DNA of 64,000 nt from Bradyrhizobium erythrophlei (lineage in GTDB: Bacteria; Pseudomonadota; Alphaproteobacteria; Rhizobiales; Xanthobacteraceae). The translations under genes were made by a program, and so were the position numbers. The stretch is from positions 2,170,001 through 2,234,000 of the forward strand of contig NZ_LT670849.1 of assembly GCF_900142985.1 (NCBI RefSeq). The letters run 5' to 3'. Shown here in pieces: positions 1 to 64,000 of the stretch. Position 1 is the first letter of the stretch. Each line of letters begins with the position of its first letter. The notes beneath the pieces are model-generated. The model was given only the letters and a program-made list of their open reading frames with translations. It did not search any database and was not told the origin of the DNA.

Positions 1-39
1 GCGAGAGATGGATTTGGACGATGTCATGAACAATTACCC

Positions 40-158
40 GTCGTCCCCGCGAACGCAGGGACCCATAACCACCGGCATTGGCTTTTAGAGAAGATATCGA
101 CATTGGCCGGCTAATCGAGAGATCGTCGTGTATGGGTCCCTGCTTTCGCAGGGACGAC
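40..158. repeat. Long inverted repeat (GTCGTCCC...GGGACGAC palindrome)
   Basis: Two 28-base arms, at 40-67 and 131-158, are inverted copies matching at 26 of 28 positions. They begin GTCGTCCC and end GGGACCCATA, with 63 bases between them. The right arm ends 23 bases past the stop codon of the next gene on the minus strand. From memory this arm is a common interspersed palindrome in Bradyrhizobium genomes. No coding function is seen, and the inverted arms could form a large cruciform or a 3'-end hairpin in the transcript. Confidence 0.75.
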
Positions 159-181
159 TTCCGAGACTTCCGACCGTCTCA

Positions 182-712
182 TCAAATCCTGCCGCTGACG
201 TCTTTCTGCATCCGGTTGGCCATCTCGACCAGCCGCCGCCAGGCTTGCTCCAGGAACGACATCACCCGATCCATGTCGCGATCGCTTGGCAGCGGGATTT
301 CGATCTTGCGCGGGCTTTCGGCAACTTTCGGTTCAGCTTTTTTCTGCAAGTCCGCTTTCGGCAGCGCTTCGTCGGTCTTGCCTTCGGCCACCGCCGGCCG
401 CGACGCAAGCTCAGCCTTCAGCTTTTCGACTTCCGCTTTGGACTTTTCATTCTCCGCCTGCAACCGGCCGATTTCCTGATCGTAGGCGGCGCGCTCGTCG
501 GGCACGACGTAACAGGCCCAACCGGTGCCGGCATTGTTGCAGGTCGAGACCGCGCCGGTCCGGGTGTCCAAACGGATCACACCGTCGGCAATCGGCGACA
601 GCGTGTAGCGGCCGTTTTCACCGTCGGGCATCGATTGGGCGGGGACGGCGTCCGCGCCAGCCAGAATCGACACGAAGACAATGGCCGATGTCAGAAATGG
701 CGCTCTGGTCAT
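182..712 (-). CDS. Exported coiled-coil hypothetical protein
   Basis: A 176-residue protein of unknown function. Residues 1-25 form a signal peptide (TSAIVFVSILAGADA, then VPAQS as a likely cleavage region). Residues 28-65 form a short globular stretch with two cysteines (CNNAGTGWAC) that may make a disulfide. Residues 75-105 are a charged coiled coil (DQEIGRLQAENEKSKAEVEK), followed by a K/E/A-rich linker and a C-terminal helix with RDMDRVMSFLEQAWRRLVEM. It is probably periplasmic. The layout resembles small rhizobial exported proteins annotated only as hypothetical. It is a single-gene unit; the gene upstream of it on the minus strand is 58 bases away. Confidence 0.7.
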   Translation of the reverse strand: MTRAPFLTSAIVFVSILAGADAVPAQSMPDGENGRYTLSPIADGVIRLDTRTGAVSTCNNAGTGWACYVVPDERAAYDQEIGRLQAENEKSKAEVEKLKAELASRPAVAEGKTDEALPKADLQKKAEPKVAESPRKIEIPLPSDRDMDRVMSFLEQAWRRLVEMANRMQKDVSGRI

Positions 713-770
713 GGGATGCTCCGCCTCAAAGGCCGTCAGGGTCTTACCGCTATCTATCCCTACCTAACCC

Positions 771-1394
771 TCAAATTTGCGAACGATAGGGCGGACGGCC
801 TGATTTCAATGCGTCCATCAGCAATTCGATCCGGTCCTGTCCCCAGAATACCTCACCGTCCAGCACATAGGCCGGCGATCCGAACACGTCGGCCGCCAGG
901 GCTTCCTGCCGGTTCTGCTCGTATTTCTGGCTGATCTCCTCGCTCCCGGAGCGCTCGACCAGCGCCTTGCCGGGCAGGCCGCTGTCGTCAGCCAGCCGAA
1001 CCAGCGTCTCGGCGTCAGCAAGATTGAGCTCTTGTTCCCACACCCCGGCAAAGGCCCGGCGCAGGAAGGGATCGGGATCGTGACCGGCCTCGAGCGCCGC
1101 GACCACCAGACCATCGGCCAGCCGTGCGTTGAGGGGCACGTATTTCGGCTGGAAACGGAAATTGAGCCCGCGCTTGTCGCGCCAGCGCTGCAGTTCGAGC
1201 ATGCGATAGCGCTGCCGCACCGGATGACGCTTGATCAGCGGCAAGCCGCCGGTTTCCGAAAACAAATCGACCAGGACGACCGGCTTGTGATTGACCGTAA
1301 GGCCGTAGGTCGCGACGACATCGCGGAACAATTTGTGTCCGATATAGGCCCAGGGAGAGGAAATCGAAAAGTAATAGTCGATCTGGCGCGGCAT
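771..1394 (-). CDS. 2-hydroxychromene-2-carboxylate isomerase family protein (DsbA/GST-kappa fold)
   Basis: This 207-residue protein has the thioredoxin-like fold with helical insertion of the HCCA isomerase/GST-kappa family. The N-terminus reads YYFSISSPWAYIGH, where the family puts its catalytic Ser and glutathione-binding residues. The C-terminal VFGSPAYVLDGEVFWGQDRI is the conserved cis-Pro and GQDR region. Characterised members isomerise 2-hydroxychromene-2-carboxylate in naphthalene breakdown with glutathione. No aromatic-degradation genes lie nearby, so the true substrate here is unknown. The length is normal for the family. Confidence 0.88.
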   Translation of the reverse strand: MPRQIDYYFSISSPWAYIGHKLFRDVVATYGLTVNHKPVVLVDLFSETGGLPLIKRHPVRQRYRMLELQRWRDKRGLNFRFQPKYVPLNARLADGLVVAALEAGHDPDPFLRRAFAGVWEQELNLADAETLVRLADDSGLPGKALVERSGSEEISQKYEQNRQEALAADVFGSPAYVLDGEVFWGQDRIELLMDALKSGRPPYRSQI

Positions 1395-1592
1395 GCAGTT
1401 TCTCTGGCAAGTTTTTTGGAATCGCGGATCATCCCAACAGACCCAAAAAGGCGATGCAAGCCGGTCCCGGTCACGGATTTATTGGTGATATCGCGGCCAG
1501 CTATTGCAGTGCGATGATCCGGCGATTCGGCCAGCTGAAAACCTGACAAATATCATAGCAATATCAATTGGCTAGATGGCTGTGACGCAATC

Positions 1593-1621
1593 TTGACTTG
1601 ATTTGGCGTGGTCAGTATGGT
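1593..1621 (+). promoter_or_regulatory. Candidate sigma-70 promoter for the atp operon
   Basis: TTGACT at 1593-1598 is followed, after a 17-base spacer, by TATGGT at 1616-1621, 69 bases before the chosen atpI start. The -35 box is a good match and the -10 box a modest one. It lies in the 295-base gap upstream of the F0 operon, where a promoter is expected. The call rests on sequence pattern only. Confidence 0.45.
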
Positions 1622-1689
1622 CCGCGCGGCTTTTGAGGGGTGACGGGCGTCGTTTTCGTTCTCAGCAATCGTTTCGGGTCTTAGCAGGC

Positions 1690-2061
1690 ATGGCGCAAGG
1701 CACGAACGACCGCGAAGAAGAAAACAAGTCGTCCTCCGAGGAGGCCGCACTTTCCGCAAGGCTCGGAAGTCTGGAGCACCGGTTGTCCGAACTTCGGGAC
1801 AGCCGAAACATCAGAACTGATCAATCCGGAGCTGAAAGTGGAGACGGCAGCGCCCGCGCTTCGGCGATGGCGCTCGGTTTCCGCCTCTCATCGGAGTTGA
1901 TCGCCGGCGTTCTCGTCGGAGGGCTGATGGGCTGGGGTTTCGACCGTCTGCTCTCGACGTCCCCTTTCGGGCTCATCGTGTTCGTGCTGCTCGGCTTCGT
2001 GGCGGGTGTCGTGAACGTGGTCAGGTCCGCAGGTGTTGCTCAGGGCAAGACCGGCCGCTAA
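1690..2061 (+). CDS. atpI: ATP synthase protein I (AtpI)
   Basis: A 123-residue protein encoded first in the F0 operon. The N-terminal half is hydrophilic and acidic (EEENKSSSEEAALSARLGSL). The C-terminal half has two membrane helices, about residues 57-78 (SSELIAGVLVGGLMGWGFDRLL) and 86-108 (FGLIVFVLLGFVAGVVNVVR). AtpI proteins assist c-ring assembly or Mg uptake for the ATP synthase. I chose the ATG at 1690 because a longer frame from a TTG at 1603 would overlap the promoter and adds unconserved sequence. The next gene, atpB, follows after 65 bases. Confidence 0.85.
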   Translation: MAQGTNDREEENKSSSEEAALSARLGSLEHRLSELRDSRNIRTDQSGAESGDGSARASAMALGFRLSSELIAGVLVGGLMGWGFDRLLSTSPFGLIVFVLLGFVAGVVNVVRSAGVAQGKTGR

Positions 2062-2126
2062 GGAAGTGGCGAACGACGTGATTTGAAGCGCCGGTGTGAC
2101 CGGCAAAGCCAGAGATTGCTACGCGG

Positions 2127-2870
2127 ATGGTCGATCCGATCGAACAATTCCACATCGAAAAGCTCTTCACGATTGGCCATATCGGCAATCAGGAGATCGC
2201 CTTCACCAATTCCTCCGCCTACATGCTCGGAGCGGTGGCGCTGATTTCGTTGCTGATGCTCGGCTCGGGCCGGCGCCTGGTGCCGGGGCGCATCCAGTCG
2301 GTCGCCGAAATCGCTTACGAATTCGTCGCCAACACCATTCGATCGACGGCCGGCAAGGACGGAATGAAGTTCTTTCCGCTGATCTTTTCGCTGTTCATGC
2401 TGATCGCCGTCTCCAACATCGTCGGCGTCATTCCCTACAACTTCACGATCGCAAGCCACATCATCGTCACCGCGGCGCTGGCGTTCCTGGTGTTCTTCAC
2501 CGTGCTGATCTACGGCTTCTACAAGAACGGCCTGAAATTCCTCAAGCTGTTCGTGCCCTCGGGCATTCCGATCTTCATCCTGCCGCTGGTCGTTTTCATC
2601 GAGATCTTCTCGTTCTTCCTGCGGCCGATCTCGCATTCGGTGCGTCTGTTTGCCAACATGCTGGCGGGCCACATTGCGCTCGCCGTGTTCGCGAGCTTCA
2701 TTCCGCTGCTGGCTGGCCTCGGCATCCTTGGCTACTTCGGCGCCATTTTGCCGCTCGGCATGGTCATTGCGCTGACCGCGCTTGAGCTTCTGGTGGCCTT
2801 CCTCCAGGCCTACGTCTTCACCATCCTCACCTGCATCTACATCAACGATGCTATCCATCCGGGCCACTAG
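2127..2870 (+). CDS. atpB: F0F1 ATP synthase subunit a
   Basis: A 247-residue integral membrane stator subunit that forms the proton half-channels against the c-ring. Five or more hydrophobic helices are visible. The essential arginine is R173 in [12 protein letters not shown], and the last helix carries [18 protein letters not shown], the other conserved block. The length is normal for alphaproteobacteria. It is second in the operon, and atpE follows after 40 bases. Confidence 0.97.
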
Positions 2871-2910
2871 AAAAGGCCTGTCAACCAAACCTCAAGAAGG
2901 AGTTCGTTTC

Positions 2911-3138
2911 ATGGATCCGATTGCCGCGAAGTACATTGGTGCCGGTATTGCCTGCATCGGCATGGGTGGCGCCGGCGCTGGCGTGGGCATCATCTTCGGC
3001 AACTATCTTGCCGCTGCGGTGCGCAATCCGTCGGCCGCTCAGGGCCAGTTCGGCAACCTGATTTTCGGCTTCGCCGTGACCGAAGCGCTCGGCATCTTCT
3101 CGCTGCTGATCGCGCTGCTCCTGCTTTTCGCGCTCTGA
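2911..3138 (+). CDS. atpE: F0F1 ATP synthase subunit c
   Basis: A 75-residue hairpin of two membrane helices that oligomerises into the proton-driven rotor ring. Helix 1 is glycine-rich ([20 protein letters not shown]), the polar loop is RNPSAAQGQ, and helix 2 carries the proton-binding carboxylate E58 ([10 protein letters not shown]). A strong Shine-Dalgarno, AAGGAG, sits 9 bases upstream of the ATG at 2911. A longer in-frame reading from 2782 overlaps atpB and is rejected. A hairpin follows the gene. Confidence 0.97.
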
Positions 3139-3150
3139 TCCACCGCAGAC

Positions 3151-3172
3151 CCTGCCTCGCTTGAGAGGCAGG
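3151..3172 (+). other. Intercistronic hairpin after atpE
   Basis: CCTGCCTC at 3151-3158 pairs perfectly with GAGGCAGG at 3165-3172 across a 6-base loop. No U-run follows, so it does not look like an intrinsic terminator. Its place, 12 bases after the atpE stop, suits an mRNA-stabilising or processing structure that lets the multi-copy c subunit be made in excess of the single-copy stator subunits. That role is inferred. Confidence 0.6.
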
Positions 3173-3206
3173 CGTCGAATCCCGGTTAGCCGAACAGGAG
3201 AAGCCC

Positions 3207-3764
3207 ATGGCTGAAAGTCATGGCCAGCCGAAGGGCGCCACCGCTCATACCGAGGCCGACGGCGGCCACAAGGCGCCGTTCCCGCCGTTCCAGAAAGACA
3301 CCTTCGCCTCGCAGCTGGTGTCGCTGGCGATTGCGTTCGTCGCGCTTTATCTGATCGTCTCGAAGATTGCGTTGCCGCGCGTCGGCGCCGTGATCGACCA
3401 GCGTCAGGGCACGATCGATGGCGACCTCGCGGCAGCCCAAAAGCTGAAGGACGAGTCCGACAGTGCGCTCAAGGCCTATGAGAGCGAACTGGCCGCCGCG
3501 CGTTCCCGCGCGCAGGCGATCGGTGCGGAAACCCGCGAAAAGCTGAACGCCGCTTCCGAGGCTGAACGCAAGACTCTGGAAGAAAAGCTGTCGCAAAAGC
3601 TGGCTGAGGCGGAGAAGACCATTGCGTCCACCCGTGAAGCCGCCATGAGCAACGTGCGCGGCATTGCGACCGATGCGGCAGCGGCCATCGTCCAGCGCCT
3701 GGCCGGCGTTACGCCGGACAGCGCATCGGTCGGGCAGGCCGTCGATGCGTCCTTGAAGGGATAA
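3207..3764 (+). CDS. atpF': F0F1 ATP synthase subunit b' (second b subunit)
   Basis: A 185-residue peripheral stalk subunit. An unusual 35-residue hydrophilic leader ([20 protein letters not shown]) precedes one membrane helix at about 33-53 ([20 protein letters not shown]). A long Ala/Glu/Lys-rich coiled coil runs to the C-terminus. Alphaproteobacteria use a b/b' heterodimer, and this longer copy, lying before the shorter one, is the b' form. A GGAG ribosome site lies 7 bases upstream of the ATG. Six bases separate it from atpF. Confidence 0.92.
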
Positions 3765-3770
3765 ACTTTC

Positions 3771-4256
3771 ATGTTCGCCGAACCGGAATTCTGGGTCGCA
3801 GTTGGTTTCGTCATCCTGATGGGTGTGTTCGCCTATGTCGGCGTTCACCGCACGGTGCTGACGGCGCTCGATCATCGCAGCGAGCGGATCAAGGCCGAGC
3901 TCGACGATGCCCGCCGCCTCAAGCAGGAAGCAGCCAGCCTGCTCGAGGAATACAAGGCCCGGCGCGCCAGCGCCGAGCGTGAGGCCCAGGAAATCGTCGC
4001 CGCTGCGAAGGTCGACGCCGAACGCGTCGCCTCGGAGGCCAAAGCCAAGATGGAAGATTTCGTCGCCCGGCGCACCAAGACTGCCGAGAACAAGATCGCG
4101 CTCGCCGAGGCCCAGGCGCTGGCAGACGTGCGCGCCGCCGCGGCCAATGCCGCGGTGACGGCGGCCTCCACTGTCCTTTCGCAGACGGTGAAGGGGCCGG
4201 TCGCCGACGACCTGCTCGCCAAGGGCATCACTGAAGTTCGTGAAAAGCTGAACTGA
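3771..4256 (+). CDS. atpF: F0F1 ATP synthase subunit b
   Basis: A 161-residue peripheral stalk subunit: one N-terminal membrane helix ([19 protein letters not shown], about residues 6-24), then a continuous charged helix ([20 protein letters not shown]) that dimerises with b' and reaches the F1 head. It is the last gene of the F0 operon. The F1 genes are not in the window, matching the split atp arrangement of alphaproteobacteria. A strong terminator follows 16 bases after the stop. Confidence 0.95.
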
Positions 4257-4272
4257 CGAACCCGATCAAGGA

Positions 4273-4307
4273 AAAAAGCCGGCGCGAGACTATCGCGCCG
4301 GCTTTTT
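4273..4307. terminator. Bidirectional rho-independent terminator
   Basis: A 15-base-pair perfect stem is formed by 4273-4287 and 4293-4307, with the GC core GCCGGCGCGA and a 5-base loop. A-runs and T-runs at the outer ends give a U-tract on either strand. It sits between the convergent atpF and the lipoprotein gene, so it can end both transcripts. Confidence 0.92.
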
Positions 4308-4328
4308 CATTTCATCTGGACGAATGGT

Positions 4329-4973
4329 TTATCTGCGCCGCGACGGCGCCGCCGGCGTCACCGCCTGCGGATCGAAGCCGACATAGAAAACGTAGGAATC
4401 GCTGGTCAGGGTTTGGGGCATGTTGAACACCAGGTCTTCCCCCACGACGCTGAACGCTCCACCGCCCTCCGTCATCCCTACCGTGGTTCGGTATACCTTG
4501 GTCATGAGCACCCTCTCATTGACCCCGGCCTGCACGATCGCGACACGAAGCGGGACTTCGACCGAGGCCGGCGCGCCGGCCGGACCTGCGATGACCCTGC
4601 CCTGAACGCCGATGCGTGCGGTAATCTGGCCGCTGGTAGTGCGGCGGCAATCGCGCGCTGTCCGCGTGATCGTCGCCTGGTAGTTCAACTCGCTGGCGAC
4701 AGGCTGCTTGCCGGGCGGCGCCACCCCATAGGTGGACGCGCCGGCGCGAATTCTCACGACCGGACAGTCGACTTCGGTGCCGTCGGTCGCCGTTTCGGAA
4801 ACCTTGCCACGGCCGCCGAACAGCTGATCGAACCGGTCAGTGAGGGTCGGGAGGTCTTCCTGCGGCGGCGGCGCGGTGCTGAACGGATTATTGACGGTGG
4901 TGCCACCGCAGCCGGACAGCAAAGCGACGGCGGAAACCGCCAGCGCCAGCGCGGTGCGCTTGTGGCGCACCAT
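4329..4973 (-). CDS. Outer-membrane or periplasmic lipoprotein, unknown function
   Basis: With the start at 4973 the protein is 214 residues: a signal sequence (RTALALAVSAVALLSGC) with lipobox LLSG-C and lipidated Cys22, a Pro-rich linker, then a beta-rich domain. An upstream in-frame ATG at 5012 would add 13 residues before the signal and is less likely. It has no motif I can name. Similar conserved lipoproteins are widespread in Bradyrhizobium as hypothetical proteins. It is convergent with the atp operon and shares its terminator. Confidence 0.75.
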   Translation of the reverse strand: MVRHKRTALALAVSAVALLSGCGGTTVNNPFSTAPPPQEDLPTLTDRFDQLFGGRGKVSETATDGTEVDCPVVRIRAGASTYGVAPPGKQPVASELNYQATITRTARDCRRTTSGQITARIGVQGRVIAGPAGAPASVEVPLRVAIVQAGVNERVLMTKVYRTTVGMTEGGGAFSVVGEDLVFNMPQTLTSDSYVFYVGFDPQAVTPAAPSRRR

Positions 4974-5127
4974 TACGGCCACGCTCGCCTGCCCGATCCG
5001 ACTATGCCGCATTAGCTAAAAGTCCCCAGTAAATCGCCACCGTCGAGATTGCCGCTTTCAACGGGGCATATGCGCGGTGCTTATAACAGGGCAATGGCGG
5101 CAAACCAAAGGCACCTGTCACAATTTG

Positions 5128-5159
5128 GAAACAAGGTTAGTCACACACAGAAACAAGGT
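5128..5159. repeat. Short direct repeat, 22-base period
   Basis: GAAACAAGGT occurs at 5128-5137 and again at 5150-5159, exactly 22 bases apart, upstream of the lipoprotein gene. A two-turn spacing would put both copies on one face of the helix. This could be a regulator site or chance. Confidence 0.3.
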
Positions 5160-5746
5160 CAGCCGCGAAAGTCCTCATGCAGCAGGCCGAATAGCAGGTG
5201 GTCCTGCCAGACGCCGTTGATGCAGAGGTAACGCCGCGCCAGGCCCTCGCGGGTGAAGCCGCACTTTTCCAGTACCCTGATCGACGGCACGTTGGTGGGG
5301 ATACAAGCGGCTTCGATCCGGTGCAAATTGAGTTCGCCGAACAGCGTCGGCAACAGCACCCGGAGCGCCGTCGTCATGTACCCGCGATGCGCATGGGGCT
5401 GTCCGACCCAGTATCCGATCGTCCCGGCCTGAACAATGCCGCGGCGCACATTTGCAAGCGTGATCCCGCCGACCATCACGCCATCGGCCTCGCGGAAAAC
5501 GATGAAGGGATATGACCGGTCGGCGGCAATATCTTCGGCATAACGGCGCAGCCGCCGCCGGAAGCCGGATCGCGTCAAATCGTCGGACGGCCAGATCGGC
5601 TCCCACGGCGTCAGATAGCCGCGGCTGATTTCGCGCAAATGCGCCCATTGCAGAAAATCCGACATCTGCGGAGCGCGCAGCAAGAGCCCATGACCGCGCG
5701 GAACAAGCGCGGCCGGTCCGCTCGAGGGCAACCGAAACAGGGCCAT
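5159..5746 (-). CDS. GNAT family N-acetyltransferase (RimJ-like)
   Basis: A 195-residue GNAT acetyltransferase that moves acetyl from acetyl-CoA to an amino group. The RimJ/RimL-type order is visible: N-terminal GLLLRAPQMSDFLQW, central GGITLANV, the acetyl-CoA pyrophosphate loop GQPHAHRGYM, and the C-terminal NVPSIRVLEKCGFTREG. RimJ and RimL modify ribosomal protein N-termini, but the acceptor cannot be told from sequence. It lies downstream of the thrC-M16 pair on the same strand, behind two palindromic repeats. Confidence 0.88.
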   Translation of the reverse strand: MALFRLPSSGPAALVPRGHGLLLRAPQMSDFLQWAHLREISRGYLTPWEPIWPSDDLTRSGFRRRLRRYAEDIAADRSYPFIVFREADGVMVGGITLANVRRGIVQAGTIGYWVGQPHAHRGYMTTALRVLLPTLFGELNLHRIEAACIPTNVPSIRVLEKCGFTREGLARRYLCINGVWQDHLLFGLLHEDFRG

Positions 5747-5824
5747 GTGCGAAACTCCCCCGCCGCCTCAAACAGGAATCATGATTGGATCAGGCTCATG
5801 TTCCCGCCGTGGCGCAACGGCCTT

Positions 5825-5900
5825 CAAGTGGTCCCATTCTAACATTCGCATCCCGTCTCAGCAGCACCTTTTGCGAATGCTAGAATGATGGGACCACTTG
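5825..5900. repeat. AGTGG palindromic repeat, copy A (complete)
   Basis: The left arm starts CAAGTGGTCC (5825) and contains TAACATTCGCA. The right arm starts TGCGAATGC and ends GGACCACTTG (5900). The arms match except for one substitution and a 3-base insertion, around a 21-base centre. It shares its left 29 bases, with one difference, with the half copy at 55188 inside ada. It is paired with copy B 15 bases away. Confidence 0.85.
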
Positions 5901-5915
5901 CAAATATTGTTTTCC

Positions 5916-5990
5916 AGTGGAGCTCTGGATTTGACATTCGCTTTGCGAGTTTGCGACCAGGCCGGTAACGAATGTCAAATCTGCCCCACT
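5916..5990. repeat. AGTGG palindromic repeat, copy B (complete)
   Basis: Outer ends are AGTGG and CCACT, with inner cores GATTTGACATTCG and CGAATGTCAAATC in inverted orientation. Its last two bases are the first two of CTA, which on the minus strand is the TAG stop of the M16 protease gene. It forms a close pair with copy A. Confidence 0.85.
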
Positions 5991-7275
5991 AGTGAAGGCT
6001 CTTCGCCTTCGATCGGGTCAATCCTTCCGCAAAAGCAACCGCCGTGTCTAGTCCCCTTCCGCTACCGAGAGCGACTACGGCAGGCCGGCTGCGGGACAAC
6101 AGGGCGCGCGCCGCATTTCGCGTCGTTTCGACACTGACCGAGTCGATCCGCGCCACCAGTTCTTCCGTGGTCAACGGCCGTCCGTAAGCCAGGATATGGC
6201 GTGCCAACTGCTCGGCGCGCGAGCTACAGCTTTCCAAAGCCATCAGAAGTCCGGCCTTCATCTGCGCCCTGGCGCGGGCAACCTCGGCTTCGGTCAGGGT
6301 CTCGACGGCATCGTTGATGACGTCGACGATGACTTCCATCATCTCCGGCGCATCGGCTGGATCGGTGCCGGTATAGAGGCCGAAAAATCCGGTATCGATA
6401 TAAGGTGCGTGGAACGCGTAGACCGAGTAGCAGAGGCCGCGCTTCTCGCGCACTTCCTGAAACAGCCGCGACGACATCCCGCCACCGAGAATATTGGTGA
6501 ACACCTGAAGCGAGAACAGCGACAGGTCGGTTTGCGGAACACCCTCGAGCGCCAGAGTCAGATGCGCCTGCTCCAGCTCGCGATGCACGACGCGCGAACC
6601 TCCCTTGCCGAACATGGCGGGCTGCGGCTTCGGCGCCGGCGCGTCGTCGAAACCTGCAAAACGCTGCGCGACATCATCGACCACTCGCTTGTGGTCGACG
6701 GCGCCGGCCGCGGCAACCACCATGTCGGGCCCGCGATAGTGCGTCGAGAGATAACCGCGCAGCATGTCACGGTTAAAGGACTTCAGCGTCTTGGCTGTTC
6801 CGAGCAGCGATCGCCCCATTGGCTGATCCGGGAAGCACAGCTCGTTGAGGTGTTCGAACACGACGTCGTCGGGTGTGTCCTGGGCTGCGCCGATTTCCTG
6901 CACAATGACGCTCTTTTCGCGCTCGAGCTCGTCGGGCACGAAGGAAGGATTGGTGAGAATGTCGGACAGCACGTCGAGCGCCAGCGGCACGTCGGCCTTC
7001 ATGACGCGCGCATAATAGGCCGTGGTTTCGGTCGATGTGCCGGCGTTGAGATCGCCGCCGACGGCCTCGATCTCCTCGACGATCTCGCGCGAGGTACGCC
7101 GCGTCGTTCCCTTGAACGCCATGTGTTCGAGCAAATGCGATATGCCGTGCTCGTTGGCCTTTTCGTCCCGGCCGCCGACGCCCGCCCATACGCCGAGCGC
7201 GGCGGTCTGAAGATGCGGCATGGTATCGGTGATGACAGTAAGGCCAGACGGCAGTTTCGTGACTTCAACGCTCAT
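5989..7275 (-). CDS. M16 family zinc metallopeptidase (mitochondrial processing peptidase-like)
   Basis: A 428-residue M16B peptidase. The inverted zinc motif H47-L-L-E50-H51 (SHLLEHMAFKGT) is intact, and the third-ligand region (EREKSVIVQEI) is present. The second half (GGGMSSRLFQEVREKRGLCY) is the conserved C-lobe with the substrate-clamping R and Y. Such single-chain bacterial enzymes are the relatives of mitochondrial MPP-beta. It overlaps the thrC stop by 4 bases (ATGA), so it is translationally coupled to thrC. Its own TAG stop falls at the edge of palindromic repeat B. Confidence 0.93.
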   Translation of the reverse strand: MSVEVTKLPSGLTVITDTMPHLQTAALGVWAGVGGRDEKANEHGISHLLEHMAFKGTTRRTSREIVEEIEAVGGDLNAGTSTETTAYYARVMKADVPLALDVLSDILTNPSFVPDELEREKSVIVQEIGAAQDTPDDVVFEHLNELCFPDQPMGRSLLGTAKTLKSFNRDMLRGYLSTHYRGPDMVVAAAGAVDHKRVVDDVAQRFAGFDDAPAPKPQPAMFGKGGSRVVHRELEQAHLTLALEGVPQTDLSLFSLQVFTNILGGGMSSRLFQEVREKRGLCYSVYAFHAPYIDTGFFGLYTGTDPADAPEMMEVIVDVINDAVETLTEAEVARARAQMKAGLLMALESCSSRAEQLARHILAYGRPLTTEELVARIDSVSVETTRNAARALLSRSRPAVVALGSGRGLDTAVAFAEGLTRSKAKSLH

Positions 7276-8702
7276 CCGGCAGTTCCTTCCTTGGCGGCGC
7301 GGCTGACCGAACGGACAAATCGCGCAACTTCAACTGTGTCGTTTTTCATCACTTGGACGCGTTCGGGCCTGGTCATCAAACCCTCCAGCCACGACGGCAA
7401 TTCCGGCCGGACACCACAGGCCGCCTCTACCGCATCGGGAAACTTGGCGGCATGCGCAGTCGACAGCACGATGTTGGGGAGTTTCGAATCCGGCGTGTCG
7501 CGGTCGGCAACCGCCAGCGCCACCGCGGTATGCGGATCGACCAGATCGCCCGCTTCGCGCCAGGCGGTGCGGATGACGGCGCTGGTCTCGGTTTCATCGG
7601 CGCGGCCGGCCTCGAATTCGCTGCGCACCGCAGCCAGAACCGCCGCCGGAAGCACGAAACGTCCGGACTGCTTCAGCGAAGCCATCAGACGCCGCACCAT
7701 TGCGGCATCGCGGCCGCTGGCTTCGAACAGCAGGCGCTCGAAATTCGAGGATACCTGAATATCCATCGACGGCGACGTCGAGGCGTGGACTTCGCGGGTT
7801 TCATAGATCCCAGTCTTGAGGGTACGCGGCAGAATGTCGTTGACGTTCGAGGCAATGCGCAGCCAGCGGATCGGCAACCCCATGCGCTTGGCGACGAAGC
7901 CCGCAAAAATGTCACCGAAGTTACCCGTCGGCACCGTGAAGTCGACGCTGCGCGCGGGCGCGCCAAGCGCAACGGCCGAGGTGAAGTAGTAGACCACCTG
8001 CGCGACGATGCGCGCCCAGTTGATCGAATTGACCCCCGACAGCGCGACCGCATCGCGAAAGGTGTGGTCGTTGAACAATTCCTTCACGATCGCCTGGCAG
8101 TCGTCGAAGGTGCCTTCGATCGCAATCGCGTGAACGTTGCTCGCGCCGGCCGTCGTCATCATCCGCCGCTGCACGTCCGAGATGCGGCCGTGTGGAAACA
8201 GAACGATGAGATCGACATTGTCGCGACCGGCAAAGGCATCGACCGCCGCGCCTCCGGTATCACCCGAGGTCGCCACGACAATCGTGGTGCGTTGCGCGCG
8301 CTTCGCCAAAACATGGTCCATCAGCCGCGACAGCAACTGCATCGCGACATCCTTGAACGCCAGCGTCGGGCCGTGAAACAGCTCGAGCAGGAACTGATTG
8401 GGACCGGTCTGATCGAGCGGCACCACCGCGGGGTGACGAAACGTTGCGTAGGCCTCGTTCGCCATGCGGCCAAGATCGGCATCTGAAATCTCGTCGCCGG
8501 CGAAGGGGCGGATGACATCGACCGCGACTTCCCAATAGGGCCGTCCGAAAAACCCGCCGATGATCTCGGGGGAGAGCTGCGGCCAGATTTCGGGCACGTA
8601 AAGTCCGCCGTCCCGGGCGAGCCCGGTCAGCATCACGTCACAAAAGCCCAGGGCGGGAGCCTCCCCCCGCGTCGAAATGTACTGCCTCAAGCCGCCCTCC
8701 AA
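7272..8702 (-). CDS. thrC: Threonine synthase
   Basis: A 476-residue PLP enzyme converting O-phosphohomoserine to threonine. The N-terminal block YISTRGEAPALGFCDVML is the family signature. The PLP lysine is K117 in GPTLAFKDVA, and the phosphate-binding loop is ATSGDTGGAA. The length fits the long bacterial/fungal subgroup. The frame opens at a TTG (8702). A second TTG at 8690, giving LRQYISTRGE, is an equally possible start. It heads a two-gene operon with the M16 protease. Confidence 0.95.
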   Translation of the reverse strand: MEGGLRQYISTRGEAPALGFCDVMLTGLARDGGLYVPEIWPQLSPEIIGGFFGRPYWEVAVDVIRPFAGDEISDADLGRMANEAYATFRHPAVVPLDQTGPNQFLLELFHGPTLAFKDVAMQLLSRLMDHVLAKRAQRTTIVVATSGDTGGAAVDAFAGRDNVDLIVLFPHGRISDVQRRMMTTAGASNVHAIAIEGTFDDCQAIVKELFNDHTFRDAVALSGVNSINWARIVAQVVYYFTSAVALGAPARSVDFTVPTGNFGDIFAGFVAKRMGLPIRWLRIASNVNDILPRTLKTGIYETREVHASTSPSMDIQVSSNFERLLFEASGRDAAMVRRLMASLKQSGRFVLPAAVLAAVRSEFEAGRADETETSAVIRTAWREAGDLVDPHTAVALAVADRDTPDSKLPNIVLSTAHAAKFPDAVEAACGVRPELPSWLEGLMTRPERVQVMKNDTVEVARFVRSVSRAAKEGTAG

Positions 8703-9042
8703 AGGTCCGACCCTCTGTCAAACCTTTGATATTTATATGTAAAACTACCCTGACGGGAGTAAAGTGGCGTCACCATAAGCGTTTTGGCAGGAACTGAAAA
8801 CCGCTTCTTGGAGAGGCTCCGCCATGCGAACCGGAAGCCTCCACAGGAGCGGCAGGAATACCCTCTTTCAACTCCCCGTTCCCTTCAGCCCGCGAGCGGC
8901 GACGGTCCAAATCAGCACCGCCAAATCTTTGCGCAGCCGGCTGAGAAGGAGCAGGTTACCGCGCAACGAGCGACAGACTATCTCAATTGACGCAAGCACG
9001 GTGAGGTTGCAATCTCTCAGGGGGATTTAAGGGGACACGATC
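8703..9042. other. 340-base intergenic region between divergent thrC and luxR
   Basis: No supported gene here. It must hold both divergent promoters. An AT-rich patch at about 8730-8747 (ATATTTATATGTAAAAC) is a possible -10 region for thrC. Two short plus-strand frames (8784-8990 and 8824-9030) are Arg/Ser-rich with no recognisable features and are not called. The luxR ribosome site AAGGGG lies at about 9029-9034. I see no lux box in this region. Confidence 0.5.
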
Positions 9043-9768
9043 GTGGACGCAGCCCGGCAATGGGGGAGGCGAGCACTCGACTTTGTGGATGCGGTCGAGC
9101 GACTCAACGTGCCCGGCGTCGTCAAGCTGTTCGAATCCGAAATCAAGGCATGCGGATTTCACGCCTATATCATGGCCGGCCTTCCCGCGCCCGGAACCGC
9201 GCTTCCGGAATTGACGGTGGCCAATGGCTGGCCAGCGGAATGGTTCGAGCTTTATACACGCGAGAACTTCAGCGCGCTGGATCCCGTGCCCCGTTTCGGC
9301 GCTTCGACCGTGCAGCCATTCGAGTGGTCTGACGCGCGTTACGACAAGGAAGACGATCCCGCCGCACATCTGGTGATGATGCGTGCCACCGAGTTTCGGC
9401 TGCGCGACGGCTACTGCATTCCGATGCATTACGACGGCGGCGGCGCGGTGATCAGCCTCGCCACCGAGCACCTGCACCTCGACCCGCTCGCCAAGAGCGC
9501 TCTACAACTGATCGGAGTCTATGCCCACAACCGCATTCGTTCGCTCTCCCGTGCGCCGGAAGAAAAGCGCGAGCTGCTGACCGTCCGCGAGCGCGAAGTT
9601 CTGCGCTGGGTAGCGGGCGGCAAGACCTCGTGGGAGATTTCGGTGATCCTGAAAATCTCCGAACGTACCGTGAAGTTCCATCTGGTTGAGGCTTCACGAA
9701 AGCTCAATGCCGTCAACCGAACCTCGGCCGTGGCCAAGGCGCTGGCCCGCGGGCTCATCAAGCTCTGA
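9043..9768 (+). CDS. bjaR: LuxR-family quorum-sensing regulator, BjaR/BraR type
   Basis: A 241-residue autoinducer-binding regulator with a GTG start. The acyl-homoserine-lactone pocket residues of the family are present: W67 and Y71 (WFELYTREN), D80-P81, W95 and G123. The C-terminal HTH reads LTVREREVLRWVAGGKTSWE and ISERTVKFHL. It lies 90 bases upstream of a LuxI-family synthase, with a lux box right after its stop codon. Gene order and sequence resemble Bradyrhizobium BjaR1 (isovaleryl-HSL) and BraR (cinnamoyl-HSL). The ligand cannot be settled from sequence. Confidence 0.92.
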   Translation: MDAARQWGRRALDFVDAVERLNVPGVVKLFESEIKACGFHAYIMAGLPAPGTALPELTVANGWPAEWFELYTRENFSALDPVPRFGASTVQPFEWSDARYDKEDDPAAHLVMMRATEFRLRDGYCIPMHYDGGGAVISLATEHLHLDPLAKSALQLIGVYAHNRIRSLSRAPEEKRELLTVREREVLRWVAGGKTSWEISVILKISERTVKFHLVEASRKLNAVNRTSAVAKALARGLIKL

Positions 9769-9769
9769 C

Positions 9770-9789
9770 ACCTGTCCTTTCGGACAGTA
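9770..9789 (+). promoter_or_regulatory. lux box upstream of luxI
   Basis: CTGTCC at 9772-9777 and GGACAG at 9782-9787 form a perfect dyad around TTTC, the usual LuxR-type operator layout. It lies directly after the luxR stop codon and 70 bases before the luxI ATG. A second small palindrome, CCGGTTGACCGG, follows at 9791-9802. The regulator most likely activates luxI from here, giving the usual positive feedback. Confidence 0.8.
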
Positions 9790-9798
9790 GCCGGTTGA

Positions 9799-10515
<717 letters not shown>

Positions 10516-10596
10516 CACGGCGTCCGTGTGATCATCTCGGAATTTTGGAAGACGATTTGAGGCGCCACAGGTGTGATGACAAGCAAAGGAGATTTC

Positions 10597-10770
10597 ATGT
10601 TGCGGGACCCCAGAGCGAGAGTACTGATCGAACAGATTGACGACGCCATCGAACAGGCTGAAGACCTCGGACTGACGTTCGTAGCCGGCATCCTGATGAT
10701 GGCGCGGCTCGAGACGGTTCAAACCGAACAGCTGGCGATCGTCGGCCGCGAGAACCGGCAACTGTCCTGA
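10597..10770 (+). CDS. Small conserved-type protein downstream of luxI
   Basis: A 57-residue acidic, helical protein beginning MLRDPRARVLIEQIDDAIEQ. I chose the ATG at 10597 because AAAGGAG lies 6 bases upstream; an earlier ATG at 10573 lacks such a site. It follows luxI by 81 bases on the same strand and probably shares its transcript. The function is unknown. Its size and amphipathic helices would suit a protein-protein adaptor, but nothing proves this. Confidence 0.6.
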   Translation: MLRDPRARVLIEQIDDAIEQAEDLGLTFVAGILMMARLETVQTEQLAIVGRENRQLS

Positions 10771-10795
10771 CGGACCGGGGGATCGCGAACAGGTT

Positions 10796-10869
10796 AGTGG
10801 AGTGGATTTGACATTCGCTGCCAACCTGCCGCGAGTTCGTCAAGCGAATGTCAAATCCGAAACTCCACT
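10796..10869. repeat. AGTGG palindromic repeat, copy C (complete)
   Basis: Outer ends AGTGG and CCACT, inner cores GGATTTGACATTCGCT and AGCGAATGTCAAATCC, perfectly inverted over 16 bases. It is the same subtype as copy B. It lies 26 bases after the small protein gene and is paired with copy D 17 bases away. Confidence 0.88.
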
Positions 10870-10886
10870 AAAAACCTATATTTGCT

Positions 10887-10958
10887 AGTGGCCCTTTGAT
10901 TCCGACATTCGCAAAAGTGCCGGCTGAGAAGGGATGCGAATGTTGGAATCGGTCCGCT
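10887..10958. repeat. AGTGG palindromic repeat, copy D (complete)
   Basis: It runs from AGTGG (10887) to CCGCT (10958), with cores GATTCCGACATTCGCA and TGCGAATGTTGGAATC, inverted with one mismatch. It is the same subtype as copy A. CTAG is found at both outer ends, and the right-hand one contains the TAG stop codon of the SURF1 gene on the minus strand. Confidence 0.85.
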
Positions 10959-11712
10959 AGCCTGCGCTCAGGCGGCGTCTTCCGCGCCACCAGACGATAA
11001 ACGCGATCACCACGGCGCCAGCCAGCGCAAACCAGGTCACGGCGTATTGCAGGTGATCGTCTTTCAGATGCACCTGAAGTGGTCCCGGCTTCGGAATGCC
11101 ATTCAGTGGCACCGGCTGTTCGAGGTCGATGTAGAACGGCGCGACGTCACCCCAGCCGAGCGCGCGCGACATATCCTGATGATCGCGGGTGAACCACAGC
11201 CGCTTTGCGGCATTTGCCGCCGGCGTCAGCCAGCCCGCACGTTCCGGAAAACGGACATAGCCCGTGAGATCGACCGGCGCACCGGTGACAAGGCGCGCCA
11301 CCGCACGGTCCTGCTCGGACCGGTCCTGCATCGTGTTCTGCACGAAGCCGGCATTGACGGCGACGATCTCACCACCTGGAAGCCGGGCCGGCACGAAAGC
11401 CCAGGTGCCGGGCCCAGAGACATCCTCGCGCACGGCCGAGCCGGCGCTATAGACCATGGCATCCGGCCCCGCAAAGGCCGCCTTGAAACGGACGCGGCGG
11501 AATTCGTCTTTCTCCGCGGTGAGTGAGATCCACGCCGACGCTGGCGGCAGCGACACGGGTTCGGCCGCCAGCCGTTCGGTGAGCGCTGCGATCAGCGTAT
11601 GCTTTTCGACGCGGCGCTCAAGCTGCCAGACGCCGAGGCCGATAAATCCCGCAATCATCGCCAACGTAAACAGGCCGAAGCCGAGGCGTCGCCGCTCAAC
11701 CGTCGCAGTCAT
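10957..11712 (-). CDS. SURF1 family cytochrome oxidase assembly protein
   Basis: A 251-residue SURF1/Shy1 protein, which helps insert heme a into oxidase subunit I. The two expected membrane helices are at about 12-28 (GLFTLAMIAGFIGLGVWQLERR) and near the C-terminus (TWFALAGAVVIAFIVWW). The family blocks WQLERR and VNAGFV lie between. It ends the cox operon, starts 4 bases inside the DUF983 gene, and takes its stop codon at the edge of repeat D. Confidence 0.92.
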   Translation of the reverse strand: MTATVERRRLGFGLFTLAMIAGFIGLGVWQLERRVEKHTLIAALTERLAAEPVSLPPASAWISLTAEKDEFRRVRFKAAFAGPDAMVYSAGSAVREDVSGPGTWAFVPARLPGGEIVAVNAGFVQNTMQDRSEQDRAVARLVTGAPVDLTGYVRFPERAGWLTPAANAAKRLWFTRDHQDMSRALGWGDVAPFYIDLEQPVPLNGIPKPGPLQVHLKDDHLQYAVTWFALAGAVVIAFIVWWRGRRRLSAG

Positions 11713-12113
11713 TTCGGTTCGCGATCGATTAAACGACCTGGAGCGGCCTTATGATGGAATTGCAGCGCGATCAGGAGCGCCTTCATCGATCGCAACGGTA
11801 GCAGCGTGGTCGCCAGAATCAGCGGCAGCCACAGCATGGCATGCAGCCAGAACGGCGGCTGATACTTCACCTCCACGATCAGCGCGCACCCCACCACAAT
11901 CGCACCCGCCAGCATGATGATGAAAATGGCTGGACCATCACCGGTATCGATGAACGTGTAGTCGAGCCCGCACGCGTCGCATGCTGGCCGCAGCGTGAGG
12001 AAGCCAGAGAACAGTTTGCCTTTGCCGCAGCGCGGACACTTGCAGGCGAGCCCGCGCGCCACACTTTCGGGCAAGGATGGCGTGTCTGATCGGGCGCCGT
12101 CGGAAGGATTCAT
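11709..12113 (-). CDS. DUF983 family zinc-ribbon membrane protein
   Basis: A 134-residue protein with the start chosen at 12113 (MNPSDGARSD). A longer frame from 12149 would run through the coxC terminator. The N-terminal half has a four-cysteine ribbon (CKCPRCGKGKLF, then CDACGLDY). Two membrane helices follow (IFIIMLAGAIVVGCALIVEV and ML-WLPLILATTLLPL). DUF983 genes routinely sit between coxC and SURF1 in alphaproteobacteria, so a role in oxidase assembly is inferred. Confidence 0.85.
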   Translation of the reverse strand: MNPSDGARSDTPSLPESVARGLACKCPRCGKGKLFSGFLTLRPACDACGLDYTFIDTGDGPAIFIIMLAGAIVVGCALIVEVKYQPPFWLHAMLWLPLILATTLLPLRSMKALLIALQFHHKAAPGRLIDREPK

Positions 12114-12144
12114 GCTGCGAAATCTACCATGAACAGACCACCTC

Positions 12145-12175
12145 AACAAAAAGGGCGGCCAAAGGGCCGCCCTTT
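12145..12175 (-). terminator. Rho-independent terminator after coxC
   Basis: AAAGGGCGGCC at 12150-12160 and its inverse at 12165-12175 form an 11-base-pair stem with a 4-base loop. Read on the minus strand, the stem is followed by a short U-run (CTTTTTG). It lies between coxC and the DUF983 start, so it likely lowers expression of the two assembly genes relative to the subunits. Confidence 0.85.
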
Positions 12176-12197
12176 CGCAAAGATGATAACGGCAAAC

Positions 12198-13091
12198 CTA
12201 CTCTGCGCCGATCAGGCGGCCGCCGCCGGTGCCCCAGACATAGATGCAGGCGAACAGGAACAGCCACACCACGTCGACGAAATGCCAGTACCAGGCCGCG
12301 AATTCGAAGCCGAGGTGCTGGGTCGGGGTGAAATGACCGGCATAGGCGCGGGCCAGGCAGACGATCAGGAAGATGGTGCCAACCAGCACGTGGAAACCAT
12401 GGAAGCCCGTCGCCATGAAGAAGGTCGCGCCATAGACGTTGCCGGAGAAGCCGAACAGTGCGTGGCTGTACTCATAGGCCTGCACGCAGGTGAACAGGGC
12501 GCCGAGCGCAACCGTCAGCCACAGGCCGTACTTCAGGCCCTTGCGGTCGCCTTCCAGCAGCGCATGGTGAGCCCAGGTCACCGTGGTGCCCGAGGTCAAC
12601 AGCAGCAGCGTGTTGAGCAGCGGCAGATGCCAGGGATCGAATGCCTCGATGCCTTTCGGCGGCCAGGTGCCAGGAACCGCGCAGGCGCCGATCTGGGTGC
12701 CGGCGCCGCATCCGAAAATCGCATCGCGCGCCGCGTGAACCGCATCGGCCGGGAACAGCGCCGAGTTGAAGAAAGCCCAGAACCAGGCGACGAAGAACAT
12801 CACCTCGGAAGCGATGAACAAAATCATGCCATAGCGGTGGCTGATCTGCACGACGCGGGTGTGATCGCCCTTGTACTGCGCCTCGCGGATCACATCCATC
12901 CACCAGCTCGCCATGGTGTAGAGCACACCGATGAAGCCGACGAAGAAGATGATCGGCGCCGCACCCGTCATGTGGTGCATCCAGGTGATGGCGCCGACAG
13001 CCATGATGAAAGCCGAAATCGAGCCGACGACCGGCCACGGGCTCGGATCGACGAGGTGGTAGTCGTGATGCTTGACTTGCGCCGTAGCCAT
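12198..13091 (-). CDS. coxC: Cytochrome c oxidase subunit III (aa3 type)
   Basis: A 297-residue subunit III with seven hydrophobic helices. Conserved blocks include [34 protein letters not shown], and the C-terminal [18 protein letters not shown]. It stabilises the proton-uptake path and binds lipid in the A-type heme-copper oxidase. It is followed by a terminator, then by DUF983 and SURF1. The ATG at 13091 fits the family N-terminus ([14 protein letters not shown]). Confidence 0.97.
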
Positions 13092-13192
13092 TTTCGATCT
13101 CTCCGTTAGCAGGGCCTGCCCGGCCCCTCCGTCTCAAACTTCCAATTCAAACCTCGCTTTGGCCGGTGTTTATCGGCCAACGCGCATTCGCC

Positions 13193-13846
13193 TCAAAGGT
13201 TGCCCTTCGCGCTTGTCGCGGGCTTTTCCGCCTCGCCTGCGGCTAGCGGCTTTACCGTGGGCTCGCGGACGGGGAAGAACGTGTAGGACAAGGTGATGGT
13301 ATTCAGGCCGTCATTCTCGCTGTCCTTGACGATCGACGGATCGACATAGAACACCACCGGCATCTGGCGCGTTTCGCCCGGCGCCATGGTCTGCTCGGTG
13401 AAGCAGAAACAGTTGATCTTCTCGAAATAGGAACCGACCGTCAGCGGCGCGACGTTATAGGCCGCCTGCCCGCTCGTGGTCCGCGCGGACTGGTTGGTCA
13501 CCTTGTAGAAGACGGTCGTGACTTCGCCGATCCTGACCTCGATCTCGGTCTGCTCCGGCTCGAATTTCCAGGGCAACCCGCCGGCCACGTTGGAATCGAA
13601 GCGAACCGCGACTTTGCGCTCCAGCGGCGCGCCCGAAGGCGCCGATGTTGCCACCTGTGTGGTGCCGTTGAATCCGGTGGCGCGGCAGAACCAGTTGTAG
13701 AACGGCACGGCCGCATAGGCCGCACCCACCATCAACACCACCACGAAGCCGCAGATTGCAGCGACAGTGGCGTCGCGGGTCAGGCCGCGGCGCGATGATG
13801 TCTTCTCGCGTCGGGAAGCCTGATCCTGGTTCTGATGGTTCGCCAT
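13193..13846 (-). CDS. ctaG: Cytochrome c oxidase assembly protein CtaG/Cox11
   Basis: A 217-residue copper chaperone that builds the CuB site of subunit I. A single membrane helix lies at about 28-48 ([21 protein letters not shown]). A conserved cysteine is C54 ([14 protein letters not shown]), and the copper-binding pair is C146-F-C148 (INCFCFTEQ). The C-terminal [20 protein letters not shown] is also typical. It lies between ctaB and coxC, 4 bases from the small membrane protein gene upstream. Confidence 0.96.
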
Positions 13847-13850
13847 GTGC

Positions 13851-14015
13851 TTACATCGGCCGCACTAGAACGGCCGGCCCCTTGACCATGGTGACTGCGA
13901 AAAACAACAGGACGAGAACGCCGAGCGCGAGCGCAATTGCGACCGAGCGCTGGCGGCGGCTTCTCTTTTGCGCCTCGGTGAGGACGATTCCATCTGGTTT
14001 TTCGTTATCAGCCAT
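13851..14015 (-). CDS. Small single-helix membrane protein (CoxF-like)
   Basis: A 54-residue protein, [20 protein letters not shown] onward, with one membrane helix at about 26-44 ([19 protein letters not shown]) and a short periplasmic tail. Short proteins in this slot between ctaB and ctaG are annotated CoxF or left hypothetical in rhizobia. It starts 17 bases after the ctaB stop and ends 4 bases before ctaG. The position and helix suggest an oxidase assembly or accessory role, not shown directly. Confidence 0.8.
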
Positions 14016-14032
14016 TGTGTCGCCATGCGCCC

Positions 14033-14971
14033 TTACCAGACCATCGGTGCAACGGCGCGCGCCACGACCTCGAGCAAGAGGGTCGCAAATAGCGCAAACA
14101 GATAAAGGATCGAGAACGCGAACAAACGCCGCGTGGCACTTGCAGCCTCGCGCCCCTCGCGAAAACGATAAACGTTGATCGAAAGCCCCAGCATACCGGC
14201 ACCGAGGACGAGCGACACCACGCCGTAGACCGCATCGAAATAGCCGAGCGGCCAGGGCGCGAGCGCCACCGCGACCAGCACGATGGCGTAAAGCAGGATT
14301 TGCAGCCGTGTCGCATCCGGCCCGGCGGTGACCGGCAGCATCGGAACGCCGGCACGCGCATAGTCGTCGCTGCGGAACAAGGCCAGCGCCCAGAAGTGCG
14401 GCGGGGTCCAGAAGAAGATGATCAGGAACAAGAGCAGCGGCTCGACCGCGAGCGAGCCGGTCGCGGCCGCCCAGGCCACGACAGGCGGAAGCGCGCCCGC
14501 AGCGCCGCCGATCACGATGTTCTGTGCGGTCCAGCGTTTCAGCCAAATCGTGTAGATCACGACGTAGAAAAAGATCGTGAAAGCGAGCAGCCCGCCGGCG
14601 ACCCAGTTCACGAGGATGCCGAGCGTCATCACCGAGAAGAAGGCGAGCGTCATGCCGAAGGCGGCCGCCTCCGGCGGGGTGATCCGGCCGCGCGGGATCG
14701 GCCGGTTGGCGGTGCGCGACATCAGTGCGTCGATATCGGCCTCGTACCACATGTTCAGCGCACCCGAGGCGCCGGCCCCGACCGCGATGCAAAGGATCGA
14801 GGTAAAGGCCAGAATCGGGTGCACATGCACCGGCGCGATCATGAGGCCCACGAGCGCCGTGAACACCACAAGCGACATCACCCGCGGCTTCAGCAGCGCG
14901 ACGTAGTCGCGGACCTCGGCTTCCGAAATCCGAGGGCTGAGTTCGATGCTGGTGTGATCGACGACCGACAA
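14033..14971 (-). CDS. ctaB: Heme o synthase (protoheme IX farnesyltransferase)
   Basis: A 312-residue UbiA-family prenyltransferase that adds farnesyl to heme b, giving heme o, the precursor of heme a for the oxidase. The first prenyl-diphosphate motif is N73-MWYEA-D79-I-D81 followed by TANRPIPRG. The second Asp-rich loop lies in [20 protein letters not shown]. Eight or nine membrane helices are visible. It follows coxA after 59 bases in the oxidase operon. Confidence 0.97.
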
Positions 14972-15030
14972 GGCGGCTCTCGTTTCCTTAGATTTATCAG
15001 GACGCGGCGCTCATCGCGCCGCGCCGCCCA

Positions 15031-16713
<1,683 letters not shown>

Positions 16714-16794
16714 TCACGCGCCTTGTGGCGTGACTCGGACCCGACGATCAATTCCAGGCCAGTCCCCTCAACGCTGAAGGGACCGGCGCTCAGC

Positions 16795-17634
16795 TCACTG
16801 CGCCGCTGCGCCAATCGAGGCGAACGAGTTCGCCGGATTGGACGCAAATTTCTTCTTGGCGTCCTCGACCCAGGCTGCGAATTCCTGGTCGGTGACGACC
16901 TTGACCGCGATCGGCATGAAGGCGTGGTCCTTGCCGCACAATTCCGAACACTGGCCGTAGAACATGCCGGTCTTGGTAGCCTTGAACCAGGTCTCGTTGA
17001 GACGGCCGGGGATGGCGTCGATCTTGATGCCGAAGGCCGGCACCGCGAAGGAGTGGATCACGTCCGCGCCCACGGTCAGCACCCGGACGATCTTGTTCAC
17101 CGGCACGACCATTTCATTGTCGACGCCAAGCAGCCGCGGCTGCTTGTCCTGGGCCATCAGCGAATCGAATTCGAACTTGCCGTTATCCGGATAGGCGTAC
17201 GACCAGTACCACTGCTTGCCGGTCGCCTTGATGGTCAGATCGGCTTTCGGAATATCGAGTTCCAGAAACAGCAGGCGGAACGACGGAACCGCGATGCCGA
17301 CCAGGATCAGCACCGGGACCAGCGTCCAGGCCACCTCGATCAGCGTGTTATGGGTGGTACGGGACGGAACCGGGTTGGCCTTGGCGTTGAACTTGACAAC
17401 CACCATGACGAGCAGCGCCAGCACGAACACCGTAATGACGGTGATCAGGACGGTCAGGAAGTTATGAAACCAGGTGATGTTCTCCATGACAGGAGAAGCC
17501 GCTTCCTGCAGCTTGTACTCCCACGGAGCCGGTTGGCCCAATTCAGCAAACGCCGACCCGCAAGCACCCCATGCGGTGCCGGCCACCGCCAAACCCAGCA
17601 ACCGACGGCCAATCTGGCCCTTCGACATCTTCAT
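16795..17634 (-). CDS. coxB: Cytochrome c oxidase subunit II
   Basis: With the start at 17634 this is 279 residues: a signal sequence (LLGLAVAGTAWGACGSAFA), two membrane helices (about 58-82 and 102-122), and a periplasmic cupredoxin domain. The binuclear CuA ligands are H194, C229, E231, C233, H237 and M240 (GQCSELCGKDHAFM). The aromatic patch QWYWSY passes electrons from cytochrome c. A longer frame back to 17838 lacks a signal at its N-terminus and is rejected. It is the first gene of the oxidase operon. Confidence 0.97.
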   Translation of the reverse strand: MKMSKGQIGRRLLGLAVAGTAWGACGSAFAELGQPAPWEYKLQEAASPVMENITWFHNFLTVLITVITVFVLALLVMVVVKFNAKANPVPSRTTHNTLIEVAWTLVPVLILVGIAVPSFRLLFLELDIPKADLTIKATGKQWYWSYAYPDNGKFEFDSLMAQDKQPRLLGVDNEMVVPVNKIVRVLTVGADVIHSFAVPAFGIKIDAIPGRLNETWFKATKTGMFYGQCSELCGKDHAFMPIAVKVVTDQEFAAWVEDAKKKFASNPANSFASIGAAAQ

Positions 17635-18079
17635 GCCGCTCGCGCTCCCTTCGAAAAAATCCCCTCGCGTATTCCGCGACAGCGCGAATAACGCAACGAT
17701 CCCGACCCCTGCAAAATGGCCTTCGAATGTACCCTGGAGGCACATGGGGCCAGCTTGTTGGAATGCGTCAAAATCTAGCCTCTCAAACCATAATTCCACG
17801 GGCATCGCAATGCAGTAGTACGTCGTGCAGGGGTGCATGCGCGGCTATTATGGGAATGTCGCATTTCCCCCGAGAAATCAGCCCAAACTCCCGTTTCACA
17901 CCGGTGACGGCTTGACAGGCGGATTACTGGATGTAGGCACAGAAATATCGCGCATCATGGCTCTGATTCGTCGATCAGGGCGCCCGGTCAGCCATCAAGG
18001 CGCCGTCATTGCCGTATCAGTCGGGTGCGTTCTGTTTTTGCCAACGAAATTTGCCGAAGAAATCAAGGGATCGACCCCG

Positions 18080-18640
18080 ATGGGGCCTTCGAAACACCCG
18101 ACCACCAGTTCCGCTGCTCCCCGTGGGTCCGCCGGGGCGCGATGGATCGCGGCAATGGCGGCTGCGTCAGCCGTTTTGTGCTGGCTGGGCTTCGCCGCGC
18201 CGGCCAACGCCCAAGGCGCCGTGCGCTCGGTCCATGGCGACTGGCAAATCCGCTGCGATACACCTCCCGGCGCGCAAACCGAGCAATGTGCACTCATTCA
18301 GAGCGTGGTAGCCGAGGACCGCTCCAACGCTGGCCTGACCGTGATCGTGCTCAAGACCGCCGACCAGAAGAGCAAGCTGATGCGGGTGGTCGCACCGCTC
18401 GGCGTGCTCCTGCCCTCCGGGCTTGGCCTGAAGCTCGACAATGTCGACGTGGGACGGGCCGGCTTTGTCCGCTGCCTGCCTAATGGCTGCGTGGCCGAAG
18501 TCGTCATGGACGACAAGCTGTTAGGCCAGCTCAAGAGCGCCAAGACCGCGACTTTCATCATCTTCGAGACGCCTGAGGAGGGCATCGGCTTTCCGCTGAG
18601 CCTGAACGGGCTCGGCGAGGGTTACGACAAATTACCGTGA
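18080..18640 (+). CDS. Invasion-associated locus B (IalB) family protein
   Basis: A 186-residue exported protein with the start chosen at 18080 (MGPSKHPTTS). A signal peptide (WIAAMAAASAVLCWLGFAAP, then ANAQ) precedes the mature domain, which opens VHGDWQIRCDTPPGAQ. That block, the disulfide-forming cysteines and the FETPEEGIGFPLSL tail are typical of IalB-like proteins. Family members in Bartonella aid red-cell invasion. In free-living rhizobia the role is unknown, probably in the cell envelope. It is divergent from coxB across about 445 bases, part of which could be an upstream reading frame I do not support. Confidence 0.85.
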   Translation: MGPSKHPTTSSAAPRGSAGARWIAAMAAASAVLCWLGFAAPANAQGAVRSVHGDWQIRCDTPPGAQTEQCALIQSVVAEDRSNAGLTVIVLKTADQKSKLMRVVAPLGVLLPSGLGLKLDNVDVGRAGFVRCLPNGCVAEVVMDDKLLGQLKSAKTATFIIFETPEEGIGFPLSLNGLGEGYDKLP

Positions 18641-18661
18641 GGCAATCTGCCTCGCTTTTTG
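18637..18661 (+). terminator. Rho-independent terminator after the IalB gene
   Basis: GAGGCA (18639-18644) and TGCCTC (18648-18653) form a tight hairpin, extendable by two pairs, followed by a run of five T. The left arm overlaps the TGA stop codon. Confidence 0.8.
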
Positions 18662-18862
18662 CCACGCCCCGCCCCCTCCCTTTCGCAGCTCTTCGCGCTT
18701 ATTTTGGAGAAGTCGCGAGAAAGTCATGCGGACCGGGAAAGAGCTTTCGGGTTACGGTGATGTAAGGCGACCGCCTTGCCGGATTTGTCTAACCTGCGCG
18801 ACGCCTGCATGTCGTCGCACACCGGCGATGGTAACGCGAAAGACTTGAAACCTGGAGTACGC

Positions 18863-20284
18863 ATGACGCCCCCCACCTCGCTCCTCGACCGCGCCCACCT
18901 CGATCGTGATTCAGTCCGCCAGCAGATCGGCCGCGGACTTGCCGGCGCCGACGATGGCGAGTTGTTCCTCGAATACAGCCAGACCGAAGCCTTGATGTTC
19001 GACAACGGCCGGCTGAAGCAGGCGACCTATGACACCAGCCAGGGGTTCGGCCTGCGCGCGGTGAAGGATGACGCGGTCGGCTATGCGCACTCCTCCGACG
19101 TTTCGCTGCCGGCCTTGATCCGTGCGGCGGATGCGGTCTCCGCCGTCCGCGGCGGCTATAGCGGCGCGTTTGCGGCGGCGCCGGCACATACCAATGTGCG
19201 GCTTTACGGCGATGAGAATCCGCTGGATGCGCCGGGCTTCGAGACCAAGGTCAAGCTGCTCGCCGAAATCGACGCCTATGTGCGCGAAAAGGAGCCGCGA
19301 GTCCGCCAGGTCACGGTCAGTCTGGGCGCCACCTGGCAGGTGGTCGAGATCCTGCGGCCCGATGGCGAGAGCTATCGCGACATCCGCCCGCTGGTGCGGG
19401 TCAATATTTCGGTGGTCGCGGGCCAGGGCAGCCGTCAGGAAAGCGGCTCGCGCGGTTATGGCGGCCGCGAGGGCTATGCCCGCTTCATCGAGACCAAGGC
19501 GTGGCGTGAGGCCGCCGACGGCGCGATCCGCGAGGCGCTGGTCAATCTGGAATCGGTGCCGGCGCCCGCGGGCGAAATGGACGTGGTTCTGGGCGCCGGT
19601 TGGCCCGGCGTGATGCTGCACGAAGCCGTCGGCCACGGCCTCGAAGGCGATTTCAATCGTAAGAAGACTAGCGCCTTTGCCGGGTTGATGGGCCAGCAGG
19701 TGGCCGCCAAAGGCGTCACCGTGGTCGATGACGGCACCATGGCTTCAAGGCGAGGCTCGCTCTCGATCGACGACGAGGGCACGCCGACCAACCGCACCGT
19801 GTTGATCGAGGACGGCGTCCTCGTCGGCTACATGCAGGACCGGCAGAATGCGCGGCTGATGAACATGAAGCCGACCGGCAACGGCCGCCGCCAGGGTTAT
19901 GCCCACGTGCCGATGCCGCGGATGACCAACACCTACATGCTGTCCGGCGACCGCGATCCGGCCGAGATTCTGGCGTCGGTCAAGAACGGCATCTTTGCCG
20001 CCAATTTCGGCGGTGGCCAGGTCGACATCACCTCCGGCAAATACGTCTTCCAGTGCACCGAGGCCTATCGGATCGAGAACGGCAAGGTGGGCGCGCCGTT
20101 GAAGGGCGCGATGCTGATCGGCAACGGACCGACCGACCTGCATCGCATCACCATGATCGGCAACGACCTCGCACTCGACACCGGGATCGGGACCTGTGGC
20201 AAGAACGGCCAGGGCGTTCCGGTCGGTGTCGGCCAGCCGACGCTGCGGATGGAACGTATTACGGTTGGAGGCACCGGCGCATGA
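18863..20284 (+). CDS. tldD: Metalloprotease TldD
   Basis: A 473-residue subunit of the TldD/TldE protease, which degrades unfolded peptides and matures some ribosomal peptides. The zinc motif HEAVGH begins at residue 253 (MLHEAVGHGLEGD). The C-terminal ITSGKYVFQCTEAYRIENGK and GIGTCGKNGQGVPVGVGQP are family blocks. The start at 18863 is preceded by TGGAG and gives the expected length, while a frame from 18776 adds unconserved residues. Its stop overlaps the lepB start (ATGA). The TldE partner is not in the window. Confidence 0.95.
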   Translation: MTPPTSLLDRAHLDRDSVRQQIGRGLAGADDGELFLEYSQTEALMFDNGRLKQATYDTSQGFGLRAVKDDAVGYAHSSDVSLPALIRAADAVSAVRGGYSGAFAAAPAHTNVRLYGDENPLDAPGFETKVKLLAEIDAYVREKEPRVRQVTVSLGATWQVVEILRPDGESYRDIRPLVRVNISVVAGQGSRQESGSRGYGGREGYARFIETKAWREAADGAIREALVNLESVPAPAGEMDVVLGAGWPGVMLHEAVGHGLEGDFNRKKTSAFAGLMGQQVAAKGVTVVDDGTMASRRGSLSIDDEGTPTNRTVLIEDGVLVGYMQDRQNARLMNMKPTGNGRRQGYAHVPMPRMTNTYMLSGDRDPAEILASVKNGIFAANFGGGQVDITSGKYVFQCTEAYRIENGKVGAPLKGAMLIGNGPTDLHRITMIGNDLALDTGIGTCGKNGQGVPVGVGQPTLRMERITVGGTGA

Positions 20285-21051
20285 CCATGGAACGGCAAAC
20301 AATCGCCACGCGCGCGCGCGGCTGGGGCGCCCAACTGCTTCAGTTTCTCGCGGCGCTCGGACTGGTGTTCCTGGCCAAGGGCGCGATCGCCGAGCCGTTC
20401 TATGTCCCTTCGGGGTCGATGGAGCCGACGCTTCTGATTGGCGACGCGCTGCTCGCCTCGAAATTCCCTTACGGCTACGGCACCGCCTCGCTGCCGATCC
20501 AGATCAACCTGCCGGAGACCGGGCGCATCTTCGGCAACGCGCCCAAGCGCGGCGATGTCGTGGTGTTCCGCTGGCCCGGCGACCGCTCGCAGGCCTGGGT
20601 CAAGCGCGTCGTCGGCCTTCCAGGCGACCGCATTCAAATGCGCCAGGGACAACTCTTCATCAATGATCGCGCGGCTTCGCTGAAGCCTGACGGCATCGGC
20701 GAAGTGGAAGACGAGCGCGGCGGATACGAACCGGCGCGCCGCTACATCGAAACGCTGCCGGGCGGCGTCAGCCACGCGATTTTCAAGATTCGCGACAACG
20801 GACGGCTCGACAACACCGCCGAAGTCACGGTGCCGGAAGGCTATCTGTTCGTCATGGGCGACAACCGCGACAACTCCGCCGACAGCCGCGTGCCGCTGCG
20901 CGATGGCGGCGTCGGAATGTTGCCGATCGATGATCTGGTCGGACGCGCCGATGCCGTGATCGGCTCGTGGGATCTGGGCATCCGCGAACAGCCGGTATGG
21001 ACGTGGCTGTCCGGCTTCCGTCTCGCGAGGTTCTTCACGTCGGTGCGCTAG
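20281..21051 (+). CDS. lepB: Signal peptidase I
   Basis: A 256-residue inner-membrane serine protease that removes signal peptides. One N-terminal helix (LLQFLAALGLVFLAKGAI) precedes the catalytic S46 (VPSGSMEPTL). The general-base lysine is K108 (VKRVVGLPGD), and box E is GDNRDNSADSR. An ATG at 20281, 4 bases inside tldD, indicates coupling; a second ATG at 20287 is possible. Alphaproteobacteria often carry more than one lepB, so this may not be the only copy. Confidence 0.95.
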   Translation: MTMERQTIATRARGWGAQLLQFLAALGLVFLAKGAIAEPFYVPSGSMEPTLLIGDALLASKFPYGYGTASLPIQINLPETGRIFGNAPKRGDVVVFRWPGDRSQAWVKRVVGLPGDRIQMRQGQLFINDRAASLKPDGIGEVEDERGGYEPARRYIETLPGGVSHAIFKIRDNGRLDNTAEVTVPEGYLFVMGDNRDNSADSRVPLRDGGVGMLPIDDLVGRADAVIGSWDLGIREQPVWTWLSGFRLARFFTSVR

Positions 21052-21059
21052 GCACGCCG

Positions 21060-21398
21060 ATGACTTTCGACGAGGTCCAGAAATTTGCGTTGGCCTGGCC
21101 CGAAGTCGAGCAGGGCATGTCCTATGGAACGCCTGCGCTGAAGGTCCGCAAGAAATTGCTGGTGCGGCTCAAGGAAGACGGCGACAGTCTGGTGATCCCT
21201 GGTGTGCCGCACGAGGAACGCGAGATGCTGGTGGAAAGAGAACCGAAGGTTTTCTATTTCACCGATCACTACAGAGACTACCCGATCGTGCTGGCTCGGT
21301 TATCCAGGGCCAAACGCGCGAGCATTGAACCGCTGCTGCGCCGGCAATGGCAGGCACTGGCATCAAAGGCCGCGCTTGCCCGGCAAGGCCGACAGTAG
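21060..21398 (+). CDS. MmcQ/YjbR family DNA-binding-fold protein
   Basis: A 112-residue protein with the family opening TFDEVQKFALAWPEVEQGMS and a central KVRKKLLVRLKEDGDSLVIP. MmcQ/YjbR proteins have a CyaY/double-wing-like fold and no firm biochemical role. It starts 8 bases after lepB ends, so it is the third gene of tldD-lepB-mmcQ. It is convergent with the cysteine-rich protein gene. Confidence 0.85.
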   Translation: MTFDEVQKFALAWPEVEQGMSYGTPALKVRKKLLVRLKEDGDSLVIPGVPHEEREMLVEREPKVFYFTDHYRDYPIVLARLSRAKRASIEPLLRRQWQALASKAALARQGRQ

Positions 21399-21454
21399 AC
21401 AACGAATGTCGTTACGCGACGGCGGCATTGGGCTGTCCTGATCGACGTTGCGGC

Positions 21455-21664
21455 TCAATCGCAGCACGACCCCTTGCCGTGCTGCTGCACCGGCGGACAA
21501 GGCACCGATCCGTAAGAGCAGAACACGCAGCAATCGCCCGGCTGCGGCTTGAGCTTCTCGCCGCAGCCCTTGCAGACATAGAAGAACTGACACGCATCGA
21601 GCGGCATCTGTTCGAGAGCCTGGAAGCCGCATTTCGGGCAAGTCAGGGTTGATTCGAGCTGCAT
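21455..21664 (-). CDS. GDCCVxC-domain cysteine-rich protein
   Basis: A 69-residue protein with 11 cysteines. Two CxxC knuckles (C9-PK-C12, C31-KG-C34) suggest a zinc ribbon. The motif GDCCVFCSYGSVPCPP (C45, C46, C49, C56) names the GDCCVxC family, in which some members carry selenocysteine. The C-terminus ends GSCCD. It follows ccdA by 12 bases, in one transcript with ccdA and a thioredoxin. That suggests a small thiol or metal carrier kept reduced by CcdA. The function is inferred. Confidence 0.82.
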   Translation of the reverse strand: MQLESTLTCPKCGFQALEQMPLDACQFFYVCKGCGEKLKPQPGDCCVFCSYGSVPCPPVQQHGKGSCCD

Positions 21665-21676
21665 AACGCTCCCCGG

Positions 21677-22393
21677 TCAGAACGACGTCGTCAAATCCGT
21701 CAGCCACTGCGGCGAGGCTTCAACCAGTGCGGCTTCGATCCGCCTGTCGGCGCCGCTGACGATCGTAACGCCGATGACGATGAAGGCCGCGCCCAACAGG
21801 CCTTTGCCGAGTTTACCTGCCGACATCAGGTTGGTGCGGACGCGCATCAAGGTGGCGCGCGACAACAGGCCGAGCAAAACCAGCGGCAGGCCGGCCCCGA
21901 TACCGAACACCAGCATGGTCAGCGCCACTTTCGCGAGATCGTGACCTTGTGAGGCGAGAAGCGAGGCGGCTCCCAACGTCGGGCCGACGCAGGGCGACCA
22001 GACCGCGCCGAGCAAGAGGCCAATTCCGAATTGGCCGGCGAGGCTAGACGCCGCAAAGCCGCCGAACCGCCGATCGGCCCAGGCCGAGAATGGACCTCCG
22101 GCGCCTGCGAGGCGCGCCTGCCATGACGGCACCAGCAGGACTGCACCGAGCGCGATCATGATCGCGGCGGCGGCGAAACGAAACATGCCCGCATCGATGC
22201 CGAGCCCAAATCCCACCAAAGCGAGCAGGAGGCCGAGCCCGGTGAAGGACAGAGCGAGCCCGGAAGCCAGGGCGACGGCGCCAAGCGGATGGGCCGTGAC
22301 GGCGGCGCCGAGCACAATCGGCACCAGCGGCAATACGCAAGGCGACAGGATCGACAATATCCCGGCGGCGAACGCCAGCGCGAGCGCGGTCAC
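21677..22393 (-). CDS. ccdA: Cytochrome c biogenesis / thiol-disulfide transporter CcdA
   Basis: A 238-residue, six-helix membrane protein that passes electrons from cytoplasmic thioredoxin to periplasmic thiol proteins. The two redox cysteines are C19 (ILSPCVLPLVP) and C135 (VWSPCVGPTLGA), in the usual Pro-flanked setting. It lies between a periplasmic thioredoxin gene (41 bases upstream) and the Cys-rich protein gene (12 bases downstream). No ccm genes are nearby, so the substrate is more likely the encoded thioredoxin than apocytochrome c. Confidence 0.93.
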   Translation of the reverse strand: MTALALAFAAGILSILSPCVLPLVPIVLGAAVTAHPLGAVALASGLALSFTGLGLLLALVGFGLGIDAGMFRFAAAAIMIALGAVLLVPSWQARLAGAGGPFSAWADRRFGGFAASSLAGQFGIGLLLGAVWSPCVGPTLGAASLLASQGHDLAKVALTMLVFGIGAGLPLVLLGLLSRATLMRVRTNLMSAGKLGKGLLGAAFIVIGVTIVSGADRRIEAALVEASPQWLTDLTTSF

Positions 22394-22434
22394 TTCGCAA
22401 TCACTTGCAAGGTCACTTGGATGTCACTTGGAGA

Positions 22435-22839
22435 TCAAAGGCTCTTGTTGAGCAAAGCCTCGATCGAAGCTTCCTTGGTATCGCCGACCGAACGCCCCTG
22501 CTCGGCCGTGCCCTTGAAGACGATCAGCGTCGATTGCATCTGCGCACCGAACTCCTTGACCGCGGGCTTCTGGGCATCGAAATCGACGCGGAAGATTTTC
22601 AGATCCTTGAATTTCGCGGCCGACGTCAGCTTGTCGAGAATGGGGTTCTGCGCCTTGCAGGTCGGACACCAGTCGGCGTGAATTTCGACCAGGATCGGGC
22701 TGCCGGAGGCCTGCGCGGCCTTGAATGCGTCCATCGAGAAAGGAGCAGCCGTGTTGGCCCAGGAGGGTGCAAACGATACGGCAACAGCCAGGGCGCCTGC
22801 GACCAGGGCTCCGTTCAAAAATCTGCGCGTCATGATCAT
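22435..22839 (-). CDS. Exported thioredoxin-like protein
   Basis: A 134-residue protein with a signal sequence (NGALVAGALAVAVSFAPSWA) and a thioredoxin fold. The redox pair is C58-P-T-C61 (ADWCPTCKAQNP). The dipeptide PT, rather than GP, is common in periplasmic reductive thioredoxins. It is the first gene of the trx-ccdA-GDCCVxC unit. It probably receives electrons from CcdA and reduces periplasmic disulfides. Confidence 0.9.
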   Translation of the reverse strand: MIMTRRFLNGALVAGALAVAVSFAPSWANTAAPFSMDAFKAAQASGSPILVEIHADWCPTCKAQNPILDKLTSAAKFKDLKIFRVDFDAQKPAVKEFGAQMQSTLIVFKGTAEQGRSVGDTKEASIEALLNKSL

Positions 22840-22952
22840 CGGAAATCTCCGTGGTTGGTCTTTCGGCCCACGGTCCCGCCATCGATGGCGGCCGCGTTCG
22901 GACCCTGGGCGTTGTTGCCCTCGGCGTTGTTACGCCGCGGATGCAGGCAATG

Positions 22953-23522
22953 TTACCTGACCACGCCGGAGGTAAAGCCGGGCTTGCGCCGCGGCGGCTT
23001 GATTTCCTTCTTCAAAAAACAGTGAGGTTCCCGGCTAACATATCCCGGGCGCGCATAGGTCCAGGCCCGGCACTTGTTGTCGGCGCCGCAGGCGGCTTTG
23101 CAGGCCTCCTCGCGCTCGCCGCGCTTGAGTTCAAAACTACGATAATCGCCGCCCGCGCGATCGATCGAGGTTTCCTCCGTGCCATTGCGCGGCTCGACCA
23201 CGCCGGCGCCACGCACGCCCGAAATGCAGCAGTCGTCGGCGACGCGCGCCGGCACGCTATTTTTCAGCCAGCAGACCGCCGGATGCGAAATATCGTTCGG
23301 ATAGTTGAAGCTCCAGGCGCGGCAACGGCGGTCACGCTCGCAGACCAGCGCACAATCGGCCGGGTCACCCGAGGGGACAGGCGCGCTCTGGTAGTCGCCG
23401 CCGGGACGATCGAAATTGGCTTGCGCTTGCGCCGGTCGGCTGCCGGTCGTGACGGCCAAGAGAACGAGCGTGCCCAAACACGCCAGCAGCAGGCGGCCTC
23501 CCCACATTCGCGATGCTTTCAA
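22953..23522 (-). CDS. Exported protein with two PAN/Apple-like domains
   Basis: A 189-residue secreted protein. After the signal peptide (LLLACLGTLVLLAVTTG), two similar halves each begin with DRPGGDY or DRAGGDY and contain CALVCERDRRCRAWSF or CKAACGADNKCRAWTY. These are PAN_4/Apple-type modules, about residues 38-100 and 117-180. PAN domains bind proteins or carbohydrates; the ligand here is unknown. It is upstream of the thioredoxin gene by 113 bases and may be separate. Confidence 0.85.
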   Translation of the reverse strand: MKASRMWGGRLLLACLGTLVLLAVTTGSRPAQAQANFDRPGGDYQSAPVPSGDPADCALVCERDRRCRAWSFNYPNDISHPAVCWLKNSVPARVADDCCISGVRGAGVVEPRNGTEETSIDRAGGDYRSFELKRGEREEACKAACGADNKCRAWTYARPGYVSREPHCFLKKEIKPPRRKPGFTSGVVR

Positions 23523-23712
23523 CCGTTTGGAGTTACGCGCAAATTGCGGCCCTCAGACCGCGCCCGCCATTTGATCGCCATGAACCTGTACGGCTGATGA
23601 ACGCCGCCGCCAGGATTGCTTGGTCCAAAGCATGATCCGCCGAAACAGGGTTCGAAAAGATTATGCCCAATCAAGGCGCTAACGCGTATTGACGAGGAAA
23701 TATCGTCTGGTC

Positions 23713-25083
23713 CTAGAAGGCGTATTCGCTGTAGGCCGGTTCGACCGAACGGCCCCAAGGGCCGTTGAACTTGGCGAGCATCTCTTCGGCCGGCGTGTGG
23801 CCGGCATCGATGATCCGGTCGAGCGGCTCCAGATAACGCGTCTCGTCGCGGCCAGAGTGGTCGGAGCGGCCGCGCCGGCGCAATCCCGAATGCGCCAGCA
23901 CCAGGCATTCCTTGGCGACTTCGAAGATATAGCGGCCCTTGATCCTGGCCTTGAAGCCAAGACGCGGGACATCGTCCCGCAATGACTGCCGCTCGAGAGC
24001 CGTCCAGCCTTTGACGATGTCCCAGGCCGCGTTCAGGCTGGTGTCGTCATAGAGCAGCCCGACCCAGAAGGCCGGTAGCGCCGGCAGACGATCCCAGGGC
24101 ACACCATCGGCGCCGCGCATTTCCAGGTAACGCTTCAACCGCACTTCCGGAAAAATCGTCGAAAGGTGGTTGGCCCAGTCCGACAGCATCGGGCGCTCGC
24201 CGGGGAGCGCCGGATTTTTTCCTGCGAAGAAGTCACGGAATGACGAGCCGGAAACGTCGATATAGTTCTCGCCGCGCTTGACAAAATACATCGGCACGTC
24301 GAGCGCATAGTCGACCCAGCGCTCGAACCCCATGCCGTCCTCGAATGCCCACGGCAGCATGCCGGCCCGCGCATTGTCGGTGTCGCGCCAGATTTCCGAA
24401 CGAAACGACAAAAAGCCGTTCGGCTTGCCTTCGGTAAAGGGCGAATTGGCGAACAGTGCGGTCGCCACCGGCTGCAACGCCAGCGATACGCGGAGCTTCT
24501 TGACCATGTCGGCTTCGGAGGAGAAGTCGAGATTGGTCTGCACCGTGCAGGTGCGGAACATCATGTCGAGGCCGTAGCGGCCGACCTTCGGCATGTAGTT
24601 GCTCATGATCTTGTAGCGCCCCTTGGGCATCACGGGGACCTGCGCCCGCGACCAGGACGGCGTCATGCCGAGACCAAGAAAGCCGATTCCCAAAGGCGTT
24701 GCGATTTCGCGCACCTGCGCCAGGTGGGCCATCAGTTCGCTCTGGGTCTGATGCACGGTTTCCACCGGCGCGCCCGACAATTCGAACTGCCCGCCGGGCT
24801 CAAGCGAAATCGCCCCGCCGCCGGTGACGTCATACAGCCCGATGATGTTGCCGCACTCCATGATCGGTTCCCAGCCGAGCAGGAGCTGCATGCCCTCCAG
24901 CAGCGCACCGATGCCGCGCGCGCCTTCGTAAGGCACGGGCTGATGACCGACCAACGTAAACGGGGTCTTTTCGTGCTCGGTCCCGATTCGAAACTCGGAA
25001 GGCTGCTTTACGCCGTCCTCAAGCCAGGCAACGAGTTCGTCGCGCGACTGAAGGGGCGTCATATCGATCTGGTCACGCGCCAT
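23713..25083 (-). CDS. gshA: Glutamate-cysteine ligase (plant/alphaproteobacterial class)
   Basis: A 456-residue enzyme that makes gamma-glutamylcysteine, the first step to glutathione. The N-terminal FRIGTEHEKTPFTLVGHQPV and the YDVTGGGAISLEPGGQFELS block are the ATP and glutamate binding regions of this class. The middle MFRTCTVQTNLDFSSEADMV is also conserved. The length fits the plant-like group used by rhizobia. It is a single gene, with 96 bases separating it from the MarR gene. It supports the glutathione enzymes encoded nearby. Confidence 0.94.
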   Translation of the reverse strand: MARDQIDMTPLQSRDELVAWLEDGVKQPSEFRIGTEHEKTPFTLVGHQPVPYEGARGIGALLEGMQLLLGWEPIMECGNIIGLYDVTGGGAISLEPGGQFELSGAPVETVHQTQSELMAHLAQVREIATPLGIGFLGLGMTPSWSRAQVPVMPKGRYKIMSNYMPKVGRYGLDMMFRTCTVQTNLDFSSEADMVKKLRVSLALQPVATALFANSPFTEGKPNGFLSFRSEIWRDTDNARAGMLPWAFEDGMGFERWVDYALDVPMYFVKRGENYIDVSGSSFRDFFAGKNPALPGERPMLSDWANHLSTIFPEVRLKRYLEMRGADGVPWDRLPALPAFWVGLLYDDTSLNAAWDIVKGWTALERQSLRDDVPRLGFKARIKGRYIFEVAKECLVLAHSGLRRRGRSDHSGRDETRYLEPLDRIIDAGHTPAEEMLAKFNGPWGRSVEPAYSEYAF

Positions 25084-25179
25084 GCAAATTCCAAATGTGG
25101 GGCGCTGCGACCGAACGCGCGCGGAGGCGAAGGCTTCCGCGAACCCTGTGGTCCGCGGCGTTAAGAGCAGTGAATATTA

Positions 25180-25671
25180 TCATCGGGTAGGCGCGCCGTC
25201 TTTTGCGGCGAGCGAGGGAATTTCCCCGCCCGCGCAGCAGCCGAGCCGGTCCAGGAGGCCGCACAGCTTGACGGCGTCGGCGTCCGACAGTTTCGAGCCG
25301 ACATGCTTTTCGATCCCGGCGGAATAGGCGCCCCACATTTTCTTTTGCAGTTCGCGCCCGGCCTCGGTGATCTCGACGAACTGGCCGCGCTTGTCGATCT
25401 TGCATTCGCGGCGGACCGCCAACCCCTCATCGACCAGACGATCGATCAGCCGCGAGGTCGAGTATTGCGGCAGCAGCATCTGCTTTTCCAATTCCACCGG
25501 CCGAAGCTCGCCGGCCGGCGCGCGCGACAGTTCAAGCAGCGCGTCATACCAGGCCAATGGCGGAAAGCCCGCCTTTTTCAAATCCTGTTCGACGCAATTG
25601 AGCACCCGGCTCTGGACCCGCATCAGGCGAATCCAGGCGGCGGTCGCTTCCGTCGATGGTTTGCGTTTCAT
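25180..25671 (-). CDS. MarR-family transcriptional regulator
   Basis: A 163-residue winged-helix regulator with the start at 25671 (MKRKPSTEAT). The recognition region LPQYSTSRLIDRLVDEGLAV and the wing CKIDKRGQFVEITEAG are typical. Near the C-terminus two cysteines (KLCGLLDRLGCCAGG) could sense oxidants. It is divergent from a glutathione transferase gene across 126 bases that carry two palindromes. It probably represses that gene and itself in response to an electrophile. Confidence 0.88.
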   Translation of the reverse strand: MKRKPSTEATAAWIRLMRVQSRVLNCVEQDLKKAGFPPLAWYDALLELSRAPAGELRPVELEKQMLLPQYSTSRLIDRLVDEGLAVRRECKIDKRGQFVEITEAGRELQKKMWGAYSAGIEKHVGSKLSDADAVKLCGLLDRLGCCAGGEIPSLAAKDGAPTR

Positions 25672-25709
25672 GGTCGAGGCCCACAATATCCGCGCCTAGT
25701 GTAGCGCAC

Positions 25710-25753
25710 TTGATGCACATGCATCAATGTTGACTGCTTCATGCATATGCATG
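25710..25753. promoter_or_regulatory. Double operator between MarR and GST genes
   Basis: Two palindromes lie here. TTGATGCACATGCATCAA (25710-25727) is a perfect 8-base dyad around CA. CATGCATATGCATG (25740-25753) is perfect over its whole length. Their centres are 28 bases apart. The first matches 16 of 18 bases of a site at 32327-32344 between the NTF2-like and PadR genes, so the two regions probably bind the same or related repressors. Confidence 0.75.
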
Positions 25754-25797
25754 TAGCCATGCGCTGCCCATTTGCCATGATCCAAGGGAGAAAACCA

Positions 25798-26409
25798 ATG
25801 AAACTCTACTATGCGCCGGGAGCCTGCTCGCTCTCCCCCCATATCGCGCTTCTGGAAGCTGGCCTTCCCTACGATCTGGTCAAGGTCGATCTGCGCGCCA
25901 AAAAGCTCGAAAACGGTGACGATTTCTTGAAGGTTAACGCAAAGGGTCAGGTGCCCGCGCTGGTGCTCGACAGCGGCGAACTCATCACCGAAGGCCCAGT
26001 GATCGTGCAACGAATAGCCGACCAGGCGCCGGCCAAGAACCTGGCGCCTTCCCGCGACAGCGCCGAGCGCTACAAGCTCCAGGAATGGCTGACCTACATC
26101 AACAGCGAGATTCACAAGAACATCGGCCCGTTGTTCAACCCCGCGCTTTCGGATGAAGCCAAAGGCGTCTTCAAGGACCGCGCGATGGGAAAATTCAAAT
26201 ATGTCGACAGCAAACTCGCCGGGCAGGACTATCTGATGGGCAAGCAGTTCAACGTGGCCGACGGCTACCTGTTCGTGATGCTGCGCTGGGCCGAGAGCAT
26301 GAAGTTCGATCTCTCGGGCCTGAACAATCTGCTGGCCTACAAGGACCGCGTCGCGGCGCGGCCGAAGGTCAACGAAGCGCTCGTCAAGGAAGGCCTGAAG
26401 GCGGCGTAA
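25798..26409 (+). CDS. Glutathione S-transferase, beta class
   Basis: A 203-residue GST. The N-terminal YYAPGACSLSPHIALLEAGL holds the beta-class catalytic cysteine (C10). NAKGQVPALVLDSGELITEG is the glutathione-binding loop. The C-terminal domain carries NVADGYLFVML. AAGGGAG lies 8 bases before the ATG at 25798, deciding against an earlier ATG in the operator. It conjugates or reduces electrophiles with glutathione and is likely under the divergent MarR. Confidence 0.93.
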   Translation: MKLYYAPGACSLSPHIALLEAGLPYDLVKVDLRAKKLENGDDFLKVNAKGQVPALVLDSGELITEGPVIVQRIADQAPAKNLAPSRDSAERYKLQEWLTYINSEIHKNIGPLFNPALSDEAKGVFKDRAMGKFKYVDSKLAGQDYLMGKQFNVADGYLFVMLRWAESMKFDLSGLNNLLAYKDRVAARPKVNEALVKEGLKAA

Positions 26410-26419
26410 GGTGCCCGCC

Positions 26420-26450
26420 CTTACCCTCTCCCTTTGCGGGAGAGGGTAAG
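26420..26450. repeat. CTTACCCTCTCCC inverted repeat
   Basis: A perfect 13-base stem, CTTACCCTCTCCC at 26420-26432 with its inverse at 26438-26450, and a 5-base loop. It sits between the convergent GST and beta-oxidation genes. There is no U-run. From memory the CCCTCTCCC/GGGAGAGGG pair is a widespread intergenic repeat in Bradyrhizobium and relatives. It may still act as a 3'-end stabiliser. Confidence 0.75.
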
Positions 26451-26462
26451 AACTCAGCGGCG

Positions 26463-28688
26463 CTACTCCGCGGCCTGCGCGGCGATCTTCTTCGGCGGGA
26501 AACGGCCGTAGAACGTCTCGCCTTTTTGCGCCATCTCGATCAGAAGCTTCGGCGGCGTGAAGCGCGAACCGTATTTAGCCTCGAGCTTGTGGCAGAGTTC
26601 GACGAACTTCTTCGTTCCCATGAAGTCGATATAGGACAGCGTGCCGCCGGTGAACGGCGCGAAGCCGAAACCGAGGATTGAACCGATATCCGCCTCGCGC
26701 ATATCGGTGATGACGTGGTCTTCCACCGTGCGCGCGGCCTCGACCGCCTGTACCACCAGGAAGCGCTGCTTCAATTCCTCGATATCGAGCGTATCGGGAT
26801 CGAGGTGTTTGGGCTGGAGTCCACCGAGCGAGGGCCAAAGGCTTTTCTGGCCCTTGCCCTTTTCCGGATAGTCGTAAAAGCCCTTGGCGTTCTTGCGGCC
26901 GAAGCGGCCCTGCTTTTCGACCATCTCGGTCAGGAGCTTCTTCTGCGCCTGGTCGATCGCATTCGGACCGAGATCGGCCTCGGTCGCCTTCATGATCTTG
27001 AGCACGAGATCGAGCGCGACTTCGTCCGACAGCGACAGCGGTCCGACCGGCATGCCCGCCATCTTGGCGGTGTTCTCGATCATGGCCGGCGGCACGCCTT
27101 CCATCAGCATCTCTAACCCTTCGGCGGTGAACCGAAGCACGCAGCGGTTGGCGAAGAAGCCGCGGGAATCGTTGACCACGATCGGGGTCTTGCCGATCTG
27201 GCGCGTGTAATCGAGCGCGGCGGCGAGCGCGACATCGCCGGTGTTCTTGCCGAGGATGATCTCCACCAGCATCATCTTCTCGACCGGCGAGAAGAAGTGG
27301 ATGCCGATGAACTTGCCCTGGTCCTTGAACTCCTCGGCCAGCGAATTGATCGGCAAGGTCGAGGTGTTGGACGCGAAGATCGCGTCGGACCGCAGCAGCG
27401 GCTGCGCCTTGTCGTAGGTCTCGGCCTTCACCTTGCGGTCCTCGAACACCGCTTCGATGACAAGGTCGCAATCCGAGATCGCGGCATAATCGGCGGTGGC
27501 GGTGATGCGCGACAGGATCGCATCGCGGTCGCTTTCCTTGGCGCGGCCCTTCTTGACCAGATCGTCGATGACCGATTGCGCATGCGCCTTGCCCTTGTCG
27601 GCGCTGGCCTGGTCGCGATCGATCAGGACGACGTCGATCCCGGCGCGCGCCGAGACATAGCCGACGCTTGCGCCCATGAAGCCGGCGCCGATCACGGCAA
27701 GCTTCTTGACCTTGGTCGGCGGCACGTTTTGCGGACGCCGCGCGCCCTTGTTCAATTCCTGCATCGACAGGAACAGCGAGCGGATCATCGCGGCCGCTTC
27801 GTTGCTCCGCAGAATCTGCGCGAAGTAACGCGACTCCACCCGGAGCGCCGCGTCGATCGGCAACTGCAGGCCTTCGTAGACGCATTTCATGACGGCGCGC
27901 GCCGCCGGGTAATTATCGAAGGTTTCGCGGCGATAGATCGCATTGCCCGCCGGAAACATCATCATGCCGGCTTTTGAATAGACCGGACCGCCCGGCAACT
28001 TGAAGCCTTTTTCGTCCCAGGGCGCGACCGCCTTGCCGCCGCCCTTGATCCAGTCCTTGGCCGCCTTGATCAGATCGGCGGCGGGCACGATCGCGTGGAT
28101 CAAGTTGAGCGCCTTGGCCTTGTCGAGCGTGACAGCCTCGCCCTTCAGCAGCATCTGCATCGCATCCTGCGGCGAGACGATACGCGGCACGCGCTGGGTG
28201 CCGCCCGCACCGGGGAACAGTCCGACCTTGATCTCCGGCAGGCCGAGACGGGTCTTGGGATTTTCGCCCGCGACGCGGTAGTGGCAGGCGAGCGTCAGTT
28301 CGAACGCACCACCGAGCGCGAGGCCGTTGATCGCGGCAGCCCACGGTTTGCCCGAGGTTTCGATCGCGCGAAAGATCAGCGACATCCGACGGCTCTCGTC
28401 GAACAGCATCTGGTTGGCCGCGACTTCGCCCTTGTCCTTGAACAGCGCGGTGTAGCGGCCGTGCATGCCTTCGAGCATCGACAGGTCAGCACCTCCGGAA
28501 AATGCTTCCTTGCCAGAGGTGACGACGACGCCCTTCACGGCCGCATCGGCCGAAGTCTGCTTCACGATCTCCTCGAGTTCAGAGATCGTGGTCTCGTCGA
28601 GCACGTTCATCGAACGGCCGGGAATATCCCACGTGACCAGCACAATGCCGTCGGCGTCGGTCTCAACCTTGAAATTCTTGAAAGCCAT
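26463..28688 (-). CDS. fadJ: Fatty-acid oxidation multifunctional protein (enoyl-CoA hydratase / 3-hydroxyacyl-CoA dehydrogenase)
   Basis: A 741-residue fusion enzyme catalysing the second and third steps of beta-oxidation. Residues 1-200 are the crotonase domain ([40 protein letters not shown], with the catalytic Glu region LPEIKVG). Residues 325-510 are the NAD-binding dehydrogenase ([41 protein letters not shown] with the catalytic His). The helical C-terminal domains follow. It is the last gene of the operon, 12 bases after the thiolase gene. Confidence 0.95.
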
Positions 28689-28700
28689 TGACCGCTCCCC

Positions 28701-29909
28701 TTACACGCGTTCGATGATGGTGGCGGTACCCATGCCGCCGCCGATGCACAACGTGACGAGCGCCGTCGACTTGTTGCTGCGCTCGAGCTCGTCGAGCACG
28801 GTGCCGAGAATCATCGCCCCCGTCGCGCCAAGCGGATGACCGAGCGCGATCGCCCCGCCATTGACGTTGATCTTGGCGTTGTCGATGTCGAACGCCTGGA
28901 TGTAACGCAACACCACCGAGGCAAAGGCTTCGTTCAGTTCGAACAGGTCGATGTCGGACTTCTTCATGCCGGAGCGCTCGAACAGCTTTTCGGTCACATC
29001 GACCGGGCCGGTCAACATCATCGCGGGCTCGGAGCCGATATTGGCGAAGGCGCGGATTTTCGCGCGCGCTTTCAGCCCGTACTTGCTGCCGGCCTCCTTG
29101 CTACCGAGCAGCACCGCGCCGGCGCCGTCGACGATGCCCGACGAATTGCCGGCGTGGTGCACGTAATTGACGCGCTCGATCTCCGGATGCGACTGCACCG
29201 CGACCCCGTCGAAGCCACCCATCGATGCGACATCGGCAAACGACGGCTTGAGCTGACCGAGCGACTGCATGGTCGTCGACGGCCGCATGTGCTCGTCCTT
29301 GGCCAGAATCGTGAGACCGTTGACGTCCTTCACCGGAACTACGGATTTATTGAAGCGGCCCTCGTCCCAGGCTTTCGCAGCGCGCTGCTGGCTCTGCACC
29401 GCATAGGCATCGACGTCGTCGCGCGAGAACCCGTATTTGGTCGCGATCAAATCGGCCGAGATGCCTTGGGGCATGAAATAGGCCGGCACCGCAATCGACG
29501 GATCCATCGGCCAGGCGCCGCCGGAGGCGCCGATGCCGACCCGGCTCATGGATTCCGCACCGCCGCCGATCGTGAGTTGGTTCTGGCCGCTCATGATCTG
29601 CGCAGCGGCGAAATTCACTGCATCGAGGCCCGAGGCGCAAAAGCGGCTGATCTGCATGCCCGGAACGGCTTCGCCAAGCCCCGCTTGCAGCGCCGCGAAG
29701 CGCGCAATGTCGGAACCGGCCTCCCCGACCGGATCGACCACGCCGAGGATGACGTCGTCGAGGACGTCTTCCGGCAGATTGTTGCGCTCCTTGAGCGCCT
29801 TCAACGGCACGGTGGCCAGCGCCAGTGCTGTCACTTCGTGCAGCGCGCCATCGGCCTTGCCGCGGCCGCGCGGCGTGCGAACGTGATCGTAGATATATGC
29901 CTCAGGCAT
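28701..29909 (-). CDS. fadA: Acetyl-CoA C-acyltransferase (thiolase)
   Basis: A 402-residue thiolase that splits 3-ketoacyl-CoA to acetyl-CoA. The nucleophile is in [11 protein letters not shown], the catalytic His in [17 protein letters not shown], and the second cysteine in [11 protein letters not shown]. It lies between the acyl-CoA dehydrogenase (64 bases upstream) and the hydratase/dehydrogenase genes (12 bases downstream) and forms the third enzyme of this pathway. A degradative rather than biosynthetic role follows from the context. Confidence 0.95.
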
Positions 29910-29973
29910 GATGCCCTCCCGGTATGAGGATCGTCATATAATAGCAGATGAAGCGTCGCCGCGGAATATGATC

Positions 29974-31764
29974 TCAGAAAGCTTCCGCCGCCAATTCCAT
30001 GATAGTTGCGCTGCCACTCTGGATGCGCGCCAGATGCGTCGTGGTCGCCGGCAAAACCCGCTCCATGAAGAAGCGGCCCGTCACTAGCTTGGTCGACAGA
30101 TAGTCCGTCGGGCCAGTGGCCGCAATCTTGCCGTGAACGACTTTCGCCATCTTGGCCCACATATAGCCCAGCGTCACCAGGCCGAACAAATGCATGTAGT
30201 CGGTGGCGGCAGCGCCGGCGTTGTCGGGCTTGGCCATCGCGTTCTGCATCAGCCAGGTGGTGGCCTGCTGAAGATGGCCGAGCGCGGTCGACAGTGGCGC
30301 GACAAAGGGCTTCATCGCTTCATCGCCGGCGTTTTCCTTGGCAAAGGCGCCGACTTCGCCGAAGAAGGCCATCACGGCGCGGCCGCCGTCGCGCGGCAAT
30401 TTTCGTCCGACCAGATCAAGCGCCTGAATGCCGTTGGCGCCCTCATAGATCATGGCAATGCGCGCATCGCGCACGAACTGTTCCATGCCCTGCTCGGCGA
30501 TATAGCCATGGCCGCCATACATCTGCTGGGCCTGAACGGCATTGGCAAAGCCGGTTTCCGTGAGAAAACCTTTCAGCACGGGGGTCATCAGCCCCAGATG
30601 GTCGTCGGCGTCCTGGCGATCCTTCGGATCGCTGGAACGATGTGCCAGGTCGCTCTTGAGCGAGGTCCATACCACCATCGCGCGCGCCGCCTCGTTGAAA
30701 GCGCGGATCGAGAGCAGCGTGCGGCGTACGTCGGGATGCACGATGATCGGATCGGCCGGCTTGTCCGGCGCCTTGACGCCCGACAGCGCGCGTCCCTGCA
30801 ACCGGTCGCGGGCATAGGCGGCTGCATTCTGATAAGCGACTTCCGACTGAGCCAGGCCCTGCACGGCCACGCCAAGCCGCGCCTCGTTCATCATCACGAA
30901 CATGCCCTGCATGCCCTTGTTCTCTTCGCCGATCAGCCAGCCGGTGGCGCTGTCGTAGTTCATCACGCAGGTGGAATTGCCGTGAATGCCCATCTTGTGC
31001 TCGATCGAGCCGCAGGTGACGCCGTTGCGCGCTCCAGGCGAGCCGTCGGCGTTGACGAGAAATTTCGGCACCACGAACAGCGAGACGCCCTTGATGCCGG
31101 CGGGTGCCCCTTCAATGCGCGCCAGCACCAGATGGATGATGTTCGAGGCCAGATCGTGCTCGCCTGCGGAAATGAAAATCTTGGTGCCGGTGATCTTGTA
31201 GCTGCCGTCGGCTTGTTTGACGGCCTTGGTGCGCAGCAGGCCCAAATCAGTACCGCATTGCGGCTCGGTGAGGTTCATGGTGCCGGTCCATTCGCCGGCC
31301 ACCATCTTCGGCACATACATCGCCTTCTGCTCGGCGTTGCCATGAACGAGCAGGGCGGCGGTCGCCCCCACGGTGAGGCCGCCATACATGGAGAACGCCA
31401 TGTTTGCCGAGCACTGGAATTCGGTGACGGTCTGGCTCAGCGTGATCGGCAGGCCTTGACCACCATATTCGGTCGGCGCGGAAAGGCCCAGCCAGCCGCC
31501 TTCTACGACCTGCTTGAACGCCTCTTTGAATCCCTTCGGCGTCGTCACGCTGCCATCGTCATGCCGGACGCAACCTTCGAGGTCTCCGACGCGATTGAGC
31601 GGTTGCAAGACTTCTTCGCTGAGCTTTGCCGCCTCGCTAAGGATGGCTTCGCGGACGTCCGCCGAGGCATCGCTAAACCCGGGAAGATTGTCGTAGCGGT
31701 CGATTTGAAAGACATCGTTGAGCAGGAAATTGACGTCTTCAACAGGCGCTTTGTAGATCGGCAT
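29974..31764 (-). CDS. Acyl-CoA dehydrogenase (long FadE-like, with C-terminal extension)
   Basis: A 596-residue FAD enzyme for the first step of beta-oxidation. The core holds [31 protein letters not shown] and the region [16 protein letters not shown] with the catalytic Glu. An N-terminal segment ([20 protein letters not shown]) and a C-terminal helical domain of about 110 residues mark the subgroup that resembles ACAD C-terminal-domain proteins. The first enzyme of the operon; the NTF2-like gene lies 117 bases upstream. Confidence 0.95.
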
Positions 31765-31881
31765 GACGTTCTCCCGGCGAGGTCGTTTGGCGCTTTTGGT
31801 AACGGCTTGAAGCGGAGTTTATCCACTTCCTTGAGTCGAAGGCAGCATCTATTGCAATCACACGGCAGTCTCGTACCGCGT

Positions 31882-32319
31882 TCACAGCTTCGCTAATTGC
31901 TCCCCCATCAAGCGATGCAGCAGATTGATGGCTTTCAGCGGGCGGACCATCACCTTGAAATGCGTGATGCGGTTGTCCGCATCGAAGGTGATGATGTCGA
32001 CACCATTGATCGTGATCCCGTCGATATCGTTGGTGAATTCCAGCACCGCACCGTGATCGCTGGTCCACTCGCCGACGTAGCGGAAGCCAGGGCCGCCCAG
32101 CACCTTGGTCGCAGTCGTCAGATATTTGAAGGCGATGTCGCGGCCACGCTGCGGCGTGTGCACCACGGGGCTTTCGAAGACGACGTCGGGATGCAGCAGG
32201 TCCTGGAGCGCCGCAGGGTCTTGCGACCGGATGAAGCCGTGCCACTTTTCCAGACCGGTCGTGGGCAAGCGCGCCTCCTTGGGGACGGCAGGTAGGGGCG
32301 GGCTCGAGCCGGCCTCCAT
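31882..32319 (-). CDS. NTF2/SnoaL-like fold protein
   Basis: A 145-residue protein with the start at 32319 (MEAGSSPPLP); an ATG two codons upstream is also possible. The cone-like NTF2 fold is suggested by FIRSQDPAALQDLLHPDVVF and DITTFDADNRI-type strands (VDIITFDADNRITHFKVMV). Such proteins bind small hydrophobic ligands or catalyse isomerase or hydrolase reactions. It is the first gene before the beta-oxidation set on the same strand, and its start codon lies at the edge of the operator shared with the PadR gene. Confidence 0.8.
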   Translation of the reverse strand: MEAGSSPPLPAVPKEARLPTTGLEKWHGFIRSQDPAALQDLLHPDVVFESPVVHTPQRGRDIAFKYLTTATKVLGGPGFRYVGEWTSDHGAVLEFTNDIDGITINGVDIITFDADNRITHFKVMVRPLKAINLLHRLMGEQLAKL

Positions 32320-32352
32320 ATGCATATTGACGCATATGCATCAATACGCATA
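32319..32352. promoter_or_regulatory. Operator between NTF2-like and PadR genes
   Basis: A 34-base near-palindrome made of TATGCATA-like arms around the core TTGACGCATATGCATCAA (32327-32344). It covers the NTF2-like gene start region and lies 31-64 bases upstream of the PadR gene. The core is 16/18 identical to the site upstream of the GST gene at 25710. ATGCAT-rich dyads are typical of PadR-family targets, so autoregulation and control of the fad operon are likely. Confidence 0.7.
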
Positions 32353-32382
32353 AAGTCAAGCGTGTTAATTTCAGACCGCCTG

Positions 32383-32994
32383 ATGTCCGGAGTTCGACCT
32401 TTGGCCCTTGCTGACGCCATTCTTGCCTGCCTGACCGAACGCCCGATGACAGGCTATGAGCTCGCCAAGACTTTCGATTCCTCGATTGGCTTTTTCTGGA
32501 AGGCCGACCATCAGCAGATTTATCGCGAGCTTTCCAAGCTGCGCGAACGCGGTCACATCCAGGGCCGCGAGGTGGTCCAGTCCGGCAAACCGAACAAGCT
32601 GGTCTATACTCTGACCTCCGAAGGCAAGGCCGCCTTCCGGCATTGGGCCGCGCGTCCCTCGACGCCGGCGTCGATCAAAGACGACCTTCTCATCCGCCTT
32701 TACGCACTCGATGCCGTCGATATCGAACCGTTGCGCGCCGACCTGATGGCGCGGCAGGAACACCATCGCGACCGCTACGAGCGATACGAGCGCATCCTGA
32801 AGAAGCGCTTTCCGGACGGCTCAGCCTCGGCTGCCGACATGGGCAAGCTGCTTGGCCTGCGCATCGGGCTCAAGCACGAGCAGATGGTCGCCGAATGGTG
32901 CGAGGAGGCGATCGCGACACTTTCGGCGATCTCGGGCGCTGCCGGCATTCTGCCGTTCGACGGAACACGGAAAGAGACCGGTTCCGGCGATTGA
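32383..32994 (+). CDS. PadR-family transcriptional regulator
   Basis: A 203-residue winged-helix repressor with the start at 32383 (MSGVRPLALADAILACLTER). The N-terminal PMTGYELAKTFDSSIGFFW and HQQIYRELSKLRERGHI are the PadR DNA-binding domain. The C-terminal part is the Vir-like dimerisation helix region (MARQEHHRDRYERYERILKK). PadR members respond to aromatic acids or other small molecules. It is divergent from the NTF2/beta-oxidation genes and probably controls them through the shared operator. Confidence 0.9.
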   Translation: MSGVRPLALADAILACLTERPMTGYELAKTFDSSIGFFWKADHQQIYRELSKLRERGHIQGREVVQSGKPNKLVYTLTSEGKAAFRHWAARPSTPASIKDDLLIRLYALDAVDIEPLRADLMARQEHHRDRYERYERILKKRFPDGSASAADMGKLLGLRIGLKHEQMVAEWCEEAIATLSAISGAAGILPFDGTRKETGSGD

Positions 32995-33056
32995 AGCAAC
33001 TTGGAGGCAGCGGCCTGGGCCGGACCGCAAACTTTACGGCCGAGCGGCCGCATTCC

Positions 33057-33071
33057 TTAACCCGTTATTTA
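33057..33071 (+). promoter_or_regulatory. CtrA-like box
   Basis: TTAA-CCCGTTA-TTTA matches the alphaproteobacterial CtrA site TTAA-N7-TTAA at seven of eight defined positions. It lies about 125 bases before the gene for a PodJ/SEL1-like protein, whose polarity function would suit cell-cycle control. One such match may also be chance. Confidence 0.4.
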
Positions 33072-33197
33072 CCGTAACGCGAAAAAGTCGAGCTGTAGAG
33101 GCAGACGACCCGCGTCGAATTCGATTGTCTCGTCTTTGGGACGCGCGGGGAGGCCGGAGGCGCCAGGTGGGGCGCCGAAGCGGAACCGGACGGAAGC

Positions 33198-36100
33198 ATG
33201 AATTCGCGCGTATCGTGGAGTAATGAAGGCATCGATCCTGGCGTCCGGGAACGGGCCGAGGCCGCCGCGCGCCGCGCCGGCGTGTCCCTGAGCGACTGGC
33301 TCAACCAGACCCTGGGCGACACCACCCCTCCGAACTTCCGCAACCCTTCCGACCAGCGGCCGGCGATGCCGGCCCGCGAAAGCCGTGACGTCGCCGACAT
33401 CCATCAGCGGCTCGATGCGATCACCCGCCAGATCGAACACATTTCGCAAGCCCGGCCCCGCAACGATGCACCGCGCGGTGAAGCGCCGGTGGCACAGCAA
33501 CTGAACGACGCCATCGCGCGGCTCGACGCACGGCTGTCGCAGATTTCGAATCCGGCACCAGCGCGCGCGCGCCAGGCGCAGGAGAAGCAGCGCCAGGCCG
33601 ATATGGTCGAACGCGCCGCGACGCAGGTCTATCGTCCTTCGCCTCCGCTCAATCCAGGCTCCTTCGATTCGGCGATTGCGGAAATTTCCGCGCGCCAGAA
33701 CGAGCTCGACAGCTTCGCGCCGCAGCAGATCCGCAACGCGCCGCCGATCGCGCCGGCCTACGCGCCACCGCCCGCTTACGCCCCGCCACCCGCGCCAGGA
33801 CCGGATTTTTCGTCGCTGGAGCGGCACCTCGTAAAGATCACGAGCCAGATCGAATCGCTGCGGCAGCCCGATCACGTCGAGCAGTCCATCGCGGCCTTCC
33901 GCAGCGAACTTGCCGAAATCCGCCAGGCCATCACCGAGGCGATGCCGCGCCGCGCGATCGAATCGATCGAAAACGAAATTCGTTCGCTCTCCCGTCGCAT
34001 CGACGACACCCGCCAGAGCAGCAACGACAGCCAGGCGCTTGGCAACATCGAGCGCGCACTCGGCGAAATTCGCGAAGTGCTGCGCTCGCTGACTCCGGCC
34101 GAACAGCTTGCCGGCTACGACCAGGCGATCCGTAACCTAACCGCCAAGCTCGATCAGATCATTCGGGCCAACGATGATCCATCCACGATCCACCAGCTCG
34201 AAGGCGCGATCGCTGCGCTGCGCGCGATCGTCTCCAACGTCGCCTCCAACGACGCGCTCGCCCGCCTCAGCGACGACGTGCATGCTTTATCGGCCAAAGT
34301 CGATCAGCTCGCGCGGTCCGACGGTCATTCCGGCTCGCTCGCCGCACTGGAACAGCGCATCGCCGGCTTGATGTCCTCACTCGAGAGCCGCGACCAGCGG
34401 CCGCAAGCGTCGGAGAACTCCGAGCAGATCGAACGCGCTTTGCTTGCGCTGTCCGATCGCCTCGACCGCATGCCGGTCGGCAATGACAGCGCGTCGGCCT
34501 TTGCGCACCTGGAACAGCGCGTATCGTACTTGCTGGAGAGGATCGAAGCGTCCTCCGATCCCCGCTCCGGTAATCTTGGGCGGGTCGAAGAAGGCCTCCA
34601 GGACATCCTGCATCACCTCGAGCGGCAGCAGATGAGCTTCGCCGCTCTCACCGAGGGTAGCCGCAGCGAGCCGACGTCACAGGACAGCGGGCTTGCCGAT
34701 CTCGTCAAGCGCGAATTGTCCGACATCCGTTTCAGCCAGGCCGAGACCGATCGTCATACCCAGGACTCGCTCGAAGCGGTCCACAACACGCTCGGCCACG
34801 TGGTCGATCGCCTCTCGACGATCGAGGGCGATCTGCGCGGAGTGCGCGCGCAGCCCACCGCGCCGCAAGCCGCAGCACCCGTTGCTCCGCCCGTCGTTGA
34901 ACCTTCCTATTTCGCACCGGAAGTGGCCGAGCCTGAACCGCGCCCTGCCGCTGAGCCCGCGCCGCGCATGGCGTCCGAGCCCTCGCCCGCGCGAATCGCG
35001 ATGGCGACACACGCGAGATCCGAGGCGCCACCTCCGATTCCGACACCAGAGGCTTTCGTCGCCGCACCGCGCGACTTCCATGCCGCCGCTGCGGACGAGC
35101 CGCCTGCCGCCGCGCCGCGGACCATCAGCGAAATTCTGGAACCGCACGCGGCACCCGCGCGCGCAGCGATCGCGCCGGATCTGCCGCCCGATCATCCGCT
35201 CGAGCCGGGCACGCGTCCGTCCGGACGTGCCGCTTCGCCGTCGGAGCGTATCGCCGCGTCCGAAAGCGCCATCAGCAATATTCCCGCAGCGGCCGGCCCG
35301 AAAGAGCCCGTCAGCACGTCGAGCTTCATCGCCGCCGCGCGCCGCGCCGCACAGGCCGCGGCTGCCGCGCCGCCGCCTGACAAGTCCGGCAAGCAGCCAA
35401 AGGCTGCAAAACCGGCCGGTCAGGCTACGACCGCATCGACCGTCACCTCGAAGATCCGTTCGCTGCTGGTTGGCGCCAGCGTCGTCGTGATCGTGCTGGG
35501 CACGTTCAAGATGGCGATGAGCCTGCTCGACACCAGCGCCCCGTCGGCGATGCCGGTTGTGGAGAGCCCCGCCGATGCACCGACAGCTGCTCCTGCCGGT
35601 GGCAACGCAAGCCCGGCGACGTCGGCGCCGATGATGCCATCGCTGACGTCACCGACGCCGATCGGACGGCAATCGTTCAACAATGCGACCGGCGACAGCA
35701 TCGCTTCCGTCGCCATTCCACGGAATTCCGCTTCGCCCTTGATGTCGGCTCCCGGCGACGTGACCGGCGCCATCCCGGTTTCTCCGGCCTCTTCCAGCAC
35801 CGGCAAGCTCGCGATGATCCAGGTCCCGCCGACTGAGAGGCTGCCCGACGCCATCGGCGGCCCGGTTCTGCGCTCCGCCGTGCTCAAGGGCGACCCGACC
35901 GCGGCCTATGAGGTCGGCGTGCGCTTTGCCGAAGGCAAGGGCCTTGCGCCCAATTACGACGAAGCGGCGAAATGGTTCGATCGCGCGGCGCAGGCTGGCG
36001 TCGTACCGGCGATCTTCCGCCTGGGCACTTTCTACGAGAAGGGCCTTAGTGTGAACAAGGACGTCGATATCGCCCGCCGCTATTACGTGCAGGCCGCCGA

Positions 36101-36551
36101 GCGCGGCAACGCCAAGGCGATGCATAATCTCGCCGTGCTCGATGCAGACGGCGGCGGCAAGGGCGCCAATTACAAGAGCGCGGCGCAATGGTTTCGTAAG
36201 GCCGCCGACCACGGCGTCGCCGACAGCCAGTACAACCTCGGCATTCTCTATGCCCGCGGCATCGGCGTGGAACAGAACCTCGCCGAATCGTTCAAGTGGT
36301 TCAGCCTGGCCGCCGCGCAAGGCGATGCCGATGCCGGCCGCAAGCGCGACGATATCGCCAAGCGGCTCGATGCCCAGTCGCTGGCCGCAGCCAAGCTCGC
36401 GATCCAGACGTTCACGCCTGAACCGCAGCCCGACGATGCCGTCAACGTCGCCTCACCCGCGGGCGGATGGGATTCGGCAGCGGCTCCGGCGGCAAACACC
36501 AAGCCGGCCGTCAAGCCCGTCGCAACCAAGCGCACGGCTTCAGTGCATTGA
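33198..36551 (+). CDS. Large PodJ-like SEL1-repeat membrane protein
   Basis: A 1117-residue protein. Residues 1-45 (REAAARRAGVSLSDWLNQTL-type) are a conserved opening. Residues 50-560 are rich in heptad-like segments (QLNDAIARLDARLSQIS, ALEQRIAGLMSSLESR), predicted coiled coil. A Pro/Ala-rich linker runs from about 560 to 745. A single membrane helix lies at about 752-775 (SLLVGASVVVIVLGTFKMAM). A periplasmic part has four SEL1/TPR-like repeats at about 890-1050 (YEVGVRFAEGKGLAPNYDEA). This is the layout of PodJ, the polar organiser of Caulobacter and rhizobia. Confidence 0.82.
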   Translation: MNSRVSWSNEGIDPGVRERAEAAARRAGVSLSDWLNQTLGDTTPPNFRNPSDQRPAMPARESRDVADIHQRLDAITRQIEHISQARPRNDAPRGEAPVAQQLNDAIARLDARLSQISNPAPARARQAQEKQRQADMVERAATQVYRPSPPLNPGSFDSAIAEISARQNELDSFAPQQIRNAPPIAPAYAPPPAYAPPPAPGPDFSSLERHLVKITSQIESLRQPDHVEQSIAAFRSELAEIRQAITEAMPRRAIESIENEIRSLSRRIDDTRQSSNDSQALGNIERALGEIREVLRSLTPAEQLAGYDQAIRNLTAKLDQIIRANDDPSTIHQLEGAIAALRAIVSNVASNDALARLSDDVHALSAKVDQLARSDGHSGSLAALEQRIAGLMSSLESRDQRPQASENSEQIERALLALSDRLDRMPVGNDSASAFAHLEQRVSYLLERIEASSDPRSGNLGRVEEGLQDILHHLERQQMSFAALTEGSRSEPTSQDSGLADLVKRELSDIRFSQAETDRHTQDSLEAVHNTLGHVVDRLSTIEGDLRGVRAQPTAPQAAAPVAPPVVEPSYFAPEVAEPEPRPAAEPAPRMASEPSPARIAMATHARSEAPPPIPTPEAFVAAPRDFHAAAADEPPAAAPRTISEILEPHAAPARAAIAPDLPPDHPLEPGTRPSGRAASPSERIAASESAISNIPAAAGPKEPVSTSSFIAAARRAAQAAAAAPPPDKSGKQPKAAKPAGQATTASTVTSKIRSLLVGASVVVIVLGTFKMAMSLLDTSAPSAMPVVESPADAPTAAPAGGNASPATSAPMMPSLTSPTPIGRQSFNNATGDSIASVAIPRNSASPLMSAPGDVTGAIPVSPASSSTGKLAMIQVPPTERLPDAIGGPVLRSAVLKGDPTAAYEVGVRFAEGKGLAPNYDEAAKWFDRAAQAGVVPAIFRLGTFYEKGLSVNKDVDIARRYYVQAAERGNAKAMHNLAVLDADGGGKGANYKSAAQWFRKAADHGVADSQYNLGILYARGIGVEQNLAESFKWFSLAAAQGDADAGRKRDDIAKRLDAQSLAAAKLAIQTFTPEPQPDDAVNVASPAGGWDSAAAPAANTKPAVKPVATKRTASVH

Positions 36552-36669
36552 GGCCAATCCACTAGCGGTGCCCGTGTGGCACTGCCGACATATACCCAAC
36601 CCACAAGTTCGACTAAAACAACACAATAAAACTACGCGCCGCACCGCTCGAGAACGCGCTGAGAGGTTT

Positions 36670-37488
36670 GTGTTGCCGGACAACGAAGATTGCCAGGGTC
36701 CATTCCAAAGCTCGCCGACCGGCCCGTGGGTCGCGCCGCCGCGCCCTCCCGCCCGCTCCTCGCCGGCACCGCAGCCCACGGTCGTTGTCAGGAGGCGACG
36801 GCGACCGGTCTGGTCGGTCGTGATCTTCACGCTTCTGGTGCTCGGCGTCGGCATCCGCGCCTATCGGGACCTGTCGCGGCCCGAAGCGTGGGTCTACTGG
36901 AAAGAATCCTATTTCTCGCCAACCATGACGTCATCGGTCGTGGCAAAGATCGATCTGGACAGCGGAACTCGCGCACGGGCGGCATTGGCGATCCATGGCA
37001 CCATCGGCACGGCTAGCGCGAGCTGGTTGCGCGAGCGGCTCGACGAGGCCCATCTCACCGCGGGCGACGTTGTGCTGGTGTCTTCGCCCGGAGGCAATCT
37101 CGAGCAGGCCCTCATCATGGGCGAAATCATTCGCGCCCGCTCCCTCGCCACCGCGGTCGGCACGACCGACGCATCGGGCAAGGTGACACGATCCTACTGC
37201 GCCAGCGCCTGCGTGCTCGTCTATGCCGGCGGCTCGCCGCGCTATGGCGTCGAAGGCTCGGCGCTCGGAGTCCACCGGTTTGTGAACCGCGCTCCCGGCC
37301 GCGATCCCGTCGCCGATGCGCAGCGAACAACGGGGGCTATCCTGAACTATATGACCAAAATGGGCGTCTCTTCGTCCGTGATCGAAGCCATGTCTGCGAC
37401 GCGGGATATTCGCTGGCTCGAACCCGCAGAAGCGTTGAACATGCATCTGATCACAGATCCGATTCGAGACGCGCAGGCCGCCCGTTAA
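36670..37488 (+). CDS. Membrane-anchored ClpP-like periplasmic protein (COG3904 type)
   Basis: A 272-residue protein with a GTG start at 36670, preceded by GAGAGG. A Pro-rich cytoplasmic N-terminus and a stop-transfer RRRRR run precede the membrane helix (PVWSVVIFTLLVLGVGI, about 44-60). The periplasmic domain has a crotonase/ClpP fold: SSPGGNLEQALIMGEII (about 138) and SYCASACVLVYAGG with the putative nucleophile near S178. A histidine follows in GVHRF. Substrates are unknown. It lies 118 bases after the SEL1 protein gene. Confidence 0.8.
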   Translation: MLPDNEDCQGPFQSSPTGPWVAPPRPPARSSPAPQPTVVVRRRRRPVWSVVIFTLLVLGVGIRAYRDLSRPEAWVYWKESYFSPTMTSSVVAKIDLDSGTRARAALAIHGTIGTASASWLRERLDEAHLTAGDVVLVSSPGGNLEQALIMGEIIRARSLATAVGTTDASGKVTRSYCASACVLVYAGGSPRYGVEGSALGVHRFVNRAPGRDPVADAQRTTGAILNYMTKMGVSSSVIEAMSATRDIRWLEPAEALNMHLITDPIRDAQAAR

Positions 37489-37691
37489 TCGTTATTTTTC
37501 ACCACATTGTCAGGTAACGCGCGAGCTGCGTCAAAAAATCCGACTTCGGCAGATTCTTTAATCCCTCCGGCTAACAATTTCGGCTATGCAGGGACGCGGT
37601 CTGGCGATGCGAACCACTAGCCCGCACTCCCGATGAAACCAGGCCATGGGCGGTTTCGGCCGACCTCACGGTCTATTCCGAAACGACGCGC

Positions 37692-38618
37692 GTGCAGCTT
37701 TATCTTCCGATCGCCGATATCCCCGTGAATATCTTCCTGCTGCTCGCCATGGGCGCGGCGGTCGGTTTCGTCTCGGGCATGTTCGGAATCGGCGGCGGCT
37801 TCCTGATGACGCCGCTCTTGATCTTCATCGGCATCGCGCCCGCGGTTGCGGTTGCCTCCGTCGCCAGCCACATCGCGGCCTCGTCGTTTTCCGGCGCCAT
37901 TTCGTACTGGCGGCGCCGCGCCATCGATCCGATGCTGGCGCTGGTGCTGTTATGCGGCGGCACGATCGGCACGGCACTGGGCGTATGGACCTTCACCCTG
38001 TTGCGCTCGCTCGGCCAACTCGACTTGATGATCGCGCTCTCATACGTCTTGCTGCTCACGACCGTGGGCGGGCTGATGTTCTGGGAAGGCTTGCGGTCGA
38101 TGCTTCGCGTAAGGCGCGGCATCGCGGTATCGCTGCGCCGCTCCGGCAGCCACGGCTGGATTCACGGCCTGCCGATCAAGATGCGCTTCAAGCGTTCCAA
38201 GATCTACCTGTCGGTTATCCCGGTGATCGCTGTCGGGCTGATCATCGGATTTATCGGCGCCATCATGGGAATCGGCGGCGGCTTCATCCTGGTTCCGATC
38301 ATGATCTATTTCCTGCGGGTGCCGACTTCGACCGTGATCGGCACTTCCATGGTGCTGACGCTCGTCACCATGACGTTTGCTACCTTGCTGCACGCCGCCA
38401 CCAACCATCTGGTCGACGCGGTACTGGCGCTGATCCTGATGATCGGCGGGGTGACCGGCGCGCAGTTCGGCGCGCGCGCGGGACAAAAAATTCGCGGCGA
38501 GCATTTGCGGCTGCTGCTCGGACTTCTGATCCTAGCGGTCGGCATTCGCTTTGCGGTCGAACTCGTGATCCGTCCCGACGATCTCTTCACCATTCGCGAA
38601 GCCGGAGGCGCCGCATGA
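37692..38618 (+). CDS. TauE/SafE family sulfite exporter-like permease
   Basis: A 308-residue membrane protein with about eight helices and a GTG start at 37692. The repeated signature GMFGIGGGFLMTP and AIMGIGGGFILVP marks the two halves of the family. TauE/SafE proteins move organosulfonates or sulfite, and other anions, across the inner membrane. It overlaps the next gene (TIGR02186) by 4 bases, a pairing known from many alphaproteobacteria. Confidence 0.92.
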   Translation: MQLYLPIADIPVNIFLLLAMGAAVGFVSGMFGIGGGFLMTPLLIFIGIAPAVAVASVASHIAASSFSGAISYWRRRAIDPMLALVLLCGGTIGTALGVWTFTLLRSLGQLDLMIALSYVLLLTTVGGLMFWEGLRSMLRVRRGIAVSLRRSGSHGWIHGLPIKMRFKRSKIYLSVIPVIAVGLIIGFIGAIMGIGGGFILVPIMIYFLRVPTSTVIGTSMVLTLVTMTFATLLHAATNHLVDAVLALILMIGGVTGAQFGARAGQKIRGEHLRLLLGLLILAVGIRFAVELVIRPDDLFTIREAGGAA

Positions 38619-39403
38619 GCGCACGTTGGCTTGGCACTGCGATTGGAACGCTCGTGCTCAGCGCGATTGCAATCGCCTCGCCGGCGCGCGCGGAACGGTT
38701 GATCGTGTCCGTCTCCAACCACCGTGTGACGGTGACGCCAAATTATTCCGGCGAAGAACTGGTGCTGTTCGGCTCGGTCGAGAAAGACGCCACCTCGCCC
38801 GCAAGCCACAACAACTACGATCTCGTCGTCAGCGTGATGGGCCCGCGCGCCGACATGGTGACGCGCCGGAAGGAACGACGGTTCGGCATCTGGATCAACA
38901 CCGACTATCGCGAATTCTTGCAGGTGCCATCCTATCTCGCGCTGTTTTCGAACCGGCCGTTCGATGCCATCGCCTCTCCCGAGGTGGAACGGCGGCAGCA
39001 GCTCGGCCTGAATAATGTGCTGCTGACGCAAAGAGTGGGAACCGACTACGCCGACGTCGTGCCCAATGATGCGTTCCGCAGCGCCTTTGTTCGCTTGCGC
39101 AGCGAACACGGGCTTTACCGCGAAGAAACGTCCGCGGTGACATTCCTGACGCCAACGCTGTTCCGCACCGGCATTCCGCTGCCGGCCGCGGTCCCGATCG
39201 GAACCTACACCGTCGAGATCAAGCTGTTTTCCGACGGCGCCCTGGTCGCGCGGACCGAAACCGCCTTCGATATCGTCAAGGTCGGCTTCGAGCAGTTCGT
39301 CGCCACGACCGCCCGTCAGGACGGGCTGCTCTATGGCGCGTTCACCGCGTTCATGGCGCTGATGACCGGCTGGATGGCCTCGATCGTATTCCGCAAGGAT
39401 TAG
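38615..39403 (+). CDS. TIGR02186 family exported membrane protein
   Basis: A 262-residue protein, translationally coupled to the TauE/SafE gene. A signal peptide (TLVLSAIAIASPARA) precedes a beta-rich domain (ERLIVSVSNHRVTVTPNYSG, ELVLFGSV), and one C-terminal helix (LYGAFTAFMALMTGWMASIV) anchors it with most of the protein in the periplasm. The family is defined only by this co-occurrence. It may bind or assist the exported sulfur compound. Confidence 0.9.
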   Translation: MSARWLGTAIGTLVLSAIAIASPARAERLIVSVSNHRVTVTPNYSGEELVLFGSVEKDATSPASHNNYDLVVSVMGPRADMVTRRKERRFGIWINTDYREFLQVPSYLALFSNRPFDAIASPEVERRQQLGLNNVLLTQRVGTDYADVVPNDAFRSAFVRLRSEHGLYREETSAVTFLTPTLFRTGIPLPAAVPIGTYTVEIKLFSDGALVARTETAFDIVKVGFEQFVATTARQDGLLYGAFTAFMALMTGWMASIVFRKD

Positions 39404-39410
39404 ATTCTTG

Positions 39411-39462
39411 TTTTGACGCGTTTTCTTCACGCGAACCGGTATCCACTTCGCTTGAAAACGCT
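39411..39462. repeat. GCGTTTTC palindromic repeat between convergent genes
   Basis: GCGTTTTC (39418-39425) and GAAAACGC (39454-39461) form a perfect 8-base dyad around CACGCGAACCGGTATCCACT. From memory this element is very common in Bradyrhizobium. It lies between the TIGR02186 and MBL-fold genes, and its right end supplies the first bases of the MBL gene stop codon on the minus strand. Confidence 0.8.
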
Positions 39463-40228
39463 ATGGAATCGCCACTTCCGTCGCGATGCCGGGCTCGAGA
39501 AGCCTCAACCGCGGACCAAAGCCAAGCGCATCGAAGGAAACACGCAGGTCACTCGCATTCTGCTTGAAGTGCGCCCATCCGTCGGTGTGGAGCGGCACGA
39601 TCAAAGCATCGGGGAACGCGCGCGCGGTCTCGATGGTGTCGTTGGTGTCCATCGTCAGATGGAACGGCCCGCGGGTTTGCGCCGCGCCCGCAAACGGCAT
39701 CACGACGCCGGCCTTGAAGCGCCGCGCCACTTCCGCCACGCCGTCGTACCAGACCGTGTCGCCGCTGATATAGATCGGACGACCGTTCTTCGGAGCCACC
39801 ACGAAGCCGATGACGTCGCCGGCCAGCGGCTCGATACCGTGCGGCCCGTGACGCGCGGGCGTCGCCGTGATCGTCAGCGAACGTCCGTTCTTCGACAACT
39901 CGGTGGATGCCCAGGGCGCAAGGCCTTCGACATGACCGCCCAGCCGCTTCGCGCCCACTTCGGTGGTCAGCACGCGCTTGACCCTGGACAGGAAGCGCTT
40001 GCCGGATTCGTCGAGGTTGTCGGAATGCTGGTCGTGACTGAGCAGCACCGCATCGACCTCGCCGATCGCGTCCGCCGCCAATGCAGGCCCCGAAAGTTTT
40101 TCGAGCTTCACCTGCGACAGTTGATAGATTCCGGGCAGATCGAACGTCGGATCGGTGAGCAGGCGGAAACCGTCGATTTCGATCAGAGCAGTCGGACCGC
40201 CAATCAGAGTGAGTGTGAGTGAGGACAT
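39461..40228 (-). CDS. MBL-fold metal-dependent hydrolase (UlaG-like)
   Basis: A 255-residue protein with the metallo-beta-lactamase fold. The zinc motif is a variant HxHxDH form, SHDQHSDNLD (H-x2-H-x-D-N). The other ligands are RHGPHG and SGDTVW. The last residue is followed by a TAG at the repeat boundary. UlaG-like family members cleave phospho-lactones or have unknown hydrolase activity. It is 9 bases downstream of the EamA transporter gene, so the two likely form an operon. Confidence 0.85.
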   Translation of the reverse strand: MSSLTLTLIGGPTALIEIDGFRLLTDPTFDLPGIYQLSQVKLEKLSGPALAADAIGEVDAVLLSHDQHSDNLDESGKRFLSRVKRVLTTEVGAKRLGGHVEGLAPWASTELSKNGRSLTITATPARHGPHGIEPLAGDVIGFVVAPKNGRPIYISGDTVWYDGVAEVARRFKAGVVMPFAGAAQTRGPFHLTMDTNDTIETARAFPDALIVPLHTDGWAHFKQNASDLRVSFDALGFGPRLRLLEPGIATEVAIP

Positions 40229-40237
40229 CGATCTCTC

Positions 40238-41170
40238 CTATCGCGAAGCAGTAGCGGTAACAGCCGTGGCCGCCGCCGGCCGTGTCACGAGATAGATACC
40301 GAGCGCCACCGGAATGACGCCGAGAAGATCGCGGAACGCGACGTGCTCGCCGAGCACGATCCAGGCGAACATCATGGCGAGCGGCGGCATCAGGAAGTGA
40401 TAGGCGCTGGCGGCCGTCGCGCCGCATACGCGCAACAGATGAAACCAGATCACATAGCCCAGCACCGAGCCGCCAAGCGTCAGGAACGCAAACGAGCTCA
40501 AGAGCTGCCAATTCGGTACGATGTCGTCGACGCTGGACAGCGTGAGGGCAAACGGGATCAGCACGATGCCGGCGGCGATGTTCTGCACGCCATTGCCGGT
40601 CCACAACGAGCCTTTCGGGGCCAGCAGCTTGAACAGGATCGTGCCCACCACGATCGAGGCCAGCGAGGCGAGGGTGAAGAGGATGCCGTGCAGGCTGTCG
40701 GTGCCGACCGCCATCCGGTGCCAGACGATCATGCCGACGCCGACGATGCCGAGCAGCAGACCGGCGATCTTGCGCCAGGTAAGTTGCTCGTTGAGCAGCA
40801 GCGCGGCAAACACGGCCGTGAAAACCGGATTGGCGCTGACGATCAGGCCGCCGAGGCCGGCCGACACGGTCTGGAGGCCGGTATAGCCAAGGCCGAGATA
40901 AAGCGCGTTGTTGGCAACGCCGATCACGGCAAACACCAGCGCGTCCCGCAACGACAATGACCAGCGCTCGCCGCGCAACGCGGTGATCCCGAGGATCAAA
41001 ACTCCGGCCAGCGAAAATCGCGCGGCCAAAAGGATCAGCGGCGGACAATAGGTGACCGCCGTTTTGCCCGCGACGAAGGCAAAGCTCCAGAGCAGGCAGA
41101 ACACGACGATATAGAGCGGCAGCGAATTGAAGGAAGGGCGGGACATTGTGACCGGGGGGGCCAGTGACAT
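40238..41170 (-). CDS. EamA/DMT-family transporter
   Basis: A 310-residue, ten-helix drug/metabolite transporter made of two EamA repeats (about 10-140 and 160-295). Typical elements are GLGYTGLQTVSAGLGGLIVS and GGSVLGYVIWFHLLRV. Substrates are usually amino acids or drugs, not predictable here. It is divergent from a LysR regulator that likely controls it, and it leads the MBL hydrolase gene. Confidence 0.9.
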   Translation of the reverse strand: MSLAPPVTMSRPSFNSLPLYIVVFCLLWSFAFVAGKTAVTYCPPLILLAARFSLAGVLILGITALRGERWSLSLRDALVFAVIGVANNALYLGLGYTGLQTVSAGLGGLIVSANPVFTAVFAALLLNEQLTWRKIAGLLLGIVGVGMIVWHRMAVGTDSLHGILFTLASLASIVVGTILFKLLAPKGSLWTGNGVQNIAAGIVLIPFALTLSSVDDIVPNWQLLSSFAFLTLGGSVLGYVIWFHLLRVCGATAASAYHFLMPPLAMMFAWIVLGEHVAFRDLLGVIPVALGIYLVTRPAAATAVTATASR

Positions 41171-41212
41171 CGGAATTCTCCGTAGGTTGCGTCCGATGTA
41201 GGCCCTCCCTTG

Positions 41213-41234
41213 CTATTTGCAAATTAAATAATAG
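41213..41234. promoter_or_regulatory. LysR-type operator between EamA and LysR genes
   Basis: CTATT (41213-41217) and AATAG (41230-41234) form a dyad with 12 bases between, in an AT-rich patch that includes T-N11-A type spacing. The position, 37 bases before the LysR start and 43 bases before the transporter start, suits dual control. Confidence 0.45.
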
Positions 41235-41270
41235 ACTGTCACCCAGTGGAAAAACAAATGGATAATTTCC

Positions 41271-42134
41271 ATGCTGGATCTGGAGCTGTTACGCAGTTTT
41301 GTATCCGTCGTCGATGCGGGCGGTTTCACCCGCGCCGGCGAGCGGGTTCATCGCACCCAATCCACCGTCAGCCAGCAGATCAAGCGGCTGGAAGACGATG
41401 TCGGCCAGCCGCTTCTGATCCGCAACGGCAAGGACATCACGCCGACCGAGGCCGGCGAACGGCTGTTGTCCTATGCGCGACGGCTTCTTGCGCTGGAGGA
41501 AGAGGCCCGTGACGTGCTGTCGCGTCCGGGCAATGAAGGCGCGGTGCGGCTCGGGGTGCCCGAAGATTTTGCCGCCTATCGGCTGGCAAAGCTGCTGGGA
41601 TCTTTCTCGCGTTCGCATCCCGGTCTGCGGCTCGATGTCCGCGCCGATCAAAGCCTCGATCTGAAGCACGATCTCGAACGCGGCGACCTCGACCTTGCGC
41701 TGTTCAAGCGCCCGGTCGGCGAAAAGGGCGGCATCGCGGTATGGCCGGAGCGCGTGCACTGGGTCACCAGCAAGAACCATCCGATCGATGCGGCAACCGG
41801 ATCGGTGCCCTTGATCGGATTTCCGCTCGGCTGTCTCTATCGCGCCAGCGCCATTCGTGCGCTGGAAAGCGAAGGCCGCCCCTGGCATATGGCCTATTCG
41901 AGCTCGAGCCTTGCGGGTATTCAGGCCGCCATTGCCGCCGGCATGGGCTTGGGGATCCTGTCGGAAATGTCGATCCAGGCCGATCATCGCGTGCTGACCG
42001 CCAAGGAGGGCTTTTCGCCGATCGACCGCACGGAAGTGGCGCTGGTGGCCTCGCCCGACGCCAGCCCGGCGACGCTGCGGCTCGCCGAGCGGCTCGCTGA
42101 GTTCTGCGACACGGTGCACGCGAAGGCGGCTTGA
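41271..42134 (+). CDS. LysR-family transcriptional regulator
   Basis: A 287-residue LysR regulator. The HTH region is LDLELLRSFVSVVDAGGFTR and STVSQQIKRLEDDVGQPL. The effector domain starts at about residue 90 (VRLGVPEDFAAYRLAKLLGS). It is divergent from an EamA transporter plus MBL hydrolase, which it likely activates. It resembles the LysR at 47391 in its opening block, so the two could be paralogues. Confidence 0.92.
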   Translation: MLDLELLRSFVSVVDAGGFTRAGERVHRTQSTVSQQIKRLEDDVGQPLLIRNGKDITPTEAGERLLSYARRLLALEEEARDVLSRPGNEGAVRLGVPEDFAAYRLAKLLGSFSRSHPGLRLDVRADQSLDLKHDLERGDLDLALFKRPVGEKGGIAVWPERVHWVTSKNHPIDAATGSVPLIGFPLGCLYRASAIRALESEGRPWHMAYSSSSLAGIQAAIAAGMGLGILSEMSIQADHRVLTAKEGFSPIDRTEVALVASPDASPATLRLAERLAEFCDTVHAKAA

Positions 42135-42147
42135 TAGCGCCGGGCAT

Positions 42148-42250
42148 GACGACCTCATCCTGAGGAGCGCGCGTTGCGCGCGTCTCGAAGGATGGATCGT
42201 GGCTTCATGGTTCGAGACGCCGCTTCGCGGCTCCTCACCATGAGGTCGTC
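42148..42250. repeat. GACGACCTCAT palindromic repeat, 103 bases
   Basis: Outer arms GACGACCTCAT-CCTGAGGAGC (42148-42168) and their inverse at 42230-42250 match at 19 of 21 bases. Inner arms GCGTCTCGAA and TTCGAGACGC pair as well, giving a long cruciform. It begins 14 bases after the LysR stop. From memory it is a frequent interspersed element in Bradyrhizobium. Confidence 0.8.
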
Positions 42251-42876
42251 GATCGTATTACGAGGCGGCAAAATGCGCTGCGCTCGGCGCTTTCTGATTC
42301 ACATTTCAAACAGCAGATATGCGATCGCCTTCTCACGGCGCGATCCCGCCTGAGTCTTGCTCCAACATCGACCCTCGCAAGATCGAGGGCGCAGGGAAAG
42401 CCGGATGCTCAAGCGCACCCGCAGCCTCGCGTGCAAAAAAACAAAGCACACGAGTTAGTCACCACAGGTTCGCCGGAATACCCGGCCTTCCCTGCGCAAT
42501 GGTTTACGGCTTACTTCGTGCTCTCCCCGGTGATCGGGCTTGTTGCCACCGTCGTCAGCAGATCACCTGCCAACTTGATGCCGGCGTCGAGGCATCAGGA
42601 CCACACGACTTCGCCGTCCGCGGATCGATGTCATTCGTCGCTTGACGTGACCCGCGTCCACCGCATCCCGCACCCAACGTTCGTGACGATCGCGAAACGC
42701 CCCTCTGACGGGTACAGGACGATGATCCCTCTATTGCTGTTTCTACCAACTCGCGAAGCGAAATATTTTTTCGGGAGGGGCTGGACAGCAAATCGGCTGA
42801 TTTGCCCGTCGGGCAAATCTCGCAGCAAGAGGCGCCGGGTGCGGAGATCCACGCTGCCTGCTCCTTTAGCGCAGGC
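42251..42876. other. Gene-free 626-base stretch of degenerate repeat-like sequence
   Basis: No supportable gene. Plus-strand frames at 42319-42645 and 42431-43144 lack ribosome sites, a conserved start or codon bias. The latter runs antisense into the OsmC gene. Their translations (such as HRIPHPTFVTIAKRPS) resemble low-complexity frames often predicted in Bradyrhizobium intergenic repeats. Base composition is lower in GC than the neighbours (for example, TTTCTACCAACTCGCGAAGC near 42740). It is probably remnant mobile or repeat DNA. Confidence 0.5.
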
Positions 42877-43302
42877 TCACGAAAGGAGTGTGGCTCCGAA
42901 GCCAATCTCGACCTTCACGAGTTTGGAGACCGGGCAACCGGCCTTCGCTTTTGCAGCGATTGACTGGAACGTGGCCTGGTCGATGCCCGGTATCTTCGCG
43001 GTGACGGCGAGATGGACCGAGGTGATGGAAAAGCCATCGCCGTCCTTGTCGATGACTACTTCCGATTCGCTGTCGACTTGCTCCGGCACGAAGTTCGCCA
43101 TGCCGAGTAGTCTGACAAACGACATGGTGAAGCAGGCGGCATGAGCCGCCCCGAGCAGCTCCTCCGGATTGGTGCCCGGCTTTTCACCGTAGCGGCTGAA
43201 GAACGTGTAGGGATGGTTTTCCAGCGCGTGGCTCTCGGTCGAGACCGACCCCTTGCCTTCGCGCAGGCTGCCATTCCAGGCAGCGGATCCGAAACGTTTC
43301 AT
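42877..43302 (-). CDS. OsmC-family peroxiredoxin
   Basis: A 141-residue OsmC/Ohr-like thiol peroxidase that reduces organic or fatty-acid hydroperoxides. The first redox cysteine is in EELLGAAHAACFTMSF, and the second in AKAGCPVSKLVKVEIG. The length and the opening MKRFGSAAWNGSLREGKGSV fit the OsmC subgroup. It stands alone, flanked by the repeat region and the hydrolase gene. Confidence 0.92.
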   Translation of the reverse strand: MKRFGSAAWNGSLREGKGSVSTESHALENHPYTFFSRYGEKPGTNPEELLGAAHAACFTMSFVRLLGMANFVPEQVDSESEVVIDKDGDGFSITSVHLAVTAKIPGIDQATFQSIAAKAKAGCPVSKLVKVEIGFGATLLS

Positions 43303-43414
43303 CTTGTTTGCTCCTTTTGTGCAGTCCTGAAGTGAACGCGGCGGCAGTTCAAAATTGCCTCGCCGATGCCGCCGCGTGTTTTTTCCGGCGTTGATGATGT
43401 CGACCGCGCGGCCG

Positions 43415-44194
43415 TCATGCTCGTTGGCCGGCAGCCTCCAGGATGAGTTGCGTGATTGCGTCGGGATGGGAGATCAGCGAGAGATGGCTGGCCTTCACCT
43501 CGATGGTCTTGGCGCCCATGCGTTTGGCCATGAAGCGCTCGAGGTCCGGATTGATCGTGCGATCCTCGGTGGAAACGGCATAGTAACTCGGCTTCGATCG
43601 CCACGCTGCATTGGTGGTTTTTCCGGCGAGCAGCGCCTTGTGGAACGGCTCCTGCACGGCATAGAGCACCCTGGCTTTGGCGGCCGGCAGGTCGCCGGCA
43701 AAATCGCGCAGGAACGCTTCCTCGGAAAGGCGGCCTTCGTCGCCGTCGAAGACGATGCCCGCGGTCGCCGGCGGCGTCGGAAAGGTCTTGGCGAGTGCGG
43801 TGTAATCCTCGCCCGCGTCAGGCGCACGCGCCGCGACATAGACCAGCGCCGAGACGTTCGGATGAACGCCCGCCTCCGTGACGATCATCCCGGAGAAGGA
43901 ATGACCGACCAGAACCGTCGGGCCATCCTGCCGCGCCAGCACGCGCTCGGCGGACGCAACCGCTTCGGGTAGCGTGGTCAGCGGGTTCTGCACAGCGGTG
44001 GCGTTGAGCCCCGCCGCTTGCAACCGCGCGATCACTTCCGACCAGCACGAGCCGTCGGCGAACAACCCGTGCACCAGCACAACGTTGCGGGCCTTTGCCG
44101 GAGTTGAATTTGCGGCCATGCCGCGTGTGGAGATCAGCGAAGCTGCAGCACCGGTCATGAGGGCCGCAGAAAATGCGCGTCTGTTCATCATCAT
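43415..44194 (-). CDS. Exported alpha/beta hydrolase
   Basis: With the start at 44194 the protein is 259 residues: a twin-arginine-like N-terminus (NRRAFSAALMTGAAASLI) and signal peptide, then an alpha/beta hydrolase. The oxyanion region is HGLFADGSCW, the nucleophile elbow GHSFSG, and the catalytic His is near KASHLSLISHPD. It resembles exported esterase/hydroxynitrile-lyase-like proteins often near OsmC or oxidoreductase genes. The substrate is unknown. It lies 151 bases downstream of the malonyl-CoA decarboxylase gene. Confidence 0.88.
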   Translation of the reverse strand: MMMNRRAFSAALMTGAAASLISTRGMAANSTPAKARNVVLVHGLFADGSCWSEVIARLQAAGLNATAVQNPLTTLPEAVASAERVLARQDGPTVLVGHSFSGMIVTEAGVHPNVSALVYVAARAPDAGEDYTALAKTFPTPPATAGIVFDGDEGRLSEEAFLRDFAGDLPAAKARVLYAVQEPFHKALLAGKTTNAAWRSKPSYYAVSTEDRTINPDLERFMAKRMGAKTIEVKASHLSLISHPDAITQLILEAAGQRA

Positions 44195-44345
44195 GATATC
44201 TCTTCCTTCAAGGATGGTGGGTATCTTGTTGCATGGCGTGGGCGACACAGCGTGACGCCGGCCGACTGGGTTGATCTTTTGCCGTCATTCTCCTCTTGTC
44301 ATCATTCACCGCCTTTCTGCGCTCCTGATGCGAGCGCTCGCTCGT

Positions 44346-45620
44346 TCAAGATTGAAGCAGCGCGTCGACCTCCGGCGAACGCACGACGATGCCGTCACGC
44401 ACGAAGGCGTCGTGGTTGTGCTCGATGCTGTCGTGGTCGTAGAGATAGTTGACCATGATGCCGAAGGATTCCTGGATGCCGCGTGGCGTGTTATTGCCAA
44501 GCCAATTGATCCGTTCGAGCCGCGCGCCATTGCCGAGGTGAAAACGCGCGACCGGGTCGATCCGTATCGAGGGCTTCCGCGTCAGATAGCGGGCGCCAAG
44601 CCGCAACAACGGCGCACGCAGCTTCTCGCTCCGTGCCTGGTCATTCCACCAGCCGTCGCTCTCCAGTTGTGGCAACAACGCGGCATCGGGATCACTTCCA
44701 TTCGCAAGCCGTTGACCGAGCCACCGCCGCAACCCCGGTACCGGCGAGAGGGTAGAAAAATGCTTGAGTTGCGGAAACTCCGCTTTGAGCTCCTCGACCA
44801 CCTGCTTGATCAGGAAATTGCCGAACGAGATGCCGCGCAGGCCGTCCTGACAGTTGGAGATCGAATAGAAAATCGCGGTATCAGCTCGCCCGGCTTGTGC
44901 CCGTGTGGCCTCTTCATCCGTCGTCCGGGCGAGTAGCGGCGGCATGGCTGTGGCCAGTCCCTGCACCAACGCGACTTCGACGAAGATCAGCGGCTCGCCG
45001 GGAAGCGCGGGGTGGAAGAACGCGAAGCAGCGGCGATCGGACGCGAGCCGCCGTCGCAGATCGTCCCAGCCCTTGATCTCATGCACCGCCTCATAGGCGA
45101 TCAGCTTTTCCAAAACCGCAGCCGGAGACTGCCAGTCGATCCGCCGCAGTTCGAGAAAGCCGCGGTTGAACCAGGAAGCGAAGAGATGCTTGAGGTCGGC
45201 GTCGAGCAGCTTCAATTCCGGCTCGTCACGCAGATGCGCGGTAATTTCACTGCGCATCGCGATCAGCGCGCCGGTGCCCCCTGGCGCCATGTTGAGTCGC
45301 CGCAGCAATTCCTGGCGCGGCGGATCGGCGACCCGTGCGAGAGCGGCGGCGGCTTCGGCCGTGCTGTCGGCGAGATAGCGCTCCGCCGCCGCGCGCAGCG
45401 CCGCTTGATCGGGCTGAAACTCCGTCGCAAGATAACGCTGGAAGCTGCGCCGGTCGTCCGCATCGAGGGTACGCAGCAGGTGGTGCAGTTCGCGCGCGAC
45501 CTGCGCGCCGGACGCTTCACCGCGTTCTGATAGCAATGCCGCTGCGCACTGTTTCGCGCGATCCACCGGCGCGGGATTCGAGTTGGAGAGGCCACTTGGG
45601 ATTTGCGTGTTCGCCGACAT
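44346..45620 (-). CDS. mcd: Malonyl-CoA decarboxylase
   Basis: A 424-residue MCD enzyme that turns malonyl-CoA into acetyl-CoA and CO2. The N-terminal helical domain covers residues 1-135, and the GNAT-like catalytic domain follows. The family signature TLSPVPGLRRWL and the C-terminal SIEHNHDAFVRDG, holding the catalytic His, are present. It starts 2 bases after mdcA ends, so the two are one transcription unit. In rhizobia, the matABC system instead uses malonyl-CoA synthetase before this enzyme; no synthetase is seen here. Confidence 0.95.
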   Translation of the reverse strand: MSANTQIPSGLSNSNPAPVDRAKQCAAALLSERGEASGAQVARELHHLLRTLDADDRRSFQRYLATEFQPDQAALRAAAERYLADSTAEAAAALARVADPPRQELLRRLNMAPGGTGALIAMRSEITAHLRDEPELKLLDADLKHLFASWFNRGFLELRRIDWQSPAAVLEKLIAYEAVHEIKGWDDLRRRLASDRRCFAFFHPALPGEPLIFVEVALVQGLATAMPPLLARTTDEEATRAQAGRADTAIFYSISNCQDGLRGISFGNFLIKQVVEELKAEFPQLKHFSTLSPVPGLRRWLGQRLANGSDPDAALLPQLESDGWWNDQARSEKLRAPLLRLGARYLTRKPSIRIDPVARFHLGNGARLERINWLGNNTPRGIQESFGIMVNYLYDHDSIEHNHDAFVRDGIVVRSPEVDALLQS

Positions 45621-45622
45621 GG

Positions 45623-47287
45623 TTAGCTCCTGATTTCAACGGCGGGGACCGTGGCCGGGCGGAATTTCGCCGGCGGCACGTAAAGTCCGCCTGACGCGGT
45701 CACGAGGTCGTCGATGGTTTGGGCCGCGAGCCGATCGCGGGTTGCGGAGCTGACATCGATGCCGAGATCGGAGGGGAACATCACGATGCCGCGGCGGCGC
45801 AGGGCGTCGCTTGTTTCAGGCGACTGTCGCCTGCCGAACTCGGTATCGCCGGCGACGGCGCGCAATGCGGCTTCGCGTTCCTGCATCGACCGGCAACGCA
45901 GAAGGTTGGCCACGCCGCGTTCGGTGACGACATGGGTGACGTCGTCGCCATGGATCATCACCGGCGGCAGCGCAAAGCCGGCCGAGGCCGCGAGGTCGAA
46001 CGCGTCCAGCCGTTCGACGAAGCTCGGTGCGCCATTCGGCTGATGGGTCTGCACCATCTGCACCACAAGCTTGCGTCCGCGCAGGCTTTCGCCCGCTTCC
46101 TGACCGGCGCGTAGCCAGGCGGGACTGTCGTGGCGGCGACCGCGTGGGTCGGCACCCATGTTCGGCGCGCCGCCGAATCCGGTGATGCGGCCCTTGGTAG
46201 CCGTCGAGCTATTGCCCTGCGCGTCGATCTGCAGCGTGGCGCCAACGAAGAGATCGCAGGCATATTGTCCGGCGACCTGGGCGAGCGCGCGGTTGGAGCG
46301 CAGGTTGCCGTCAGCGCCAACCGGAAATATGTCGGCGCGGTTCGAGACGTAGCGTTCCATGCCCAGTTCGGAGCCAAAGCAGTAAACGCTGTCGACGAAG
46401 CCGGCTTCGATCGCGGGGATCAGCGTCGGGTGCGGGTTCAGCACGAAATGCCTGGCGATTTTCCCCTTCAGCCCGCGCTGCGCGGCAAAGGTCGGCAGCA
46501 TCAGTTCGATCGCCGCGGTGGCGTAGCCGATGCCGTGATTGAGCCGCTGCACCTGGTAGGGCTCGTAGACCGCGGTGATCGCCATCATCGCCATCAGAAC
46601 GTTCTCGTTCCTGATCTTGGCGGGATCGCGCGTGAACAGCGGATCGATCAGATATGGCTTTGGACTCGGCACCACGACATCGACCCAGTCGCCAGGTATG
46701 TCTACCCGCGGCAGGCGGTCCACGACCTCGTTGACCTGTGCGACGACGACGCCGCCGCGGAACGCCGTTGCCTCGGTGATGGTCGGCGTATCCTCCGTGT
46801 TCGGGCCGGTGTAGAGATTGCCCTCGCGGTCGGCCTTGTCGGCGACGACAAGTGCGACCTGCGGCGTCAGGTCCACCAGCATTCGGGCGTAGAGTTCGAG
46901 ATAGGTGTGGATCGCGCCGATCCTGACCGCGTTCGTCGCAACGAGCTCGGCAAGCTTGCGGCTTTGCGGCCCCGCAAAGGAGAAATCCAGCCGGTTCGCG
47001 ATCCCGCGCTCGAACACCGCGAGATGGTCCGGTAGTGCCAACACGGACTGCACCATGTGCAGATCGTGCACCCGCGCAGGATCCACCTTCGCCAGGGCCG
47101 AGGCGAGAAAATCCGCCTGCTTCTGATTGTCGCCTTCGATCGTGACGCGGTCGCCGGACTCGATAATCGCCTCAAGCAGCCGCGTGGCGAGATCGGCGGG
47201 GCAGACTTTTCCGCTTATGCCGCTGAGCGCGGCAGCCCGCGCGAGACGAGAGGCGCGATCCGTTCCGCGTCGTACCGAGTCTGACAT
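45623..47287 (-). CDS. mdcA: Malonate decarboxylase alpha subunit (CoA/ACP transferase)
   Basis: A 554-residue MdcA-like transferase. In the normal malonate decarboxylase it moves malonyl onto the phosphoribosyl-dephospho-CoA arm of MdcC. The signature GGAPNMGADPRGRRHDSPAW and the DKADREGNLYTGPNTEDTPT block are typical. The start at 47287 has AAGGAGG 9 bases upstream. None of the partners mdcB, C, D, E, G or H is beside it. It is followed immediately by a malonyl-CoA decarboxylase gene and is divergent from a LysR gene. Confidence 0.9.
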   Translation of the reverse strand: MSDSVRRGTDRASRLARAAALSGISGKVCPADLATRLLEAIIESGDRVTIEGDNQKQADFLASALAKVDPARVHDLHMVQSVLALPDHLAVFERGIANRLDFSFAGPQSRKLAELVATNAVRIGAIHTYLELYARMLVDLTPQVALVVADKADREGNLYTGPNTEDTPTITEATAFRGGVVVAQVNEVVDRLPRVDIPGDWVDVVVPSPKPYLIDPLFTRDPAKIRNENVLMAMMAITAVYEPYQVQRLNHGIGYATAAIELMLPTFAAQRGLKGKIARHFVLNPHPTLIPAIEAGFVDSVYCFGSELGMERYVSNRADIFPVGADGNLRSNRALAQVAGQYACDLFVGATLQIDAQGNSSTATKGRITGFGGAPNMGADPRGRRHDSPAWLRAGQEAGESLRGRKLVVQMVQTHQPNGAPSFVERLDAFDLAASAGFALPPVMIHGDDVTHVVTERGVANLLRCRSMQEREAALRAVAGDTEFGRRQSPETSDALRRRGIVMFPSDLGIDVSSATRDRLAAQTIDDLVTASGGLYVPPAKFRPATVPAVEIRS

Positions 47288-47337
47288 GATGAACCTCCTT
47301 CGCTGTCCTTGAAGCGAGAGGTAGGAGGCCGCCATTG

Positions 47338-47361
47338 ATTATAGAAACGATATTTTATAAT
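47338..47361. promoter_or_regulatory. Operator between mdcA and its LysR regulator
   Basis: ATTATA (47338-47343) and TATAAT (47356-47361) form a perfect 6-base dyad with 12 bases between, in an AT-rich patch of an otherwise GC-rich region. It lies 51-74 bases from the mdcA start and 30-53 bases from the LysR start, as expected for a LysR site controlling both. Confidence 0.55.
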
Positions 47362-47390
47362 ATGATTGATCTCAAATATGGATTAATCAC

Positions 47391-48251
47391 ATGCTGGATT
47401 TCGAGCTGTTGCGCACCTTCGTTGCCGTCGCCGATTGCGGCGGTTTCCACCGCGCCGCGGAGCGGCTCAACCTGACGCAGTCAACGGTAAGCCAGCAGAT
47501 CAAGCGGCTTGAGCTCGAAACCAAACGGCCCTTGTTCCGGCGGACAACGCGCAGTGTCGCACTGACTGACGATGGCGAGATGCTGCTTGGCGACGCGCGT
47601 CGCCTGTTGCAATTCGAGGAAGCAGCCCGTCATCGCCTGGCGGCGCCGCGACTGTCGGGCACGGCGCGTCTCGGCGTGGTCGAGGAGGTCGCCAGCGGCG
47701 CGCTGCCTTCTGCGCTCGGCCGCTTCGCCAAGCTCCATCCGGGCGTGAAGCTCGAGGTACAGATCGGCGTCAGCGCGGAATTGATCGAGCAACTCAATGC
47801 GGGGCGGCTTGACGTTGTGTTCGCAAAGCGCCCGCTTGGAACTTCGAAAGGACGTCTGGTGTGGCGTGAGCCGTTGGTCTGGGCCGCGGCAGACACGTTC
47901 GATCTCATTCCGGGTGCAGCGTTGCCGCTGGCACTGTATCGCGAACGATCCGTTTCTCGCGAGGCTGCGCTCGCCGCGCTCAACGACAACGAACTGACCT
48001 GGGAGATCACCTACACCAGCCCCAGTCTGACAGGCGTGCGCGCGGCAGCGCTCGCGGGCCTCGCCATCACCCCGCTCCCTGTCAGCGCGCTGATCGCGGG
48101 TTTGCGCATTCTGGGTGTTGAGGACGGATTGCCACGGCTTCCTGACCTTGAGTTCGCGATCTACGAGAAGGCGCGGCCCGACAAGGCCGCCGCGGCGCTG
48201 GCTGCGGTTCTGCTGACCCTCGTACAGGGACCATCACGTCCGGCGATCTGA
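47391..48251 (+). CDS. LysR-family regulator divergent from the malonate genes
   Basis: A 286-residue LysR regulator with HTH block LDFELLRTFVAVADCGGFHR and STVSQQIKRLELETKRPL. The effector domain begins near residue 90 (ARLGVVEEVASGALPSALGR). By position it is the likely malonate-responsive activator of the mdcA-mcd pair, in line with MdcR of other bacteria. It may be a paralogue of the LysR at 41271, whose HTH opening is nearly identical. Confidence 0.9.
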   Translation: MLDFELLRTFVAVADCGGFHRAAERLNLTQSTVSQQIKRLELETKRPLFRRTTRSVALTDDGEMLLGDARRLLQFEEAARHRLAAPRLSGTARLGVVEEVASGALPSALGRFAKLHPGVKLEVQIGVSAELIEQLNAGRLDVVFAKRPLGTSKGRLVWREPLVWAAADTFDLIPGAALPLALYRERSVSREAALAALNDNELTWEITYTSPSLTGVRAAALAGLAITPLPVSALIAGLRILGVEDGLPRLPDLEFAIYEKARPDKAAAALAAVLLTLVQGPSRPAI

Positions 48252-48285
48252 GTTGAAAAATCGTCGAGCGTCGGCTGTGTCGCTC

Positions 48286-48891
48286 CTAGAGCCAGGGACG
48301 TTCGACGCTCTGCTTCTTCTCGTAGGCGTCGATCCTGTCCTTCTTCAACAGCGAAAGCTCGATCTCGTCATAGCCGTTGAGCAGACTCTCGCGCGAGAAT
48401 TCCGCGACGTCGAAGCGATCGACCTGCCCGTCCGGTCCGGTCACGGTTTGCGCGCGCAGATCGACGGTGATTTCGGCGCCGGGGAGTTCGGTCAGGAACT
48501 GGATCAGTTCGTGGACCCGCTTGGCGTTCAGCCGGACTGGCAACATGCCGTTCTTGAACATGTTGTTGTAGAAGATGTCGGCGAATGACGGCGCGATGAC
48601 GCAACGGATGCCGAAATCGAGCAGTGCCCAGGGCGCGTGCTCGCGGCTCGATCCGCAACCAAAGTTCTCACCAGCCACCAGGATCTTCGCCTTGCGGAAT
48701 GGTCCCTGATTCAGGACGAAGTCCGACCGCTCTTCGCCGTTTTCATTGTAGCGTCGTTCGGAGAACAGCGCCTTGCCAAGCCCGGCCCGCTTGATCGTCT
48801 TCAGGAACTGCTTGGGAATGATCGCGTCGGTATCTACGTTGGGAATTCCCATCGGGGCGGCCACGGCCGTCAGCTTCTCAAACTTCTCCAT
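48286..48891 (-). CDS. leuD: 3-isopropylmalate dehydratase small subunit homologue
   Basis: A 201-residue aconitase-fold swivel subunit. The signature [19 protein letters not shown], the [20 protein letters not shown] opening and the [18 protein letters not shown] block are complete. In leucine synthesis LeuD works with LeuC, which is not encoded here. Its start overlaps the end of the hydantoinase-like gene by 14 bases, so the two are coupled. It may be a second copy with another hydro-lyase role. Confidence 0.9.
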
Positions 48892-51064
48892 CCTCGCTCT
48901 CCTCTCGCATCTTCTCGCTCGACATCTTCTCGGCCGACACCGCTCGTCCCAGGCCGATCAGAACCAGCGGCGTGTCAGGCGCCACGCCCGAAAGTTCGCT
49001 ATCCACGATCTTGACCGCATTGGAATAACGGCTTTCGTCGGTCACGTCGATCAGGTGGCTATCATACAGCAAAACCGCCCCGAAAAAGGCATCGGCCGGG
49101 TCTTTAGGTCCGAACAGGTTCATCGATCGCAACGAATCCTGCCATTTTTCGACGGTCGTCCGATGCACCACCGCATGGCTGCGCTGCAAACGCACGTTTC
49201 CGCGCCGGTCGACAATCCGGAGCGAATGCCTCGAGCCGGCTGTCGGAGCGTAGACAAATGCGCCGGGGGTTTCGGCCACCAGTTCGATCTCGTCCTCCGA
49301 CTGCCGCAACGATCTGGCCGCGACACGACGGGCCTGCCGCTCCGAGACCGTTTCCGTTTCTCCGGAGCTGCGCAGCGCGGCGGCGCCGGTGGCGATCGCC
49401 CGGATCCTGCCGGTTTGGCGGTCGATCTCTATCGAGATGTCGACCGTCTTCGGGTCCGCCCCGAGTTTACCGATCGCCTCCAGGGTCTCGGCGCGAAGAT
49501 GGACGATGTCGTCGGACGACGGATCGGGGTTCACCCGTTCGACGACCTCGCGAACCATCGCCAGCGCGGCGCCGATCGAGGAAATGATCTCCGCATCCTT
49601 CGCAATCTCGAACCGCAGACCCAACTGATCCGCAACCGTCGGCAACAGGGCGCCGATGCCCCCACCCGTCCCGATCAGCACCTGCTGGTCCTCGTCGAGC
49701 TGATAGTCCTTGATCAGGGACAGGATGGTCGGCGTCACCTTGCCCGCCGCCGAGGCGAGCACTTCCTTCGCCAGCGAGATGACATCCTTTCCGACCACTG
49801 CGGCAAGCGGAGCGAAGGCCGCGCGAGCGGCTTCCGCTGGCGCGTAGCAATGCATCTCCGGATCGGTCAGCCCGGCGGCATTGGCGGCGCAGGTGGTCGT
49901 CAACGCAAAGCGGCCGTGCCGTTCGGTTTCGATCGCGACGAAATCGTCACCGTCGCCCGGCTTCGGCTCGAAGAAGACGACGCGCGCGTTCTCGAAGATC
50001 TCGGCGGGCGCGAAGCAGGCGTATCGGAGCCCGGCGATATGAGCGCTTCGCGGCCCGACCTCGCGCACCGAACCGTCAGCGATCCTGATCAAGCTGCCGC
50101 CCGCGACACCCAGCACGCGCACGTCAAGGGAACTGACATAGGTATCGTGCCCACCGACATTTGCATAGGCCACGACCGGACGGCCGGCCTTGACGATACC
50201 GAGGTTCGTCGATGTGCCGCCGACTTCGAAATAGATTCCGTCGGACATGCCGACATGCATCAACGAGCCCGCTACGCTCGCCGCCGGTCCCGACAGCATC
50301 GTCATGGCCGGCCGATGCCGCATTTCGCCGATGCTCATCACGCCGCCGTCGCCGCGCATGATCATCAGCGGCGCATCGATGCCGGCCTTTTTGATGCTCG
50401 TTTCGGTCAGGTTGGCGGTTGCGATCATCCGCGGCAGGATCGATGCATTGATCACCGCGGTGCGCGTTCTGGTCGTCAGCCCGTACAGCCGCGTCACCTC
50501 ATGCCCGCACGTCGTCGGAAGACCGAACCCGTCGCCGACCTCACGAACCAGTTCTTCGGTCGAGGTATTGTCGACGCCGAAGGCCGCCGACGCCACCAGC
50601 ACCTGGGCGCCCGCCGCGCGGAGCGCAGCCACGGCGTTCTCGACGACCTTGCGGTCGAGCCCGTCGCTCTGCAGGAATTGGTTGCAGGTCTGAAGCACGC
50701 GGCCCGGCGCGAGTTCGATCGGATCGATCTGAACCTGCGCTTGCGCGAGTTTCGCCGCCCTGGCGCCCGCCAGGCCCAGGATTCCGACCCTGGCAACATC
50801 GCCCTCCAGCAAGGCATTCGTCGCCTGCGTCGTGCTGTGGGCAAGAAGGACGACGTCGCCGGCGTCGATGCCGGCATCGCCCAGGACCCGTTTGAACACC
50901 TGGATGACGCCCGCCGCGACGCCGTCCGGATGATCATGGGTGGTATGAACGGACGAACGCCCGACGACGCTGCCGTCGATACTGTCGATCAAGGCGGCTT
51001 TTGTGAAAGTTCCTCCTACGTCGATTCCGATGCGATAGGATTTTTTGCTCAAGACCTCGTCCAT
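48878..51064 (-). CDS. Hydantoinase A/oxoprolinase family protein
   Basis: A 728-residue protein with the start at 51064 ([20 protein letters not shown]). The ASKHA ATPase fold is shown by [32 protein letters not shown] and [11 protein letters not shown]. The family includes hydantoinase HyuA, 5-oxoprolinase and acetone carboxylase beta subunits, and activates amide or carbonyl groups with ATP. No HyuB-like partner gene is adjacent. It shares a 14-base overlap with leuD. The substrate is unknown. Confidence 0.9.
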
Positions 51065-51258
51065 TCTCCATCCGGGCCTCCGGAAACAATCCACTAACTA
51101 GCTTAAAGTGAGGTCAACCCACAATCGCCGCACGGCGGGAGTGCATGCGCGATGCGCGCGTCTGGCTATTTCCGGCGCGTGGCGAAATCCTATATTGCCG
51201 CCGGTGGGCCGGATTCCCTCGCCCACCCAACCGCCGTTGACAGAGCCTGGAGCTCCGA

Positions 51259-52137
51259 ATGACTGACGAAACAGCGTATACGCCGCCCAAGGTCTGGAAA
51301 TGGATCGCCGAGAACGGCGGCAAGTTTGCCAGCACCAACCGGCCAATCGCGGGGTCAACTCACGAGCAGAAGTTGCCGGTCGGGCGCCATCCGTTCCAGC
51401 TTTATTCGCTGGCGACGCCGAACGGCCAGAAGATCACGATCATGTTCGAGGAGTTGCTGGCATCAGGTCATCGCGGGGCGGAATACGACGCCTGGCTGAT
51501 CAGGATCGACGGCGCACAATTCGGCTCGGGCTTCGTCGAGGTGAATCCGAACTCGAAAATTCCGGCGCTGCTGGATCGCAGCGGCGAGAAGCCGTTTCGA
51601 GTTTTCGAATCCGGCGCCATCCTGCTGCACCTGGCGGAGAAATTCGGAGCGTTCCTGCCGAAGGATACGCCAACGCGCGCCGAATGCCTGTCCTGGCTGT
51701 TCTGGCAGATGGGCAGCGCGCCCTATCTCGGCGGCGGCTTCGGGCATTTCTATGCCTATGCGCCGTTCAAGATCCAATACGCCATCGACCGTTTCGCGAT
51801 GGAGACCAAACGCCAGCTCGACGTGCTCGATCGGCGCCTCGCCGACAACGAGTATCTTGCGGGCGATCAATATACGATTGCCGATATAGCGGTGTTTCCC
51901 TGGTACGGCGGACTGGCGCAGGGACTGCTTTACAATGGCGGTGAATTCCTGTCGGTCCAGGACTACAAGAATGTGCAGCGCTGGACGGCAGCGATCGCGG
52001 GCCGGCCGGCCGTCAAGCGCGGCCGCATGGTCAATCGCGTATCGGGGGATCCCGCCAACCAACTGCGCGAGCGTCATGACGCGGCGGACTTCGAAACCCA
52101 GACGCAAGACAAGATCGGTGAAATGGTCAAAGCCTGA
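51259..52137 (+). CDS. Glutathione S-transferase, YghU/Ure2p-like (nu class)
   Basis: A 292-residue GST longer than the usual 200. The N-terminal extension (PPKVWKWIAENGGKFASTNR) and the TPNGQKITIMFEELL motif mark the YghU group, which binds two glutathiones and reduces organic peroxides and disulfides. The glutathione-binding VNPNSKIPALL and ESGAILLHLAEKFG are intact. It is divergent from the hydantoinase-like gene and separate from the beta-class GST at 25798. Confidence 0.93.
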   Translation: MTDETAYTPPKVWKWIAENGGKFASTNRPIAGSTHEQKLPVGRHPFQLYSLATPNGQKITIMFEELLASGHRGAEYDAWLIRIDGAQFGSGFVEVNPNSKIPALLDRSGEKPFRVFESGAILLHLAEKFGAFLPKDTPTRAECLSWLFWQMGSAPYLGGGFGHFYAYAPFKIQYAIDRFAMETKRQLDVLDRRLADNEYLAGDQYTIADIAVFPWYGGLAQGLLYNGGEFLSVQDYKNVQRWTAAIAGRPAVKRGRMVNRVSGDPANQLRERHDAADFETQTQDKIGEMVKA

Positions 52138-52188
52138 CCGCCTCCGCCCGTCTCGCGCCTGACGACTGTCGCGGTTTTTTTTCGGGAA

Positions 52189-52222
52189 CGTCGCCGAACA
52201 ACACTCCTGTCGTTCGGCGACG
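52189..52222. terminator. Hairpin between convergent GST and single-heme protein genes
   Basis: CGTCGCCGAAC (52189-52199) pairs perfectly with its inverse at 52212-52222 with a 12-base loop. It lacks an adjoining U-run on either strand, though a T-run occurs just upstream at 52175-52182. The place between convergent genes fits transcript end protection. Confidence 0.45.
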
Positions 52223-52292
52223 CTGCATGCTGCTAGTTAGCTCGCGGTCCAAAAAACTTCCGGGCAATGAGCTTCCCGACCAGAACCGCCGA

Positions 52293-53960
52293 TTATTGCG
52301 TCGGACAATGATTGGCGGAGGTCGCCGGGCTAATTCCAAGCGCTTTCTTCATGAAAGCCTCCCTGAAATCCAGCAGGCACTCAACCGTCAGCGAGATCGC
52401 ATAGCGCTTGCCCCCGCCGACAATGGCGGGCTGAAGGTCGGAGGTTTTCTCCGACTGCTGTGTAAACGGCATCGCGGGGTGGGTCGAATCGCCCTTGCTC
52501 TTGTCCGGCCAGATCGCCTTTCCGCCCAAGCCGTGATCGTTGTTGCTGAATTGATGGCAACCGGCGCAGGTCTGCGTACGCAGCCTGCTCACCACATTCA
52601 AGGTGGTCAGTGGCGAGCGCAGCAGCGAGAGGGACGCGGCGATGTTGGCCTGAATGACAGGGTTTTCCTTGTTCCCGGGAGCGTAAGCTGCCAGCACGTC
52701 GCCAAGGTCGGCCTGCCCTTCATCGCTCTCGAAGGAATTGACGCCCTGGCCGCTCGTGCCGAAGCCGATGGAATTGACGTCGTCAACACCGCTCGCAGGA
52801 CCCGCGCCCCCGAGCAGCTCTTTCATTTGAGCCCGTATATCCTGATTCAAGGCGCCGATGCGGATGTCGGTAGAGCCGGCGGCAAAGAGGCTGTTTCCGG
52901 GATTCGTCTTCACCGAGTCCGGGATGATGGTCAAAGTCCCGTTGTTCAGGAACGTCTTGAATTCACGCAACGTCCAGTCGAAAGGCGGCGCCGGCAGCCT
53001 CACATCCTTGTCGTTGAGCATGAACTGGTTTGATCGGATCTGGCCCGTGCCCAAGGCGTAATGGGTGACGTCGACAATGGGCCCAACGCTGCTCGCCGGC
53101 AGACCTTCCAGATAGAAATCGTGAAGCCGCTTGCCCCGCTCCACCGCGTTGATCGTCTCGTCCGAGAGGCCGTGCCAGAACTCCAGAATGGGACGACAGC
53201 CGTTCAGCCCCTCCGCCGGCTTCGGATTCGGCACTCTGGCTTCAAAGATGATCAGATTGCGGTTCAGTGGATCCGACTTGCCCGAATTCCTGGCAAAGAC
53301 GATGCGGTATTCGCCGCAATCTCCCGGCGGGCTGACGAGATCGAAGCGATTGCTGAAGGCGATCGCGCTATAGGCAGCCGGGTTGGTGTCGGCTTCGTTG
53401 GTGAACGGATCACTGCTGGCCTCGTTCACTTCAAGCCGCGGACAACGATAGGGAAACGAGTTGAGCATCGACAAGGACGTGAATGTGGAGACGCCTGAGG
53501 CTGGAACGGGCGCAGCATCGTCGTCGCAATGCGGACCGAGCCCGAGGCCAGGGCGCTGACCTGCGCTGTCCCACCACTGATGAAACAGCAGTTGCTTGGT
53601 CAGCAGCGGATCGCCGCTTTGGCTGACGAGCTTGTCCATCACTTCGGAGAACTTGATCTGACTGACGGTATCGACGTCTGAAACGAAGATGGAGAGATGC
53701 CTGTTCAGCGGAAGAGATGGCCGACTTGTCCCCAAGCTTGGTACCTGGCTCAGTTTCACGCTGCCCCGTTCCGGATGGTGCTGCGGCGCACTGGAACGAA
53801 GCGACTCGACCTTGAAAGTGACAACGTTTGAACCGCCTGGTCCGACGCTCTGCGCCTGGGCAGTGGCCAACGCTCCGCCTGAAATCGCCAAAGTCAGACC
53901 GAAAGCGACTCGGGCTTTCAGCTGTGCGAATAGCCCTACGTTTTGGATGCCATGTTGCAT
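52293..53960 (-). CDS. Exported single-CxxCH protein of unknown function
   Basis: A 555-residue protein with the start at 53960 (MQHGIQNVGLFAQLKARVAF), preceded by GGAGG, and a signal peptide ending ATAQAQS. One heme c-type motif, CAGCH, lies at residues 465-469 in TQTCAGCHQFSNNDHG. The rest has no named domain; recurring blocks include RFDLVSPPGDCGEYRIVFAR and LEFWHGLSDET. If a heme is attached it would be a periplasmic electron-transfer or enzymatic protein. A longer frame back to 54116 has no good start. Confidence 0.75.
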   Translation of the reverse strand: MQHGIQNVGLFAQLKARVAFGLTLAISGGALATAQAQSVGPGGSNVVTFKVESLRSSAPQHHPERGSVKLSQVPSLGTSRPSLPLNRHLSIFVSDVDTVSQIKFSEVMDKLVSQSGDPLLTKQLLFHQWWDSAGQRPGLGLGPHCDDDAAPVPASGVSTFTSLSMLNSFPYRCPRLEVNEASSDPFTNEADTNPAAYSAIAFSNRFDLVSPPGDCGEYRIVFARNSGKSDPLNRNLIIFEARVPNPKPAEGLNGCRPILEFWHGLSDETINAVERGKRLHDFYLEGLPASSVGPIVDVTHYALGTGQIRSNQFMLNDKDVRLPAPPFDWTLREFKTFLNNGTLTIIPDSVKTNPGNSLFAAGSTDIRIGALNQDIRAQMKELLGGAGPASGVDDVNSIGFGTSGQGVNSFESDEGQADLGDVLAAYAPGNKENPVIQANIAASLSLLRSPLTTLNVVSRLRTQTCAGCHQFSNNDHGLGGKAIWPDKSKGDSTHPAMPFTQQSEKTSDLQPAIVGGGKRYAISLTVECLLDFREAFMKKALGISPATSANHCPTQ

Positions 53961-54237
53961 TTCAGTCCTCCGTGCTTGTGGGAAAGACCGCGCTGGGCAA
54001 ATAAGTAAGATGAGTACGACCAAGCGTACAACCGAAGGTCTAGTGAGACTGTGATCTGGCTGACAGGCGCCGAGGAATTTTTCGGCGTTCCTCATTCTCC
54101 GAGGCCGACCAGACATTCGCGCGCTTCACTTGGCGAGAAAAAACAGCGCACCGCTTCGAACGGAAAGCGGGTGGCCCCCGCGCCAGAAAAACGCGATCGG
54201 TATCCTCGGAGCGCAAGTTGGACGCGCGAGGAACGAA

Positions 54238-55203
54238 ATGACGGCGAGATCGCAAGCTGCACGTTTTCAACCAGAGGCGTCGGTTGAGGCTGATCCGCGC
54301 TGGGCCCGCGTTCTGTCGCGTGACCGATCGGCTGACGGCCAATTCTGGTATTCGGTTGCGACCACAGGGGTCTATTGCCGGCCTTCGTGTCCTTCGCGAG
54401 CGGCAAACCCCCGAAACGTCGGCCTTCACGGTTCGCTGGCGGAGGCGAAAGCGACCGGCTTTCGGCCGTGCAAGCGCTGCAATCCGGACGGTCCGTCAGC
54501 CGACATCGAGAACGCCGCCATCGTCGCCCGGGCCTGCCGCATGATCGAGGAAAGTGAAGAAGTCCCGACCTTGGCCGATCTCGCGCAGGCGGCAGGCTTA
54601 AGCACCGGCTACTTCCACCGCCTGTTCAAAAGCGTGACAGGCCTGACGCCGAAGGATTATGCCGAGGCCCATCAGGCTTCCCGCGTCCGCGACGGGCTCG
54701 CGAAGGGACACAGCGTCACGGAGACCATGTACGGCGCGGGATTCAATTCCAGCGGAAGATTTTACGAAAAATCCAGGAACATGCTCGGCATGACGCCCAC
54801 GCAATATCGCGCGGGAGGAGCAAACGAAGACATCCGTTTCGCCGTAGGGCAATCCTCGCTGGGCGCCATACTGGTGGCGTCCAGCGACAAGGGCGTGGTA
54901 TCGATCCTGATCGGTGACGATCCGGATGAACTCGTGCGTGATCTGCGGAATCGCTTTCCGAAAGCGCGGCTGGTCGGCGGCGACAAGGAATATGAGTCAT
55001 TGGTCGTTCGTGTCGTTGGGTTTGTCGAGACACCGCAAATCGGCCTGAACCTTCCTCTCGACGTGCGCGGCACCGCATTTCAGCGGCGCGTGTGGCGGGC
55101 CCTCCAGGATATCCCGGTTGGCCAAACCTCCTCCCATTCCGAAATCGCTTGCACAATCGGCGCGCCGAATGCCGTTCGCGCCGTGGCAGTGGTCCGATTC
55201 TAA
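54238..55203 (+). pseudogene. ada: Truncated Ada-type methyltransferase/regulator
   Basis: A 321-residue Ada homologue cut short. The N-terminal methyl-phosphotriester domain has its four zinc-site cysteines (C47, C51, C78, C81; VYCRPSCPSRAANPRNV). The AraC-type HTH follows (SKSVTGLTPKDYAEAHQAS region), then the start of the O6-methylguanine methyltransferase domain. The reading frame ends with APNAVRAVA then VVRF-stop, just before the active-site PCHR that intact Ada has. A half palindrome (55188-55216) supplies the novel end. DNA repair of O6-methylguanine should be lost; promoter-sensing could remain. Confidence 0.85.
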
Positions 55204-55216
55204 CATTCGCATCCCG
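55188..55216 (+). repeat. AGTGG repeat, half copy E inside ada
   Basis: AGTGGTCC then ATTCTAACATTCGCATCCCG, differing at one base from the left 29 bases of copy A (5827-5855). No matching right arm is found downstream to 55475. It provides the TAA stop (55201-55203) that ends the truncated ada frame. Confidence 0.85.
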
Positions 55217-55230
55217 CCCGATACGTTTCT

Positions 55231-55300
55231 CGATTGCAAAGCAAAAAGCGGAGTGTGACGCGGCCTGGATGCCAACACTCCGCTTTTTGCTTACGAATCG
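55231..55300. repeat. Long perfect inverted repeat downstream of ada
   Basis: AAGCAAAAAGCGGAGTGT (55239-55256) and its exact inverse at 55275-55292 form an 18-base-pair stem with an 18-base loop. CGATT outside each arm extends the symmetry to 55231-55300. The stem contains AAAAA/TTTTT rather than ending in a U-run. It may be the core of an insertion-derived element or an unusual terminator. Confidence 0.8.
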
Positions 55301-55331
55301 AAGGCACGGCACGCCGCCTGTTTGTGTCGCT

Positions 55332-55365
55332 CGGCGCGTGAAGATTTGCGGCGCGTGAAGATTTG
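55332..55365. repeat. 17-base perfect tandem duplication
   Basis: CGGCGCGTGAAGATTTG occurs twice, end to end, at 55332-55348 and 55349-55365. It lies in the gene-free remnant after the truncated ada gene, suggesting local rearrangement. Confidence 0.85.
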
Positions 55366-55475
55366 GATACGCGGACAAGAAACGGAGCGTGGCTGGCAAG
55401 GTCGTTTGTCTAGTCTCTCGGGCGGAAGCTCGATGCTTCCTCTGACAAAATCGGAACAAACAGAGAGATCAAGAC

Positions 55476-55937
55476 ATGGCGAAGGAAGATGATAACAAGG
55501 CGGTTGTCGGCCGCTGGTTCACCGAATTCTGGGGCAAGACGTTCAATCCCGGTGTCATCGACGACCTCGCGGCCCCGGACATGCTGCAGAAGTATTCGCT
55601 GCACGAACCCCGCCGCGGTCGGGCCCAGATCAAGGCGGCCATCACCGACTTCCGCGCCGCATTCCCCGATCTCAACTTCTGGGGTACGGCGGACCTGATC
55701 GCCGAAGGCGATTATGTAGTCGGTCAGTGGGAAGGTGGCGGCACACACACCGGCGCGGCATTCTCCGATCTTCTGGCGGGGAGCCTGCCAGCCGCAACGG
55801 GCCGCAAGCTGCAATTCACCGGGACAACCGTCCTGAAGGTGATCAACGGCAAGATCGTCGAGGAAATCGGACTCGACGATGGCGTGGCGGCGCTGACGCA
55901 GCTCGGCCTCATCACGCATCCTGCGATGCCTTCCTGA
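55476..55937 (+). CDS. SnoaL-like ester cyclase family protein
   Basis: A 153-residue SnoaL/NTF2-fold protein. The opening AKEDDNKAVVGRWFTEFWGK and EIKAAITDFRAAFPDLNFWG-like middle are typical of the ester cyclase/polyketide cyclase group. Family members catalyse aldol-type ring closure or bind small ligands; the substrate here is unknown. It follows the repeat region after ada and is followed by a 13-base-pair hairpin. Confidence 0.85.
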   Translation: MAKEDDNKAVVGRWFTEFWGKTFNPGVIDDLAAPDMLQKYSLHEPRRGRAQIKAAITDFRAAFPDLNFWGTADLIAEGDYVVGQWEGGGTHTGAAFSDLLAGSLPAATGRKLQFTGTTVLKVINGKIVEEIGLDDGVAALTQLGLITHPAMPS

Positions 55938-56000
55938 GGGCGCGGCTGGTCATGCCGGATGGCTTGATCGGTCTCGACGGCGCCATCACAGTAGAATATG

Positions 56001-56030
56001 TGAGGCGGCTCTCCCCGGAGAGCCGCCTCA
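56001..56030 (+). terminator. Hairpin after the SnoaL-like gene
   Basis: TGAGGCGGCTCTC (56001-56013) and its exact inverse at 56018-56030 form a 13-base-pair stem with a 4-base loop. Only a weak T content follows. Likely a transcript end, 64 bases after the stop codon. Confidence 0.6.
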
Positions 56031-56151
56031 TCATGCGTGACTGGAGCGATCGACCGCCACCCGATTCTGATCGAGTAGCGTCTCCCTGAACGGAATTGAA
56101 GGTTGTGCTAGAATTCCTGATTCTGATTGATCAATTGGGAAGCCGGACACT

Positions 56152-56619
56152 TTGAAAGCAAAAAAATCCGACACAGCATGGCGACACGCCAATATTGGCC
56201 GCCTTCTCAACAATGCGCTGCGCCGTTTTGAAGCCCGCGTTCTCGAACTCATGAACGAACGCGGGCATGCGGAGACGCGGATCGCCCTGCTCAGCCTGAC
56301 GAGAAATCTTGACGTCGAGGGAACGCGCCTGACCGAACTCGCCAGGCGCGCTTCGATGAGCAAGCAGGCCATGGGCGAGCTGGTCGACCAATGCAGCGAG
56401 CTCGGACTGGTCGATCGCATGGCCGACCCGGCCGACGGTCGTGCCCGGATCGTCAAATTCACGCGTGCAGGTCTCGTCTGGTTGAACGCCTTTCGTGACG
56501 CGGTAGACGTTGCCGAGCGCGAGATGCGTGCCGAACTCGGCAAGGCAACCATGGACACAATCCTGAAAGGGCTCGTGGCTTACGGCGCGAAGTTCGATAC
56601 CCTTAACGATGAGACATAG
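56152..56619 (+). CDS. MarR-family transcriptional regulator
   Basis: A 155-residue MarR regulator read from a TTG at 56152. The winged-helix core is LTELARRASMSKQAMGELVD, with the wing MADPADGRARIVKFTRAG. It lies 130 bases upstream of the MFS gene; between them is a site shared with the promoter of the monooxygenase at 60895. It is therefore the likely regulator of the nearby genes. Confidence 0.85.
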   Translation: MKAKKSDTAWRHANIGRLLNNALRRFEARVLELMNERGHAETRIALLSLTRNLDVEGTRLTELARRASMSKQAMGELVDQCSELGLVDRMADPADGRARIVKFTRAGLVWLNAFRDAVDVAEREMRAELGKATMDTILKGLVAYGAKFDTLNDET

Positions 56620-56643
56620 TCTGCGTCTGCCGGATTGGTCGGC

Positions 56644-56666
56644 TTGACGAATTAGTCAGGTTACCT
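56644..56666 (+). promoter_or_regulatory. Shared MarR-type site upstream of the MFS gene
   Basis: TTGAC-N6-GTCAGGT-N-ACCT. It contains the dyad TGAC-GAATTA-GTCA. 20 of its 23 bases match the site at 60814-60836. It overlaps a plausible -35 box (TTGACG), so a bound repressor would block transcription of the MFS gene 84 bases downstream. Confidence 0.65.
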
Positions 56667-56749
56667 CACCATCATGTGCACCAGCCTCGACCAAGAATCG
56701 GAGATGCCGCCATACGGCTCCCAAAACCGGTAGATCAGGGGAGGAACAC

Positions 56750-58045
56750 GTGGCGAGCGATGGAACGATTGCCGAAGTGCGCCTTCCCTCGAACTCGCGT
56801 CGCCGTATCCTGGCGGCCGGCGCCATCGGAACCGCCATCGAGCAGTATGATTTCTTCATCTATGGCCTGATCGGGCCGCTGGTTTTCGAACAACTGTTCT
56901 TCCCGAAGTTCGATCAGCTGACGGCGACCCTTGCGGTATTCGCGACATTTGCCGTCGGCTTTCTGGCGCGCCCGCTCGGCGGTTTGGTCTTCGGCCATTT
57001 CGGCGACCGCTCCGGCCGCAAATCCGTCCTGCTGTGCACGCTGATCCTGATGGGATTGGCGACCACGTTGATCGGGATCTTGCCGAGTTACGCCAGCGCG
57101 GGCTGGATCGCTACGGTCGCGCTTGTCGTTCTGCGTTTCATTCAGGGTTTTGCCGTCGGCGGCGAGTGGACTGCGGCCAGTCTGATGGTGCTTGAAACCT
57201 CGCCGGATGACCAACGCGGATTTTCAGCCGCGGTGATTCAGGCCGCCGGGCCGGTCGGCGTGGTACTCGCGTCGCTTTCGGCAGTGTTAGTTTCGCGCCT
57301 TCCGGAAGCCGACCTGCTGTCGTGGGGCTGGCGCGTGCCGTTCCTCGTCAGCGCAATCCTCGTGATTGTCGGCATCTATATGCGATTGCGCATCGAGGAG
57401 AGCTCGGCGTTCCTTCAGGTGTCAGAAGTCGCAAAGGTGCCTGCTTTCGAGGCGCTCCAGTCGCATTGGCGCCCGATCATCGTCGTGCTCTTCGCCGAAA
57501 TTGCGCAGACGGCGTACTTTTATCTGACGGCAATCTTCACCATCTCATTCGCGACGCGCCAGCTCGGCGTTGCGAAGGACGTGATTACCCAGGCCGTGCT
57601 GCTCGCAAATCTCGTCGCTCTCGTCACGATGCCGGTCATCGGCGCCTGGTCGGACAGGGTGGGACGGAAATGGCTTTTCGTGACCGGCGTCGTGCTCGCG
57701 GCGATATCGATGTTCGCCTTCTACCACATGGTGGCGACCCGCGAGACGCTGCTTGTAACCACGGCTGTGGTGCTCGCGGCCGGGATCATTCACCCGCTGA
57801 TGTTCGCAACCGAGGGAAGTTATTTCCCCGAGTTGTTTCCCACGCGGGTCCGCTTTACCGCGGTTTCGATTGGCAAGCAGCTCGGAGTGGTGCTTGGCGG
57901 TGGAATTGCGCCACTGGTGGCCACCAGTCTCTTTGCAGGGACCGGCACCACGGCTGCGATCACCGCATACTATGTTGCCCTCGCGTTCGCCGCGCTGATC
58001 GCACTCAGCTTCGTCAGGGACACCAGCAAATCACGCCTGCTGTGA
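56750..58045 (+). CDS. MFS transporter, metabolite:H+ symporter type
   Basis: A 431-residue, 12-helix MFS protein with a GTG start at 56750. The opening AIGTAIEQYDFFIYGLIGPL and the loop GGLVFGHFGDRSGRKSVLL are characteristic of the MHS group (ShiA, ProP, alpha-ketoglutarate and dicarboxylate permeases). Also typical is RFIQGFAVGGEWTAASLMV. The substrate is an organic acid or betaine-like molecule, not identifiable further. It is probably controlled by the MarR gene upstream. Confidence 0.92.
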   Translation: MASDGTIAEVRLPSNSRRRILAAGAIGTAIEQYDFFIYGLIGPLVFEQLFFPKFDQLTATLAVFATFAVGFLARPLGGLVFGHFGDRSGRKSVLLCTLILMGLATTLIGILPSYASAGWIATVALVVLRFIQGFAVGGEWTAASLMVLETSPDDQRGFSAAVIQAAGPVGVVLASLSAVLVSRLPEADLLSWGWRVPFLVSAILVIVGIYMRLRIEESSAFLQVSEVAKVPAFEALQSHWRPIIVVLFAEIAQTAYFYLTAIFTISFATRQLGVAKDVITQAVLLANLVALVTMPVIGAWSDRVGRKWLFVTGVVLAAISMFAFYHMVATRETLLVTTAVVLAAGIIHPLMFATEGSYFPELFPTRVRFTAVSIGKQLGVVLGGGIAPLVATSLFAGTGTTAAITAYYVALAFAALIALSFVRDTSKSRLL

Positions 58046-58293
58046 TAGGGCGTGTCAGGTGGCGGGTTTGTGACGCACCTCATAGAAGCTGGTCGCCCGA
58101 TGTCTGGTTGCAAAGCGGACGTCCAGCCCGATGCTCATCAACTTCCGCCAATGCCCGACGCGGAAGTTTGCGGTGCCCAGACTGTGATGATCTTTCCGTT
58201 ACCGTGGGCCGCGATTTGCGCGCCAGATTACGATCTTGATTGGGATGAAGAGAAGCTTTACACAGCACCGATCCCATGCCGGTCTGGATTGGT

Positions 58294-59778
58294 TTACAAC
58301 TGATATAGCTGCTTCACCTGAAGCATGTTCTGGTCGGCGCGTTTGGCGACCTGCTCCAATCGCTCGCCCGGCTGGCTCGTCGCAAGCCCGACCGAGATGC
58401 TCAGTTCGACATCCGGGTAGTATTGATTGTTGAGCTCGATCAGCTCGGCAAGCGTGTGCAGAACGGCTTCCCCGCCCGCAGCGTCGGTGCCCGGCAACAA
58501 CACTGCGAACTCATCGCCACCGATGCGTGCGATTGAAGCGGGCTTCTCGACCAGAGATTCAAATACCTCGCCCGCCCGGCGCAGCAGCGCGTCGCCTGCG
58601 ACTTGGCCGAGTTTGTCATTGATGGCCCGCAGGTCATTGATGTCGGCGACGATGATGCTGACCGGCTGCAGGCCCTTGCGCTCCAGCCGATTGAGCTCGT
58701 CGACATAGAACGAGCGATTGAACGCGCGCGTCTGCACGTCATGGGTGCCGAGATATTCGAGATAGGCTTCGGCCTTCTTGCGAGCGGTGATGTCGGTAAG
58801 CGCGACCTGCACCAGCGACCAGTCCCGCTCACGGCCGGGCAGCACCGAGAATTGCAGCAGCAGATGGAGTTTGGTGCCGTCCAGTGTGTAGTTCACCACC
58901 TCGCGCTGCTGGAACAGCTTGCCATCCCAGAGATCGACGAGTTGCTCACGAAAATGCGGCTTCATCTCGTCGCGAAACACGGAGGACAGATTGCGCAGTA
59001 GGGTATCCTTGTCCGGCGCGCCGAAGAGTTCGAGCGTGCGGCTGTTAACATCGAGCACGCGGATTTCTCCCATGCAGCGCGGGACGAATTCCTCGTGTAC
59101 ATCGGTGAACACGCGGAAATCCTCAACTCCACGGCGCCGCACGTCGTCGATAAGACGTTTCACTCCGCTGAAATCTTCCACCCAAAGCGAAACCGGCGAA
59201 TGGGCAAACAGGCCGAATGCGTAGCTTTCGCTGTCAATCAGGCGGCGGCGAGTATGCTCCCGCTCGGTCACGTCCTCGATCGCGATCATGACGCGGTCCC
59301 AGTTTTGCTCGTGGCCCGGAAGGATGGTGCCATGGAGCTGGATGTCGAGACGCTCGCCGGTCAGCGTATAATTTACGGTGTGGCTGGAGAAGCTGGTTTG
59401 CCCGTCCCAGAGTTGGGCGAGTTCCTCGATATGGCTGCTAAACGTGTCGTCGCGTAGCACCTGATCGAGATTGGCCATGAGATGTTCAAGATCGCGGGCG
59501 CCGAATAATGTCAGGGTCTTGCGGTTGACCTTGAGGACGCGGATGCGTTGCGAGCATTGGCGCACACGGTCCGGATTGGTGGCCAGGAACGATTTGACAT
59601 CCGTCACGCCGACCCTGCGCCACTGCTCGAACAACGCCCGAACGGAGCTGTAGTCCTCGATCCAAAGTGAGACCGGCGCGAGATCGAACATTTTGGCTTC
59701 GTCATCTGGATTCGTCGTCGGAGCCAACATGGGGACCTTGCTAAAATACCGTTCCTGTAAGCTTACCCTATCAGACAC
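58294..59778 (-). CDS. Double-PAS diguanylate cyclase (GGDEF)
   Basis: A 494-residue soluble protein. Two closely related PAS modules run about 30-175 (APVSLWIEDYSSVRALFEQW) and 190-335 (SPVSLWVEDFSGVKRLIDDV). They look like an internal duplication. The GGDEF domain (about 345-494) has an intact RIGGDEFAVLLP signature at 418, so it should make cyclic di-GMP. I see no RxxD inhibition site five residues before it. No membrane helix is present. It is convergent with the MFS gene. Confidence 0.92.
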   Translation of the reverse strand: MSDRVSLQERYFSKVPMLAPTTNPDDEAKMFDLAPVSLWIEDYSSVRALFEQWRRVGVTDVKSFLATNPDRVRQCSQRIRVLKVNRKTLTLFGARDLEHLMANLDQVLRDDTFSSHIEELAQLWDGQTSFSSHTVNYTLTGERLDIQLHGTILPGHEQNWDRVMIAIEDVTEREHTRRRLIDSESYAFGLFAHSPVSLWVEDFSGVKRLIDDVRRRGVEDFRVFTDVHEEFVPRCMGEIRVLDVNSRTLELFGAPDKDTLLRNLSSVFRDEMKPHFREQLVDLWDGKLFQQREVVNYTLDGTKLHLLLQFSVLPGRERDWSLVQVALTDITARKKAEAYLEYLGTHDVQTRAFNRSFYVDELNRLERKGLQPVSIIVADINDLRAINDKLGQVAGDALLRRAGEVFESLVEKPASIARIGGDEFAVLLPGTDAAGGEAVLHTLAELIELNNQYYPDVELSISVGLATSQPGERLEQVAKRADQNMLQVKQLYQL

Positions 59779-59837
59779 GATTCGTTAAGGCGCCCTCATT
59801 TTGCACCGGTTCCCGCCTGTAGCACCTATGTCATTGA

Positions 59838-60713
59838 TCAGCTCTGGTTGAAGTGCCGCGCGTCCTTGAGAAAGTTCGCGACAAGGTTCGCGGCCACATC
59901 ATCCGCTGTGCCGATGCTGAGCACGTTTGAGACGTGGTTATGGCCCGCGAGCCAGCAAAGCTGCGGCGAACGGCTGTTTGCGTCCGTCAGCCTCGCCGCC
60001 AGTTCGAACGTCGGTGAAGCCAGGTGTGGCGGGTCGAATTCGCAGACCATCAGGAGAAGCGGTACGTTGGTCGGATGGACGTGGGTGATCGGTGAACGCG
60101 CTTCATACAAAGAGCTATCCGACCCGAAATACGCCATGACATTCGGCGGTATCTTGTCTGCCGCGACACGATAGGTACCACTCGCGAGGATGACCGCCGA
60201 AACCGGCTTCGCACCGTCGAGCGATGGATCGAACAACCATGTCGCGATATGGGTCGCGCCCGCCGACTGGCCAAAAATGGCAATACGGTCCGGATCGCCG
60301 CCATACGCGGCTGCGTGTTGTCTCGCCCAGGCCACGGCGTGGCCAACGTCCTCGCCTCCGGCTGGCCAGGGATGAAGCGGCGCCAGCCGATAGTTCATGA
60401 TCAGCACCAGGAATCCGCGGCTCGCGAAGTCGTGCCCGATATTGGCGTAGAAGGCATCCTCTGCCCGTTTGTCACCGCCGACGAAGCCGCCGCCCGGCAC
60501 AAAGAGAAGGACCGGCGACCCGGCCGCCGCCTTCGGTGCGTAGACATCGAGACGCTGGCGATCGTCGCGTCCATAGGGAACGTTCAATTGTACCCTTGCG
60601 TTTTCGGGAACTCGCGACAGCAACGGCCGATACAGCGCAAACGTCTCTTCCAGGATGGCCGGGCCAAAATGCGGTCCCAACTCGGCTATGCGGCGCTTGA
60701 GTGCTTTAAGCAT
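59838..60713 (-). CDS. Alpha/beta hydrolase, HSL/BD-FAE-like esterase
   Basis: With the start at 60713 (MLKALKRRIAELGPHFGPAI) the protein is 291 residues. The oxyanion loop is VPGGGFVGGD, in place of HGGG. The nucleophile elbow is GQSAG, and the catalytic Asp and His are in CEFDPPHLA and GHNHVS. Typical HSL-type esterase or lactonase. It is divergent from the luciferase-like monooxygenase across a region with the shared operator. A frame back to 60902 runs over that region and is rejected. Confidence 0.9.
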   Translation of the reverse strand: MLKALKRRIAELGPHFGPAILEETFALYRPLLSRVPENARVQLNVPYGRDDRQRLDVYAPKAAAGSPVLLFVPGGGFVGGDKRAEDAFYANIGHDFASRGFLVLIMNYRLAPLHPWPAGGEDVGHAVAWARQHAAAYGGDPDRIAIFGQSAGATHIATWLFDPSLDGAKPVSAVILASGTYRVAADKIPPNVMAYFGSDSSLYEARSPITHVHPTNVPLLLMVCEFDPPHLASPTFELAARLTDANSRSPQLCWLAGHNHVSNVLSIGTADDVAANLVANFLKDARHFNQS

Positions 60714-60813
60714 TGGGGATGCAGCTCGGATCGGGATCAGGACGCTGAGTAGAGAGAGGTGGCCCGACGATCGTGTCAAGTCGTCAATCTGCGCCGGCGC
60801 GCTTGCGGGAAAC

Positions 60814-60836
60814 TTGACAAAATAGTCAGGTAACCT
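60814..60836. promoter_or_regulatory. Shared MarR-type site between hydrolase and monooxygenase genes
   Basis: TTGAC-N6-GTCAGGT-N-ACCT with the dyad TGAC-AAAATA-GTCA. It lies 59 bases before the monooxygenase ATG and 101 bases upstream of the hydrolase start. TTGACA can serve as a -35 box, with TCCTAT 17 bases on as a weak -10. 20 of its 23 bases match the site at 56644. Confidence 0.65.
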
Positions 60837-60894
60837 TCCTATTTTGATCAACCAAAAAGAACCAGCAAGAAGTCGCTTCAGCCAGGGGAAACGC

Positions 60895-61929
60895 ATGATC
60901 AAGCCTTGGATATTCGAATTCCTGTACGCGCTGGCCGATCAAGGCGCGGAGGCCACGCCACCAACCGCCGTGTTCGACAAGGGCATCGCCCTCTGGAAGC
61001 GGCTGGATGAACTGGGGTTTGAGGGCATCTTCTTCAGCGAGCACCATTTCGGTCTTTCCTACAGCCCATCGCCCAACCTCCTGATCGCTGCCATCGCGCG
61101 TTCCACGACGCGGCTGCGCCTCGGCACCATGGGCGTGGTGCTTCCGCTCTATCAGCCATGGCGCGTTCTGGAAGAGATCGGGATGCTGGATCACCTGACC
61201 GGCGGCCGGCTCGAGATCGGCTGCGCCAGCGGCGTGCCGCAGGAATTGATCCAGACCGGTATCAGCCCCGAAGAAAATCGCGGACGTTTCGACGAGACCT
61301 TGCAGATCCTGGACGCCTGGCTCGCGGAGCCCATCATCTCGCATCACGGGCAATACTACAACTTCGACAATCTTCGCGTCGTGCCGCGTCCCTTGCAGCC
61401 TTCGCCGCCCAAATGGACGACGGTCGTCAGCCCGGCATCAGCGACGAAGTCCGCCGGGCGGCGATCGAAGATATGCACGGCGTTCGAATCCGTTGCGCGC
61501 ATCAAGGAGATCTTCGATGCCTATCGTAACGAGGCCGATCGGGTCGGCTTCGCTTGCGGGGCGGACCACCTTGCCATCCGCCGCAACGTCTCTATCGCGG
61601 CAAGCGAATCCGAGGCGCAGGAGCGATCCCAGATCGCGCGCGAGGTGGCGGCGAAGGTGCTCGCCGGTGACCCGCGCGTGCAACATTCCTCGCCACTGCT
61701 CGACGCCCCTAAGCCTGGCGGCGGCTTTTCGGTGCACGCAGATGAATTCATCGCCGGCACGCCGGCCCAGGTGGCCGAGCAGATCATCGCGCAATGCCGA
61801 AGCACCGGTGCTGGCCACATCCTGGCGATTCTTGGCCGCGCCGTGGACGAGCACCGGATTCGGGCGGTGGAGTTGTTCGCCGAGCAGGTCATTCCCGTCC
61901 TGCGCCGGGCCGAGATCGCTCGTCAATAA
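60895..61929 (+). CDS. Luciferase-like monooxygenase (LLM family)
   Basis: A 344-residue LLM-class flavin oxidoreductase. The start at 60895 (MIKPWIFEFLYALADQG) has AGGGGA upstream. Typical blocks are LDELGFEGIFFSEHHFGLSY, TRLRLGTMGVVLPLYQPWRV and GRLEIGCASGVPQELIQTG. Members bind FMNH2 or F420 and oxidise varied substrates, such as alkanes, sulfonates or siderophores. It is divergent from the HSL-type hydrolase and shares an operator with the MFS gene. Its 3' end overlaps pdeM by 7 bases. Confidence 0.92.
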   Translation: MIKPWIFEFLYALADQGAEATPPTAVFDKGIALWKRLDELGFEGIFFSEHHFGLSYSPSPNLLIAAIARSTTRLRLGTMGVVLPLYQPWRVLEEIGMLDHLTGGRLEIGCASGVPQELIQTGISPEENRGRFDETLQILDAWLAEPIISHHGQYYNFDNLRVVPRPLQPSPPKWTTVVSPASATKSAGRRSKICTAFESVARIKEIFDAYRNEADRVGFACGADHLAIRRNVSIAASESEAQERSQIAREVAAKVLAGDPRVQHSSPLLDAPKPGGGFSVHADEFIAGTPAQVAEQIIAQCRSTGAGHILAILGRAVDEHRIRAVELFAEQVIPVLRRAEIARQ

Positions 61930-62651
61930 CACCGCGAAGCGGCGATGGTGTGCAAGCGGAAATCGCCGAGCACATGCGCCACAAAGGCGGTGCTGGAAAA
62001 GATTTTCGCAAACGCATCGTCGCGAATGCTCAAGCCCCCGGCATAGGCGCCGAAGGCGGGCATCACCGCACGCTCGCCATCGCTTGCAAAGCAGCGCCGC
62101 TCCACCCAGTGCGCCCGCGTCGCCACGCGCGCCTTGGGATGAAGATGTCCGGCGATTTCACCGATGGCGCCCGTCGGCTCATGACGGAACACGATCGGAC
62201 CGATCGCGACCTCGCTCGCAACGATGCCGCCGAGATCGGACGGCAAGGCCGGGTCGTGGTTGCCGGAAATCCAGATCCAGTCGCGCCGGACCTGCAAGGC
62301 GGAAAGCGCCTCGCGGTCGACTGCGGACAATCGCTGATGAGCGCTACGGTCATGAAAGCTGTCGCCGAGCGCAATCACGGTCTTCGGATCGTGTCGCGCG
62401 ATGGCAGCCGCGAGCTGGCTGAGCGTTGCGATCGTGTCGTAAGGCGGCAGCAGAACGCCGCGCGCGGCAAAGCTCGATCCTTTTTCAAGATGGAGATCGG
62501 ACACGACCAACAGGCCCTGCTCTTTCCAGAACAAGGCGCCCGAGAGATCGGCCAACATCTTGACGCCGGCAATCTCAATGCTGGCCGTCGGCGCAGCCAC
62601 GCCGTCGTCTTCGAGAAATTCTCCGCCCGCGTTCACTGCTCGTCCCGCCAC
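61923..62651 (-). CDS. pdeM: Ligase-associated DNA damage response endonuclease PdeM
   Basis: A 242-residue calcineurin-like metallo-phosphoesterase. The metal motifs are DLHLEKGSSF, ALGDSFHD, SGNHDPALP and GHLHPKAR. The start is a GTG at 62651, one base after the helicase stop. A longer frame to 62720 would overlap the helicase. PdeM, a DEXH helicase (Lhr-like), ATP-dependent ligase and an exonuclease form a bacterial repair group; here the helicase is next to it. Convergent with the monooxygenase, sharing a 7-base overlap. Confidence 0.93.
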   Translation of the reverse strand: MAGRAVNAGGEFLEDDGVAAPTASIEIAGVKMLADLSGALFWKEQGLLVVSDLHLEKGSSFAARGVLLPPYDTIATLSQLAAAIARHDPKTVIALGDSFHDRSAHQRLSAVDREALSALQVRRDWIWISGNHDPALPSDLGGIVASEVAIGPIVFRHEPTGAIGEIAGHLHPKARVATRAHWVERRCFASDGERAVMPAFGAYAGGLSIRDDAFAKIFSSTAFVAHVLGDFRLHTIAASRCY

Positions 62652-62652
62652 T

Positions 62653-64000
62653 CTATCCTGTCGCCTCTTTGACCAGCTCCTCGGCGGCTTCCGCCAGGAG
62701 CTCATCGGACGCCTCGCCATAGACTGCTTCGCGACCGATTTCCAGCATCACCGGCACCGCCAGCGGCGAAACGCGATCGAGTTCCCTGTGGATGATTCGT
62801 CCCTTGATTCGTATGAGCATATCACTCAATCGGCGGAGATCGAGCAGTCCGGTTGCCGCATCGGCCCGCGCGGCACGCAACAGCACGTGGTCGGCCTGAT
62901 GTTTTCGCAGCACGTCGTAGATCAGGTCGGTCGAGAACAGCACCTGGCGGCGGGTTTTTTCCTCGTCGGTGAAGCGCCGTGCAATCAGGCCCGAGATCAG
63001 TGCGCAGGTACGGAAGGTGCGCTTCATCAACGCGGATTCGGCCAACCACGCCTCGAGATCATCGCCCAGCATGTCCGGATCGAACAGCGCGTTCAAATCG
63101 AGCCCACCTTGCCGAATCATGGCCGAGGCATCGCCGAGCCCCCAGATCGCGAGCGCATATTCGTTGGCGACAAAACCGAGCGGCCGGCCCCGCATGCGCT
63201 CGAGCCGCCGTGTCAGCAGCATGCCAAGCGTTTGGTGCGCCAGACGCCCCTCGAAGGGATAGCAGACCAGATAGTGCTTGTTGCCGCGCGGGAACGTCTC
63301 GACCACCAGTTCACGCGTGTCGGGCACGCGTGAAAAATGCGTCTGCAGCGACAGCCAGTCACGCACCTGTTCCGGCAAGCCTTTCCACGCCCGCCGGTCG
63401 GCCAGGAGTTTTCGCACGCGTTCGGCAAGATAGGTCGAAAGCGGGAACTTGCCGCCCATGTAAGACGGCACTTTCGGATCGCTGTCATTGGCGCGCGAGA
63501 CATAGACATGGTCTTCGGCCAGCGCCTCGTAGCGCACGACCTCGCCTGCGAATACGAAGGTGTCGCCGACCGAAAGCCCCTCGATGAAATATTCCTCGAT
63601 TTCGCCGAGCATGCGGCCGCCGCGGGCAATCGCGCCGGTCGACCCAGTGCCGCCGCCGCGCGAACGCACCAGCCGCACCTTGAGCATCGCCTCCTCGACG
63701 ATGGTGCCGACGTTGAGACGATAGCTCTGACGGACTTTCGGATTGGCGACGCGCCAGCGGCCATCCTTGTCCTGCTTGATGCGCGCAAAGCGCTCGTAGG
63801 TTTTCAGCGCGTAGCCGCCGGTCGCGACGAAGTCGACCACGTCGTCGAAGTCAGTTCTACTCAGCTCCGCATAGGGCGCGGCGGTGCAGACTTCGTCATA
63901 GAGATGGTCGGACAAAAAAGGCTGGCCACACGCGCAGCCCAGCACGTGCTGCGCCAGCACATCGAGCGCGCCGGTGCGAAGCGGCGGCGTATCCTGGGCA
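62653..64000 (-). CDS. Ligase-associated DEXH-box DNA helicase, C-terminal part
   Basis: Open frame from the window edge (64000) to a TAG at 62653-62655, at least 449 residues, without an N-terminus. The Lhr-like region TPPLRTGALDVLAQHVLGCA, the C-terminal winged-helix part and the tail match the ligase-associated helicase. ATPase motifs I-VI lie beyond the edge. A GTG near 63960 is internal, not a real start. It is translationally close-coupled to pdeM and expected to work with it in DNA repair. Confidence 0.92.
   Translation of the reverse strand, partial: AQDTPPLRTGALDVLAQHVLGCACGQPFLSDHLYDEVCTAAPYAELSRTDFDDVVDFVATGGYALKTYERFARIKQDKDGRWRVANPKVRQSYRLNVGTIVEEAMLKVRLVRSRGGGTGSTGAIARGGRMLGEIEEYFIEGLSVGDTFVFAGEVVRYEALAEDHVYVSRANDSDPKVPSYMGGKFPLSTYLAERVRKLLADRRAWKGLPEQVRDWLSLQTHFSRVPDTRELVVETFPRGNKHYLVCYPFEGRLAHQTLGMLLTRRLERMRGRPLGFVANEYALAIWGLGDASAMIRQGGLDLNALFDPDMLGDDLEAWLAESALMKRTFRTCALISGLIARRFTDEEKTRRQVLFSTDLIYDVLRKHQADHVLLRAARADAATGLLDLRRLSDMLIRIKGRIIHRELDRVSPLAVPVMLEIGREAVYGEASDELLAEAAEELVKEATG

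Follow-up and report, generated by a model that had tools for sequence, protein, structure and literature searches.

We describe a small LysR-controlled gene module of soil bacteria in which an MdcA-type transferase and a malonyl-CoA decarboxylase (MCD) would decarboxylate malonate without an acyl carrier protein (ACP), operating as a cycle on free CoA, a reading to which we assign a probability of roughly 0.7 from gene neighborhood and residue comparisons. The module lies in a stretch of 64,000 nucleotides of Bradyrhizobium erythrophlei DNA that was analyzed as a whole (the window). Such a use of free CoA by MdcA, beside an MCD and with no ACP, had been proposed in an earlier note on this DNA; it gains strong indirect support from the recurrence of the gene pair, the loss of the residues that dock the carrier MdcC, the untouched malonate site and the lack of MdcC itself, although the genome also codes for MatB and another MCD.

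The mdcA-type gene (45623..47287, minus strand) codes for a protein of 554 aa that bears the GGAPNMGADPRGRRHD signature, as had been claimed, and matches PF16957 (876 bits) and NCBIfam TIGR01110 (847 bits, over the curated mdcA equivalog cut-off of 789). Its start is an ATG with AAGGAGG ahead, and the ORF can be extended 16 codons upstream. The mcd gene (44346..45620, minus strand; 424 aa, PF05292 and PF17408) follows after a gap of 2 bases; the spacing agrees with the earlier note, whose description of the two genes as fused does not hold in the window, where they are adjacent. The same note counted two genes in the unit, but there are often three structural genes, the third being an alpha/beta hydrolase with a twin-arginine-type leader (43415..44248, minus strand; PF12697) that is probably a member of the operon. 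It is found on the same strand and directly downstream of mcd in 18 of the 25 distinct loci that could be assessed, and also follows mcd on the plasmid pCB82_1. A connection of this hydrolase with malonylated plant compounds is speculation, and a literature look-up gave nothing useful on it.

The divergent LysR-type regulator described before is indeed present (47391..48251, plus strand; 286 aa, PF00126/PF03466). The region that separates it from mdcA (47288..47390) contains the candidate operator, a dyad ATTGAT-N11-ATCAAT (47365..47387) with one mismatch between its arms in the window. The dyad, also reported earlier, stands out as a footprint that recurs across an alignment of 26 intergenic regions, 25 of which differ from one another, with the arm nearest lysR somewhat variable. 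The same region also contains ATATTATAAAATAT, likewise conserved, and one more ATCAAT half site, the third. Malonate would be expected to induce the operon. Scans for sigma-70 promoters (one promoter-like site, 0.6 expected) and terminators (three terminator-like sites, 3.3 expected) were uninformative.

No mdcB, mdcC, mdcD, mdcE or mdcG is found beside the mdcA of the window, as had been stated, and this isolation is a recurrent property of the pair. Among the loci whose MdcA is at least 81% identical, MCD adjoins mdcA in 24 of 25, a LysR gene accompanies 24 of the 25 (in L020 at a distance of about 2.2 kb from mdcA), and the fetched stretches contain no mdcC, mdcD or mdcE (0/25) and no match to MdcB. 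The other 55 mdcA loci had mdcC together with mdcD in 49 cases and MCD in none. A survey of the genus gave the same picture: this MdcA is present in 39 of 265 genomes, an accessory and scattered distribution, and MCD adjoins it in 38 of them, the two genes lying at two contig ends in the remaining one. MdcC is missing from 33 of these 39 genomes, and the 6 that do have it also hold a high-scoring MdcA. We also asked whether this MdcA and the carrier-type mdc operon exclude each other within the genus, but 6 genomes with both against about 10 expected (computed from 39 and 68 of 265 genomes) give no signal.

The earlier note had suggested searching the rest of the genome for the missing mdc genes and for matB, and the outcome was divided. 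By profile search, the genome has no match to MdcC (TIGR03130), whose cut-off is exceeded in 9 of 119 genomes. The best MdcD match reaches only 73 bits against a cut-off of 278 (also exceeded by 9/119), and low matches of this kind occur in 119/119 genomes. No match was found to MdcE (PF06833), for which no control genome rose above the cut-off either, nor to MdcG, for which the search was weak and the control genomes likewise gave none. MatB, however, is present in one copy over the cut-off (878 bits vs 558; G000:C1:2805632-2807137), about 0.59 Mb from the mdcA-mcd locus and so not in the same cluster, and one of the two MCD matches of the genome lies outside the locus; therefore, this organism may have malonate routes other than the proposed cycle.

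We have compared 28 rows of MCD-linked MdcA (27 distinct loci; L014, L017 and L034 all represent a single locus, and the mdcA of L041 is frameshifted, making its residues after about 458 unreliable) with 57 carrier-type rows. The ten published active-site residues, comprising the malonate-binding and other residues of the EC 2.8.3.3 transferase active site, are all kept in the window and in the 28 linked rows. The docking face is different. Position 424 is aromatic in 57/57 carrier-type rows and R (18), H (7), Q (2) or S (1) in the linked ones; position 490 is hydrophobic in the 57 and D (25), N (2) or a gap (one) in the linked rows. Position 466 is E (56) or D (1) in carrier-type rows and R, H or K in 18 linked rows, E466 being retained in 6/28, while position 515 changes from E (55) and A (2) to S (22), A (4), G (1) and R (1). 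In the window, as in most linked rows, these four residues and the neighboring 422 are replaced, and Arg234 and Arg279 have been gained in MCD-linked MdcAs (R279 in 28/28 rows). The best 120 database relatives listed, compared by residues only, have a basic residue at 424 in 113 cases and an aromatic one in 1, R or H at 234 in all 120 and R279 in 118, with an active site that is nearly invariant.

Columns that switch between the two classes are enriched at named interface positions (4/12 vs 13/364, p=0.0011; 0.0017, 0.007 and 0.015 at three other settings), a statistic against which it counts that a single stem branch leads to all the linked sequences, and 16 of the 17 fall in the carrier-binding domain. 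No significant loss of docking residues (all p>=0.15) was seen in seven mostly small control clades (3 rows each for Gallionella, the carrier-type Bradyrhizobium, the G100 group and the D16-56 group; 4 for Legionella/Francisella, 4 for Myxo and 29 for Burkholderiaceae), unlike the carrier-less MdcAs of Dialister and Pyramidobacter, in which the loss was significant. In the Pseudomonas complex, as far as passages of PMC5534430 describe it, F424A was disruptive, and the single mutants E466A, I490A, R521A and R500A left the complex intact.

We propose that the MdcA-type protein moves CoA from acetyl-CoA to malonate, yielding malonyl-CoA and acetate, by way of a mixed anhydride as proposed for MdcA, with free CoA replacing the MdcC carrier; Arg234, Arg279 and the basic residue at 424 would hold the CoA nucleotide. 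MCD, whose family assignment is intact and whose catalytic Ser292/His361 are conserved, would then turn malonyl-CoA into acetyl-CoA and CO2, and this acetyl-CoA would prime the next turn. The net conversion would be malonate to acetate and CO2, in which CoA acts catalytically and ATP is not consumed, although the acetate would afterwards need activation at the usual cost. With a slight inclination in its favor, we extend this to an evolutionary proposal: the MdcA lineage may have left the complex, its docking face becoming a CoA-binding face through Arg234, Arg279 and basic 424, and would now be a stand-alone acetyl-CoA:malonate CoA-transferase, i.e., a dedicated EC 2.8.3.3 gene. MCD and an exported esterase would complete a mobile operon that frees malonate from conjugates and decarboxylates it without ACP or ATP, and the Dialister and Pyramidobacter orphans would have escaped the carrier independently, in a second event. 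In a tree without L035, a branch with 100% SH-aLRT separates the linked MdcA rows from the others, and the distances of mdcA, mcd and lysR correlate at 0.86-0.88 (25 of 28 loci).

The same residues bear on what the donor may be. Another acyl-CoA, such as succinyl-CoA, could serve the same two proteins, converting malonate to acetyl-CoA, succinate and CO2 and saving the activation of acetate; the net energetics would be better and donor preference is unreadable from residues alone, but the ten active-site residues match the acetyl-using MdcA (nearly so in the best 120 relatives listed) and the pocket of the Pseudomonas protein is narrow and believed to accommodate nothing but the acetylated pantothenate arm (part of PMC5534430), which makes this donor rather unlikely. 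We regard as very unlikely that the protein is still an ACP transferase with an unrecognized or fatty-acid-type carrier, MCD being adjacent for another reason. Its score over the mdcA equivalog cut-off would suit that role, but the docking residues are replaced, MdcC is absent from this genome and from most genomes of the genus with this MdcA, and MCD is a nearly constant neighbor.

Several copies look damaged (mdcA in G195, G206, G278, G375 and G330; mcd in G153 and G095), and the function is therefore dispensable. The single 984-codon mdcA-mcd frame of G330 was considered as evidence of a fusion and given no weight, since Y134C and N292D in its active site point to decay. The damaged copies and the lack of mdc neighbors could suggest that the whole locus is a functionless remnant of a malonate decarboxylase operon, but the four genes are under purifying selection (median dN/dS 0.129 for mdcA, 0.196 for mcd, 0.117 for lysR and 0.092 for the hydrolase), and the operator and the newly acquired residues, R279 above all, are themselves conserved, leaving this explanation hardly credible. 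A different question, one of physiology and compatible with the CoA cycle (its likelihood is judged apart from the others), is whether the cycle serves to remove malonate, an inhibitor of succinate dehydrogenase, with growth left to MatB and the second MCD. The presence of these two genes, the scattered distribution and the lack of a recognizable malonate transporter among the recurrent flank genes (clustered, with first residues judged by eye) favor it, and nothing speaks directly against it, but a dedicated LysR and operator suit catabolism equally well, and we consider it a tentative, somewhat doubtful possibility.

The CoA cycle resembles known systems only in part. With the biotin-independent malonate decarboxylase of Pseudomonas, MdcA(BC)DE(GH) (PDB 5VIT, 5VJ1), it shares the MdcA family, the ten active-site residues and, as predicted here, the overall conversion; it differs in having no MdcC, no MdcD-MdcE at cut-off, replaced docking residues and MCD as the putative decarboxylase. 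A malonyl-CoA intermediate and an MCD-family decarboxylase with a Ser-His dyad are common to it and to MatABC of Rhizobium trifolii (MatB malonyl-CoA synthetase and MatA malonyl-CoA decarboxylase; sections of PMC12303837), but malonate would be activated by CoA transfer and not by ATP, the product would be acetate, and MatB is distant. The two proposed reactions, EC 2.8.3.3 and malonyl-CoA decarboxylase (EC 4.1.1.9), are known from old Pseudomonas biochemistry, where, unlike the dedicated genes proposed for the window, the EC 2.8.3.3 activity was that of malonate decarboxylase prepared from P. ovalis/P. putida (excerpts of PMC8307300 and PMC7071249). The use of free CoA, mentioned in the earlier note, finds backing there: the P. 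putida enzyme runs an acyl-CoA cycling assay with picomoles of acetyl-CoA/malonyl-CoA and 50 mM malonate (PMC7071249, in part), and EC 2.8.3.3 is cited in PMC8307300, a table of which gives it no KEGG number.

In the literature, represented mostly by titles and abstract openings, no earlier account of the mdcA-mcd pair was found, and priority is not established; carrier-type malonate decarboxylase genes in Bradyrhizobium are reported in parts of PMC4861915 and PMC11973431. If the cycle is real, the old reaction pair would have genes of its own, malonate could be broken down by one more genetic route besides Mdc/Mad and Mat, a carrier-dependent subunit would have become able to work on free CoA after its release, and malonyl-CoA could be supplied by a small enzyme pair that needs no ATP. 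Every listed database match whose name can be read is called malonate decarboxylase alpha subunit, as is the copy on pCB82_1, a name that implies a complex, while 33 of the 39 genus genomes with this MdcA do not have its carrier.

The mdcA gene, assigned by family match (45623-47287 of the window, minus strand), is followed after 2 bases by the gene for malonyl-CoA decarboxylase, MCD (44346-45620, minus strand), and a lysR gene diverges from it (47391-48251, plus strand), so the coordinates bear out the layout described in the earlier note. The genome has a completeness rating of 100%, and the window sits within a single contig of it that is 7.5 Mb long. Throughout this genome neither MdcC (profile TIGR03130, over the cut-off in 9 of the 119 family genomes) nor MdcE (PF06833) had a match, and the best MdcD score was 73 bits against a cut-off of 278 (scores this low occur in all 119 family genomes, of which only 9 pass). 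As regards MdcC, MdcD and MdcE, this MdcA thus appears to be an orphan. MdcG was also without match, but so were the control genomes, which makes its absence weak. The malonyl-CoA synthetase MatB is present (878 bits, cut-off 558). No MCD lies near this matB, and none of the ORFs in the 11 kb around it was evidently matC, as judged by their first residues. A second MCD is found at C1:4277522, and the enzyme is widespread in the family (105/119 genomes).

A scan of the genome collection gave 405 places encoding an MdcA relative, of which the best 80 were retained. These 80 fall sharply into two sets: identity is 81-93% in 25 loci and does not exceed 67% in the other 55. In the first set MCD is immediately downstream in 24 of the 25 (the remaining locus stops at a contig end), a LysR of the window type appears in 24, and mdcC, mdcD and mdcE were found in none of the fetched stretches. 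In the second, 49 of the 55 have mdcC and mdcD and none has MCD; the other six (Pyramidobacter, Dialister) have neither these carrier-type genes nor MCD. Named carriers of the linked type among the 80 are chiefly Bradyrhizobium, and also Tardiphaga, Phenylobacterium, unclassified alphaproteobacterial MAGs and Acidisphaera; Bradyrhizobium and one Tardiphaga MAG supply the closest relatives in this sample and in the tree (91-93% identity). Close MdcA relatives among the database matches listed, judged by protein similarity, also come from Microvirga, Sphingomonadales and Casimicrobiaceae MAGs. Within the genus (265 genomes), 68 have a high-scoring MdcA (at least 905 bits), 39 the lower-scoring type (at most 882 bits) and six both. 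The lower-scoring type has MCD adjacent by coordinates in 38 of its 39 genomes (in the last, the two genes are at two contig ends), and 33 of the 39 lack MdcC. Linked-type MdcA occurs in three of the 119 family genomes (our own, G105 and G095, the latter of another genus) and, by score, only in our own and G105 among 398 genomes sampled across the phylum, with one partial match in genome G666 that was assigned to neither type.

A way to approach the function of the linked MdcA is to compare it with the Pseudomonas enzyme, for which PMC5534430 describes the malonate site and the contacts with MdcC (the acyl carrier protein) and MdcE, F424A as the sole single interface mutation that disrupted the complex, and R228 as near the prosthetic diphosphate. 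We have aligned 28 linked sequences (27 distinct loci) with 57 of the carrier type (49 from the best 80 of 405 and eight from the family that have MdcC close by). All 28 linked sequences keep the ten published residues of the active site unchanged. At the docking positions, residue 424 goes from aromatic to R, H, Q or S, 490 from hydrophobic to D or N, 466 from acidic to basic (18/28, with E retained in six) and 515 from E to S or A (26/28); the neighboring 422 goes from E to Q (26/28). In an unselected test of 376 columns class-conserved in the carrier type, 17 switched class in the linked type, 16 of them within the carrier-binding domain, and the named contact positions were enriched (4/12 vs. 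13/364, p=0.0011; p=0.0017, 0.007 and 0.015 under three other settings). Seven carrier-type clades used as controls (one of 29 sequences, six of 3-4) had 0-2 contact switches (p>=0.15), and the six carrier-less Pyramidobacter and Dialister proteins had 3/12 (p=0.0036). The linked type has also gained conserved arginines at 234 (R in 27, H in one), six residues past R228, and at 279 (all 28). The pattern also holds in the database: of 8000 proteins scored, the best 120 listed have R or H at 234 in 120, R at 279 in 118, a basic residue at 424 in 113 and an aromatic one in a single case, and keep the active-site residues in 118-120. Judging from these sequences, the new residues may hold the CoA nucleotide.

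Taken at sequence level, MdcA likely works here with MCD free of any acyl carrier protein, and the net reaction would be malonate to acetate and CO2. The use of free CoA, which the earlier note mentioned without a reference, does have precedent, since PMC7071249 describes acyl-CoA cycling assays that employ the P. putida malonate decarboxylase on free acetyl-CoA/malonyl-CoA with excess malonate, and PMC8307300 cites EC 2.8.3.3 (malonate CoA-transferase) for P. ovalis. The variant of malonate decarboxylation would be new and the kind of chemistry would not; the novelty seems to be an MdcA lineage apparently specialized for free CoA. Growth energetics would be expected to equal those of the MatB route because acetate needs later activation, barring a different acyl-CoA donor.

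In a quick-mode tree the 27 linked sequences all fall on one side of a branch (100% SH-aLRT, long stem), with Acidisphaera and Phenylobacterium nested among them. The flanks beyond the module include several shared groups and many unshared genes, and pairwise distances of mdcA, mcd and lysR correlate at 0.86-0.88, from which we read the three genes as a unit traveling together. The conjugative plasmid pCB82_1 bears the module in the order LysR | mdcA - MCD - alpha/beta hydrolase, with a transposase nearby. In Acetobacteraceae KSS12 (L096:6035-8605) a carrier-type mdc operon has a divergent LysR in the same position, 39% identical to that of the window, suggesting that MCD took the place of the carrier and decarboxylase genes inside an older lysR-mdcA arrangement.

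In Dialister succinatiphilus (L082:5355-8584) MadL and MadM (Pfam) precede mdcA, mdcC/D/E and MCD are unmatched in the fetched stretch, and the docking residues are altered in the six-sequence group containing it; a similar ORF precedes mdcA at locus L069. Three Pyramidobacter loci (L054, L057, L058) have mdcA but no mdcC/D/E or MCD in the fetched stretches, with a DctM-like transporter after mdcA in L054, and are possibly a second carrier-free group. At L102 (G330:C1:6580001-6592000) mdcA and mcd share one 984-codon frame, with active-site changes Y134C and N292D. The carrier-type mdcA of genome G066 (L011 and L015, C1:2367672-2369307), with mdcC and mdcD downstream, is split over two overlapping frames, either a two-piece MdcA or a frameshift.

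The dyad operator of the earlier note reads ATTGAT-N11-ATCAAT, the T-N11-A geometry of LysR boxes, and recurs in the lysR-mdcA intergenic region of 26 aligned loci (25 distinct), its lysR-side arm varying somewhat. Beyond it lie ATATTATAAAATAT, likewise conserved, and a third half site, ATCAAT. In Bradyrhizobium erythrophlei GAS478 (L020) the lysR-mdcA spacing is about 2.2 kb.

Ser312 and His389 of the Rhodopseudomonas MCD, counterparts of the catalytic dyad according to PMC3701320, align to Ser292 and His361 of the window MCD. Both residues occur in all but one of the aligned copies (26/27), the exception having a gap. Median dN/dS is 0.129 for mdcA, 0.196 for mcd, 0.117 for lysR and 0.092 for the hydrolase. 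Of the distinct loci, 25 could be assessed for this alpha/beta hydrolase (the 28 minus L019 and L035, where the stretch ends, and the duplicate L017), and in 18 of them its gene comes after MCD in the same orientation; that of Acidisphaera (L028) aligns only partially. A twin-arginine leader is seen in the window protein and in 11 of 18 others, the start lying outside the compared stretch in the rest. The hydrolase weakly resembles solved structures of salicylic acid-binding protein 2, a pyrethroid hydrolase and polyneuridine aldehyde esterase, and our guess would be a secreted esterase freeing malonate from conjugates. On the other side of the locus, a hydantoinase/oxoprolinase-type protein (Pfam; 48878-51094) overlaps leuD (48286-48891) by 14 bases.
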